A stretch of 64,000 nucleotides of DNA, taken from positions 1 through 64,000 of the forward strand of contig PUQB01000945.1 in the NCBI GenBank assembly GCA_003024785.1. The letters are read 5' to 3'. The DNA comes from Selaginella tamariscina (lineage: Eukaryota; Streptophyta; Lycopodiopsida; Selaginellales; Selaginellaceae). The number at the start of each line of letters is the position of its first letter. Positions within the stretch are counted from its first letter, which is position 1. The position numbers and the translations under genes are program-made. Below, one piece after another: positions 1 to 64,000 of this stretch. Below the pieces are notes generated by a model. The model searched no databases. It worked only from the letters and a program-made list of their open reading frames with translations, and had not been told where the DNA came from.

Positions 1-274
1 GACAAGGCTGGCCTGATCAAAACACGTTAGCTGAAACAAAAGTCTATTTTTGACTTCTTTCTTGATGTTTAATACTTTTTATTGGGTAAAAATAGGTTAA
101 ATTATCTGTTTTCATATGTTATATATAAGAAAATTTAATTTAGAAAATTGTGGGACTAAGGTATAGTATTTAATTTTTAAATTTTAGTGGGTTTTTAATT
201 TAAGTATGGGCCCCAGGACCGTGATTTTTATTTAATTTAAAGACGGTTTTAATTTATACAGGTTTAATTTAGAC

Positions 275-2560
275 ATGTTCTACTTTATAAAGCAATTCTG
301 CAATACAGGATATCATACAGGGAAAACATGTGCACTCTCTCATCTCACAATATACACACTCCACAACACATTCTTGCTCAATCTCCTCTTACAAATGTAT
401 GGAAAATGTGGCAGCATGCAAGACGCAAAACAAGTATTCGACATGATCTCCCATCCCAATCCTTTCTCCTATACTATCCTCATCGCTGCATATGGCCAGA
501 GCGGGCATCTACTGCTTGCTAAGCAGATCTTCGATTCTGTTCAAGAACATAACCGCTTATAATGCACTTCTGACTGGGTATACTCAACATGGGGATCTTC
601 ACCAAACTGAAGAAATCTTTACAGAAATCACCTGCGTGTAATGTAATCTCTTGGAATTCGTGTATGTCCAAAACGGGCATGTGCATAAAGCGATTACTCT
701 CTTCAATATCATGCCTGAGCGAGACATTTTCTCATGGACTAAAGTGTTTATATATGATTCTCTCTCAACCGAGCAAACTTGGCTTTCGAGAAGGTGCCTG
801 CCCACGACGTTGTTGTCGTGACTCTGATCATTTCAGCAAATGCACAGAAAGGACAAATGGAGAGATCCTATAGAATCTTTAACAATATGCCTATACATTG
901 TGTTGCCTCCTATAACGCACTCATATCGGGATAAACATCAAACGGGGAGATACGCGAAGCTATACGCATCTTCAATAAATGCCAGAGAGGGACACTATCT
1001 CGTGGAACACGCTCTTATCAGGATATGCTCAGAATGGAAATATTCAGGAGGTTATTCTCATGTACAACAAGATGCCTGCCTGGAATGCAGTCTCTTGATT
1101 TCCAATGCCGGAACTTTTCAAGGGGCTCTTGATGTTTTTGAGTATATGCCTGAGAAGGACATTGTCGCGTGGTGTATGTATACGCCCGAGAGGGACATAC
1201 TCATGAAATGAAGGTGGTGTTCAATCGAATATATCGAAGGAATGCAATCTCATGGAACACCTTACTCACTGGTTATATATATGATGAGAATATCGAGCGT
1301 CTCAGGAAGTATTCACATTTCAGGATGCAGTCTCGTACATTCTAACCATAGAGGCATTTCTGGATTGCTGGTTACTAGATGATGCAATAAATATGTTATC
1401 TAGCATGCCACGTAGTGAAAATGTGGGTTTTTATGGAATAAGAGAGCACCCGTATTGAAGATGCCAGGACCTTGTTTGAGAATATTCCTCAAAGAGATTT
1501 TATTTGCTGGAACAGCATGATTGTCGCAAATGCCTGTTTGGGGCATCTACAGGAGTCTGAGGATTTGTTTCAGAAAATGCCTTGTTTTTCTGTTTATTCA
1601 TACAATGCCATGATGGGTGTGTTTAGTCGTAATGGACTAGTTAAACAAGTGGATGAGATGTTTAATAAGATGGTGATTAAGGAAGTACTTATTGTTTCCT
1701 TCAATACATTCCTCAATGTTCTTTGGAAGGGTGATGAGGTGCAAGAGGTTCTTCAATATTATGTTAGAGAGGGATACAGTGCCGTGGGAATATACTTGTC
1801 ACTGCATGTTCAAAGGACTTTGATCATGTAAAGCTCATGTATGATAAAACTCCCATGTTTAATGTATGATATGTAATGTGATGATATCCTTACTTGCAAA
1901 AAGGGGACACCACAATGAATGTAAGGAAATCTTCAAAAGCATGCAGGAAAGAGATATTTACTCGTGGAACACGATAATATGCAAAAAAATGCCCATTGTG
2001 GGCATTTGCAGGACTCAAGATTTGTGTATGATAAAATGCCCGTGTGGAACTTGATCTCATACAACTCCCTGATGTCATCCTGCTTCATCAATGGGGCTTC
2101 ATGAAGGGAAGCGTGTGTTTGATGGTCTACACGAGAAAGACCTAGTATCATGGAACACGTTAATCACAGGTTATTCTGCTAATGGAGTCTTAACTGCTTT
2201 GCATACAATGCAGCTGGAAGGTGTTAACCTGATACCGGGTTTTGACGGGGTTAAGCCATTTAGGCTACGTGGATGAATGCTACAGGTTCTTCACCTCCGT
2301 ACTACCGATTACCATCTCGAATGTACGGATGAGCACCACTCTTGTGTAGTGGACCTCTTGACTGGCTGAGGGCTCGTGAAGGTCATAAAACAGACTTAAA
2401 CATGAGATTTTAAGGAGTTTAATGAATGGCATGGCGGCAGCGTGGGGTAGCGTGCTGAGTGTCTGTAGAATACATGATGATGTTGAATGCGGGGAGAGGG
2501 CAGCAGCCCGTGCTATCGACTTGAACCGGGGAAGGTCTCGTCTTATTCTTTTATGTCCAA
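275..2560 (+). pseudogene. Decayed PPR (PLS-class) gene with E-domain remnant
   Basis: PPR proteins bind organellar RNA and act in chloroplast or mitochondrial RNA editing, splicing or stability. Translated pieces in all three frames show successive PPR units: LLQMYGKCGSMQDAKQVFD near 380-440, FENIPQRDFICWNSMIVAN near 1475-1540, and WNTLITGYSANGVLTAL near 2150-2200. A typical late block DYHLECTDEHHSCVVDLL can be read near 2310-2360. The E-type segment AAAWGSVLSVCRIHDDVECG lies near 2430-2490. The order and spacing fit one intronless PLS-type PPR gene of about 2.3 kb. The frame changes many times and several units are shortened, so it cannot make one protein. The 5' part is duplicated at 34170-34447. 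No DYW domain is visible after the E segment. Confidence 0.82.
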
Positions 2561-2599
2561 CATGTATTCTTTTTAAGAGAGGACCCATACACATCTACA

Positions 2600-4340
2600 T
2601 ATATCCTGAAACAAAACAGTATATGTGTCTTGTATGCATGTATCTCTCTCTCTCTCTCTCACAGACAGACACAATCTGTTGTATACAATATACCAAATTG
2701 TTATGTGACCATACTCCAGATATCCCAAAATCGAAAGAATAATAAATGAATAATCCATCAAATAAGCAAGAAACATTCTATATATTATATTGTTAGTTTC
2801 TATTGTTTTATCTCTAGAGAAAATTGAGAATGTTTGAGATAAAAGACCAGGTCTGAACTTAATTTATCAGAATTTGTCATTACATAATATATATTTTGAA
2901 ATTTCTTCTTTAAAGTTAACAGTTTATACAAAGAATATAAATATAATTATTAAGCAGTTTCGACAATAATATAGCATTTATCATATATCTTTTCTTCTTT
3001 TTCATTTTTAGATTGAAGATTTTTAAAATAGAAAACATAGAACTTTAAACTTAGTTTAGTAGAGTTTTTAAAGCTCGGATTCATTATATCATTAGAATAC
3101 GACGATGATAATAAATTTCAACGTACATTGAAATTTTATTGCATTTTAATTTAATATCCTTGTCTATAATGTAACAATTCTATTATTATTTTAAAGAAAT
3201 CTGAAATGTTTAAAAAACAATTCATCATAATGTTTAAACTTAATTCGCTGCAATTTATTAAAATTTATATCGATTATTTAACAACATGAGTTTATTAAAA
3301 AGGAACAACATTCATAAACATAGACTGCTACTGTATATCCATGCGTGTACCCTGAACACACGCATACGCTTGCACGTGCGTGTGTTTGAGAGAGAGTATG
3401 TACATAATGCATTATATATATATACACTTGCATGCGTAAAGACATATATTCTAACACATAAATACACATATTTTATGTATGTAATTCATACATATTTCGA
3501 TTATATTCTTTTATTCTTTTTAAGAAGTTGAAAATGTTAAAAACATAGCATGCGGCACTTACTTCGTTATATATTTTATTAAAAAATAAATTGTCATTAA
3601 AATATCATTTCTTTCACAATATATGTATTATTATATCAAGCTAGTAAACATGTTTTTCAAAATTGAATGTGCACCTGAAACTATTTTCAAAATAGCAAAG
3701 TTAATTAATGAAATTTTCATATTGAAGAGAGAGAGAGATTAATGAACTAAATTTGATTTAGACTTTTTGACATAATTAATTAATAAGAAACGAAAAGAAA
3801 ATATATGAAAAGAAGAAATATAATATATTGTATAATAAGAAAGTTTATTTACATGTAATAAATTTTGGTTCTCACTTTGTACTCAAGTAATAAACCAAAT
3901 GGTTACGGACGTAAATATTGTTTTAAATTTACATATATACCCCAGACTTCAATTGACATTTAATTATAATAATTAAAATATGACTATTTAACTCACCAAG
4001 TCAAAGATAATAATTGAATTAAGGGTCTATTAAATAGTTAAATCCACCGATAGTGGACTAGTTAGTAGTATCAAAAATAGTAAACGCCATAATTTTTTAA
4101 ATAATTATGTTATATTGTGATGTATATATCATAATTGGTTGTGTTTTGGACTTAAATTCCAGAACTATAAATTGATTGTGTGTGTGTGGGAGGGAGAGAG
4201 CTAGTGTGTGTATGCATAAGAGTTTATTACATACTACTGGAGTGTAATATATTGATTTTTAAATGATATATACACATAATTTGTGTGTGTGTCACATCGT
4301 ACATATTAATATACATTATAATGTTTTTTATCTAAGCATA
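2600..4340. other. AT-rich spacer without a recognisable gene
   Basis: No open frame here has coding character. It holds a short (CT)n tract near 2643-2660 and AC/TG-rich stretches near 3340-3450 and 4185-4300. A stretch near 3960-4060 with the words 'gataataattgaattaaggg' resembles the minisatellite at 35285-35960. Confidence 0.7.
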
Positions 4341-4438
4341 TACTCTCTCTCTCTTAGTTTTTATATTAATTCATATAAGTTTTAAACTATCATTTCATAA
4401 AATTATTTAAAGAGATAAAACATATGTATCAAGATTAT

Positions 4439-4443
4439 AAACT

Positions 4444-4491
<48 letters not shown>

Positions 4492-4497
4492 GAGTTT
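4439..4497. repeat. Expanded (AT)n inside a palindrome
   Basis: The arms aaactcat and atgagttt enclose a long AT dinucleotide run. The duplicate site at 21501-21522 has the same arms around only a short AT core, so the run expanded at the centre of the palindrome after duplication, or contracted in the other copy. Confidence 0.85.
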
Positions 4498-4652
4498 AAG
4501 ACTTTTACAAACTCAAATATATGTGAGTTTGCACTATGTATAAGTTTAAAAATTATTTTTTATAATGCAACCAGCTTTTTAAGTTTGTATTTTAATTTGT
4601 ATTTAATTGTGTGTGTGTGTGTAGTTTGGATCTGCATTATTACCCTCGAATA

Positions 4653-5380
4653 ATGGCAAAGACTGTATGTGTGACTGGTTCATTGCCTCATGGATTGTTC
4701 TTAAGCTTCTCGAGAGGGGCTACAGAGTTCATGGCACTGTTCAAAACCCAGGTATGTCAAATCTACACACACACACACAACTTGTGATTGTACGGCAGAT
4801 GACAATAAGAAGTACGGACGGTTGAAGCAGCTTGAGGGAGCTAAGGAGAGACTAATCCTTTTCAAAGCTGATCTTCTTGACTACGACTCTTTGCTCCCTG
4901 CTATACATTGGTTGTGATGCCGTCCTTCATACTGCTTGCCCTGTAGATTTAAGTTAAATACACACATATTATATACACGTGCTATACACATAGACATATA
5001 TATATCACACACATACAAGAAGTGATGGAACCTGCACTGAAGGGCATAGACAATGTCCTAAGAGCTTGTCCCCAGGAGAAGGCTAAACATGTGGTAATGA
5101 CCTCCTTGACCAACCGGAAGATGCTGTTGTAAATAAGAGCTATTGGAGTGATTCTGATTACCGTAGGGAAACTCAGGTGTGCGTGCGTGTGTGTGTGTAA
5201 ACAAATACAATATGTATATATGTTAGCCAACAGAGGCGGAAAAGCTAGCTTGGAAGCTAAGTAAGGAGTATAAGCTAGATCTTGTTGTGTTATATCCTCC
5301 AGTGGTTTTTGGACCACTTCTTCAGCCAACAATCAACTAGCAACTTATATCTCAAGCAATTTATCAATGGTAATCTCTCT

Positions 5381-5412
<32 letters not shown>

Positions 5413-5705
5413 GCACGCGCGAGTAATATTATGTTATAGGTTCGAAGGATAAGCTATCCCACTTGTTGCCATCCAATTGTGGATGTGAGGGACATTCTGG
5501 CATTTGAGGACGAGTCTGCTAATGGATGACATGAATATTACATTCAAAGTGATGTTAGATATTCTCAAGAAATGGTTGCACCAGTTGCCGCATGCCCACG
5601 ATTAAGTGTACTGACATACACACACTTAACTTTAACCATTATTTTAAGCTAGCTTTAACTCTTAAATCTTTGTATTTTTTAAAGACCATTAGCTATTGTC
5701 CAAGG
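4653..5705 (+). pseudogene. Cinnamoyl-CoA/dihydroflavonol reductase-like pseudogene, copy A
   Basis: This belongs to the extended short-chain dehydrogenase family (CCR/DFR type), which uses NADPH to reduce phenylpropanoid or flavonoid substrates. Exon 1 (about 4653-4751) starts MAKTVCVTG and then continues, one frame over, as FIASWIVLKLLERGY. The glycine-rich nucleotide loop is therefore damaged by a small deletion. Exon 2 (4799-4952) gives ERLILFKADLLDYDSLLPAI, then shifts frame before CDAVLHTACPVD. Exon 3 (about 5020-5176) carries EPALKGIDNVLRAC; its acceptor reads CAA where copy D has CAG. Exon 4 ends near 5369 with PPVVFGPL. Exon 5 (5440-5607) contains IVDVRD-type sequence with further damage. 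Most of the terminal exon is deleted. Introns are short and (AC)n-rich. Family assignment is firm; the exact enzyme is not. Confidence 0.85.
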
Positions 5706-6600
5706 ATGTGTAAATTTCTGTTTCGAATGTATATTTGCTTTATTAACAGGGTTAATGCATTTCATCTATATATATGACTTGGTATATATAAACTTTATTT
5801 CTTACAAGTTGAAGAACTCGTTTTATGTTTTCATTTGCAATATTGAAAGTTTGGGGCGTTTTAGGGCAGATTTACCAGGTAAAGGTTATAAAAGGTTATA
5901 AAAAAATTTGGAGCAATAAGAAATAATAATTTGTTGTAATCATAGTTTTATTCACTATTACATCGTTACCACACAATTTTAATCTTTACAACACAATTGG
6001 ACTTTTTAGCTGCAGTAGATTTTGAATTTTTATAGCAAAGCCCCTCTTTGGTAGTCACTTGTAAACAAAGTTGGCAGTTGCAGATCTTGATAGGGAGCGC
6101 ATGTTGTCGACAAAGTTTATGTGTATATATGTGTGTGTGTGGGGTGTATGTTCAAGTATATCATTCTAGATCTATATAACGCAAGTAAGTGAAATGAGTC
6201 TAGTTTAAATAATTTTGAAAACACTAATAGGATAAAAACCATTATGATTAAAACACATGATATAGAAGAGAATCCATGAAATGGAATTTAGTTATTTAAT
6301 GTATTCATAAATGACCAAATTCATAAAATAAAATTTTGTATTTTTTAATAGTTTGAAAACACAATAAAAAGGAAAATGTTCTTACATCAAAAACCCAAGA
6401 CTAGATTAAAAAAAAAAAAAGATTTACAAATTAGAAAAAAAAAAAAAAAACAATTACTCAATTTTGTTCATATTGGAATTTTTAACTATTCAAAATACAA
6501 AATTTTATTATTTTCTTTATGAAGGAAACATAAATCTCAACCGTCCAATTACTAAACATCATAAGTATATTCTCATGTCAAGCATATTGTTAAATATATT
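5706..6600. repeat. Shared downstream tail of the reductase modules
   Basis: This noncoding tail recurs after each reductase copy (about 10881-11730, 18250-19010 and 22754-23580), and a partial extra copy occupies 13107-13460. It contains A-rich tracts near 6409 and 6436 and no coding signal. Confidence 0.8.
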
Positions 6601-7600
6601 CTTAGATTGCAGGCATGAATTAATCTTCTAACGTGGCATTGTCAAAAATGGGCTAATTCCACAGAAGACCTCGTCTCAATGCCACAAAGAGATGTAGAGA
6701 GGATGCAGAATTAGCCGATTTAATTGTCACCATGGAGGGCTATGTCTTCATGTAATTTGCAAGAAATGGCAGCTGTTACTGGTTGATTCGAGAGATAATT
6801 TCATCATCCGCATGTATATCTCAGCTCTGAAGAACGAAATTCAAACAAAGCACATACATTGCTTGCAACTTACATGAACACAAAGCAATGACTGTGATTT
6901 CTCACATGATACAATGGGGTATTCTACCCATTATTGAAACAGCAACATGGATGCATGCACTTTCGAGCAATGCATTTGTGTTTATGCAAATTGCAATTCA
7001 ATTGCTCGACTGTTAAAACAACGCTGAATCCACACCGCCCAAAACACATAGCAACCGTTCAATAGAATTCTAGAATATTCTATCAGTATGAACCCTACTT
7101 TTCCCCTTGAGGCGCTCGTCTTGTGGAGCGGATTAGGAATGCTCCGTCGATCGGGTATGATTAAAATGTTAATTTATTGCAAAATTGACTGAATCGGTAG
7201 ATTATCTATAGAATTCTGTGTAGTATTTAAGAATGTACATAAGCAATGTGAGTTTTGAATGCCTCTGAATTTTTCTGGTTCTTACATGGTTACTGCAAGA
7301 TTATGGTCTGCCCTGATAGTTCGTTATTACAAAACATACATGATTAAATTACTAATTATGCTTGGAACTCTATTCGATTTTTATTTTGCATTTTCAATGT
7401 ACAAACTCGAAGTGCCTTTTACACCCTTAGGTTATAATATCATCTAGAAACTTATAATATATTCATTATGTGTTTATACACACAAGTATATAATAAATAT
7501 ATCGCTTCTGAATGTACAATTGAACATCATTTTATTTATGTTTTCATTTATGCATACATGTAGAAACTATGTATAAAAATGTGTGCTTATTTATACATAA
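6600..7600. repeat. Duplicated noncoding segment upstream of the unknown unit
   Basis: The segment is nearly identical to 13455-14630 and 23585-24620, and part of it is inverted at 25595-25985. I see no continuous coding signal. The copy at 13455-14630 is longer because of the MITE insertion at 14443. Confidence 0.75.
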
Positions 7601-7619
7601 TTAAATAATCATACTTTCA

Positions 7620-8518
7620 GACAAGATGTCGTTTGGTTGGGTACTTGTGCTGGAGCGGGAGGGTCAAATTTACCTTCTTACACCCGGTCAACGGTCCTTT
7701 CCATCTAATGAAGGACATGCTAATCAATTGAACCATTCAATCGATAACTTACAAATGTGTTCGATTGTGGTCAATCACACTCTGATGTTTGGTGGACTTA
7801 ATGCTCTGCAGCTGCATGTGCTAGATTGCGTGCAACAAGTGATCCGTGGTCTTGCATTTCTCTTAAAGTTTCAGTTGGAACGCTGCATGAAGTTGATTTT
7901 CGACACTTCAAGTGATTCACCACCTCCACACCTCAGCAGGAGGTATCATACACACACACAATAAATAATTTCCCATTTGACAGCGACAAACTATTCTTAT
8001 AACGGCTGAAACTCATGATGCCGTCTATCATACAACCGTATCGATGAGGGTCGACTACATAAGATAGCTAACCAGACAGCACAGAAAAATTATTGTTTCC
8101 ATACAAGATGTGCATTTCTTATATGTGCTACTTGAAGAGAAAGTGGCAAACATGCTATTTTATTTGGGTCTCGACACGATTAGATTCATTCAAATTAACT
8201 ATTTCACATGTACTCTCACTCTCACTCTTACTATTTTTTTTTCATATTCTCTCTCTCTCTCTTTCTCTCCCATCCCTTTTTCTCTCACACACTCTCTCTC
8301 TCTCTCACTCACTCACACACACACACACTCACACTTTTGTGTACATTGATATTAGGAACGGGTTGATCCGGTTGCTTGAATAACATAGGACGTGATAAGT
8401 CGATATTCAATGGAATGCTGTTGGAAATCCCTGAAGAAGGAAGGCTTGATAACATTTTAAACAGGGCACTCTTCAATCTCACAATGCCGTTTCTCAACTT
8501 TAAGTTCTGCTCGAGAGG
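7620..8518 (+). other. Coding-looking unit of unknown family, copy 1
   Basis: I do not recognise this. Three copies keep similar protein-like blocks separated by intron-like CT/AC tracts. The blocks include an N-terminal piece like VLEWEGQIYLLTP (clearest in the copy at 14650), HTLMFGGLNALQLHVLDCV near 7780-7830, VHFLYVLLEEKVANMLFYLG near 8105-8165, and a last block EEGRLDNILNRALFNLTM near 8432-8490. The last block is followed by a good donor (gag/gtaata). Frames shift between blocks, so this is probably the relic of a multi-exon gene carried passively by the segmental duplication. No catalytic motif or membrane segment is clear. Confidence 0.4.
8225..8336. repeat. CT/CA compound microsatellite
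   Basis: (CT)n followed by (CA)n inside the unknown unit, repeated in copy 2 at about 15250-15340. It yields serine/leucine-rich frames that are not genes. Confidence 0.9.
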
Positions 8519-9519
8519 TAATATATTATATTCTTAAAATTATATTTGTACTACATGCATATGTACCTTGCAGACAAATCTTGCACTTTGTTATTTAAAT
8601 TTAACTCTCTCTCTACCTCCGGCACACACAACACAAAGCATTCAGATATATTACTTTAATAAGGACGTGACTGTGGTTGACTCGCAGAGTCACACAAACA
8701 AAGAGAAAATACATTATTACGTACTGAGACAAAACTATGTAAGATGTAGTTACGTAGCTTGAATAATTAAGAATGCATTTTCTTTGTAAGTCATAACCCT
8801 CTATTATGTTACATAATGTTCTTTTAATGTTTTTAAACATCACTTGTCGGTTTATATCTCAACTACGAGCTGCACATATTTTCCGTGTTGTATACATTGC
8901 GCATATACAAAACATAATATTTTTATGCTAGACAGAATATGGTTTGGCTCTTTATATTTGAACTGATTGAGTTTTAAAGTTTCTTAAGGATATTTATGTA
9001 AATGTGAAATTATTGATGGTGTTAAGTAAATATGCATGAGAAATTTCATAGGTACATAAATAATTGTCCTAATTTTGATACTTATAAAATTAAAACATTA
9101 AATGTGTTAAATTTCAATAAATAATAATTTTAAATTTAATTATATAAACCACATAAACATAAACAAATTTTCTATAAGCAATAAAATCCTTCATTATTAT
9201 TAATATGTATATTAAGCATTTCAACAAAGATACACACATTGTACTTACATGAGAAATTTAACGTGTGTGTATATATATATAATGTACTTTAAATTTCATA
9301 ACATTGTTATGTTTTTGTGTATGTATTTGTTTGCACTGGAAAACTTAAGGTTTTTAACCAATTGCATTCAGCAATTTAAATATCAAGTAATTAGAAAACT
9401 TAAACGATTTAAATATAAATAACTCAATATTTTCAAAATTATAAATTATTTAAGTTCAGGAAAACTCATTTTAAAATATGAACAAAAGACTATTATAATT
9501 ATTTATTTATTCAAATTTT

Positions 9520-9800
9520 ATATGTATGTGGTGAGAATGGTTTACCTCTCTTAAACTTGGGACAGCCTGGCCTGGCCAGAGCCCATCAACCGTCCGATTC
9601 AAAGGCCTGTTGGGACCATCTGACGGTAGAATATGAAAATCACCCTGTTTTTACCACTCTCGTTTACGTTGATAAAATAATTATATAAAAAATAAAATTA
9701 TAATATTAACAAGCAGATTACACAATACCTTTAATATAATATATAACATATATATAAAATGGGGGGGGCGTACAATCCATAAGTGTGTCCGTACCCAGTC
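9520..9800. repeat. Higher-GC patch duplicated at 16640-16930
   Basis: The patch holds 'cctggcctggccagagccc' and an accgtc...gacggt inverted pair. It is nearly identical to 16640-16930 and stands out from the AT-rich surroundings. Accgtc/gacggt ends resemble edges of small plant transposons, but I found no convincing target duplication. Confidence 0.6.
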
Positions 9801-9859
9801 CATGAATAGTTGTATACATGATATACGCTCACCACGCGCACTATTAACGTTAACAATTA

Positions 9860-9965
9860 TCTTTAACCCTTAAATCTTTGTATTTTTAAAGACGTCCAAG
9901 GAAGATTTGTAATGACAAGGTTCTAACCTTGATTAGGGAGATTATTCCACTTGAGCGAACATTGA
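9860..9965 (+). pseudogene. Stray terminal exon of the reductase-like gene
   Basis: The sequence around 'gtccaaggaagatttgtaatgac' matches the last exon of the reductase copies (compare RPRKIYNDKALTLIRE in copy B), with the same upstream intron end. No other exon lies directly before it. The same arrangement occurs at 17200-17310. Confidence 0.65.
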
Positions 9966-10226
9966 TTACACAGACATGATAAAAGCTTATTGTTCAGCTA
10001 AATTTTCATGTTTTTTTTTTTAACAAAACGAAACGTTTCAACTCAAGACTCAGATTATTGTAAGAGTTTTTACATTTCAATTCTTGACATTCCATTTTGA
10101 AGTAGCATTTAATATAAGTTTATAATTCCTTAGGTGTAAGTTATTTAACCCATATTAACCTTTATATTGTAAGATATATGTGTATATGTAGGATGTGTGG
10201 TTTATCTACTGATGATATGTTTATAG

Positions 10227-10330
10227 GGAGATGGATATCATTGACATGATGATTGAAAGACTTCCAGTACCTATAATCCAAATGCGTGTTAGGACGCTAA
10301 ACCTAGAACAAAGGGTTACTACAGTAAATG
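10227..10330 (+). other. Exon-like segment of unknown origin, copy 1
   Basis: After a good acceptor (ttatag) the frame reads DIIDMMIERLPVPIIQMRV. A duplicate lies at 17588-17690. It precedes the truncated reductase copies B and C but matches no part of the reductase family I know, so it may be a foreign exon brought in by the rearrangement. Confidence 0.35.
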
Positions 10331-10363
10331 TGCGTGTGCGTGTGTAAACAAATACATTATGTG

Positions 10364-10880
10364 TATATGTTAGCCAAAACAGAGGCGGAGAAGCTAGCTT
10401 GGAAGCTAAGTAAGGAGTATAAGCTAGATCTTGTTGTGCTGTGTCCTCCAGTGGTATTTGGACCACTTCTTCTCAACCCTAGCAATTTATATCTCAAGCA
10501 ATTTATCGATGGTAATCTCTCTCTTTCAAACACACACCTGCAGTATTATGTTATAGGTTCAAAGGGTAACTATCCCACTTGTTGCCGTCCATTGTGGATG
10601 TGAGGGATGTTGCTAAAGCCCACATTCTGGCATTTGAGGACGAGTCTGCTAATGGACTATATGAATATTACACTCCAAGTGACTAGATATTCTCAAGAAA
10701 TAGTTGCACCAGTTGCCGCATGCCCACGATTAAGTGTACTGTCACACACACACACACTTAACTTTAACCATTATTTTAAGCTAGCTTTAACCCTTAAATC
10801 TTTGTATTTTTTAAAGACCATATAGCTATCGTCCAAGGAAGATTTATAATGACAAGGCTCTAACCTTGATTAGGGAGTAG
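10364..10880 (+). pseudogene. Reductase-like pseudogene, copy B (3' half only)
   Basis: This copy lacks exons 1-3. Exon 4 (about 10364-10511) begins with a YMLAK sequence matching the catalytic YxxxK, then continues [18 protein letters not shown] and [20 protein letters not shown]. Exon 5 (10557-10735) contains VDVRDVAKAHILAFED, reached only after a one-base frame slip, and has a further two-base loss near 10682. The terminal exon (about 10817-10880) gives RPRKIYNDKALTLIRE and a stop. Donor and acceptor sites are otherwise good. Without the nucleotide-binding exons it cannot make an active enzyme. Confidence 0.85.
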
Positions 10881-11730
10881 AGGTAAAGTGTGTGTAAATT
10901 TACAAGTTGAAGGACACGTTTATGAATAATACGTGCATATGTTTCCATTTGAAATATTGAAAGTTTGGGCGTTTTAGGGCAGAATAACCAAGTTTTAAAA
11001 TTTTTAAAATTTGGAGCAATAAGAAATAAATAATTTGTTTGTAATCATAATTTTATTCACTATTACATCGTTACCACACAATTTTAATCTTTACAACACA
11101 ATTAGACTTTTTAGCTGCAGTAGATTTTACATTTTTATAACAAAGCCCTCTTTGGACTTGTAAACAAAGTTAGCAGTTGCAGATCTTGACAGGGGGCACA
11201 TGTTGTCCACAAAGTTTTATGTGTATATATGTGTGTGGGGTGTTCGAGTATACACACCTAGATTTATATAAGGCAAGTAAGTGAATGAGTCTAGTTTAAA
11301 TAATTTGAAAACACTAATAGGATAAAACCATTATGATTAAAACACATAGAATCCATGAAATAATTTAATTATTTATTGTTATTCATAAATGACCAAATTC
11401 ATAAATAAAATTTTGTATTTTTTAATAGTTTGAAAACACAATAAAAAGAAAATGTTCTTACATTTAAATATACATAAATATAAAACCCAAGACTAGAAAA
11501 AAGAAAAAAAGATTTACAAATTAGAAAAAACGAATGTGGTGCAAATCTCAGTGCATGAAATGCCACCTGTAAAAGAACATTTTACATAATTGTGACTAGA
11601 TTTATTAAATATTATATTTTATGATGAGATAATTATAATGCCACACTTTTTGAATATGAGAATATTATATATTTTCCCTCAAATATTATGTTTCAAACTA
11701 TTCAAAATACAAAATTTTATTATTTCTTTA

Positions 11731-13030
11731 GGTCCTGCCCATGAGACTTAAACAAGTTTATGCTTTTAACCCCACCAAATAAATGTGTGTTGCTCACATA
11801 CCTTGTACTAAAGTTAATGCATCATCCTAAACCTTAAGGAATCACCTTTATTTGAGTTCAACCTTTATAAGACAACGAAGGGTAATCGACCCATAACTAA
11901 CTAGTCATTGGTTAATTTAGTGACAACACAAGTGTGCATCATAAGCAAGCATGAGTGTTTTGCTAAGCAAACCCTCAAGTTAAGTTTGGACAACCTTTAA
12001 GTGATAGGGCCTAGCTATCGAGCTTAGGTTGTTAATAGGCATGTTCACACACCTTCGAGATGAACACCCATAGCTAAGTGTGCAAGCTAGCACATCTGGT
12101 TCTAACCTCCCTTGAGTAAAGGATTAAGGGTTAGCACCTTGAAGCAAGCACAAAGATGTTTACTTATCAAGATCTCCCTCGACATTAACCCCAAAGGGCG
12201 TGCCTTGGGCGTTGTACTGTATGCATCCATTTTAGCATTATATGTTTATGTGACAGCATTCCCAAGACTTAGGCTATCGACATAGCCCCTAGAGATGAGA
12301 GTTGCATATGATACCACAAATGTGGTTCACAAATGCCAACCCTAGAATCCCCCTCTATGAACCCTGGAGAACCCGTCTGCCAAGATCTTACACAATTGGA
12401 CAAGGGACAATGTTCACATTGTGAGTTAGGATGTGTGCCCTACTTAGTTGTGAGTGTTGTTCTTAACTTGACATGCATGAGGAGGTTGGAAACAAGCCTC
12501 AACTTCTAACCAAGTTAAATGTGTATTCCAACAAGACCTTTTAAATGTGTGAATGGGTTACCAGATGAAGGGAGTTATTGGCTAACTCCTTAAATGCAAC
12601 ATACATATGCATTACTCTACCTTATTTCTATGATGGAACCACCCCCTTTAAAATGTTGGCTTAGAATGTGGGTTGACACTAAATTCTAGTCCCAATACAA
12701 AAGGACTCGGTGAGTTTAACCAAACAACCACCAACCCCTAAACCCTACCCCAAGGGTTTAGAACATGGGGTTAGGAAAACCCTAGGGTTAGGTCAACATT
12801 AGGAGTGTTTTTAGGTATACTTAACACACCAAACTCATCAGAATTAACCAAGAATCCAATGCCAAGACTTAAGGAGAGTTTTAAGCAAAGCTTTTTAAAA
12901 GATAAGTTTTACCTTTGCTTAGAGTTTTTCGGGATGTTTAACAACAACCAACAAATATACTTCTAAATATTTAAGTGTATTAAGCAGGATTGTTTCTCAT
13001 TATATCTAGGGCTTATCAATAGACCGATAG
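11731..13030. repeat. 1.3-kb block R, copy 1
   Basis: The block runs from 'ggtcctgcccatgag' to 'atctagggct' and is highly similar to 19012-20294. It interrupts the module tail directly after 'ttatttcttta', and the tail then starts again at 13107. Internally it holds aaccctagggtt-type palindromes. I find no long open frame, terminal inverted repeat or clear target duplication, so it could be a decayed element of unknown class. Confidence 0.7.
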
Positions 13031-13106
13031 GTATCCTATTAATGTTTTCAAATTATTTAAACTAGACTCATTCACTTACTTATTTTGAAAGTTGATTTTT
13101 GTTATC
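13031..13106. repeat. Inverted scrap at the right edge of block R
   Basis: Positions 13032-13080 are the reverse complement of 11276-11324. Positions 13081-13106 are the reverse complement of the sequence right of the other R copy (20295-20318). This is a two-part inverted junction. Confidence 0.8.
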
Positions 13107-14442
13107 ATTATGATGAAAACACATGATATAGAAAGAATCCATGAAATGGAATTTAGTTATTTAATGTTATTCATAAATGACCAAATTCATAAATAAAATT
13201 TTATATTTTTTAATAGTTTGAAAACACAATAAAAGGAAAATGTTCTTACATCAAAACCCAAGACTAGATTAAAAAAAAAAAAAGATTTACAAATTAGAAA
13301 AAAAAATAAAAATAATAATTACTCAATTTTGTTCATATTGGAATTTTAAACTATTCAAAATACAAAATTTTATTATTTCTTTATGAAGAAACATAAATCT
13401 CAACCGTCCAATTACTAAACATCATAAGTATATTCTCATGTATGCTAAGCATATTGTTAAATATATTCTTAGATTGCAGGCATGAATTAATCTTCTTAAT
13501 AACGTGGCATTGTCCAAAAATGGGCTAATTCCACAGAAGACCTCGTCTCAATGCCACAAAGAGATGTAGAGAGGATGCAGAATTAGCCGATTTAATTGTC
13601 ACCATGGAGGGCTATGTCTTCATGTAATTTGCAAGAAATGGAGCTGTTACTGGTTGATTCGAGAGATAATTTCATCATTCACATGTATATCTCAGCTCTG
13701 AAGAACGAAATTCAAACAAAGCACATACATTGCTTGCAACTTACATGAACACAAAGCAATGACTGTGATCTTGTAATCTCACATGGATACAATGGGGTAT
13801 TCTACCATTATTGAAACAGCAACATGGATGCATGCACTTTCGAGCAATGCATTTGTGTTTATGCAAATTGCAATTCAATTGCTCGACTGTTAAAACAACG
13901 CTGAATCCACACCGCCCAAAACACCCATCGCAACCGTTTACATAGAATATTCTATTAGTATGAACCCTACTTCTTTTCCCCTTGAGGCGCTCGTCTTGTG
14001 GAGCGGATTAGGAACGCTCTGTCGATCGGTATGATTAAAATGTCAATTTATCCAGGATAATTGCAAAAATTTGATTGAATCGGTAGATTATCCTGTAAAT
14101 TCTGTGTAATATATAAGAATGTACATAAGCAATGAATGTCTGAATTTTCTCTGGTTCTTAGCATGGTTACTGCAAGATTATGGTCTGCCTGATAGTTCGT
14201 TATTACAAAACATATACGATTAAATTACTAATTATGTTGGAATTCTATTCGGTTTTTATTTTGCATTTTCAATGTACAAACTCGAAGTGCCTTTTACACC
14301 ATTAGGCTATAATATCATCTAGAAACTTATAATATATTCATTATGTGTTTATACACGCAAGTATATAATAAATATATCGCCTCTGAATGTACACTTGAAC
14401 ATTATTTTATCTATGTATTCATTTATTTATACATGTAGAAAC

Positions 14443-14572
14443 CAATGATATATGCCGTAGTAAAAAAATGTTATAGATTAATAATTAAATTAGATTAATA
14501 ATTAATAAATTAATAATTAAATTAGTAATTAAATATTTCTATAGCATTTTTCGACTATGAATTTAATCACAA
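14443..14572. mobile_element. hAT-type MITE, copy 1
   Basis: This 130-bp non-autonomous element is flanked by a perfect 8-bp target duplication gtagaaac (14435-14442 and 14573-14580). Copies 1 and 3 of the surrounding module (near 7561-7580 and 24570-24590) carry the single, uninterrupted site, which proves the insertion. Inverted ends share the words gtagt..aaaaatg..ta. The middle is a tandem of attaataattaa units. The 8-bp duplication and CA-type ends indicate hAT. Confidence 0.92.
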
Positions 14573-14633
14573 GTAGAAACTACGTATAAAAATGTGTACT
14601 TATTTATACATAAGTTAAATAATCATACTTTCA

Positions 14634-15529
14634 GACAAGATGTCGTTTGTGTCGGTACCTGTGCTGGAGTGGGAAGGTCAAATCTACCTCCTTACACCCC
14701 GGTCAATGGTCCTCTTCCATCGACATGCTAACTACCAATTGAACCATTCAATCGATAACTTACAAAGTTACAAATGTGTTCGATTGTGGTCAATCACGCT
14801 CTGATGTTTGGTGGACTTAATGCTCTGCAACTGCATCTGCTGGACTGCGTACAACAAGTGATCCGTGGTCTTACATTTCTCTTGGAGTTTCAGTTGGAAC
14901 GCTGCGTGAAGTTGATTTTTGGCACTTCAAGTGCTCCACCGCCTCCACAGCCTCGGCAGGAGGTATCACACACACACAATAAATAATTTCCCATTTGACA
15001 GCGACGAACTATTCTTATAACGGCTGAAACATATGATGCCGTCTATCATACAGCTGTATCGATGGGGTTGACTATGTAAGACAACTAACCGGACAGCACA
15101 GGAAGATTATTGTTTCAATACAAGATGTGCATTTCTTGTGTGTGCTACTTGAAAAAAAAGTGGCAGACATGATGTTTTATCTGGGTCTCCACGTCATTAA
15201 ATTTATTCAAATTGACTATTTCACAAGTACTCTCGCTTTCACTCTTACTATTTTTTTTCTCATATTCTCTTTCTCTCTCTCTCATCCTTCTTTTCTCTCA
15301 CTCTCTCACTCTCTCTCTCACACACACACTCACACATTTTGTGTACATAGATATTAGGAACGGGTTGATCCGGTTTATGGAGAGCTTAAATAATATAGGA
15401 CATGATAAATCGATATTCAATGGAATGATATGGGAAATCTCTGAAGAAGGAAGGCTTGATGACATTCTAAACAGGGCATTTTTCAATTTCACAATGGCCG
15501 TTTTCCAACTTTAAGTTCTACTCGAGAGG
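14634..15529 (+). other. Coding-looking unit of unknown family, copy 2
   Basis: This is the best preserved copy. Blocks are VPVLEWEGQIYLLTP near 14652-14697, ALMFGGLNALQLHLLDCV near 14801-14850, FLCVLLEKKVADMMFYLGL near 15130-15187, and NGLIRFMESLNNIGHDKSI near 15358-15415, the last continuing into EEGRLDDILNRAFFNF. It has the same CT/CA intron-like tract and the same donor as copy 1. I cannot name the family. Confidence 0.42.
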
Positions 15530-16309
15530 TAATATATTATATTCTTAAAACTATATTTGTTATATACTTACTATATGCATATGTATCTTACAAATAAATC
15601 TTGCACTTTGGTTTTTAAAATTGTTTTCTTCATTATTATTTAATCTATATTTCAATTTAAACTCTCTCTCTACTCTCCGGCCCGCACATACACACAAAGC
15701 ATTAAGATATACTACATTAATAAGGACGTGACTGTGTGATTGACTTGCTGAGTCGCACAAACAAAGGGAAAATAAATTATTACGTACTGAGACAAAACTA
15801 TGTAAGATGTAGTTACGTAGTTTGAATAATTAAGAATACATTTTCTTTGTAAGTCATAACCCTCTATTATAATATTCTTTTAATGTTTTTTGAACATCAC
15901 TTATCGGTTTATATCTCAACTACGAGCTGCACATATTTTCCGCGCTGTATACATTGCGCATATACAAAACATTATATTTTTATGCTAGACAAAATATGGT
16001 TTGACTCTTTATATTTGAACTGATTGAGTTTTTTATGTAAATGTGAAATTATTGATGGTGTTAAGTAAATATGCATGAGAAATTTCATAGGTACATAAAT
16101 AATTGTCCCTAATTTTGATACTTATAAAACAAAAACATTACATGTGTTAAATTCAATAAATAATAATTAATTTTAAATTTAATTATATAAATCACATAAA
16201 CATAAATAAATTTTCTATAAGCAATAAAATCCTTCATTATTATTAATATGTACATGTATATTAAGCATTTCAACAAAGATACACACATTGTATTTACATG
16301 AGAGATTTA

Positions 16310-16312
<3 letters not shown>

Positions 16313-16395
<83 letters not shown>
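16313..16395. repeat. (TA)n microsatellite
   Basis: About 80 bp of TA dinucleotides. The matching place in copy 1 (about 9268-9282) has only a few units, so the tract expanded after duplication. Confidence 0.95.
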
Positions 16396-17004
16396 TGTAC
16401 TAAATTTCATAACATTGTTATGTTTTTGTGTATGTATTTGTTGCACTGGAAAACTTAAGGGTTTTAACTAATTGCATGCAGCAATTTAAATATCAAGTAA
16501 TTAGAAAATTTAAACGAATTAAATTTAAATATAAATAACTCAATATTTTCAAAATTATAAATTATTTAAGTTCAAGAAAACTCATTTTAAAATATGAACA
16601 AAAGACTATTATAATTATTTATTTATTCAAATTTTATATGTATGTGGTGAGAATGGTTTACCTCTCTTAAACTTGGGACAGCCTGGCCTGGCCAGAGCCC
16701 ATCAACCGTCCGATTCAAAGGCCTGTTGGGGACCATCTGACGGTAGAATATGAAAATCACCCTGTTTTTACCACTCTCGTTTACGTTGATAAAATAATTA
16801 ATATACAAATTAAATAAAATTATAATATTAACAAGCAGATTACACAATACCTTTAATATAATATATAACATATATATAAAAATGGGGGGGCGTACAATCC
16901 ATAAGTGTGTCCGTACCCAGTCCATGAATAGTTGTATACATGATATACGCTTATAATGTTTGTATCTAAGCACTCTCTCTCTCTACAAACACACACACAC
17001 ACAA

Positions 17005-17310
17005 GTTTACATTATGTTATAGGTTCAAAGGACAGCTATCCCACTGGTTACCGTCCATTGTGGATGCGAGGGATGTTGCTAAATCCCACATTCTCGCATT
17101 TGAGGACGAGTTTCTAATGGACTATATTTTACTGTGGGATGGAATATTGTCACCACACGCACGTGCGCACGCGCGCACTATTAACGTTAACAATTATCTT
17201 TAACCCTTAAATCTTTGTATTTTTAAAGACCATACGATGAAGTAGGCTATTGTCCAAGGAAGATTTGTAATGACAAGGTTCTAACCTTGATTAGGGAGAT
17301 TATTCCACTT
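17005..17310 (+). pseudogene. Isolated exon-5 and terminal-exon pieces of the reductase-like gene
   Basis: Positions 17022-17130 match exon 5 of copies B and C up to 'gaggacgag', then diverge. A stray terminal exon follows at about 17235-17310. This looks like a fifth, mostly deleted copy squeezed between modules. Confidence 0.65.
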
Positions 17311-17587
17311 GAGCGAACATTGATTGACACAGACATGATAAAAGCTTATTGTTCAGCTAAATTTTCATGTTTTTTTTTAACAAAACGAAACGTTTCAACT
17401 CAAGACTCAGATTATTGTAAGAGTTTTTACATTTCAATTCTTGACATTCTTTCCATTTTGAAGTAGCATTTAATATAAGTTTATAATTCCTTAGGTGTAA
17501 GTTATTTAACCCATATTAACCTTTATATTGTAAGATATATGTGTATATGTAGGATGTGTGGGTTTATCTACTGATGATATGTTTACA

Positions 17588-17690
17588 GGGAGATGGATAT
17601 CATTGACATGATGATTGAAAGACTTCCAGTACCTATAATCCAAATGCGTGTTAGGACGCTAAACCTAGAACAAAGGGTTACTACAGTAAA
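17588..17690 (+). other. Exon-like segment of unknown origin, copy 2
   Basis: Near-identical to 10227-10330, with acceptor ttacag and the same frame. Copy number therefore follows the module rather than selection. Confidence 0.35.
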
Positions 17691-17730
17691 TGTGCGTGTG
17701 CGTGTGTAAACAAATACATTATGTGTATAT

Positions 17731-18243
17731 GTTAGCCAAAAAGAGGCGGAGAAGCTAGCTTGGAAGCTAAGTAAGGAGTATAAGCTAGATCTTGTTGTGC
17801 TGTGTCCTCCAGTGGTATTTGGACCACTTCTTCTCAACCCTAGCAACTTATATCTCAAGCAATTTATCGATGGTAATCTCTCTCTCTTTCAAACACACAC
17901 GTGCGCGAGTATTATGTTATAGGTTCAAAGGGTAACTATCCCACTTGTTGCCGTCCATTGTGGATGTGAGGGATGTTGCTAAAGCCCACATTCTGGCATT
18001 TGAGGACGAGTCTGCTAATGGACTATATGAATATTACACTCCAAGTGATGCTAGATATTCTCAAGAAATAGTTGCACCAGTTGCCGCATGCCCACGATTA
18101 AGTGTACTGTCACACACACACTTAACTTTAACCATTATTTTAAGCTAGCTTTAACCCTTAAATCTTTGTATTTTGTAAAGACCATATAGCTATCGTCCAA
18201 GGAAATTTGTAATGACAAGGCTCTAGCCTTGATTAGGGAGTAG
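17731..18243 (+). pseudogene. Reductase-like pseudogene, copy C (3' half only)
   Basis: Same partial structure as copy B: exon 4 (about 17731-17872), exon 5 (17923-18103) and terminal exon (about 18181-18243). Exon 5 is the cleanest of all copies, reading PSIVDVRDVAKAHILAFE and then GLYEYYTPSDARYSQEIV. Exon 4 has lost one base in the AAAACAG run after the catalytic YMLAK, and the terminal exon has lost two bases. Exon 5 shares with copy B the frame slip before the PSIVDV block, so that lesion predates their duplication. Confidence 0.85.
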
Positions 18244-19011
18244 AGGTAAAGTGTGCACGTTTATGAATAATACGTGCATATGTTTCCATTTGAAATATTG
18301 AAAGTTTGGGGTTTAGGGCAGAATAACCAGGTATTTAAAAAAGTTTTTAAAAAATTTGGAGCAATAAGAAATAAATAATTTGTTTGTAATCATAATTTTA
18401 TTCACTATTACATCGTTACCACACAATTTTAATCTTTACAACACAATTAGACTTTTTAGCTGCAGTAGATTTTACATTTTTATAGCAAAGCCCCTCTTTG
18501 GTAGTCACTTGTAAACAAAGTTAGCAGTTGCAGATCTTGACAGGGGCACATGTTGTCCACAAAGTTTTATGTGTATATATGTGTGTGGGGTGTATGTTCG
18601 AGTATACATACCTAGATCTATATAAGGCAAGTAAGTGAATGAGTCTAGTTTAAATAATTTGAAAACACTAATAGGATAAAACCATTATGATTAAAACACA
18701 TGATATAGAAAGAATCCATGAAATGGAATTTAATTATTTATTGTTATTCATAAATGACCAAATTCATAAATAAAATTTTGTATTTTTTAATAGTTTGAAA
18801 ACACAATAAAAAAGAAAATGTTCTTACATTTAAATATACATAAATATAAAACCCAAGACTAGAAAAAAAAAAAAAGTTTACAAATTAGAAAAAAAAAAAA
18901 ATTACTCAATTTTGTTCATATTACAATTTTAATATGAGAATATATATATATTTTTTCCCTCAAATATTATGTTTCAAACTATTCAAAATACAAAATTTAT
19001 TATTTATTTAG

Positions 19012-20294
19012 GGTCCTGCCCATGAGACTTAAACAAGTTTATGCTATTAACCCCACCAAATAAATGTGTGTTTCCCATACCTTTTAATAAATTTAATGCA
19101 TCATCTTAAACCTTAAAGAAATCACCTTTATTCGAGTTCAACCTCTATAAGACAACGAGGGGTAATTGACCATAACTAACTAGTCATTGGGTTAATATTT
19201 AGTGACAACACGAGTGTGCATCATAAGCGAGCACAAATGTTTTGCTAAGCAAACCTTCAAAGCTAAGTTTGGACAACCTTAAGCATATAGGCCCTAGCTA
19301 TCGAGCTTAGGTTGTTCATAGGCATGTTCACACACCTTCGAGATGAACACCCATAGCTAAGTGTGCAAACTAGCACATCTGTTCTAACCTCCCTTAAGTA
19401 GAGGCCTAAAGCTTAGCACCTTGAAGCAAGCACAAACATGTCTGCTTACCAAGATCTCCAACCCCTCAACATTAACCCCAAAGGGTGTGCCTTGGGTTGT
19501 ATTGTATACATCCATTTTAGCATTATACATTTCATGTGACAGCATTCCAAGACTTAGCCTATCGACATAGCCCCTAGAGATAAGAGTTGCATATGATACC
19601 ACAAATGTGGCTCACAAATGCCAATCCTAAATCTCCCTATGTGAACCCGTTTGCTAAGATCTTACACAATTAGACAAGGGACAATGCTCACATGTGAGTT
19701 AGGATGTGTTGCCTTTCCTTAGCTGTGAGTGTCGTTCTTAACTTGACATGGAAGAGGAAGCTAAAACAAGCCTCAACTTCTAACTAAGTTAAATGTGTAT
19801 TCCAACAATACCTTTAAATGTGTGAATAGGTTACCAGATGAAGGAAGTTATTGGCTAACTCCTTAAATACATATGACTACTATACCTTATCTGTATGACG
19901 GAGCCACCCCCTTTAAAATGTTGTCTTAGAATGTGGGTTGACACTAAATTCTAGTCCCAATACAAAAGGACTCGGTGAGTTTAACCAAACAACCACCAAC
20001 CCAAAACCCTACCCCGAGGGTTTAGAGCATGGGGTTAGAAAAACCCTAGGGTTAGGTCAACATTAGGAGTGTTTTTAGGTATACTAACATACCAAACTCA
20101 TCAGAACTAACCAAGAATCCAACGCTAAGACTTAAGAGAGAGTTTTAAGTAAAGCTTTTTAAAAGATAAGTTTTACCTTTGCTTAGAATTTCTCGAGATG
20201 TTTAATAACAACCAACAAATATACTTTAAATATTTAAATGTATTAAGCAGGGTTGTTTCTCATTATATCTAGGGCTCGTCAATAGACTCGATAA
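19012..20294. repeat. 1.3-kb block R, copy 2
   Basis: This is the second copy of the block at 11731-13030, with the same left boundary inside the module tail. The right side passes into unique sequence. A minus-strand frame near 19384-19602 is short and not conserved in copy 1. Confidence 0.7.
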
Positions 20295-20299
20295 GTAAC

Positions 20300-21410
20300 A
20301 AAAATCAACTTTCAAAATAAAGATAAAGATCAGAGTAAAAACTATGACAACACACATGCGCATGCACACACAAAATGTGACCTTATAAATTCATGAGTAG
20401 GGCCATTTAAGAAGTTTAACTTTAACCCTCTCATAAGTGGTAGGATCTAGGCCATTATGTTTTGTATTAAGAAAATATGATATCATTAGTAAGAAGTTAT
20501 CTAAAACTTATATATTTGATATAAAATTCATTATATTATGTGTATATCAGCATTTCAACTTTATATTAAATATTTAATTATTCATTTTTTTCCTTGGACA
20601 TGCTTACATTGATGTGCATGTGTGCACGTGTTATGAATCATCAAATATACTGAGACAATGCTGATGTCGATACTAAAAATATTTTAAGATATTTTAGGAA
20701 TATTCTATGTATAACAAGTTGTTTAGCAATTGCCATGTAGGCGTAAAAAGAAATATACCAAAGTATTAAAGACTTATGTTCTAAATCATATATAAGGATT
20801 AATGGTCCATATTGAGTTTTTAAAAAATTCCACATTAGGAATATGTTACAATGTCTTCTTATATTGCTCTTCTTTTTCTCTATTATATCTTTTTTTTAAT
20901 TTCAATTAGTGTTCCACACTTCTTTCCAATTAATGTTTTTACACCCTAGGTCATAAAACAATTAAAGACATGCTATTTTTTTACTTAGATCCCAACACTA
21001 TTTCTGACATGATTAAGCTTGTAATTCGATGATAATTGATTATTTAAGTGGCAATATGAGCACAAGCAACAAATTTGTTTTTCCATTTCTCTCTCCTTTT
21101 TGTACTTTTCCAGCTCTTAATGTGCATGTAACTCCCTCAACATTATCATGAGCAACTTCAATCAAATTGGCTTGTGTTTGGAATCTCTCATATTATTTCT
21201 GCTGTTCTTTTCGCACGTGCAAGTGGACTGCAGAACAAACTAACAATGATAAATACTATTGTTTATAGAAACATCTATACATAAATACAGAGTTACGGAG
21301 TTGTGTATACGTGTGTATAGTTATCTCTCTCTTACGTGTACATTTTGATAAACTTGGAAATCTCCTGGAAAGCGTTTTCGATTTACATTTAAATATGTGA
21401 ATGAGTCTAA
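20300..21410. other. AT-rich unique spacer between modules
   Basis: I see no gene. A stretch near 21360-21400 ('gatttacatttaaata') resembles pieces at 27275 and 27590. Confidence 0.6.
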
Positions 21411-21669
21411 ATTTCGTGAATTTATATTAATTCATATAAGTTTTAAACTATCATTCATCATAAAATTATTTAAGAGATAAAACACATGTATCAAAATTAT
21501 AAACTCATATATATATGAGTTTAAGACTTTTAAAAACTCAAATATATGTGAGTCTGCACTATGTGTTTATAGTATAAGTTTAAATTTTTTTTTTTTAATG
21601 CAACCAGCTTTTTAAGTTTGTATTTAATTGTGTGTGTGTAGTTTGGATCTGCATTATTATCCTCGAATA

Positions 21670-22753
21670 ATGGCAAAGACTGTATGTGTGACTGGTTCAT
21701 TGCCTCATGGATTGTTCTTAAGCTTCTCTAGAGGGGCTACAGAGTTCATGGCACTGTTCAAAACCCAGGTATGTCAAATCTACACACACACACACACAAC
21801 TTGTGATTGTACGGCAGATGACAATAAGAAGTACGGACGGTTGAAGCAGCTTGAGGGAGCTAAGGAGAGACTAATCCTTTTCAAAGCTGATCTTCTCGAC
21901 TACGACTCTTTGCTCCCTGCTATACATTGGTTGTGATGCCGTCCTTCATACTGCTTGCCCTGTAGATTTAAGTTAAATACACACATATTATATACACGTG
22001 CTATACACATAGACATATATATATACACACACATACAGGAAGTGATGGAACCTGCACTGAAGGGCATAGACAATGTCCTAAGAGCTTGTTCCCAGGAGAA
22101 GGCTAAACATGTGGTAATGACCTCCTTGACCAACCGGAAGATGCTGTTGTAAATAAGAGCTATTGGAGTGATTCTGATTACCGTAGGGAAACGGTGTGCG
22201 TGCGTGTGCGTGCGTGCGTGTGTGTGTAAACAAATACAATATGTGTATATGTTAGCCAACAGAGGCGGAAAAGCTAGCTTGGAAGCTAAGGAGTATAAGC
22301 TAGATCTTGTTTTATATCCTCCAGTGGTTTTTGGACCACTTCTTCAGCCAACAATCAACTAGCAACTTATATCTCAAGCAATTTATTGATGGTAATCTCT
22401 CTCTCTCTCTCACACACACACACGCGCACGCGCGAGTAATATTATGTTATAGGTTCAAACGATAGCTATCCCACTTGTTGCCCAATTGTGGATGTGAGGG
22501 ACATTCTGGCATTTGAGGACGAGTCTGCTAATGGATGACATGAATATTACATTCAAAGTGATGTTAGATATTCTCAAGAAATGGTTGCACCAGTTGCCGC
22601 ATGCCCACGATTAAGTGTACTGTCACACACACACACACTTAACTTTAACCATTATTTTAAGCTAGCTTTAACTCTTAAATCTTTGTAGTTTTTAAAGGCT
22701 ATTGTCCAAGGAAGATTTATAATAACAAGGCTCTAACCTTGATTAGGGAGTAG
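21670..22753 (+). pseudogene. Reductase-like pseudogene, copy D
   Basis: This is the most complete copy: exon 1 about 21670-21768, exon 2 21818-21970, exon 3 22039-22192, exon 4 about 22250-22391, exon 5 22457-22624, terminal exon about 22697-22753. It shares with copy A the damaged glycine-rich loop after MAKTVCVTG and the slip before CDAVLHTACPVD, so A and D duplicated after the gene had already died. Exon 4 has extra small deletions, and the exon 3 donor region is altered. The upstream 250 bp (21415-21660) are also duplicated before copy A. Regulation cannot be judged. Confidence 0.85.
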
Positions 22754-24631
22754 AGGTAAAGTGTGTGTAAATTTTCTCTTTGGAATGTATGTTTTCCTTC
22801 GTTAACAGGGTTAATGCATTTCATCTATATACATGACTTGGTATATATAAACTTTCTTAAATATATTTCTTACAAGTTGAAGAACTCGTTTATGAATAAT
22901 ACGTGCATATGTTTTCATTTGCAATATTGAAAGTTTGGAGAAATAAGAAATAAATAATTTGTTTGTAATCATAGTTTTATTCACTATTACATCGTTACCA
23001 CACAATTTTAACAATTAGACTTTTTAGCTGCAGTAGATTTTGCATTTTTATAGCAAAGCCCCTCTTTGGTAGTCACTTGTAAACAAAGTTGGCAGTTGCA
23101 GATCTTGCAGGGAGCGCATGTTGTCGACAAAGTTTCATGTGTATATATGTGTGTGTGTGGGGTGTATGTTCAAGTATACACATAGATCTATATAAGGCAA
23201 GTAAGTGAATGAGTCTAGTTTAAATAATTTGAAAACACTAATAGGATAAAACCATTATGATTAAAACACATGATATAGAAAGAATCCATGAAATAGAATT
23301 TAGTTATTTATTGTTATTCATAAATGACCAAATTCATAAATAAAATTTTGTATTTTTTAATAGTTTGAAAACACAATAAAAAGGAAAATGTTCTTACATC
23401 AAAACCCAAGACTAGAAAAAAAAAAAAAGATTTACAAATTAGAAAAAAAAAAAAAAACAATTACTCAATTTTGTTCATATTGGAATTTTTAACTATTCAA
23501 AATACAAAATTTTATTATTTCTTTATGAAGAAACAAAATCTCAACTAAACATCATAAGTATATTCTCATGTATGCTAAGCATATTGTTAAATATATTCTT
23601 AGATTGCAGGCATGAATTAATCTTCTTAATAACGTGGCATTGTTCAAAAATGGGCTAATTCCACAGAAGACCTCGTCTCAATGCCACAAAGAGATGTAGA
23701 GAGGATGCAGAATTAGCCGATTTAATTGTCACCATGGAGTGGAGGGCTGTGTCTTCATGTAATTTGCAAGAAATGGCAGCTGTTACTGGTTGATTCGAGA
23801 GATAATTTCATCATCCGCATGTATATCTCAGCTCTGAAGAACGAAATTCAAACAAAGCACATACATTGCTTGCAACTTACATGAACACAAAGCAATGACT
23901 GTGATCTTGCAATCTCACATGGATACAATGGGGTATTCTACCCATTTTGAAACAGCAACATGGATGCATGCACTTTCGAGCAATGCATTTGTGTTTATGC
24001 AAATTGCAATTCAATTGCTCGACTGTTAAAACAACGCTGAATCCACACACCCAGCACATAGAATATTCTAGAATATTCTATCAGTAAGAACCCTACTTTT
24101 CCCCTTGAGGCGCTCGTCTTGTGGAGCGGATTAGGAACATTCCGTCGATAGGTATGATTAAAATGTTAATTTATTTGGGATAATTGTAAAAATTTGATTG
24201 AATCGGTAGATTATCTTGTAAAATTCTATGTAGTATTTAAGAATGTACATAAGCAATGTGAGTTTTGAATGCCTCTGAATTTTTTTTGGTTCTTAACATG
24301 GTTATTGTAAGATTATGGTCTACCTGATAATTCGTTATTACAAAATATACATGATTAAATTACTAATTATGCTTGGAACTCTATTCGGTTTTTATTTTGC
24401 ATTTTCAATATACAAACTCGAAATGCCTTTTATATCCTTAGGCTATAATATCATTTAGAAACTTATAATATATTTATTATGTGTTTATACACGCAAGTAT
24501 ATAATAAATATATCACTTCTAAATGTACACTTGAAACATCATTTTATCTATGTCTTTATTTATTCATACATGTAGAAACTACATATCAAAATGTGTACTT
24601 ATTTATATAAGCTAAATAATCATACTTTCAA

Positions 24632-25162
24632 ATAATGTAGTTTGTGTCGGGTATCTGTGTTGGATCGAAAGGGTCAAATCTACCTTCTTACATCCTGGTT
24701 AATGGTCCTTTTCCATCTAATGAATGACATGTTAACTACCAATTGAATCATTCAATCGATAACTTACAAATGTGTTCGATTGTGGTCAATCACGTTCTGA
24801 TGTAGCTGCATGTGCTGGATTACGTGCAACAAGTGATCCGTGGTCTTGCATTTCTCTTAAAGTTTCAGTTGGAACGTTATGTGAAGTTGATTTTCGGCAT
24901 TTCAAGTGCTCCATCGCCTCCACAGCCTCAGCAAGAGGTATCACACACACCCACAATAAATAATTTCTCATTTGACAGCGACAAGCTATTTTTATAGCGA
25001 CTAAAACGCATGATGCCGTCTATCATATAGTCGTATCAATGGGGGTCGACTGACTACATAAGATAGCTAACCGAATAGCACAGGAAGATTGTTGTTTTTA
25101 TACAAGATGCATTCCTTGTGTGTGCTGCTTGAAGAGAAAGTGGCGAACATGCTATTTTATTG
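24632..25162 (+). other. Coding-looking unit of unknown family, copy 3 (truncated)
   Basis: Matches copies 1 and 2 from the N-terminal block to the start of the VLLEEKVANML block, then stops abruptly at about 25162, where an inverted copy begins. Confidence 0.4.
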
Positions 25163-25164
25163 TT

Positions 25165-25985
25165 CCTGTGCTATCTAGTTAGTTGTCTTATGCAATTGTA
25201 TAATAAATGGCATCATGCGTTTCAGCCGTTATAAGAATAGTTTGTCGCTATCAAATGGGAAATTATTTATTGTGTGTGTGTGTGATACCTCCTGCTGAAG
25301 TTGTGGAGGCGATGGAACACTTGAAGTGTTGAAAATCAACTTCACGCAGCGTTTCAACTGAAACTCCAAGAGAAATGCAAGACCATGGATCATTTGCTAC
25401 ATGCAGTCCAGCACATGCAGCTATAGACATTAAGTTTACCAAACATCAGAGCTTGATTGACCACAATCGAACACATTTGTAAGTTATTGATTAAATGGTT
25501 CAATTGGTAATTAACATATCCTTCTGGAAGAGGACCATTGACTAAAGTTTAAGGAGGTAGATTTGACCCTCCCGCTCCAGCACAGGTATCCATGTTGCTA
25601 TTTCAACAATGGGTAGAATACCCCATTGTATCCATGTGAGATTGCAAGATCACAGTCATTGCTTTGTGTTCATGTAAGTTGCAAGCAATGTATGTGCTTT
25701 GTTTGAATTTGTTCTTCAGAGCTGAGATATACATGCGCATGATGAAATTATCTCTCGAATCAACCAGTAACAGCTGCCATTTCTTGCAAATTACATGAAG
25801 ACATAGCCCTCCATGGTGACAATTAAATCGGCTAATTCTGCATCCCTCTACATCTCTTTGTGGCAGGTCTTCTGTAGAATTAGCCCATTTTTGAACAATG
25901 CCACGTTATTAAGAAGATTAATTCATGCCTGCAATCTAAGAATATATTTAACAATATGCTTAGCATACATGAGAATATAAGTACT
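25165..25985 (-). repeat. Inverted arm of a foldback
   Basis: From 25165 the sequence is the reverse complement of the module just read: first the unknown unit, then, after skipping roughly 800 bp, the upstream noncoding part. It ends at 'catgagaatata'. The two arms meet almost without a spacer, so this is a large imperfect palindrome. Confidence 0.88.
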
Positions 25986-27686
25986 TTCATGTGCCTAATT
26001 AAATTAAATGGTTGTCATATATAGATGGATAGATGGATTAAGATATTTATTAATTATCTTTTTTCTTAACTAAAATAAAACCGAATTTGACTATAAAATG
26101 TTTAAGAATTTAAAATAGTCTTTCACATTAATAAATACATAACTCTCCACTTATAGCATTAACTTCATAGTTGTAAAATGGTATACTTAACTCTTTATAC
26201 ATTATGTATATTTATTTATTTTTATCAATTACTTATATATTATTGTAGCTATCCTCAGACTTGCAAGTAGTTTATATTCATTTGTATGTTAATTTTATGG
26301 TATATGTATTATATGCATGCACAGTCGTAAATATAAAAAGTTTTAGAAAAATTTATTTGATGAACAATATTCAAAACGAAAATCATTTCCATGCATGCAT
26401 ACATAATATATGATGTGTGCATGCATGGCTTCATTGCACTTCAATTCTAAACTTTTTATACTATTTTATCTATTGTTAAATTGATTTAAAACAAATTTTA
26501 AAAGAAGCTAACAAATATTTAACCTTTCATTATAGAAATTAATAAATTAAGATAAATTGTGTTTATGCAACTTGCAAGATGAATTATATAAATCAAATTT
26601 CTTCTTTAAAAGTAGTTTATATTTTACAGTATAAGCTTCTATTATTATATTATTAAATGATTATTAAGCATTATCAAACACTTAATATTCACAATATTTA
26701 TCATCTGATATGTATATATTCACAAGGAGTACTAAGGATAAACAAAATTTTAACCTCAAAATGTTCATATATTACCTTTACATGCATATATACGTATTCT
26801 AACGCATTCATAAAATATATTTTTTTCGATATCATATAAACTTAATTTGGTTATTGATTTATATTATTTTATTTACAATTGGGACACATTTTATATTAAT
26901 TAAAAAGGTTATTAATTAATAAAGTATTAATTTAAAAGGTTTTATTGTATATAAATTATTATTTGTACATCATGAGAAAATTAAAAATAATTAGTTGTTC
27001 TAATTATGATAGTTACACAATATTGATATTTTGAGGGGAAAAACACATGCTGCATTTCCACGTAATATATACGTTGATATGTGGATTGACGCGAGCACAT
27101 AATTACAGGATATAGATAGAGACATACCACTGCTACACATAGACAGGCACATATATTTTCCAATACATATGTATACACAATGTTGTATGTACGTGATTCA
27201 TTCTTTTTTGTTTTCTTTCCAATATAATGTGTGTCCTCTAATGCTTTTAAAACCTTTGGAAATGCGTAGAAAATGCGATTTACATTTAAATAAGCCGCAA
27301 GAGGATGAACAGCATACGTAGTATATATGTTGATATGTGTAATATATACACGTTGATGTGGACTGACATACGCACATAATTATAGATATACATATAGACT
27401 ACACATAGATAGGCACATATATATATTTATACACATAATTTTGGATAAATATGTCAATTACAATTATTATAAACTTTACAAGAATCAACCTTCAATGCTA
27501 AACCTTAATGTCCTCGTGGCTAACCAACAGGGACTCATAATATGTATCCTTTACTGCTTTTAAAATTTTGGAAATGCTTAGAAAATGCCATTTACATTTA
27601 AAACGCAGGAAAGATGAAGCCTTTAAGTAAATTTGTTATATTTCAAATGATAAATTATTATCTTCTAATTTAAATATATATTTTAC
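25986..27686. other. AT-rich spacer with local duplications
   Basis: No gene seen. Positions 26830-26970 belong to a dispersed repeat also present at 33905-34050 and 34860-35015 ('ttattaataataaagtatta' core). Positions 27060-27300 and 27335-27610 are diverged tandem copies ('atatacgttgatatgtgg' followed by 'tttacatttaaa'). Confidence 0.6.
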
Positions 27687-27690
27687 ACAT

Positions 27691-27881
27691 TGAAAGAGCA
27701 GATATATTCAAGATGTCAGATACTATTCAATTACAAAAACCCTGCTTCTCCTGCCACGTGGCACACATTCAACACGTGGCATTAACACATGGGGGCCAGA
27801 TCACCACCCATGTGTCACTACGCATGTGTGTATATACACATGCGTATATACGGTATGTTACATAATATACAGTATCTTACA
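27691..27881 (-). repeat. 3' LTR of the Ty3/Gypsy element
   Basis: A 191-bp terminal repeat with TG...CA ends. It keeps the uninterrupted site that is occupied by the hAT-like element in the other LTR. Confidence 0.92.
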
Positions 27882-30800
27882 TTATCCTCCCCTCTGCGGC
27901 TGTGTAGATGGTGATGGATCTGATGGTCCTGGATCCGTGTGAGCTGGGCCATCTAAGGTATGACCAAATGTACTCAACGAGTCTCGAACGACAAACCGTT
28001 TCATTCGAACCACGTGAACTATCTCAACCTCATGAGATCCCACCAAATGTACTTGATATATCTGAGGACCAACCTTTCGGAGTACTCGTTAGGGACCAAG
28101 CCACTTGTGTAATAAACCAGTTGCAAGTCCCAGGTGCAGTTAGCTTGGAAAAACGTACCAGGACTAAGTCACCGTCAGCAAAATCTGGTGGAATTTGATG
28201 TCGTGCATTGTAAGAAGATTGCTACCGCATTTGAGCTCGACCAAGATGTTCAGCAGACTCTGCACGCAGAAGAGGCAAAACAACATCCAAATGTCGAGCC
28301 CACATCTTTGCATCCTCGGCACGTGGCAGATTCGATGATAACCCCACTTCACTAGGCAACTTAGGATCATATCCATACAATGCCTTGAATGGAGAGATAC
28401 CAATCGAACTCTGAATGCTTGTTACATAAGCAAATCTCAAACATCGCAAATACCAATCCCAGTCCGTGTGATTGAAGTTCACATACTTCGAGATCATACC
28501 CTTGAAGGTCCGATTCAATCGCTCCACCAAACCATCAGTTTGTGGATGATACGGAGAGGCAATGAATGTTTTACCCCTAACCTCTCACACAACACTCGGA
28601 ATACCTCTGCAATGAAAGCGGGGCCATTGTCTGATAACATCCGCTCTGGACAAGAATGCTGCAAAACCACATTATCGAACAGAAACAAAGCTGTTGACAT
28701 GGCAGTTGCATCCGGAAGAGCACCAACCTCCACCCATCGAGTTAAATAATCGGATACAACAATGATGTACTGGTTACCTTGAGAAGAACGTGGAAAAGGT
28801 CCCATTAAATCCACTGCAATTAACTCAAAAGGGCGAGAGACATTGATGGATTCCAACACTCCCCATGGCCCGAGTCGTAGAGGAATTCCGAGTTTGACAA
28901 GTGGGACAGCTTTGAATATACCTGATCACATCACCACGCATGCTGGCCAATAAAATGATCGGCGCAGCTTCTCCAACACTCGTTGGTGACCAAGATGACC
29001 TCCAACAATAGGTGAATCATGATATGCTCGAAGAAGGTGTGGAACATATGTAGAGGGTACAGCCAAACGCCATCTGTCCTCTGGATTTGTCCCAATAAAA
29101 TACAATAAACCATCCTGAAGTCGAAACTGAGCATGATATTGTCGAAACCGAGGTTCGGAAGACGGATTTGCAAACGCATCGCGTAATTGCCTCGTCCATG
29201 GTTCATGTTTTTGAGCATCCTGCCACTGTTCCAAGGATGGTAAGTCGGCATCGAATACCTGAGGGGCTTGTATCAAACCGAACTGCAGCTACTGCATGAG
29301 CAGGCAAAGTGGAATCGGAGAGGGGTGCTCGAGAAAGTGCATCCGCATCCACCATTGTTCGCCCAGGCCTGTGCACCACCTTAAAGTTATATACCTGGAG
29401 ACGTAATGCCCATCTGGCTACGCGACCCACTAAATTCTTCCGTTTTAATAAGGAAGTGACAGCAGCATGATCACACTCCAAAAGTTTCACTCCCATGTAA
29501 GTAGGCATGAAGTCGTTCAAAACCCCAAACAGCAGCAAGGCATTCTTTTTCAGTAGTGGAATAATTCCGCTCAGCCGGTGAGTACTCGACTAATGTAAGC
29601 CACCGGGTGTCGAATTGAAGAATCCACAGCATCAGTTTGCATCAATACACCACCAATACCAACATCTGAGGCATCTACTCGTAAAATGAACGGACGAGTA
29701 AAATCTGGGTATTGAAGCAATGGTGGAGTTGTCAGGAACTCTTTTAACTGGTCAAATGCCTGCTGACACCTGCGAGTCCACCTGAAAGATACCTGTGGAA
29801 ACTAACTCCCGAAGAGGGGCAGTTCGATCAGTGAGATGATCGATGAATCGACCCAAGTACTGCACCGTGCCCAAGAAACGTGGACTTCCTGTACTGTACG
29901 GGGACGAGGAACTCTCGAACAGCTCGCAACTTCATTGGATCCACCTGTAAACCCTCTCGAGATATACGGTAACCCAAGTAAGTGGTGTCGGTCGAACCAA
30001 ACACACACTTTTCAAGTTTCAACTTCAGGCCAACTTCTCGAAATCGATCAAGAACGCGCCGTACATCACGAATGTGATCCTCCCAAGAACCAGACCCATG
30101 AATGAGCACATCGTCGATAAAATCGGCAGTGATATCAGGCATATCGGAAAGAAGCTCATCCATCATGCGTTGAAAGGTGGCAGGAGCTGAAGTCAATCCA
30201 AAAGGCATGACCAAAAACTCGTAAAGACCAAATGGTGTCCGGAAGGCCGTTTTTGGAATATCCTCCTCAGCCATAGGAACCTGCCAATATCCTGATGCCA
30301 AATCCAACTTAGTAAACCATCGACTCTGACCCAAACGATCTAATAGATCGGCAGAGTTCGGAAGTGGATAGACATCTTTGATGGTAACATCGTTAAGAGG
30401 TCGGTAATCCACACAAAATCGGAGAGATCCATCAGGCTTGGGAACCAAATGAGGTTCACATGCCCATGGACTCCGTGACGGACGACACACTCGTTTACCA
30501 ATCATATCAGTAACTGTTCGCATGGCTGATAACTCCTTTGGTGACCTGCGTCGAACCGGGACTTTGAAAGGCTTTGCATTGCCGGTGGGTATACAGTGTC
30601 GAGTCTTCACACGTGCACCTTGGGACAGATCAAATTTGAACAAACTTGCATACTGTTTCTTAAGTTGTTCGATGCAGTGTGCTCGACACTCAGGTGACGG
30701 ATCCGGCATTTGAACCTGTTGAGATGAACACCACCCCAAGACCGGAATCAAAGGAGCTGTATGCGTGATACAAACAGCAACAAACTTCTCTGGACGTAAA

Positions 30801-32624
30801 GGAACAGACTGCAAAGACACAGACTCCAAGCGTAATACAGGAGGAGAGAGTGAAAAATCACATGTACCTTTCGACTGCTTTAACCAATCACATCCCAGAA
30901 TGATGTCAAAGACCTGGGAAGGGACAACCCTAAGAGACCCAGAGGGAAACTTACAGTTGGCACCCATAACCAGCGTAGTCGAAGTGGTGTACTGTGATAC
31001 TGCACGAGACTGCCCATTACCATATAAAATGTGCAAGACCTTATCTGCTCGTCTCAAGGGTAATGAGCACAATGCGCGCAGAGAAGTAGTTTATGGAAGA
31101 CATATTAGATCCTGTATCACAAGTACATGTACTGAAAACATCATTCACTCGTGTAGAAAATGTGAAAACTGGATGATTTGGTGGAACTTGCAACCCTTTA
31201 GATGCATAGCGGAAAAAAAGCATGGAGGTGGAGTTTCCATCGCACGGGATCCCTCCGTCGCCCGTACGATTACTGGTTTTCCGCAACAGATCCACCCGCA
31301 AGAAGCGTCATCATCTGGAAGCTCATCATCAGACATAATGGCCGCCACAGGTACACCATCCGGAACATATGGTCGCCAGCCTGGATGTGGTGGACGCCAA
31401 TCAGGATACACATCGCATGCCCGCCAAGTATGTCCAGGTGCCCAACAGGCAACTTGATTGGGTTGACCTGCATTGTTCCGATTCCTCCTGTCACGAATCC
31501 GTGGATTTTGACCACCACGGGCAGGAACTGGAGCAGGTGCAGGACGATTTCGTGGAGGTGGTCCACGGGGTGGGCCCGAGGTCGACCACGAAAGGCTTGT
31601 CGTGCGGGCACATATGCAGCAGCATCAACCTCCATTGGATCAGCACGCTGAAAGAGGAGCAGGTAACCCAAGGGGAACACGGCCCTCACCAGGCACCAAC
31701 TCAAAACGTTGAGCTAGTGCAAAAGCTTCCTCCAATGTGGTAGGACGAAGAGCCCGAACGAATCGAACAAGTTCGGGTCGCATAGTTGGCCATAACATAC
31801 CGAGCTTAATGGGCTCAGGCATGTTAGGATATGCACGCCGAACTAAATCCCCGAACCTAATACTGAACCGCATAACAGACTCACCAGGATGTTGTCGTAT
31901 CGCATGCAGTTGTTGGAAAGCATCATCTGAATCCTCAACTTTGCCAAACGTACGTTTGAGGCATTCCGTTAACCGATTACTATTGGCTTGAATCTCCGCA
32001 GCCAATCCATTATACCACTTGAGCGCAGGCCTTCCAAACATGTAGGGAATTCTCTGAGAGCACGGGCCTCATCCCAACCATGGTAACGAACAATGACTGG
32101 AAATGATCAAACCAGTGGTATACATCATCTCCCGGATCACCACAAAAAGATCGGGGTCGAACCCTCGGATTTGTGGCCTGTGAAGAAGACAAAGGAGCAC
32201 TAGAAGCAGATCCCCCGGCAGGAGGCTCAGGCGGAGGATGAACCCTAACAAAGCGCTCCAACAACTTCGTTTGTGCATCAATAGCAGTAGCAATAATGCT
32301 AAAAGCCGTCTCCATATTCATTGTCATGGAAACAAGAAAAGGAAGAGGCAAAGAAAGGATACCCAACTTCTCCACCAATGAAAGAGCAGATATATTAAAG
32401 ATGTCAGATACTATTCAATTACAAAAACCCTGCTTATATACAGAGACCTCCTGCCACATGGCACACATGCAACACGTGGCACTGACACATGGGGGCCAGA
32501 TCACCACCCATGTGTCACTACGCATGTGTGTATATACCATAGTTACGAACGCAGCCGGGATCCCGGCCGTGTTCACCGTGTTTCACGAACACGGCCATGG
32601 GTCGTGTTCCCACGTCCGTGTTCG

Positions 32625-32715
32625 TGAATAATGTCTCATGTTACAAACACGGGCCGTGATCCCGGCGACCATGGCCGGGATCACGGCCCGTGTTCGTAAC
32701 ATAAGACATTATTCA
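32625..32715. repeat. 91-bp near-perfect palindrome in the hAT-like element
   Basis: The arms run from tgaataatgtctcatgttac to its complement ending in attattca, through gggccgtgatcccgg and its complement, with very few mismatches and a tiny centre. It is GC-rich in an AT-rich region. Confidence 0.9.
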
Positions 32716-32853
32716 GAATATTCTTGCTGAATATGCTCATAGAATATTTTTTCTAGGGCACACGCTGTCTTACAGCAATCCAGAAATTCAAGGCACAATA
32801 GTAGCTATCCAAGCATACTGCGAAAGCATATGTGTGTGTGTGTCTCGGTAATA

Positions 32854-33317
32854 CTGAAGAATCTTCAGTATTACAAAATCTCTGCCAAGAGTAATCACAA
32901 TTTTGAGAAGCCGTTCGTTTACTTGGCTAGGAAGTTTGCAGGGTACGTGTGTGCGGTGTGTGAGGTTATGAGTGTGTACTTCGACTTTAAAGATATATAT
33001 ATAGAATTATACACGAATATAATTTTCTGTTACATTCGGGTACATACACACACACATACATATATACGTGTATACACACGTATATATGTATAATATTTGA
33101 AGTGTAAACCTTGTACTGTTTTTCAGGGATCCAAATCTAAGGTTCACGGAAGAACCTGCTATTCGTCCGCCTGAAGTGGAGATTGATCAGGCTGCACAAA
33201 GGTAAGTGCTTTTGTTATTATATATTTTATAATAAATAGTTTTAATACTTAATAAGATAGCTTATTATTTGTTTTGACAGGGAGAATGACCTTATCGTTG
33301 CTCAAGCTGTAACATAG
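32854..33317 (+). pseudogene. Captured 3' end of a Ran GTPase gene
   Basis: Ran is the small GTPase that drives nuclear transport. Three exons are readable. Exon 1 (about 32854-32942) gives [20 protein letters not shown] and then YLARKFAG; the SAK motif is the G5 guanine-contact loop. Exon 2 (33127-33201) gives DPNLRFTEEPAIRPPEVEID, the characteristic Ran C-terminal linker. Exon 3 (33281-33317) ends ENDLIVAQAVT and stop, replacing the usual acidic DDD-rich tail. Both introns keep consensus ends (gtacgt...cag and gtaagt...cag), so genomic DNA, not mRNA, was captured. The N-terminal P-loop and switch regions are absent, so no GTPase can be made. Direct repeats of 'catactgcgaaa' flank the captured part. 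Confidence 0.88.
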
Positions 33318-33656
33318 CCACTCCCGGCACAGCAATCCAGCATACTGCGAAATCATATGTCTTCACGATATTTGATAGTTTATAAGTGTGAAGTAGTTTA
33401 TGTGCAAATAAAAATACTAAAAATAATATAATAAAAATATAGTATATTTTTAGAATAATATAATTTAAAAATAGCATATTCTTAAAATATTCATTAGAAT
33501 ATTCGTGAGCCAACGTGAGCCGTGATCGTGTTTCGTGGTCGGGTTCTTGAAATTTGAGGCTCGTGTCGTGTTGTTCGTGTTCCGTGTTCGTGTTCGTAAC
33601 TATGGTATATACACATGCGTATATACAGTATGTTACCTAATATACAGTATCTTACA

Positions 33657-34060
33657 ACATGACACTTGATAAGCTTATGAATTTTAAATAAGCTTATGTA
33701 AAATTGCTTCTAAAGTGTAAACCATTCAGAGTTTGCACAAACTGGTTTTAATCTAAATTATGGACATAAAATTTTATAGTTTAGTGTAGGCTTAAGACAT
33801 ATATGCCCAATCTATGCATCAAAGAGCTGCGTATACACCCATGAGACCTTTGCGTGCATACAATAAAAAATGATTTTAAATGCTTCAACGCATTTAACCT
33901 TCTTCATATATTTATAAACTTAATGTGGTAATTGGTTTATATTTTGTATTTATATTTGTCTCCGTTTTATATCAATTTAAAAGATTATTAATAATAAAGT
34001 ATTAGGTTTTATAGTATAAATGGAATATTAAATTATATTACTTTGCAAGTGTATATATAT
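33657..34060. repeat. Spacer duplicated at 34546-35015
   Basis: Starts 'acatgacacttgataag' and runs through 'gacctttg.gtg.atacaata', similar to 34546-35015. The second copy shows the site before the Ty3/Gypsy element inserted. Confidence 0.8.
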
Positions 34061-34169
34061 CATATGAAGCACGCACACGCGTGTGGGAGATATACAACAT
34101 ATCCCATTAGTTTAAACACACATGACTAAGATGGTTCCGAGTTTTCACAGGAAACACAGGACGCACTTG

Positions 34170-34447
34170 CTCGTATAATAAAGCATTACTGCAATACAAA
34201 GGATATCACACAGGGAAAACATGTGCACTCTCTCATACACACTCCACAAACACAATCTCCTCGTACAAATGTACGAAAATGTGGCAGCCTGCAAGACGCA
34301 AAACAAGTATTTGCACCATCTCCCATCCCAAATATTTCTCGTATACTATCCTCATCACTGCAAATGCCCAGAATGGGCAGCTGCTGCTTTCTAAGCAGTT
34401 ATTCGATTCTTCATTGTTTAAGAACATAACCGCTTATAATGCACTAA
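34170..34447 (+). pseudogene. PPR gene 5' fragment
   Basis: A diverged duplicate of about 280-567 in the first PPR gene. Both share the KCGS.QDAKQVF block and the trailing 'aacataaccgcttataatgcact'. It carries several small deletions and ends abruptly before a hairpin. Too short to be functional. Confidence 0.82.
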
Positions 34448-34472
34448 AATGATCATTACTAATGCATAATGC

Positions 34473-34539
34473 ACATATATTTAATATTATAAGCTAATGA
34501 TTTATCATTTATCATTAGCTTATAATATTAAATATATGT
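34473..34539. repeat. Perfect 29-bp-arm hairpin
   Basis: Arms 34473-34501 and 34511-34539 pair perfectly around a 9-base loop. It sits exactly between the PPR fragment and the duplicated spacer, so it may be a foldback element or a repair scar. Confidence 0.88.
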
Positions 34540-35014
34540 TTTACAACATGACACTTGATAAGCAAACAAGTTTATGTAAAAATGCTTTCAAAGTGTAAAT
34601 CATTTAGAGTTTGCATAATAAACTAACTGGTTTTGACTTAAATCATGGACATAAAACTCTATAGTTTAGTGTAGACTTAAAACATATATGCCCAATCGAG
34701 CTGCGTGTATATTTATTCATGTATATATACACCTGTGAGACCTTTGTGTGTATACAATAAAAAATAATTTTAAATGCTTTAAAAAGCATATGTACGCTCA
34801 CATACATGTGGACACAATTCACATCCACAACAATAACAACGAACGCATTTAACTAGACATTTATAACCTATTGGTTTATATAATTTTATTTATTTATATG
34901 CATTTTATATACAATTATGTTATATTAAGTAAAAGGTTATTAATAATAAAGTATTAATTTAAACAGGTTTTATTGTATATTTAACTATAAAGTTATTATT
35001 TGTACAAATCTGAA

Positions 35015-35284
35015 ACGTCTAGTAATAAAACAAGTCCTTTCCTTTTTTATTTATATTAAATTACAATAATGAAATATTAATGTATATTACTTTATATGAA
35101 GCACCCATGCATTAAATTGTCATTTATATTACTAAAATATCTTGTCTTTCACAGTATGACAAGCATAAAATTATGAATTTTAATTAGTGTGTCTGTGTGA
35201 CCATGTGGCCGGCCTAAACCCACGTGGCCCCATTGGACGGCCACCCTAAAACCTACGTGGACCCATCTGATGATTAATATCTTA
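35015..35284. other. Spacer with a GC-rich island
   Basis: Positions 35200-35272 are GC-rich ('gtggccggcctaaacccac', 'gtggccccattggacggcc') within AT-rich DNA. No coding signal. Confidence 0.5.
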
Positions 35285-35960
35285 TAATTGAATTAAAAAG
35301 AAAACTCACAAGGTTAAGGATAATAATTAAGTTAACCATTAAATACTTACTTATTATTAAATAATTAAGCTTAGGTGCAAACTTAAAGATAAGAACGAAG
35401 TTAAGGGTTCAACTTAAGAATAAATTCATTAAGGATAATAAGTGTTATTAAATCATGGGTAAACCTACGTAAAGTTAAAGATATTAACTAGGTTAAGGGT
35501 CTAATTTTGGAATAAACTTACTAAGTTAAGTATAACAAATAAGTAAGTCTATGCATAAGTAAACTTAAAAGTTTAAAAATAAACTTACCAAGTTAAGAAT
35601 AACAATTAGGTTAAAGGTCCAACTTAGGGATACATTCACTGGGTTAAGGATAATAACTAAATTAAGAGTCTAGTTTACAACTTAGTTAAGAATAACAATT
35701 GGATTAAGAGTGAGATAAATTCATTAAGTTAAGAATAACAACTAAGTTAAGGGTCTAACTTAAAAATAAACTCACCAAATTAAGTATGAAAAAGTCATTA
35801 AATAATTAAGCTTGGACATTGATAAATGTAGGAGCTTAAGGATAAACTCATTAAGTTAAAAATAATAATTAAATTAAAAATTTAATTTAAAAATAAACTC
35901 ACTAGGTTAAAAATAATAATTAAGTATTAAATGGTTAAATATTATTAAATAGTTAAGCCC
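35285..35960. repeat. Imperfect minisatellite
   Basis: Roughly ten diverged units of about 60 bp, each built from 'aactcac.aagttaag', 'ataataa.taagttaaggg' and 'tctaacttaaaaataa'. No gene. Confidence 0.78.
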
Positions 35961-37320
35961 ACCAACCGGGCAAAGTGTATTAGCTAGTACATATATGCAA
36001 GTAATGGTTAAGGGCAATGATACTTACATTATGTGTATTTTGGGGTAGTGGCTGATTGTTATTAATACACTTTGACATATAAATATGAAAATAGTAAAAA
36101 ATATATATTAAATATAATTTGAATTAAGTTTACTATAAAATAATATAAACATCTTTTCACTTTTAAATGCATTAATTCTTTATCATAAATATGTATGTAT
36201 AAAAACCAAACTAAGGTATTATTTAACATTAAAATACCTCATGTACCATTTACATATATATATGAAAAATTATTTTAAAAAAACAATTAAAAGAAAAAGA
36301 AAAAAGCATTCCTCTACACTCACATGATATATATATATATATATATAATGTTATACATGTGAATAAACATGCAGTTCAACACACACACACACACACACTT
36401 CAGTTATTAACATTACAAAGTATTTTCTTTTTGGGGATATAAACTAACATCGCTAATATATAATATTCTAAAATTGATCAAACACTACTTTATATTTCGG
36501 TTTCTTAAACTAGCATTCATCGGTTACATATTGAATATATATTGTTTCATACCACGGGTACCAATGGACGTAAACAGATGATCATTGTCATTTTTTGCTT
36601 AGACTTACATTAAAGTTTATAAATCTTTTCTAGGCTGTATAAAACATAAATTAATTAATTAAAATATTTTAATATTTACCAAGATATGTTACTAATTAAA
36701 TATAATTTAGTATAACTGATTATCACTCCAAAGTCTTCTAATATATACGTTTGGGTTGCATACTCACTTACCTCTTCCACTAACATCTAATAGTTCAAGG
36801 TTAGCACTTAAATAAATCACATCAAGTTATTTCATATAACCATAATACTGAACATATGTTATACATTAAACATATGAGAGAAACGGCTCTCTCTCTCATC
36901 CTAACGATACACACCTGATATATAATCTCGTGTCTCCCCTGTTGTATGTGATGTCTGAGTGTGTACATGGCAGTTTGAAAGTCAGGTGTAAAGAGAATCC
37001 AGAAATGAAAATACACACACACACACATATATATATAGCATAAATGTATGTGTACGAGAGAGAGAGAGAGAGTTCATACATGTTGAGTATCAAAATATGC
37101 TCTATCGATATGCTACGCACACGCATATTGTAAAATGAACACGCAATATGACATAACTATATTTCAAGAAGTTCACAGACATAGACATAGACACAGCCAC
37201 GCACACACACTTGAATGTTTTGATGGAAACTACAGAAAGGTAAACATTTGATAGCATACCTTTAACCAGCTAAAGCATGACACTTTGATTAAACTATAAA
37301 AAATAATCCTAAGTGGGAAC
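35961..37320. other. AT-rich spacer downstream of the RING gene
   Basis: Contains (AT)n near 36329, (AC)n near 36380 and 37013, and (GA)n near 37058. No gene seen. Confidence 0.65.
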
Positions 37321-37323
37321 CCT

Positions 37324-39103
37324 TCAAGCTTGACAATCATGATGGTAATCTTGCAAGTCCGATACTATTCCCTGTAATCCAAAGACCACAGTAAACCCAG
37401 CGCACACACAAAACACACGTATGAAAGACAGAAACCTGAATAATTTCTGTAGGCTGGGCTTGTTGCTCTCGAGAGTTGCGTAGAACTCTTTGGGAATATC
37501 CACCTTGCAGACAACGCAAGAGCAAGAAGCCATCGCATGAAGCAGCAAACACATTATGTGATACTCATGGCCGCAAGATCCCAATGTATACCAACCTGCA
37601 ACATTTTACAAAAACACAAATAATTTTATTTGACATGTATGCATATAAAAATCATTTGTGTTCATCTATCACTCACTCACACAAATGCGTGTCAAATATA
37701 TGCAGTAAATCAGACCTTCAGTTGTGAAGCCCTGGGAACAAATTGGACATTCACTTTCAGGTGTTTAACATCCAAGCTACTCGATGCCTGGAAATACAAA
37801 GTAATAGACTAAGTACACCTGTATGTAATCTTGATTTACTTACCGTGGCCCTGGGCCTCTTTGGAGCAACAACCTCCGATGGACATGGTTCTTCAGCAGG
37901 CCTTTTGGAAGCTGGACTTTCCTGAGGTTTCTTCTTCTTCTTGTCCTTCTTCTTCTTGTTGTAGTCGTGAGTTTCTCTATCTGCCCCGATCTAGACTGCT
38001 CCACAGCAACGTAATCAACCGTATATTTAAGGAAATACTCCATGTAGCACGCCTTCACGAAGAACACCATCATCTTCTCCGACTGCATCTCATGCCCATA
38101 CACGTCCTTGTATCGTTTCTTGATAAACTCCGCAAAGTCCTTGTCACTACATGTCTTCAGAAACGCATATCCTCCCTGGATCTTCCGAAACAGAGAATGA
38201 ACTTGAGCAGTAGAAGCATTTGTTCTGACCGTGAACCACTTTGTGACAATCTCCTTGTTGGGTTCCTCAGCATCTTCTGCAGAATGTGTGTTAGCTTAAG
38301 TAGAAAAAAAAACACAATAACGTACCTGCACTTAGCTCCGGTGACGGAGGGATCTTAGGTGTCGGTGTGAAGCTTTCTTCTTTTGAACATACTCGTCCTT
38401 AAGTTTCTCAATCTTCATGTTTCTGGACCGCTCCACAGCAAGATGATCGACAGGCTCCTTGAGAAATACTCCATGTAGCATGCCTTGACGAAGAACAACA
38501 TAATCTTGTCCGAGTCCATCTCTTTACCATAATCTCCATGTACCGTTCTTGATGAATTCCAGAAAGCCATTGTCCGAGCATGTGTTTGCAATCACATGAG
38601 TTCTGTTTGTCTGCTTGAAGATTTTCCCGATTCTGCCAGTGCTAGTCTTCGCTCTGATAACAGCCCAGCTTGTAATAATCTTCTTATTGGGTTCTTCATT
38701 CTCTGCAGCATGGTATGTGGGTTCCACGGAGACGTTTATCTCTCTCTAACTCACCTTGTGTGGTGCTTTCCTTCTTAGGTACTTGAGCTTCTGTGGCGCT
38801 AAGCTCTTGGGGTTCTGTGGTGATTTTGCCATTAGGTTCTTGGGCCTCTGACAATCGTGGGAATGAGCAAAGAGGTTGAGAACAGCAGGAGAAGAGTACC
38901 TTGTGTAGTGACTTCCGGCGCCGTGGCCTGCTCTTGTGCTCCTGGGGAATGCGTGAAAGATCTAATGAGGATAACTACTGATTTGCACAGGAGAGCCTAC
39001 CTTGAGTGGAAATTTGCGGCGTATCGAAGGCTTGAGGCTGAGGTGGGGCTGAATCGGGTGCGCTAGGGTCCTTAGCTCCGCCTTCTTCCTCCTGCAACGC
39101 CAT
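37324..39103 (-). pseudogene. Two-domain RING-H2 gene (novel repeated domain), minus paralog
   Basis: Start MALQEEEGG at 39103. Short phase-1 exons follow: 39001-39103, 38900-38941 and 38755-38847, rich in Q, E and T. Exon 4 (38326-38702) holds domain copy 1 (IITSWAVIR, NTCSDNGFLEFI, FFVKACYMEYF, VDHLAVERSR) but needs about three frame changes. Exon 5 (37844-38276) holds domain copy 2 (VTKWFTVRTNAST, TCSDKDFAEFIKKRYKDVYG, FFVKACYMEYFLKYTVDYVA). Exon 6 (37716-37753) and exon 7 (37324-37595) form a RING-H2 finger: CPIC, then CGHEYHIMC, then CVVC, typical of E3 ubiquitin ligases. A hydrophobic stretch (FVFCAG-type, near residues FIRVFCVCAGFTVVF) before the stop could be a membrane anchor. Domain 1 damage suggests a pseudogene, although exons 5-7 stay open together. 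Confidence 0.72.
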
Positions 39104-40398
39104 ACCTTTCTCTAATAAGTTAGACCGTTATGACATGATCAGCCGCTTATGTTTATTTATTACGTTTTGTTATATATTTTTGCAACGCATGCTCAAAAAG
39201 AGTTCCCAGCGCTGAGCGAGCATGTTGGATGCACAACTGCAACATCCTGCTCACTGCATATGCCCACAACGGCATCCCATAGCGTCTGTGTATACTCATA
39301 TCAACTCATACATACGTGTATTAAACAAAGACTATTCCACTTCGTCTATCTGTTTTCACCTCTGATTACGTCACTTTTATTTCAACTTTACTTCTAATTG
39401 TCTATATATGCTAAAGGTTTATTAAAGAACGCTTCAAACGTAGCTAAAATCCACGCGCTCTACCTCAACTTTGGACAATCTCTATAGAACGTAATCAATG
39501 TGTGTTGTCAAGTATGTGTTGTGTAAACGAGTGCGTATTTAATATATATCTCAAACATTACTTTTAAAAATGCTATGTATAAATATATACAAATGTAATG
39601 ATATAAGATATGGGTATATCCTATTTTTATTAACGTGCAAAAGCAGTGAGATAATAGTACTCTCCCACGTTACTGACCGGGATTCGATTCCCCGGGTGAA
39701 TTTTGTTGATTATTAAAATGATTACATACTATACATTGTAGTGTTATATCAAATAAATATTAAATGTATACAATAATTGGATTTAGCACTCATTGACAAA
39801 TTAATTTGCTTAGTGATTTCTGATTATGCATGAAAAGAACAACATCATATATATGGACCTCAATAACGCCGTCCATGGAGTTTGAACCCGTGACTAAACA
39901 GTTACAGACACTGAGGTTGAACGGCTTATGTTATACTGTGGTATGTATATGACAATAAAATACTTAATAGCGTACTGGTGTAGTGGTAATCAGAGTACTG
40001 CCTGTTTGTACTTGAAACACCATTGAGAAAATTATATACATCTATATGATTGCTCAAAACACGTATCCAGTTATGTATATAGTGGCAGATTCAAAATATA
40101 TAAAAAATTAAATTGTATTGGATGTGATGTTTACAGGCAGGTACTAACGTGACAAACACAGGCGCTATGTATATATGTCCGTATTTTGCAAGTTTAATAC
40201 ATATAACTAAGTGGGTATACACGTATATACGATGATGTTCGATTTGATTAAACAATACCTCTGCACGCATTTAATCGTGTATTAATAAGTAAATGTGAGC
40301 CATATAATGAACTTACTTAATTAGCCATGTACTTAACAAATAAATGAGAACCCTACCTGAGAAGAACAAGGGCCCTAGATCAGGGTTTTAGTAGATAC
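39104..40398. promoter_or_regulatory. Shared 1.3-kb spacer between head-to-head paralogs
   Basis: The two start codons face away from each other across this spacer, so it must hold both promoters. It also contains tRNA-like patches: 'ggattcgattccccgggtg' at about 39680, an inverted 'gagtttgaacccgtgac' at about 39877, and an A-box-like 'tggtgtagtgg' at about 39976. These are probably worn tRNA-derived SINEs. Confidence 0.5.
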
Positions 40399-41310
40399 AT
40401 GGCGCAGCAGGAGGAGGAGGAAGGAGCGGCCAACGCCCCCAATTCACCGATTTCGGCCGCAGTAGAATCTACACAAGGTACATTCCTTCCGTGTGTTCGA
40501 GAGGGTTTCATACATCTTGTTCTGTTCTTCCAGAGACCGAGGAACCAACAAGGAACCGACCAGTCAAGGTACATCCGTTGCTGAAGAAGCCCAAGAAGCT
40601 AATGGGGCTGTCGCTACAAAAGGTAGATTTCTATCTGTTGAATGATTTTGTGAGTGCTTAAAAAATGATTGTGCAGAGAATGAGGAGGCCAAGAAGACAG
40701 TCACGAGCTGGCTCACCGTCAGATACAGGGTTAGTACTGGCGAAATTGCGGTTCTTTTTGGGCAGATCAACAGGACGCATGTGTCTGCAAGTAGCTGTTC
40801 CGATGTGGGTTTTGTGGATTTCGTAAGGAAACGGTACAATGAAGTGTATGGCAAGGATATGGATGACTCGGACAAGATGACTATGTTCTTTGTGAAGTCG
40901 TGCTATATGGAATATTATATGGGGTATACAGTGGATCATCTGTCTGTCGAGCGGTCCAGGAGGTTGGAGACAGAGAGGGCTAATGCGTCTGTCCGGAAGA
41001 AGACACCCAAGAAGAAAGCTTCACCAAAGGAGCCTGGCCAGTCTTCTGCGGAGAATGCCACATCAGCTCCTGAGGATGCTCCGTCAGCTCCTGAGGATGC
41101 CCCGTCAGCTCCTGAGGATACCCCATCGGCTCCTGAGGAGGATGCTCCATTGACTACAGAGAATGAGGCTTCAGTTCTAGAGGAAATTTCGCCTTCTAAG
41201 AGGCCTGCACCAACGAAGGTGTTTAGCAGGAAGAAGAAGAAGACTATTGTAAGTTTAACTGCTTTACATCTCTGGTTATGTCTGTATGGACATATGTCTG
41301 TATGTGTGGG

Positions 41311-41346
<36 letters not shown>

Positions 41347-42976
41347 GTGTGTGTGTGTGTGTGTCGGTATGTATGTATATCTTTCTGTAGAGGACACCAA
41401 CGAAGATAATGTTTTTGCAATGCAGGAGAAGCCAAAGAGTCGTACCCAGAAGAAAGAAAAGGAGAAACCCAAGAAGGCAGCCAGCACACGAGGTACATTT
41501 TGTTATTTACTATTTACATATTGACACATAACACTTCTGTGTACGTCTATGAAGAGATACCTGCATTTTCTCTCTCTCTCACACACAGGCGCGCGCACGC
41601 GCACACACTTTGACATGTCTCAGTTTGTTTAATGCCTATACAAACCAGCATTTATCTAATTTACTCATAAATATAATCCATGACAGACTATGGAAAGTCC
41701 AAGGAAACCATCAAGAGCTGGTTCGCAGTCAGGACCAGAGCTTCTACAGTGAAGGTTGGGGCGCTGTTCAGTCAGATCCACGGAGGCTATGCACATGCAG
41801 ACACGTGTTCAGACAAGGGCTTTGTGGAGTTCATCAGGAAACGATACAAGGACGTGTATGAGCAGGAGCTGGACTCCAACAAGATGATCATGTTCTTTGT
41901 CAAGTCATGTTACGTGGAGTATTATCTGGGATACACAGTCGACCATGTTGCTGTGGAGAAGTCTAGGAGGGTTCACATAGACAGGCTGAAGGACTACGTT
42001 TTGCAATCATCCAAGAAGAAGAAGAACAAAACTCCATCTAAGGAGAGCAAGGAGAGCAAGGATAACGCTGTGGAAGGTTCACCGGAGTCGCCACCACGAG
42101 AGGATACTCCGTCAGCTCCTGATGATGAGGAAGATAAGTCAGCGCCGGACGTGGCCCCAGAAGTTCCGGAGGATATTCAGTCGGCACCGGAGGAAGTTCC
42201 ATCGGCTCCCAGCAGACTCCAGCGTCACCCGAGGAGGCTCCATCTACGAAGAGGCCCGCTTCTCCGTTTCCATCGGATATGGTTGTTCCAAAGAGGCCAA
42301 GGTCCACGGTAATTTATTGAAGTTATATTTACAATTCAGATTAGATTTGTTTGATAGTTTGGACTCATTAACTTTGTGTGAGTGTGTGTGGTGCACCCGC
42401 ACACGTCAGTGTGTATGTATTTATTCTTATTAATTTGGAGGTTATAGATAGTTTATTTTTCTTCCATATTAAATAGAACTGCTACATGTTAACACACGCA
42501 CGTACACACGGTGTTTCATAATACTGTGTAAATTAGTGTCCTTATTTTATACACATTGTTTTACATCTGTGCCAGGTGTGAGATCCCTGGAACTCGTAGA
42601 GTACGAAGGTCCATATGTCAAAGGTTAGCTTGAAATCTGTTCGGAACACAAGTTATCATAGATATGCCCGCACTCCATAGTTGATCTCAGAATTACACTT
42701 ACTAGTCTTATAATAGTGGATATATGTGATTGTATAATGTATTTTGTTAATATTGTTAACATTTATATTGATTTAAACATTGTTTAATTTAAAATTAATA
42801 CACATGGGTGCGTATTACATAATAATCAGTAGTTAAAGTAATGACTAGTTTTAAATTTAATATCAATCTATTTTGTTTTATTAAGTGATCAAACCTGGTG
42901 TTGTTTTATCATCAGGTGGGGCAAGGCCATCCTGCTCGCCAAGATGCCATCGAAGAGATGTGATATATATGTTTAA
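40399..42976 (+). CDS. Two-domain protein of unknown family (novel repeated domain), plus paralog
   Basis: Proposed exons are 40399-40477, 40536-40622, 40677-41248, 41426-41492, 41687-42308, 42576-42623 and 42916-42976. All have GT/AG borders and join in frame to 511 residues. The start MAQQEEEEGAANAP mirrors the minus paralog. Domain copy 1 (exon 3) shows TSWLTVR, SCSDVGFVDFVRKRY and FFVKSCYMEYYMGYTVDH. Domain copy 2 (exon 5) shows KSWFAVRTRAST, TCSDKGFVEFIRKRYKDVY and FFVKSCYVEYYLGYTVDHVA. Linkers are basic (KKK) and carry acidic-proline SAPED repeats, suggesting a nuclear or scaffold protein. The RING exons of the paralog are missing; the tail instead reads QRGQGPRCEIPGTRRVRR to CDIYV. A frame change near 42215, relative to the paralog's KRPA-type tail, leaves the frame open. 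I do not recognise the domain. Confidence 0.62.
41064..41150. repeat. In-frame 24-bp coding repeat (SAPEDAP)
   Basis: Four units of 'tcagctcctgaggatgc' type lie inside exon 3 of the plus paralog and encode SAPED(A/T)P repeats. Confidence 0.9.
41308..41363. repeat. (TG)n microsatellite in an intron
   Basis: A long TG run in the third intron of the plus paralog. It keeps a frame open by chance and produces a VCVCVC string that is not protein. Confidence 0.93.
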
Positions 42977-45806
42977 TTTACTTTAAAATATAATAAAGCC
43001 CAACATATATATAGTGGTGTATATGTTTAATCAAATTGATAAAGACTAAATTGTTGTATATCTTTAATAATTTCTTTAAAATCTTCCATTAAAACGAAGT
43101 TTTTACATATATGAAAATTTCAATTTTTTGTTAAATTTTTTAAATAAGCAACGTTTTGTAACTTCATTAAACTTACATTATAAGTTCAATAAAAACATTA
43201 AAGTATTTAATAATACAAATAAATATTTGGTTTTTTATTTCATTTTCTATGTACCGTTGGGACCGTCAGATATATTAAATTAAACAGATTATTAAATAAT
43301 ATATAAATATGATACTTAAGAAACATTAATAATCTTAATATGTCATAATTAAGCTTAATAGAACCTCATCATGTAAATTGTATGTTTAGCTAATGTTTCT
43401 TTACACTTCAGAGTTATTACGTAACTATGACATATTTTAAGAGTATATATATAATTTTCCTTTAAAATATTATATAAATACATATATTAATTTACTTACA
43501 TACAAATTACATTATTTATATTTTTAAAATATAAAGAATTAGTAATATATATATATAGATAGATAGATTAATTATTTAAACCATTCAGTTAAAACATATT
43601 TTTAACATATACTGTACTACATTGTAGATAAACCATTGTTTTTACCTAGGGAGATAAAGCACCAATATATTTTTTTCGTTAATTAAAATTTAAAAATAAA
43701 AATGATATTAAAATATAAAATATTGTTAATATATTTTCTACTTTGTATAATTATTATTTCTTGAAAGCAAATTACAACTGAATAAAATTAAACTATTATA
43801 TCTTTAGAACATAGTACATATCACTAATAAATTGATAATCAATTAAGAATATATTATATTCAAGCCCCTTACTTAAAACAAAATATACTACTAATGTACG
43901 TATATTTTATATAATTAAGATGTATTTTAAAAAAATACGCCCTCCCCCAAAATTGCATGTGAAATAATATAATAAATATAAACTTTTTTTGAGATATATT
44001 ATTGTTTAATAAAATAAGCAAAATATAAACAAGCTTGGTTAGCTTCATGTTTCACTCTTATATTATACATATAAATTTAAAATATATGTATAAACTTTTG
44101 ATTTATATATTGAAATATTAAGATATTATTTATGAGAGATGAAATATATATATGCGTAATGTATATACATTAGTACGTCTTAAAAGTTTTTTAAGAAAGA
44201 TATATGTGTGTGTGTGTATTCTTCACAAGTCTTTCGATATTTATAATGAAAATTTACATTGTTTTATAATTATTACTTTTATGTATATATAAACATATAT
44301 GTGTATATAATATAGTTTCCATTTTATATAGTCAATTACTTAAAATGCAAATGCTATTTAAACAAAAATGTATATACGTGTGTGTGTGTGTCATAAGTTG
44401 TACGGGGGTTTCAAAGTGATCAAATTGAGTGTACATATGGTTTCATACGTTACATTACTTGGATATGTACATTCGTTGTATGATTTATGTTCATGTGTTA
44501 CATATATGCTATTGGTACACCCCTGCATATTATATTTATAAAGTCGTTTTTATATACAGTGATATATGCCGTAGTAAAAAATGCTACGGATTAATAATTA
44601 AACTAGATTAATAATTAGTAAATTAATAATTAAATTAGTAATTAAATATTTCCGTAGCATTTTTCGACTACTGATCACTGGTTATATATATGTGGACGTT
44701 GCCACGCTACATGATATACCAAGATTTGGATCTGTACGTGTGTGTGTCAGTGATAGTAAGATGTTCAATTAGTTATGCACACATTTGTATCTGTCGTATA
44801 TAAAATGTAACTAGTGGATGAGTATGAGAGAGAGAGACAGCATACTATACAAGCTGTTGAGATTTTTTTAAATAAAACAACCACTTCTGTCTATATGCAC
44901 ACATAGGTTGTTGAGATCTTTTGAAGTGAGCAAGTTGTTGATGCGGACCTAGTTTGTATGGAATATCTAATACCAATTTGTAATAATATTTACAAAAGAC
45001 ATTACATACATGAATGTGATTAAGAAAATTAAATATTTTAAACTAAGACTAAATATACCATTTAGTTTATAATCTATATAGTTGTGTGTGTATGTACATA
45101 ACTTATAATAACCATGTAATAAATAATTAAAATTCTAATTTAAAAAGATGACTTATAAATTTGGTTTTACTTGATTTTATTTTTTATGTGCCTTTGTGAT
45201 ATGTGAAATCTCCAATGATTAACTTATAGTTTTGTATTATTTATGTTTGTAAGTATACTTAATTAGACTTAACAAAGGTTATTGATACAGTATTATATTA
45301 GACCGTATACATTTTATATGTATATGATAAAAGAATCCTTATGATTGCAGAATCTAAAACTTAAGTTTGCTACTACTTGTCAAACACTTAATTCTCTTTA
45401 GTTTAACGCTTCTAAAAATTTATAAAGACCTTTATTCTCCTATTATTTCACATTTAAATAATATGCAAGAGCCCTAATAATATGTTTCCTAGGATGGTGA
45501 CAAATGTTAGTTAGCTACATTTTCGTATATAAATTTATTTCATCGAAACTTCTAATATTATCTGGCAATCTTTTGTATGATTCAGTAAAGGTGGCAAATG
45601 TTAATATACCATTGGGTTTACACACACACACACACACACACATGAAAATGAGGGGATATTTAAGCTGCAAATAGATGTAGATGTTTACTGGGACAGCCGC
45701 CACCTTTTCTCTTTGTCTTGTTTTGTATGTCAGAGGAGAAACGAAACTGTTTACGCTTAAGCAACCCGTGAACCCCTGCAGTCCCCAACACACACATTGT
45801 ATTTAA

Positions 45807-45845
<39 letters not shown>

Positions 45846-45950
45846 CACTTAATGATACGTATAACAACAAAATTCTGCTTCCTCCCACCGATTATATATC
45901 AAAATACTGACTAGCTACCACCTTGTTTGCTTGAGATGAACATGGTGGAA
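42977..45950. other. AT-rich spacer
   Basis: No gene recognised over about 3 kb. Contains one MITE (44557-44680), (AC)n tracts near 45617 and 45807, and TG tracts near 44207 and 44380. Confidence 0.65.
44557..44680. mobile_element. hAT-type MITE, copy 2
   Basis: This 124-bp element is the same family as 14443-14572. The ends are CAGTGAT and ATCACTG, with inverted gtagt..aaaaatgctacgga. A probable 8-bp duplication is tttatata / gttatata (one mismatch). The CAGTG terminus is typical of hAT. It is less worn at the right end than copy 1. Confidence 0.85.
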
Positions 45951-46082
45951 AGTAAATAAAATAATAACAATGTGGTATGCAGTGCATTGTGTACTTTTGG
46001 ATTCACTGTGCGTATGTGAACAGAAATCATTGTGTTTTTAATATATATATACATTTGTGTGTGTGAGAGACGTTTATCAGCA

Positions 46083-48019
<1,937 letters not shown>

Positions 48020-48078
48020 GGCGTAACTGTCGTAGGGTCAACTGATTGTATATGTCTAATCCTTCTCTACGTACTTGT

Positions 48079-48173
48079 CCAAATAAACGCTAAAAACCAA
48101 CTCTACATAGACAATCTACACACACACATGGATATCCAAATAAACGCTAAAAACCAACTCTACATAGACAATC
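48079..48173. repeat. Short tandem duplication in the peroxidase 3' flank
   Basis: The words 'ccaaataaacgctaaaaacc' and 'aactctacatagacaatcta' occur twice, at 48079-48118 and 48134-48173. Each contains a potential aataaa polyadenylation word. Confidence 0.9.
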
Positions 48174-48438
48174 TATACACACAGACGAATATAAGCCTGT
48201 GCTAGATGTCTAGAGAGAGAGACACAGACGTGAGACGTGTTAACATCTCTCTTCTCAAGGCATATGTATATATAGGTGTGTGTAATGAAGATAAACGCAT
48301 TTACAAAATAATAGCACGTACCGTTAATTAGTCATCCCGAAGTAAAGCTTTACACAAAGAATCATCTCTGCTGACAATATACTCCCCACAAGAATTAAAA
48401 GAATAAAAATAAGGAAAATCGAAAAGAAAAGAATCGAC

Positions 48439-50888
48439 CTATTTTCGCCAGTTCTTCTGGCCGATGAGGAGCCTTTTATCGTTTTGACCAGGTATCTGTA
48501 TTATCCGCGCCTCCCACCGGATTTGCACCAGTAAAGAACGAGTAGTCTCTATAGCTTGTGTCTCGTCTTGTAACAAAAGCCATCCCTGTTTACAAGTTTA
48601 TTTGTTAAATGACAGTGTATTATTTACACAGAGACACACGTATATGTGCATGTATGCACGTCTCTTATTTGTATGCATGTGTATAGATGCAAGCATTGAT
48701 TCAGGCTCTCCTCGTGGATATGCATGTATACAAACGTCTATTATGTATGCATGAAAAATGCAAAACAATTAGGAAAAGTTTAGTCTAACAATGATAGAAG
48801 TATATACATACACAATAATTATCATGCATCATAGGACGTCATGGCTTCTGATTATATATTATGATATAAAGCTACCTCTGGTCGCAATAATCGATCCATT
48901 TCCAGCACAAGTCTGGATAGACCACATGGTCTAGAGCTCGTAAGTTCCTGTGACAAGAGCGATGTACCGTACAAGAGATCGTAAGACCTCGGGTAGGCCG
49001 GAAAAGCTTCACACCTAAGGCAGTTACATCAGTACACATTTATTCATAGACATTTATTAAGTGAGGAAATATGATTAACTAGAACAATAAGTATTAATAT
49101 TCACAGATAAACAAGCAAGTCCTTATGTTACACACACATTATACGTATGTACATAATGCTTATACGGGAGGTCATCGTCACAGTCATTTATTATGTGTCC
49201 TTTTCCTTGTCGGAGACACGTTATCATATCAGTAACATAAGGTGATATTTACATAATCAAAAGTCCGACCATATGGATTGCAATATCCCTAAGTGTTAGA
49301 TAGCATCTCTCTCTCACTCTGCGTGCGTGTGCCCGCGTGTATAAATAGCTTACCAGTCATGATGGACACCCAGTAGTCCACGGTCAAAAACAGCGGATAG
49401 TGTGTTGTTTGGGCAGTAGTAGGTACAACGTTCATCACCCACACAGGCTTCCCAGACGTCAGAAGCGCAGCATTGAACCCACCGTACTGAGCATTCATGT
49501 CCATGACATTCCGTACTACGTTCTGTGGTGCGGATGGATCATCAGCTCCTGGCCTTTTCGGATGGTCCGAAAATATGACCGGAGTTAATAGGGACCAGTA
49601 GTTAAAAAGCTTTGCCAACCAGGATTGCACGTCCTCATTAAATTCCGTTGTAGGCATTCCTGAAACACGAAATGTAACTATCCGTGCAGCTTGTACATTG
49701 CCGGGTAGGCCTCACATACATAAATACACAACATCATATACTTATGTATGCATATATGACACTTTATGTTAGTCTATTATGAATGTGTGTTGAAAGTTAT
49801 GCATGCGTGTGGTGTGTGTGTGCCCGCGCGAATATAACTTAAGCTGACAATTTAGTGATGCATAGTGTACAAAGACACATACGCGAATATAGATATACAT
49901 ACGTAACGAGACACAATCTACGTATCCTAGGCATTTATCTATTTTCGACCTATTCTATCTTCTGTGTGGCACAGCTAATACATGTATATGCGATTTGTTA
50001 ATCTAGCTATCTAACTGTGGATATATCCATTTAGTACCGGATCATCTGTCTGTAAATGTGTGGTAGTTTATGTATTTAGTATGTATGTATGTATATAAGC
50101 ATGTTAACGTGAATATAACTACTGCTACTATCTAATGCACTTACCGTATCTTGCAAGACGTCTAGCGGTGAGCATGAGCCGATTTGGCCATTGGTGTTGC
50201 TGTTGAACTGTACGCCATCTTCCCTTTGGCGCCTCTGTTACGCAAGGCTTCAGTGATTTATTCCAAGGAGTATCCGTGTTAGAATCTTCCTCTTGACACA
50301 ATCTAGACCGCCTAAATATAAAAAAATTCGTTAACTCGAGTAAATAAAGTAAATCTTTAATGTAGTCAGCATGGTACTCTGTAATAACAATGAATATACG
50401 TATAGTCTATATACTGTATACTAGTATAATAATGGTAATGAGAATTATACCTTGAAGAGTAGCAGTGCTGCTTGGTTGTCTTTTGCCAGATGATGGTTTG
50501 TCCATTATGAGCAATTGGCTCCAGCACATGCTTTGATGTCAGCTTTCCCATTGTTTTCCTCAGTGCATTGTCCGATTCAGTTTGATTTAATGACGAAAGC
50601 GCCCATATGAAGTAACCTCCAGGACGAAGTAACCTATTCGCTTCAAATAGAAATAATCCATCTAAATAAAAATAAAATACGTGTGTTAGCAACAAATATT
50701 CATATGTAAGAAAAAATATTTCATATTCCGTATGTCGAAAATTTAAGATGTAGTGTGTGTGTGTCTGTGTGTGTGTAGAGAGAGAGAGAGAGAAAACGAA
50801 ACCACTCTAAGCTCACTTACGTGTTACACATACTATTAACGAAAATGTAAGTGACGGGCCTTATGTACGTACAAACACATAAATGTCT

Positions 50889-50983
<95 letters not shown>

Positions 50984-51938
50984 AATATGATATGTATACA
51001 CACAATGTCTTTGCATGTATACATAAGCTACCTTTTTGATGCCATTGAACATCACAGCGACTGCAATGGATGGCATCATAAGCTGAGAAGGGAACGGAAG
51101 TTGCTTAGAGGAGAAGGAACCAATCAGAGCAGGGAGCCCACGCTCTTGGGCAATTTGCACTGCAGCTCCATGTTCCTCATATGCTGATATTGACATGGTA
51201 AGGACATTCTTCGAAAGAAGATGAGCTGCAAAGGAGGCCAAGCCACCACCAATATCTAGCATCACACGAACCTGCAAACGGAGCACTTAAATAGACATAT
51301 GCATATGAGCATGGTACATATATAAATGTATGGTGTGGTGTATATATCTTCGCATATGTACCCCAATCTCATTCATAGACTTGTTGTCATCTTTAGACAG
51401 CATTTCCTGAAGTCCTAACACGTAATTCTCCATAACGGACTCTTCTAAAGGAAAGTTATCACATTTTCCTCCATCATAATTCTGCATGCCATCAGTCATA
51501 TGTACGTGTCATTTATATATGCACATAACCACACACCACACACACACAGAAGACAGTACCTCCTTGGTTGTTCCCGAACGATCTTCACATTGCTGCTCCA
51601 TACATTATTTGCGCATGATGGCCACTTCTGGGGCAGTCGATATCCCTTAGGTGGCCGTATGATGCACTGCTTCTGTATATGACCGCATGCCCGATCTGGG
51701 TTTTGAGCACTGTAGCATGGAACGTGATCTTCCATGCCTTCTGAACATGCCTTGGCATTCTTAAGACTTGGATTATCCGTGTTAAACACGGGCTCGTAGG
51801 TAATAACTTGAAGTGCACCTTCTTGAAGCCTTCTGTAGCTATTATATACTCTGTGTCTACCCCGGAGCCTAAAACCGTGACAAGGAGGAGAATGCTCGCA
51901 AAGCAAAGTGAGAGGCATTTGAGAAACGGTATTACCAA
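48439..51938 (-). pseudogene. PMT-type (QUA2-like, DUF248) methyltransferase gene with frame slips
   Basis: Golgi type II membrane SAM-dependent methyltransferases of this family are linked to pectin methylation. Exons on the minus strand are 51560-51938, 51362-51481, 51032-51271, 50451-50661, 50145-50311, 49354-49659, 48876-49014 and 48439-48595, about 573 codons, near the usual 600. MVIPFLKCLSLCFASILLLV is a signal anchor. IIRPPKGYRLPQKWP, VRVMLDIGGGLASFAAHLLS (SAM motif I), EANRLLRPGGYFIWA, RNVMDMNAQYGGFNAALL, VWVMNVVP and LEMDRLLRPE are family signatures in the right order. Frame slips occur in exon 1, in exon 3 (before AYDAIHCSRCD), in exon 4 (around MCWS, self-cancelling) and in exon 6 (before AVFDRGLLGVHHDW). 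All splice sites are intact, so this is either a recent pseudogene or suffers from assembly indels. Confidence 0.88.
50887..50983. repeat. (CT)n-(AT)n compound microsatellite
   Basis: About 60 bp of CT followed by about 32 bp of AT, within a methyltransferase intron between exons 3 and 4. Confidence 0.95.
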
Positions 51939-51999
51939 CCTACTCCTGTTCCGAACTATGGTGGCGGGATTTGTGGTAATTTAGGGGACTTTGTGGGCG

Positions 52000-52700
52000 T
52001 GCGAGAATCCCATGAATGAGGAGAAGACAAGAGCTATGTAGCTATAAATGTTATCGGCTTCCGGATGCTTGTAAGAAATAAAGAATGAACACCATTTAGA
52101 TCTGCGGTGCTCCTGTTCCTTAATGTCGGAATTACTCCGTGTGTAAATCCCGTTTGCTTTAACACTTAAGACTCCTCGGGCGTCGGAGGCCTAAACTTTG
52201 TGCCATTTCAAGCTGCTAGAACAAAGAAGCTGTCACACACACATGCACATATCGTAATATGCAAAAAGGACTAGAAAAGCGTGCTCCGTTGGCAAAATGT
52301 GGATCATTCAGGATAAGAATTGTTTAAGGAGTAATTTTCAACGCGGAACATGAGATGAGTTCTATCCAGCAAGATCATACTAAAATAACAACGCGGAGAA
52401 TGTGGACACAAGGAACTAAAGAACTTAAACTATGCTTAAGTTACCAATAAATGAAATCCTTCTCTTAACTTAAACTATAGTGTACCCAATGAAATCTAAT
52501 GTGAGATCTAGAATGTAGGTAACTCACTCATAGGAGGAAGATCGGGCAGCTGTAGCGGGAACCACTGCAGAATGGCATTAGAGATCCCCACAATGCGGTA
52601 TTTACGCAACTGGGATCATTGTAAACATTATGCCTCAGGAACAGTAAAAGGAAGAGGAATCATCCACAGGTTTAGAGGCCTGCCTGGAACGCACAAAAAA
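52000..52700. other. Spacer or 5' intron upstream of the methyltransferase
   Basis: No coding signal. It could be a 5'-UTR intron linking the leader-like exon at 53220-53275 to the methyltransferase start at 51938. Confidence 0.4.
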
Positions 52701-52789
52701 CATAAACAATAAGAATACGGGAATATGATGAACTTTAAGGGAGAAACTGCCCGAAATGCACACAGAGAAAACATTGGAAAACGGCTAGA

Positions 52790-53600
52790 AACCTATCTTC
52801 GTCAATAAGCTTGCTTCTTTGGCCAATAATTGAACCAAAATCTACATTTTCCGTCTCGGATCTATCTAGCGATACTTCCCGGAACAGACATCCTAAGAGC
52901 CTGCCAAAATCTGCCTCTAGAATTGAGTCAAGAATCGGCTAGAATCTACATTTTGTGGTCACGAAGCTAAAATCCCTAAAGAAGAACCTGAACCCTGTAA
53001 GAATCGAAATTTGTATAGATTCACTCTAATCCGTCTAGCGCCTGTAAGAATCAGCTAAATCCGTGCTGCGAATTGGCTATACTCCTCTAGCGCTTCTCAG
53101 AACCCTTAAAGCCTCTGAGAACCACCGAAAATCAGCTAAGAAATCTAAAACTCCTCAGAATCGGCTACATCTGTCTAGCGCCTCACAGAAATGACAAGAA
53201 AATCAACCAGCATTGAACGCAAGAAATTTACCTTATACGAATTCCTCCTCGCCTCCAAGAAACCCTATCTATGGCGCACACAGGACACAAGAACACGGGC
53301 GATCCAATGAACGAGATGGTGAATCGCTCGGCCAGCGTTTACTACATACACGTCAAATGAAAACGCTCTGCTGTAGGTTAGTAACTTTTTATTTCTACCG
53401 AAGCTGATTCGGCTCCATGTGCCGAACCTATCTACTCCATGTGCCGTACCTATCTACTCCATGTGCGCGGTGGATGTCAAAAAAATTATATTGTTTTACT
53501 CTGCTGGCGATCGCTCACGGGCTTCACGGCTACATTCTCTCTCTTACGTGGCATGTATGGGCCTCTACACGTCATATGAAGACAGTCTATTAATAATAAG
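52790..53600 (-). repeat. Duplicated promoter/leader segment, copy 1
   Basis: Similar to 54775-55350. On the minus strand 'ggaggcgaggaggaattcg' ends tataag/gtaaat, a donor-like site (about 53230-53275), consistent with a noncoding first exon. The word 'gtctagcgc' recurs several times in both copies. Confidence 0.65.
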
Positions 53601-53719
53601 TAATTAATTAACTTATGCTTTTAATCTTAGATTTTAATTAATTGCCCTTTAAATATGTAATTAGATTAATTAAAGTTGAGGTACAATTTTAAACTCAAGC
53701 ATCACGGGCAACCATGGTT

Positions 53720-54361
53720 TGCCTCCAATTTCTAAGTTTGGCGCCTTTAACAAATCTCTCTACAACTGGGACACCTATACATCGGTTGATTTTCCTTATT
53801 ATTGTTAAAATACTCAAACTTAGTTGGGTTGTGGCCACAGAAGATGCAAGTCGGCCCCGGAGACGACGGCTTTACCAAGCCTGCCGATGTGGTCGGCTCC
53901 AACGAACTCTCAAGTCTTTTAAATTTCTTAGACCTCCCAGTTTTGGCAACCTTCTCAGCCAAAGGCTGGGCATCCTGTGCAGGTTCAGACAAAGCTAGAG
54001 TTCCCACAGTTGGAGATGTTGGGGATGGAGGAGGCAAGCTCAATACAGGTGGAGGTTGAACCATAAGCTGGGATTCAGGAGCAGAACTGGGTATACCTTG
54101 TGGTGCCTCCATAGAACTCTGTGCATTGGGAATCCCACCGAGAGGCACATGCACTTCAATTTCATCCCTTTTCTCGTTACAGTTTCCCTTAATGTTCGAC
54201 CTATTGTCTTCCATCATCTTAGAGACTTCAAGAATAGGACGATTACTGATCTGGAAATTCACCAATTTAACTTCCTCGTTGCACGCCGCGTTTGCATGGT
54301 CTAGGAGATATCGATCCAACGACGAGTACCACTTCTCCTCTAAGACATATACACCTGACAT
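53720..54361 (-). pseudogene. Dof-like zinc finger gene, damaged
   Basis: Dof proteins are plant transcription factors that bind AAAG through a CX2C-X21-CX2C finger. An open frame of 204 residues starts at 54361. After a proline-rich middle (PPPVLSLPPPSPTSP) it reaches CIFC at residues 172-175 and CPSC at 197-200, spaced exactly 21 residues, with TKFEYFNNN and QPMYRC between them, matching the Dof core TKFCYYNN...QPRYFC. The frame then stops, but the following bases in another frame read FVKGAKLRN, matching the Dof continuation (W)TKGGxLRN. The usual final Trp-containing part is altered. Finger position at the C-terminus and the E for C in TKFEY are atypical. A second, more decayed copy lies at 59360-59890. 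Confidence 0.72.
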
Positions 54362-54774
54362 GTTGTGAATATGAAAAAATATATGAAGAAACCCAGAAAA
54401 TGTGAAGAAACCTAGAAATGTTTCCTAATTTATACTCCGTCAAAGCGAGCACGTAGTGTCCGTGGAATATGCCTTTTAAATTCCCACGTGTAATTATACG
54501 TCACTTTCTTCCACGTCACATCACTTTAAGTGACATGGCAGATGATGTGGAAGGGGTAATGCTAAAAATTAAGAAAAATAAAAATATATAAAAATCAGAT
54601 GCATTAATCTTAAACATCTTTAATGTATATATCTATAACATTTTAAATCGAAATCAAATTAACAAATACTAAAATGAAATGGTTCACACACACGTAAGTC
54701 TCTCAAAGTGTACGTACAGAAACCTAAGTTTTACGAGTATAAATATATAATCTATTTGAGATCAAAAATTTGGC

Positions 54775-55350
54775 CAATAATTGTACATTTTCTGTTTCGG
54801 AACAGACATTCTAAGAGCCGGCCAAAATGTGTTTATGACCAGTGTCGGTTACAGTATGTCTAGTGCTTATTAGAATCTACATTTTCTAAAAATTTTCTTA
54901 AACCCTTAAAGACTAACCTGGGGTTTGACATTTTTAAAATGCAGATTTTACAACTGAAAATAGGCACTGACCTGAATGAATGAATCTGTCTAGCGCTTGT
55001 ATGGGTTAACTTTAATCCGTCTGGCGCTTATATGAATCTTCTAAGAACTCCTCAGAATTGGTAACGTTACATCTCTCTAGCGCCTCAAGGAATCTAATCA
55101 ACCAGCATTGAACGCAACAAATTTACCTTATACGAATTCCTCCTCGCCTCCAAGGAACCCTAGCTATGGCGTACAAAGGATACGAGAACACGGAAAGAAA
55201 TAGCGATCCATGAAAGATGGTGAATCACTGTACTTTTCATTTTTACCGAAGCTGACCTGTCAGTCAAAATTTTACTTTTTACTTTGCTCTATGGCTACAT
55301 TCTCTCTCTTACGTGGCCTCTACACGTCATAATCCTAGTTAAGATTATGT
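54775..55350 (-). repeat. Duplicated promoter/leader segment, copy 2
   Basis: A diverged duplicate of 52790-53600. Here it lies upstream of the Dof-like gene, as copy 1 lies upstream of the methyltransferase. The same donor-like edge tataag/gtaaat is at about 55130. Confidence 0.65.
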
Positions 55351-55714
55351 ATACTACATTACATATTTATACTTTGTTACAACAGTGAAGAAGGTGAGTA
55401 AGGTTTCAAGGGCATATTAACATGAAGCTTTTTCTATATTTAGGGGCCCTTCACACATGACATTAACATTAACTTCTCTTCACACTTGAAAACATTAAAA
55501 TTTGACATTAAATTTTTATATGATTTAAATTAATGTGTTTTCACACTTGTCAACATTAACATTAATGTCAACATTAACATTAACACTAAAATAGAAAGGA
55601 ATTAATTTTTTTTTAATGACAAAAATTTGCACCATTAAAATTACAACATTACATTAACTTATTATTCCACTAAATATTCATTCAAGGTTTGAGCTGCAGT
55701 GCGAGAGCAAATCT

Positions 55715-56482
55715 ATGGCACGACGATCAAGTCTTCATTCAGGTAAACTCCTTTCACTCTGAGCATGTTAGGCATACATCTAACCGGGGATCTATAGTTT
55801 TCTCGGCTGCATCTTCTTTGAACCCAGGTGTCGCCCCTTCTCAACAGCTTGGAAGTTCTTGATCTCCATTAGTATTGCCTGATGAATCCACATCTCACGT
55901 AGAAGGTGTGGAGGAAGAGGTAGAGGTGATGGAAGTTTGGGTAACACTACCCCGTAGCATGTGCCCCCCAAGTGGTTTTCAAGCTCCCCGCCAAGCTAAA
56001 TGGTCCAAGGAAGAAATGATTTGCCTCATTGGGTTGAGAAGAGCTCAAATCCTTCAGGTTGACCAACATCATAATCAGTGAGGCCGAATGAAAATTATGA
56101 GAGAGAAGTGGAGCGAGATTGCCAAAGACATGGCTAAGAGCGGCTTCATGGGGTGAGACTGGAAGAAATGCAAGGACAAGTGGAGTAACATCAACGGGAT
56201 CTACAAAGACATCAAGTTGTACGACAAATCCACAGGCTGCGCAGAGTATTTCCAGATGGATTCAAGCGAGCGGATAGCAGCTCATCTCCAATCCATGGAT
56301 CGTGATGTTTTTGAGGAGCTGGAGGGGACTCTTCATGACAAGGCAAACATCAAGCTTGTGAAGATACTTGACAGTAGTGCTAGACAAGAAGCAGGGACTC
56401 AGTTGAGTAGCAGCCGCCAAACCGGCAAGCACAAAGCTTCTGTGATCGATGACGAGTTTGCAACAGATTTTGAAGCGATGTA
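55715..56482 (+). pseudogene. Harbinger Myb/trihelix-like DNA-binding protein (ORF1)
   Basis: A likely first exon MARRSSLHS (55715-55741, donor gtaaac) is followed by a second exon after 'aacccag' near 55828. The trihelix pattern AKWSKEEMICLIGLRR, then WSEIAKDMAKSGF, then CKDKWSNINGIYKDIK is clear. In-frame stops interrupt it near 55862, 56080 and 56154. The C-terminal part (56217-56482) is still open. ORF1 assists the transposase in end binding and nuclear import. Confidence 0.8.
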
Positions 56483-57219
56483 GAGGCTGAGATTGAGGCG
56501 GTGGAGGTGGAGGCTGATGTTGAACCAGAGAAGATTCCTGGCGATCGAGAGCTTGGATCGAGTGGTCGAGCCTACAAAAAAGCTTGAAAGACTAAGAGCT
56601 TGGTGCTGGTAGATGTGCTCAGATCCGGGAATGCTGCTCAGCTAAAGATGAATGTTGAGGACGAAGTCAACAAGTTGAAGAGGCATGCAAAGAGGATGGA
56701 GCTTAGCAAGGAGCTTGTCTCCATTGAGGAGCGACGACTACAGATGGAGTTGGCTTCCTAGAATGTTTTCAACAGATCCTGGCCTCTCTGGTTGCAAAAC
56801 TCCTTGGTACTCTTTTTTATGTGCATGTGCATAAGCATTTACATGCATATTTATTTCAAAATATATACTTAATTTTTTGTTTGTTTTTTAGGCCCGAATC
56901 CTCCAAACTATCCTCAATGATCGAATTCATCCGGAAAAAAATAAACATAAATATACGGTAATTTTTCAACATTGTTTTTGTTCTTGTTTTTTTTTGATAT
57001 GTTTTGTTTCTCAGATATTTATGGATTGTCTCTGGATTTTAACTCTTGTTTTTCTCTGACTGAGATGGAAGAGGACAATGAGAAAAGCAGGGAGAGAATA
57101 GCCAGGTTGAAGCGGAGGTTAGACGAAGATGATGAAGCCGAGGAAGAAGTATGCACCAAGAGGATGAAGAAGCTTGAGTAGCTGCGTCTTTGAGAACAAA
57201 GCCCGTCGAATGATTGTGG

Positions 57220-58270
57220 TGGGTTCGGCCTTGCTCATTTCACTGGTTCGATACTTTCGTCCAGAATTTTTACGATGACTCTCGATGGAGCCGGATTTTT
57301 GGGATGAAGAGAGCCACTTTCAATGCTCTAGTGGATCAGCTCCAGCCTCTCCTTGAGTGAAAGAACACTGTTACCGGCTAGCAGTACCTGTGTGAGTTCG
57401 AGTTGCTTGTACCATCTCCAAGCTAAGGTATGGCATTTCATTTTACTCGGTCTCTAAGAACTTCGGCATCGGTGAGAGTACTGCATGCGAGATCTTCTAG
57501 GACACAATCACAGGAATCCGAGTAGCTCTCGGCCACCTGATCAGGTTTTTGGAGACTGTTGAGGAGCTTGGTGGAGTCATCGCTAAGAAAAGTAAACTCC
57601 CCAACGTTGCCAGGGCAATGGATGGGTCTTAGATACCAATTCAAACTCCAGAGGTGGATCCAGACAGCTACAATAAGCACCATCGATTCTCAATTGTTCT
57701 CCAGGCAATGGTGGATAATAGGAGAAGGTTTTTGGATGTGTATTGTGGTTGGCCAGGGTCTGTTCATGATTCAAGAGTTTGCAAGAACTCAAGGTTTTAC
57801 AAATGGGGACTAGCCAAGGAGGTGCTTCAAGAACCAATATTTCCCCTTCGACGCTTCAACTTGAAGCTTTATCTTGTGGGGGATAAGGCTTACCCATGCT
57901 CTGCTCTTGTCATGACCCCATATAAAAAAGAGAGTTCCATTGTCCAACTTGAAAAGGTTCTACAACAAAGAGCTTTCTCAGGCTCGAGAAATCGTTGAGA
58001 GAAGCTTTGGTCTTCTTAAAGGTTTTCTTTTTTTGGTTCATTTTAAATTTTTTTTGTTGTTTTCTAAACTGAGTGTGAAGGGAAGTGGAGAATCCTTCAA
58101 CATGGTGTTCCAGCAGAGCCAGATGCCACTCCAGAAGTTGTAGTTACTTGTTGCATTCTCCATAATTTTTTGCTTGATGTTGGAGAGGAAGAAAATGATG
58201 AGGAATTTCATGAAAAAATTCGGGTGCGCTACTTGAAGGGAATGATCCTGCGGGTGAGCAAATTCAGGAG
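57220..58270 (+). pseudogene. Harbinger DDE transposase
   Basis: DDE_Tnp_4-type nuclease. ARAMDGS near 57613 carries the first catalytic Asp, GWPGSVHDSRV near 57748 the second, and LVGDKAYP near 57873 the conserved GDxAYP box. REIVERSFGLLKG continues, after a 60-bp intron-like T-rich gap, with WRILQHGVPAEPDATPEV, followed by CCILHNFLLDVGEEENDEE (the third-acid region). Stops near 57358 and 57630, plus frame shifts in the N-terminal half, inactivate it. The open piece 57654-57998 holds most of the core. Confidence 0.88.
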
Positions 58271-58324
58271 AAGATTGTGGCATTTTTCCAGCCTCTTACT
58301 ACTCGATTTCCAGCTCAAACTCAA

Positions 58325-58441
58325 GCTTGAGCTTTTTAGCATGAATTTAAATTTTAAAAAATTAAACTTAAAGTTTAAACTTGAGTTTGAGCTTTTTAGC
58401 ATGAATTTAAATTTTAAAAAATTAAACTTAAAGTTTAAACC
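58325..58441. repeat. Tandem duplication of about 60 bp inside the Harbinger element
   Basis: Two nearly identical units containing 'gagctttttagcatgaattt' lie between the transposase and the right terminus. Confidence 0.9.
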
Positions 58442-58686
58442 TAAAACTTATTAAAGTCTGAATAAATTAATGTTAATGTCAAAAAAATAGTTAATTTTGA
58501 GTTAAAAAATTAATGTTTTCTACTCTAAAGAGGTATTTAGTATTAATGTTGACATTAACATTATTTTGAGATAATGTTTCATTATATAAACGCTTGTGTG
58601 TAGACGGTGGCCATAATATTTCAACATTAAGTTAATATTAACATTAACTAGAGTTAATGTTAATGTCACGTGGGAAGGGCCCTTTA

Positions 58687-59350
58687 AAGAGTTCCACACC
58701 GTATAATAATACATAAAACATGTGTTCAACGTAAACTTAATAACTAACCTGTGTCTTTTGTGTGTAGATATACAAATACTATGAAAATACAGACTATTTG
58801 CTAGACTTAAACATATCTTTTGGACTAACTTAAATATTTCTACGTTCTCTTTTATCTTCTTTAAGTTGACAATGTCCCTTAATCTTGATTAATACCCATT
58901 TTAATTAGTTCCCTTTTAAGATTATTTGTTTACATTATAACACTAGTCAACAAAACTTTTTATACACTTGGTGTCTGTTCGTACACTTACAATTGTGTAT
59001 GTGCTAAAGATCCTTCCATGTCATCACAACCACATAAGTAAATTTATAAATATAATATTAATATAAATTTAATAATATAAACATTTTTAGATAATACATA
59101 AATACAAATTTATATTATTGTATTACTTATGTAGATTCTCTGGAAATGCTATATATAATTAACTATTTTTATATGTTTCTATTTTAGTAGTTACTTTAAA
59201 ATATAATTTAAAATGGAAGAAATATATTTCTAAAGAACCTTTAGGGTTAATGTACATTAATTTTATATTTTATTTTATTTTACATGCACAGAAAAAGAGA
59301 AATGAAATATTTAGTGGCTTAATTACATTTCAGATAAAATTCAAACTGCA
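58687..59350. other. AT-rich spacer
   Basis: No gene or repeat recognised. Confidence 0.6.
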
Positions 59351-59359
59351 GCATTGGCG

Positions 59360-59890
59360 GCAACTTCTAAGCTTTTCCGCCTTTATTGTTAAAATGCTCA
59401 AACTTAACTGTCTGGAGACGACGGCTTTTATCAAGCTTGGGATGCGAGTGAAACCTTCTCAGACAAATCTGGGGTCCAGAAGAGTCTCAAGTTAGACAAA
59501 TTTGGGAGCCTCCATGTTTTAGCAACCTTCTGCTGGACATTCACAGGGATGGACTGGAAGAGGCATCCCAGACAAAGTTGGAATTTCCACATGTGGGGAT
59601 GGGTTGACAAAGTTGGCGGAGCTATTGAGAATCAAGCTGGAGGGGCTTTCTCCGACAAAGTTGGAGCCAGACTTGATATAGTGGAGTCCACATGGATTGA
59701 ATCATAACTGGCGATTCAGAAGCAGAACCAAGGAGACAATTTCACCTTGAGACAACTGCATTTTCAATTTCACCCTTATTTCTTATCAGAATTGCCCTGT
59801 AATGTCTAAGACAATTATTGATCTGGAAATGCACCAATCTAACTTCTTCATCCTTTGCATGATCTAGAATATATGGATCCACCTGCGGTC
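59360..59890 (-). pseudogene. Second, heavily decayed Dof-like copy
   Basis: The segment aligns with 53790-54330: the finger remnant reads KFEHFNNK on the minus strand near 59385-59410, followed upstream by the 'ggagacgacggctt' word, and the N-terminal block (dialect of VNFQISN) lies near 59820-59850. Both zinc-binding pairs and most of the middle are lost. Together with the first copy it brackets the Harbinger element. Confidence 0.6.
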
Positions 59891-60202
59891 TTGTCTAATG
59901 TCACTTCATATTCAAGTTCAATTAATAATTGAGTTGGTGTTTTATATCTGCGATCCAGCGAAATAAATATTATTAATTAGTATTGATGTGTCCTAATTTC
60001 ATATTTCTAAAATAGGTTATTAACACATCTTGTTTTTAAATATAATTAAATTTCTGCCTTGGCATTATTGGAATATGCCTTTAAAAAAGATTTTAATGCA
60101 TCCGACATGTAAGTATGCGTCAGCGTGCATTTTGCCAGGCTGGCTAAATACCGCACCTTCCATCACTTTGGCATTTCTAGGGTTCATCTCAACCCTAATT
60201 CC

Positions 60203-61892
60203 ATGGCGCGCTTGGAGGAGCTTCTGGCTATGGCGCTGGTGCACAGAGGTATGCATTTCTGATAGATCGTGCTAGCTCTACCTCAGAGTGAAGCATTTCT
60301 AGACTAGATGAAGAATTCTATGTATGGGGGCTACAGGCTATGGCGTCACTGCACAGACTCTAGCATTTGTGCTGGATCGGCCTTAGAATGAAAGTATTTG
60401 TAGAGAAGACTCGTTAGATGCAAAATTCTATGTATGGGAGCCAACGATTCATCCGTTTCGATGCTTGGACTAGAGCAAAGCTGTAGCTTGGGGAATTTCA
60501 CAGTAGGGAAGGCATTCTGCGATGAGCACTTACTGGGACAATCTGACACGAGCATTTCCATGGATTCCAAACCACAGGAGCAGCAAGACGGGGATTTCAA
60601 ACAGGAACCCACTTTCTCAGACACGGATATAAAGATACAGGACTATGTGGGTAGTGAAGGAACAAGTGAGCATACCTTCTCTTGCAACTTGGAGGACTTC
60701 AGGTCGAAGAAATATTATTTATTTAACGCAGAGGCCCATGAGCTGATGATCAAAAGCCTCCTGGAGTCGTCTAATCCTTCAGCTTCTGAGATTTCAATCG
60801 CAGATCCGACTTTTCAACCATTACCATGGCAGAACAAGCGAGGAATCACTTTCAATAGCGCTATCGAGGACCGCTGGAGGGATTTCAAAGCGAAGCTCGG
60901 TGTGAAGATCGATGCTTCTCGGAAGAGGTTTCTGTTCCACAAGAGAGACGCAAGCAGGTACATTCTATGATATACGTATAGATAGGAGTTAACTATAGAC
61001 ATGTAGCAGGTACATTCCACATATGGGACAGTGGCTTGAAATTGTGAAAGCTTGCCACATTGATGCTGCTGAAAGGCACTGGGGTAGAAATCTCACAAAA
61101 CATCAGATAACTAAACGGTGGATGTATGGAGAGAGGAATCATGGCATACCGGAGTCCTTCGTAGATGCATTCATAGATAACTGTGGGTGCTGCAGAAGAG
61201 AATTGCTTCCTCCAGTGCCCACCACCACAGCCAAGTTTGCAGCAGAATAACAAGAAGCGTAAACTTGGTAAGAAGTTCAATACACAGATGTTTGATGTGC
61301 ACTTCATCAAGCAGAGGCTGGACGAGATTGCCCAACAAGTTGCTGCAGCTCAATTGGATCGTGAAACGTCCGATTTTAAGATGGGCACAAAGGGTTTCGA
61401 GGATTTTAAGCGTTTTGGACGGATCTTCTTCGGAGTTTGAGAAGATCGATGAGGATGAACAGAGTAAGCTTAAGGAGAAGATTACTGCTATTCGTAATGA
61501 AATGGACTCTATGCTTGTTCATTTACCATCCATGTCCAGAGGCAAGTTTCTTCATTTCCTAGAGGCTATGGACGGTGCTATTACGGAGCTACGTAACCCG
61601 GACTTGGACAGGCAAACCTTCTCTCCCAAGGTAAGTTTATACACCGTGTGTATATATACACTATGTAATGTATTTATACGAACGCAGCCGCATAGTTGCA
61701 GATTACAAGATGCATTTATATATGCAGTTTGTTGTTAATGTGTTTACGTTTGAAGAGTTTGGTGGTTGTAAAAAACACACACGCACGTCATGTTATATAA
61801 TGTGTATTTTGCAGCTACCTGCTATTGCGAACGAAATCCAGAAACCAAAAGAAGCTAAAAGAGTGAAATGGAAGGACTTGGCACGCTCTTGA
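60203..61892 (+). CDS. Coiled-coil protein of unknown family
   Basis: I do not recognise the family. A probable first exon MARLEELLAMALVHR (60203-60248, donor gtatgc) joins in phase to 60441-60957, though a start at 60434 is possible. Exon 2 has NKRGITFNSAIEDRWRDFKA and KIDASRKRFLFHKRDASR. A 52-bp intron follows. Exon 3 starts at 61010 with IPHMGQWLEIVKACHIDAAE, WGRNLTKHQITKRWMYGE and, after a frame slip near 61185, NTQMFDVHFIKQRLDEIAQ. A second slip near 61410 leads to a charged coiled coil (EDEQSKLKEKITAIRNEMDS) ending at 61629. The last exon (61815-61892) gives PKEAKRVKWKDLARS and stop. Basic and acidic patches and the KVKW-type end suggest a nuclear protein, but this is inference. The two slips may be real or assembly errors. 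Confidence 0.55.
60226..60445. repeat. Diverged tandem duplication at the 5' end of the 60-kb gene
   Basis: Two units of about 110 bp share 'ggctatggcg', 'gcacagag/ct' and 'aattctatgtatgggggc/agc'. Each contains candidate start codons, so it affects the choice of start. Confidence 0.72.
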
Positions 61893-62920
61893 TGAAGACC
61901 ACGTTTTAATCTCGACGGTATATTCTCTTCTTTTAATGATTGTAGTTGTCCAGTAATGTAAATTGACCTTGTTTTAAACAGGATTAGTCATAGCTTATTA
62001 TTAGACGTGTCATATCAATGTATGTATTGTGTAAGATTGCATCTGTCCAGAATGTACTTGTTGGTATGTGACTCCCTTGTGCTTATATCAATACACGTAT
62101 ATGCAACAATATCATGTACTGTAGATTATGTAAATTATTCATAATATCTTGCACGATATATAGTAATATTGTTTAAAGAACTAAAGCATTACGCAGCCGG
62201 GGAATCGAACCTTGGTCAGTAGATGAGATAATTTTCACAACCATTAATCTCAAAAGGAGAATATACTCACGAATACAAGTTTTGAAATTACATCAATCCG
62301 TAAATAGTTTCTTTTATATACAAGTTCCATGTTTCACACGGAATATGAATTATATTTAAGTGTGTGTGTGTATTGTAATTAAAATATAATTATATTAAAA
62401 CAAAATTATTATTAGTATTAGTGTGAATTGAACACTGGTAAAATAAAATTTTATATTAAGAAAAAGGTTTTAAGAGTTTTTTAAAGGTGAATGCAAGTAA
62501 ATTTATATAATTTTAAGTACGTTCTTAAATGTATATATTAAAGTTGAGTGGGAACCAGCCCTTAATACTGAAACTGTGGTTGAAATTCAGTTTATAATTA
62601 CTATACTTATGGTATAGTTTAATTAAAATTAAAATTAAAATTAAATCTTCTTTAGGTAGTCTAGTGTGTGTGTGTGTATGCGAAGTATTATCGAATAACG
62701 AAACAAATATACGTGTGCGTTAAACTAAAAACCATATAGCATGTGATATTGAGTACTTGTGTGTGTGTTTGTCCTTGAATGCTTACCAAGCAGAATGTTG
62801 AATGTCAAACGGCGTGGAACTTTTTTTTAATTTATTTTTAACTATTCTATTTAGTTTAATAATTCCTCAAGCTAGAATAAAATTAATTTTGTAAAATACT
62901 AATCCCTGAAGTGTTTGGAG
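61893..62920. other. AT-rich spacer with a tRNA-like patch
   Basis: Near 62190-62260 the minus strand reads 'ctgaccaaggttcgattccc', like the T-arm/B-box of a tRNA, with no full cloverleaf; probably a worn tRNA-derived SINE. A similar 'ctgaccgggattcgattccc' is at 39675. Otherwise no gene. Confidence 0.5.
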
Positions 62921-62929
62921 AACTTAAAA

Positions 62930-63075
62930 AACCCATAAACGTCACAAATGGAAGTGAACATTTGAGGAATGGGTCGGAGTCTGCCATGTTCCTCTTGGCC
63001 CTGGAATCAGTGCTGGATAACATAAACACATCCATCACTGCCTTTCTCAGGCTCCTCCAAGGGTTCAATGTAGCA
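62930..63075 (+). repeat. Exon-like segment duplicated at 63875-63985
   Basis: Both copies begin 'acgtcacaaatggaagtga'. The first reads VTNGSEHLRNGSESAMFLLA in an open frame, the second VTNGSEHFQYES. They flank the glycine-rich gene. Function unknown; it could be a fragment of another gene. Confidence 0.45.
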
Positions 63076-63438
63076 TATCCCTTGTATATACTACCTAATT
63101 AAGCATATTCTCTCCCATTTAAGGCCTTTTAACCATATTTTTAGTCACTGTTTAATAAAGAAATAAATTAACTTAAAGACCGTTAATATTAATCAATTGT
63201 TAAATTAAATAATATTAAACTGCGTAGGTGTATAAATTAACTTTTCTACTCGGTAATTTAATTAATTATTTTTAAATTTCAAAGAGAAACAATTATTAAT
63301 TAGAATTATTTTTATATTTCAATTTATATAAAAAATTTTTATTTAATTTAATTTTTTCATAAAATCAAAGAGAAAAAGAATTATTAAGTTTTTCTTAAAT
63401 TATATTAATTAATATTAAAATTTTAAGATGGTAGGTCG

Positions 63439-63786
63439 ATGGCTATGGGAGAACTGAGATGGGAAGGATTGAGCAGCCTGGGATTGAAGCGCAAGAAGCC
63501 CAGCCAATCCACGTGGTTGCAGAATACAAAGGACTGGATTGAGAGGAAGAATTTCGGGCCGGGCGGAGGGGCCGGGATTGGGTGCGGGATTGGACTCGGA
63601 CTGGGAATAACCGGATCTGTTGGGTTTGGCTCCGGTCCTTGGAACGGTTTGAGGTTGCTGTTCGGGGTCGGTGCTGGGTGTGGAGTCGGGATTGGATACG
63701 GTTTTGGTTATGGGATGGGGATTCTCTGGGATAGACCTCCACTTCTAAATAACAAAGACAAGAAGCTTGTGTTTAGCAAAAATTGA
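63439..63786 (+). CDS. Glycine-rich TGD5-like protein
   Basis: A single-exon gene of 115 residues. The basic N-terminus (LGLKRKKPSQSTWLQNTKDW) leads to FGPGGGAGIGCGIGLGLG and later FGVGAGCGVGIGYGFGYG, two glycine-rich hydrophobic stretches able to span a membrane. Small plant proteins with a WI..NFGPG block before GCGIG/GxGYG repeats include TGD5, which works with the TGD1-4 complex in ER-to-chloroplast lipid transfer. The likeness is of pattern and length, so the specific assignment is tentative. It is one of the few undamaged frames here. A competing ATG at 63428 is out of frame and closes after a few codons. Confidence 0.65.
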   Translation: MAMGELRWEGLSSLGLKRKKPSQSTWLQNTKDWIERKNFGPGGGAGIGCGIGLGLGITGSVGFGSGPWNGLRLLFGVGAGCGVGIGYGFGYGMGILWDRPPLLNNKDKKLVFSKN

Positions 63787-64000
63787 GATAACAATTTTAG
63801 TATATTATTGTAACACACACGCACACACACCGTGTGTGTAAGCAAACATGTAGGCAGCCCAGTACTCACAGACGTCACAAATGGAAGTGAGCATTTTCAG
63901 TATGAGTCAAACACCTGCCTTTCTTTTGGGCCTCAAATATGCGTTAGACACATGAAATCAGTGTCCACCACAGAACACCCAGCCCCATTAAACTATACAA
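63787..64000. other. 3' flank of the glycine-rich gene
   Basis: A short AC tract near 63814, then the second copy of the VTNGSEH segment. The window ends here. Confidence 0.6.

Follow-up and report, generated by a model that had tools for sequence, protein, structure and literature searches.

The window analysed here comprises 64,000 nucleotides (C1332:1-64000) of Selaginella tamariscina, for which a review (PMC8558194) gives a PacBio/Falcon assembly of 300.73 Mb and a GC content of 37.4%. The genome searched contained 300,702,823 bases in 1391 contigs. Two neighbouring, divergently transcribed multi-exon genes lie in the window, one on the minus strand (39103-37436) and one on the plus strand (40399-42308), each containing two copies (d1 and d2) of one domain of about 90 residues, with a RING-H2-like finger at the end of the minus gene. 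With ATG codons at 39103 (minus) and 40399 (plus), the genes are indeed head-to-head paralogs, as the initial annotation had described them. Their features are as follows.

39001..39103, minus strand: minus gene exon 1 (MALQEEEGG...; start codon 39103-39101)
38374..38688, minus strand: orphan domain, minus gene d1, inside exon 38702-38326 and split over three frames; contig C1047 has a near-identical copy
37972..38259, minus strand: orphan domain, minus gene d2, inside exon 38276-37844
37716..37787, minus strand: RING first-half exon (ESECPICSQGFTTEG), frame broken in the window and continuous in the C1047 copy
37436..37595, minus strand: RING second-half exon (GWYTLGSCGHEYHIMC...CVVCK) and probable C-terminus
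37372..37435, minus strand: 64-nt GT...AG stretch, hydrophobic tail if unspliced; probably intron or 3' UTR
40399..40477, plus strand: plus gene exon 1 (MAQQEEEEGA...; start codon 40399-40401)
40688..40975, plus strand: orphan domain, plus gene d1, inside exon 40677-41248
41698..41985, plus strand: orphan domain, plus gene d2, inside exon 41687-42308
42285..42308, plus strand: basic motif VPKRPRST of the plus gene, just before the splice donor at 42309

The exon-intron outline, with splice sites picked by eye, has twelve introns of GT...AG type, of which seven measure 49-59 nt and five 120-292 nt, and a further candidate intron of 64 nt; the intron ahead of the RING exon of the minus gene is 56 nt long. 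The place in the minus gene that matches VPKRPRST reads APKRPRAT. Elsewhere in the window, we observed a Ty3/gypsy-like element (28-32 kb), a peroxidase gene (46-48 kb), and a match to DDE_Tnp_4 (57.6 kb).

A profile of the plus-gene copies searched against the rest of the window recovered minus d2 at E=8e-40; minus d1 came up as separate pieces (4e-15, 5e-9, and 7e-4), and the next match was at 0.07, so that the similarity greatly exceeds chance. All four reported domain copies lie where they had been annotated, with the correction that minus d1 consists of three pieces and has no single open frame. Amino-acid identity among the four window copies was 47-60% and dN/dS was 0.14-0.46; they have therefore been selected as protein. 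Residues W8, V11, L23, F42, F67, C71, Y72, E74, and Y75 were invariant in 11 family copies (one partial), and the last helix of the domain was rich in Arg and Lys. A tree of 13 domain rows, in which minus d1 was represented by its pieces joined together, paired plus d2 with minus d2 at a support of 0.91 and left both d1 copies outside this pair. This topology indicates that the two-domain layout is older than the split between the plus and minus genes, in agreement with the earlier proposal that it predates the gene duplication.

AlphaFold modelling (six rows) yielded a pLDDT of 92.5 and a pTM of 0.84 for plus d2, which is predicted to form five helices and short strands, although two of the five models scored lower (80.9 and 65.7). 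For plus d1, the pLDDT was 91.4 and the pTM 0.83, and none of the five models fell below 88. Judged by these models, the repeat is a compact alpha/beta domain of about 90 residues with a confidently predicted fold. Foldseek searches of the PDB with the plus d1 and d2 models returned 0 matches at E<=0.001, as did one search of the BFVD viral models. Queries made from single copies, from a typed consensus, and from alignments of the family reached best E values of 0.013 in Pfam (scattered families, all under the cut-offs), 0.047 in NCBIfam, and 0.06 in PHROGs, nothing being above the cut-off in the latter two. Among PDB sequences, a single copy found no significant match and two profiles reached 0.15 and 1.3 at best. 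Scans of viral contigs and genome contigs revealed no relative of the domain, and literature searches brought up nothing resembling the domain+RING family. The assignment of the domain to no recognised family thus held both in the profile searches (Pfam, NCBIfam, PHROGs, and PDB sequences) and in the structural comparison suggested alongside it, in which confident models gave no significant Foldseek match. We use "orphan" for a domain that had no significant match in the Pfam, NCBIfam, PHROGs, PDB, and BFVD collections searched.

Two faint likenesses were set aside as chance. A tblastn search of phage records matched a Shewanella phage SXP01 virion protein at E 0.07 with 29% identity, and domain profile A3 gave the same protein an E value of 0.2 with Z at 200,000. 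With the d2 model, Foldseek returned 37 weak matches, many of which carry EF-hands; the domain differs from EF-hand/EH domains in that the Foldseek probability was at most 0.09 and the query TM-score at most 0.38 with this model. This trend was rejected because it was faint in the d1 model, in which EF-hand-type entries made up 2 of the 9 weak matches.

The RING pattern of the minus gene, C-x2-C-x14-C-x-H-x2-H-x2-C-x10-C-x2-C, is spread over two exons and includes all eight zinc ligands in C3H2C3 order with RING spacing. This pattern confirms the RING-H2 assigned to the minus paralog, except that the first RING exon is out of frame in the window. A profile of four family RINGs that each lie within a single exon matched the RLIM (RNF12) RING at E=2e-6 and RNF38 at 6e-5 in the PDB. 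The joined window RING matched PF13639 at E=1.3e-4, below gathering, and among five RINGs scanned (the window, L017, two in L018, and L019) only that of L019 exceeded a Pfam gathering score (PF00097, 21.9 versus 21). All six second-half ligands were kept in 8 of 13 unique RING rows; a Cys was lost in one C1204 and one C894 member, a His in one C683 and one C1048 member, and one C451 second-half row was truncated. The hydrophobic residue of the first-half CxxC was present wherever that half was found. On the strength of the ligand arrangement and the sequence matches, the family finger belongs to the RING fold. In many active RINGs, a Trp four positions past the sixth ligand and a Pro between the last two Cys hold the E2. 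Each was found in 0 of the 13 unique RING rows, and the family therefore does not show the complete E2-binding face of an active RING E3 ligase. A candidate RING remnant 3' of the plus gene was also rejected: its exon alignment was matched by 99 of 1000 shuffles, and blastn and hmmsearch spoke against it as well.

The initial annotation had further assigned a hydrophobic tail to the protein after the RING. The encoding stretch (37435-37372) is 64 nt long, begins with GT and ends with AG, contains 47% T, and gives a Kyte-Doolittle maximum of 2.11 over 19 residues. No comparable tail was seen in 17 further RING exons, the C1047 copy not counted (maximum 1.09 in the 15 that were scorable; 2 were too short), and L019 (at 2988) and L030 extended 30-50 residues with a milder hydrophobic part (0.79 and 0.96). 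A few of these 17 exons are themselves frame-broken. In L012, L026, and L027, stop codons lie ahead of the stretch that aligns to the 64 nt of the window, with modest support from the 3'-end alignments, which 6, 15, and 22 of 1000 shuffles equalled. The stretch, which is of intron length and not shared by the other exons, is probably an intron or 3' UTR and not a coding tail; if it is spliced, the protein likely stops a few residues past the RING exon. No family-wide transmembrane tail of the kind that would mark membrane-anchored RINGs was found.

Own-genome searches with two domain proteins and with the second RING exon yielded 25 further stretches, the later of the two domain searches adding no new contig. 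Together with the window, these stretches contained at least 23 domain units, or at least 16 after near-identical assemblies were merged; these figures are minimum values, as scoring in the genome search is confined to the best candidates. A RING exon followed 3' on the same strand at 0.3-1.2 kb in 17 of the 23 units (13 of the 16 merged), and domain+RING is therefore the usual layout and the plus gene the exception. The reported difference between the two paralogs accordingly survives in that the plus gene has no detectable RING, but it was the wrong way round as to what is unusual, the RING being the family norm. The three merged units that had no RING were the window plus gene, a C683 fragment, and a locus assembled three times (C121, C858, and C1170). 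Conversely, some RING exons, such as that of C695/C904, had no domain in the fetched stretch. Members were clustered on C683, C1204, and C451/C894, and fragments occurred elsewhere (L011 and L028).

The family genes are multi-exon with mostly short introns, and they encode a long charged linker that is rich in Lys, Pro, Ser, and Glu and carries a KRPR-type basic motif. A KRPR/KKPR motif before the RING part was present in both window genes and in two of the four relatives read (L012 and L014), and was not seen in the other two (L015 and L017). Between linker and RING, a helical-looking stretch was recognised by eye in three of these four relatives (L012, L014, and L015) and was absent from the window minus gene. 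The recurrence of the domain+RING pairing in the genome strengthens the idea that the family is of a putative E3 type.

By eye, three-frame translations of both genes revealed about eight frame breaks, located in the minus gene in d1 (which runs over three frames), at the end of d1, in the tail of d2, and in the first RING exon, and in the plus gene in exon 2 and the tail. The same genome carries the locus a second time, in nearly identical form, on contig C1047. The two longest aligned stretches between the window and C1047 contained 36 substitutions and 77 gap openings, a count that leaves out a third, 78% identical stretch, some 350 bases long, from between the genes. C1047 was continuous across 4 of the 8 breaks (two in minus d1, one in the RING exon, and one in plus exon 2); at a fifth it had one extra base but was spoiled by gaps of its own, one further break was ambiguous, and two showed no difference. 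It also had breaks of its own where the window was intact. Other near-identical pairs, for which the first five lines per pair were taken, showed 1 substitution versus 13 gap openings (L020/L021), 1 versus 14 (L020/L022), 27 versus 76 (L026/L027), 32 versus 83 (L023/L028, first four pieces), and 25 versus 28 (L028/L030, first three pieces), while L014/L016 showed 3 versus 30 in the longest piece and 41 versus 31 in the next; gaps thus outnumbered substitutions in most, not all, of them. At least half of the frame breaks look like long-read assembly error, the expected source of an excess of gap openings over substitutions such as that between the window and C1047. Broken frames in this assembly do not justify a pseudogene call without reads.

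Rate analysis revealed that domain dN exceeded RING dN in 21 of 21 pairs of the seven genes with both parts, L013 being represented by its first domain copy. For the RING, dN/dS could be calculated in 35 of 45 pairs and lay within 0.06-0.41. For the domain, 40 of 55 pairs gave a value, of which 39 fell between 0.14 and 0.54 and the remaining one was 0.94. By these ratios, both parts are under purifying selection. In the young pair C615/C1204, the domain had 28.5 nonsynonymous and 6.5 synonymous changes over 86 codons (dN/dS 1.06, 0.44-3.93) and the RING exon 5.5 and 4.5 over 68 codons (0.28, 0.04-1.21), with overlapping bootstrap ranges. The other young pair, L013 second copy/L015, showed no acceleration (domain 0.25, 0.03-1.23; RING 0.10). 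Faster change of the domain is thus a trend and no proof of adaptation, and it could reflect relaxed constraint.

Our preferred reading, to which we give about even chances, is that these genes form a nuclear RING E3-like family with putative E3 activity, in which the faster-changing orphan domain binds the target. The proteins would enter the nucleus, dimerise through the helical stretch where it is present, and bind a target through the orphan domain, and the RING would recruit the ubiquitin-conjugating machinery as RING E3 ligases do. A domain that outpaces its RING is what would be expected if the targets met by the domain vary while the partner of the RING stays the same. The plus gene, with two domains and no detectable RING, might bind the same targets and leave them untagged, possibly as a competitor. 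This E3-like reading is favoured by the domain+RING pairing, the RLIM/RNF38 matches, the KRPR/KKPR motif, the rate difference between domain and RING, the purifying selection, and the confident AlphaFold models. It is weakened by the absence of Trp and Pro from 13 of 13 rows, the retention of all six second-half ligands in only 8 of 13 rows, the single RING of five (L019) that passes gathering, the missing basic motif in L015 and L017, and the possibility of relaxed constraint on the domain. Those same RING rows, with the E2-face residues absent throughout and ligands lost in some members, would also suit a nuclear scaffold or chromatin family whose domain binds protein or nucleic acid and whose RING serves as a zinc module for structure or protein-protein contacts and has no ligase activity, as would the Lys-rich linkers and the Arg/Lys-rich last helix; however, the RING is better conserved than the domain in 21 of 21 pairs and its best matches among solved structures are named E3 ligases, and we regard such a family as rather unlikely.

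That the family is decaying and the window copies are pseudogenes would account for about eight apparent breaks in two genes, for the fragments L011 and L028, and for a C1047 copy that is clean across only 4 of the 8 breaks and without difference at two. Yet that copy reads across those four and has its own breaks elsewhere, the 36 substitutions versus 77 gap openings and the excess of gaps in most, not all, other near-identical pairs have the pattern of assembly error, and domain dN/dS stays below 1 even for the broken copy (0.14-0.44). The peroxidase gene of the window is, by eye, broken in the same way. Decay therefore seems improbable to us. Still more remote is an origin from a transposon, with the domain+RING gene as a passenger or coding gene of a mobile element: the clusters and fragments and the mobile-element sequences in the same window (the Ty3/gypsy-like element and the DDE_Tnp_4 match) would fit it. 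The family, however, numbers about 16 distinct domain units (a lower bound) across 300 Mb, its genes have several exons and mostly short introns, and the domain and RING ORFs scanned gave no transposase or reverse-transcriptase match, all of which makes a transposon origin very hard to credit.

The E3-like reading, if correct, suggests a private set of putative protein-tagging enzymes in the spikemoss. A bolder version, which we consider unlikely, is that the repeat represents a new fold or fold family of spikemoss or early land-plant origin and provides private nuclear RING ligases with a rapidly evolving recognition part, RING-less paralogs such as the plus gene being competitors. Having a confident fold and a RING in most copies, the orphan domain is a good target for structure determination and a route to what this desiccation-tolerant spikemoss tags with domain+RING proteins. 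Among known systems, the family RING resembles the RING-H2 of RLIM/RNF12 and RNF38 in C3H2C3 ligand order and spacing but differs from them in having neither the Trp after the sixth ligand nor the Pro in the last Cys pair, and the window RING is additionally split by an intron and coupled to the orphan domain. With the coiled-coil BRE1/HUB E3s, the family shares a helical-looking stretch followed by a C-terminal RING and a nuclear-type basic motif, although its helical part is much shorter and absent from the window minus gene. Plant ubiquitin specificity stems largely from recognition domains joined to few ligase modules, and F-box and MATH-BTB proteins make up large families of substrate receptors in plants, with turnover through duplication. 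Compared with these families, the spikemoss genes use other domains and are few (about 16 units), but they have in common with them the clusters, the fragments, and a recognition part that changes faster than the ligase part.

Besides the two divergent orphan-domain genes, the window contained the following features:

28225-32414, minus strand: Ty3/gypsy-like retroelement that matches reverse transcriptase (RVT_1) and, weakly, integrase
46020-48016: gene for a Class III-type peroxidase, in which three ORFs match PF00141
49292-51939, minus strand: putative SAM-dependent methyltransferase gene (PF03141)
53750-54424: ORF with a match to the Dof zinc finger (PF02701) at its end
57633-57995: DDE_Tnp_4 transposase fragment

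The peroxidase gene, which showed the type of frame change also seen in the orphan-domain genes, is a useful control for assembly error. Inspection by eye also revealed an internal frame change in one exon of the methyltransferase gene. On the plus strand, 60404-61735 holds two long open frames, neither with a Pfam match at E 0.01.

Elsewhere in the genome, the fetched stretches L020 (contig C121), L021 (C858), and L022 (C1170) proved to be a single 5–7 kb stretch present three times in the assembly, with copies differing by 13–14 gap openings versus 1 substitution. No RING was found near their domain copy within the fetched stretches. A separate RING-like exon type with the pattern YQLGCGH-Y---C was observed in similar copies on four contigs (L031, C642; L032, C1282; L033, C825; and L034, C324), and this type is possibly a repeat family.
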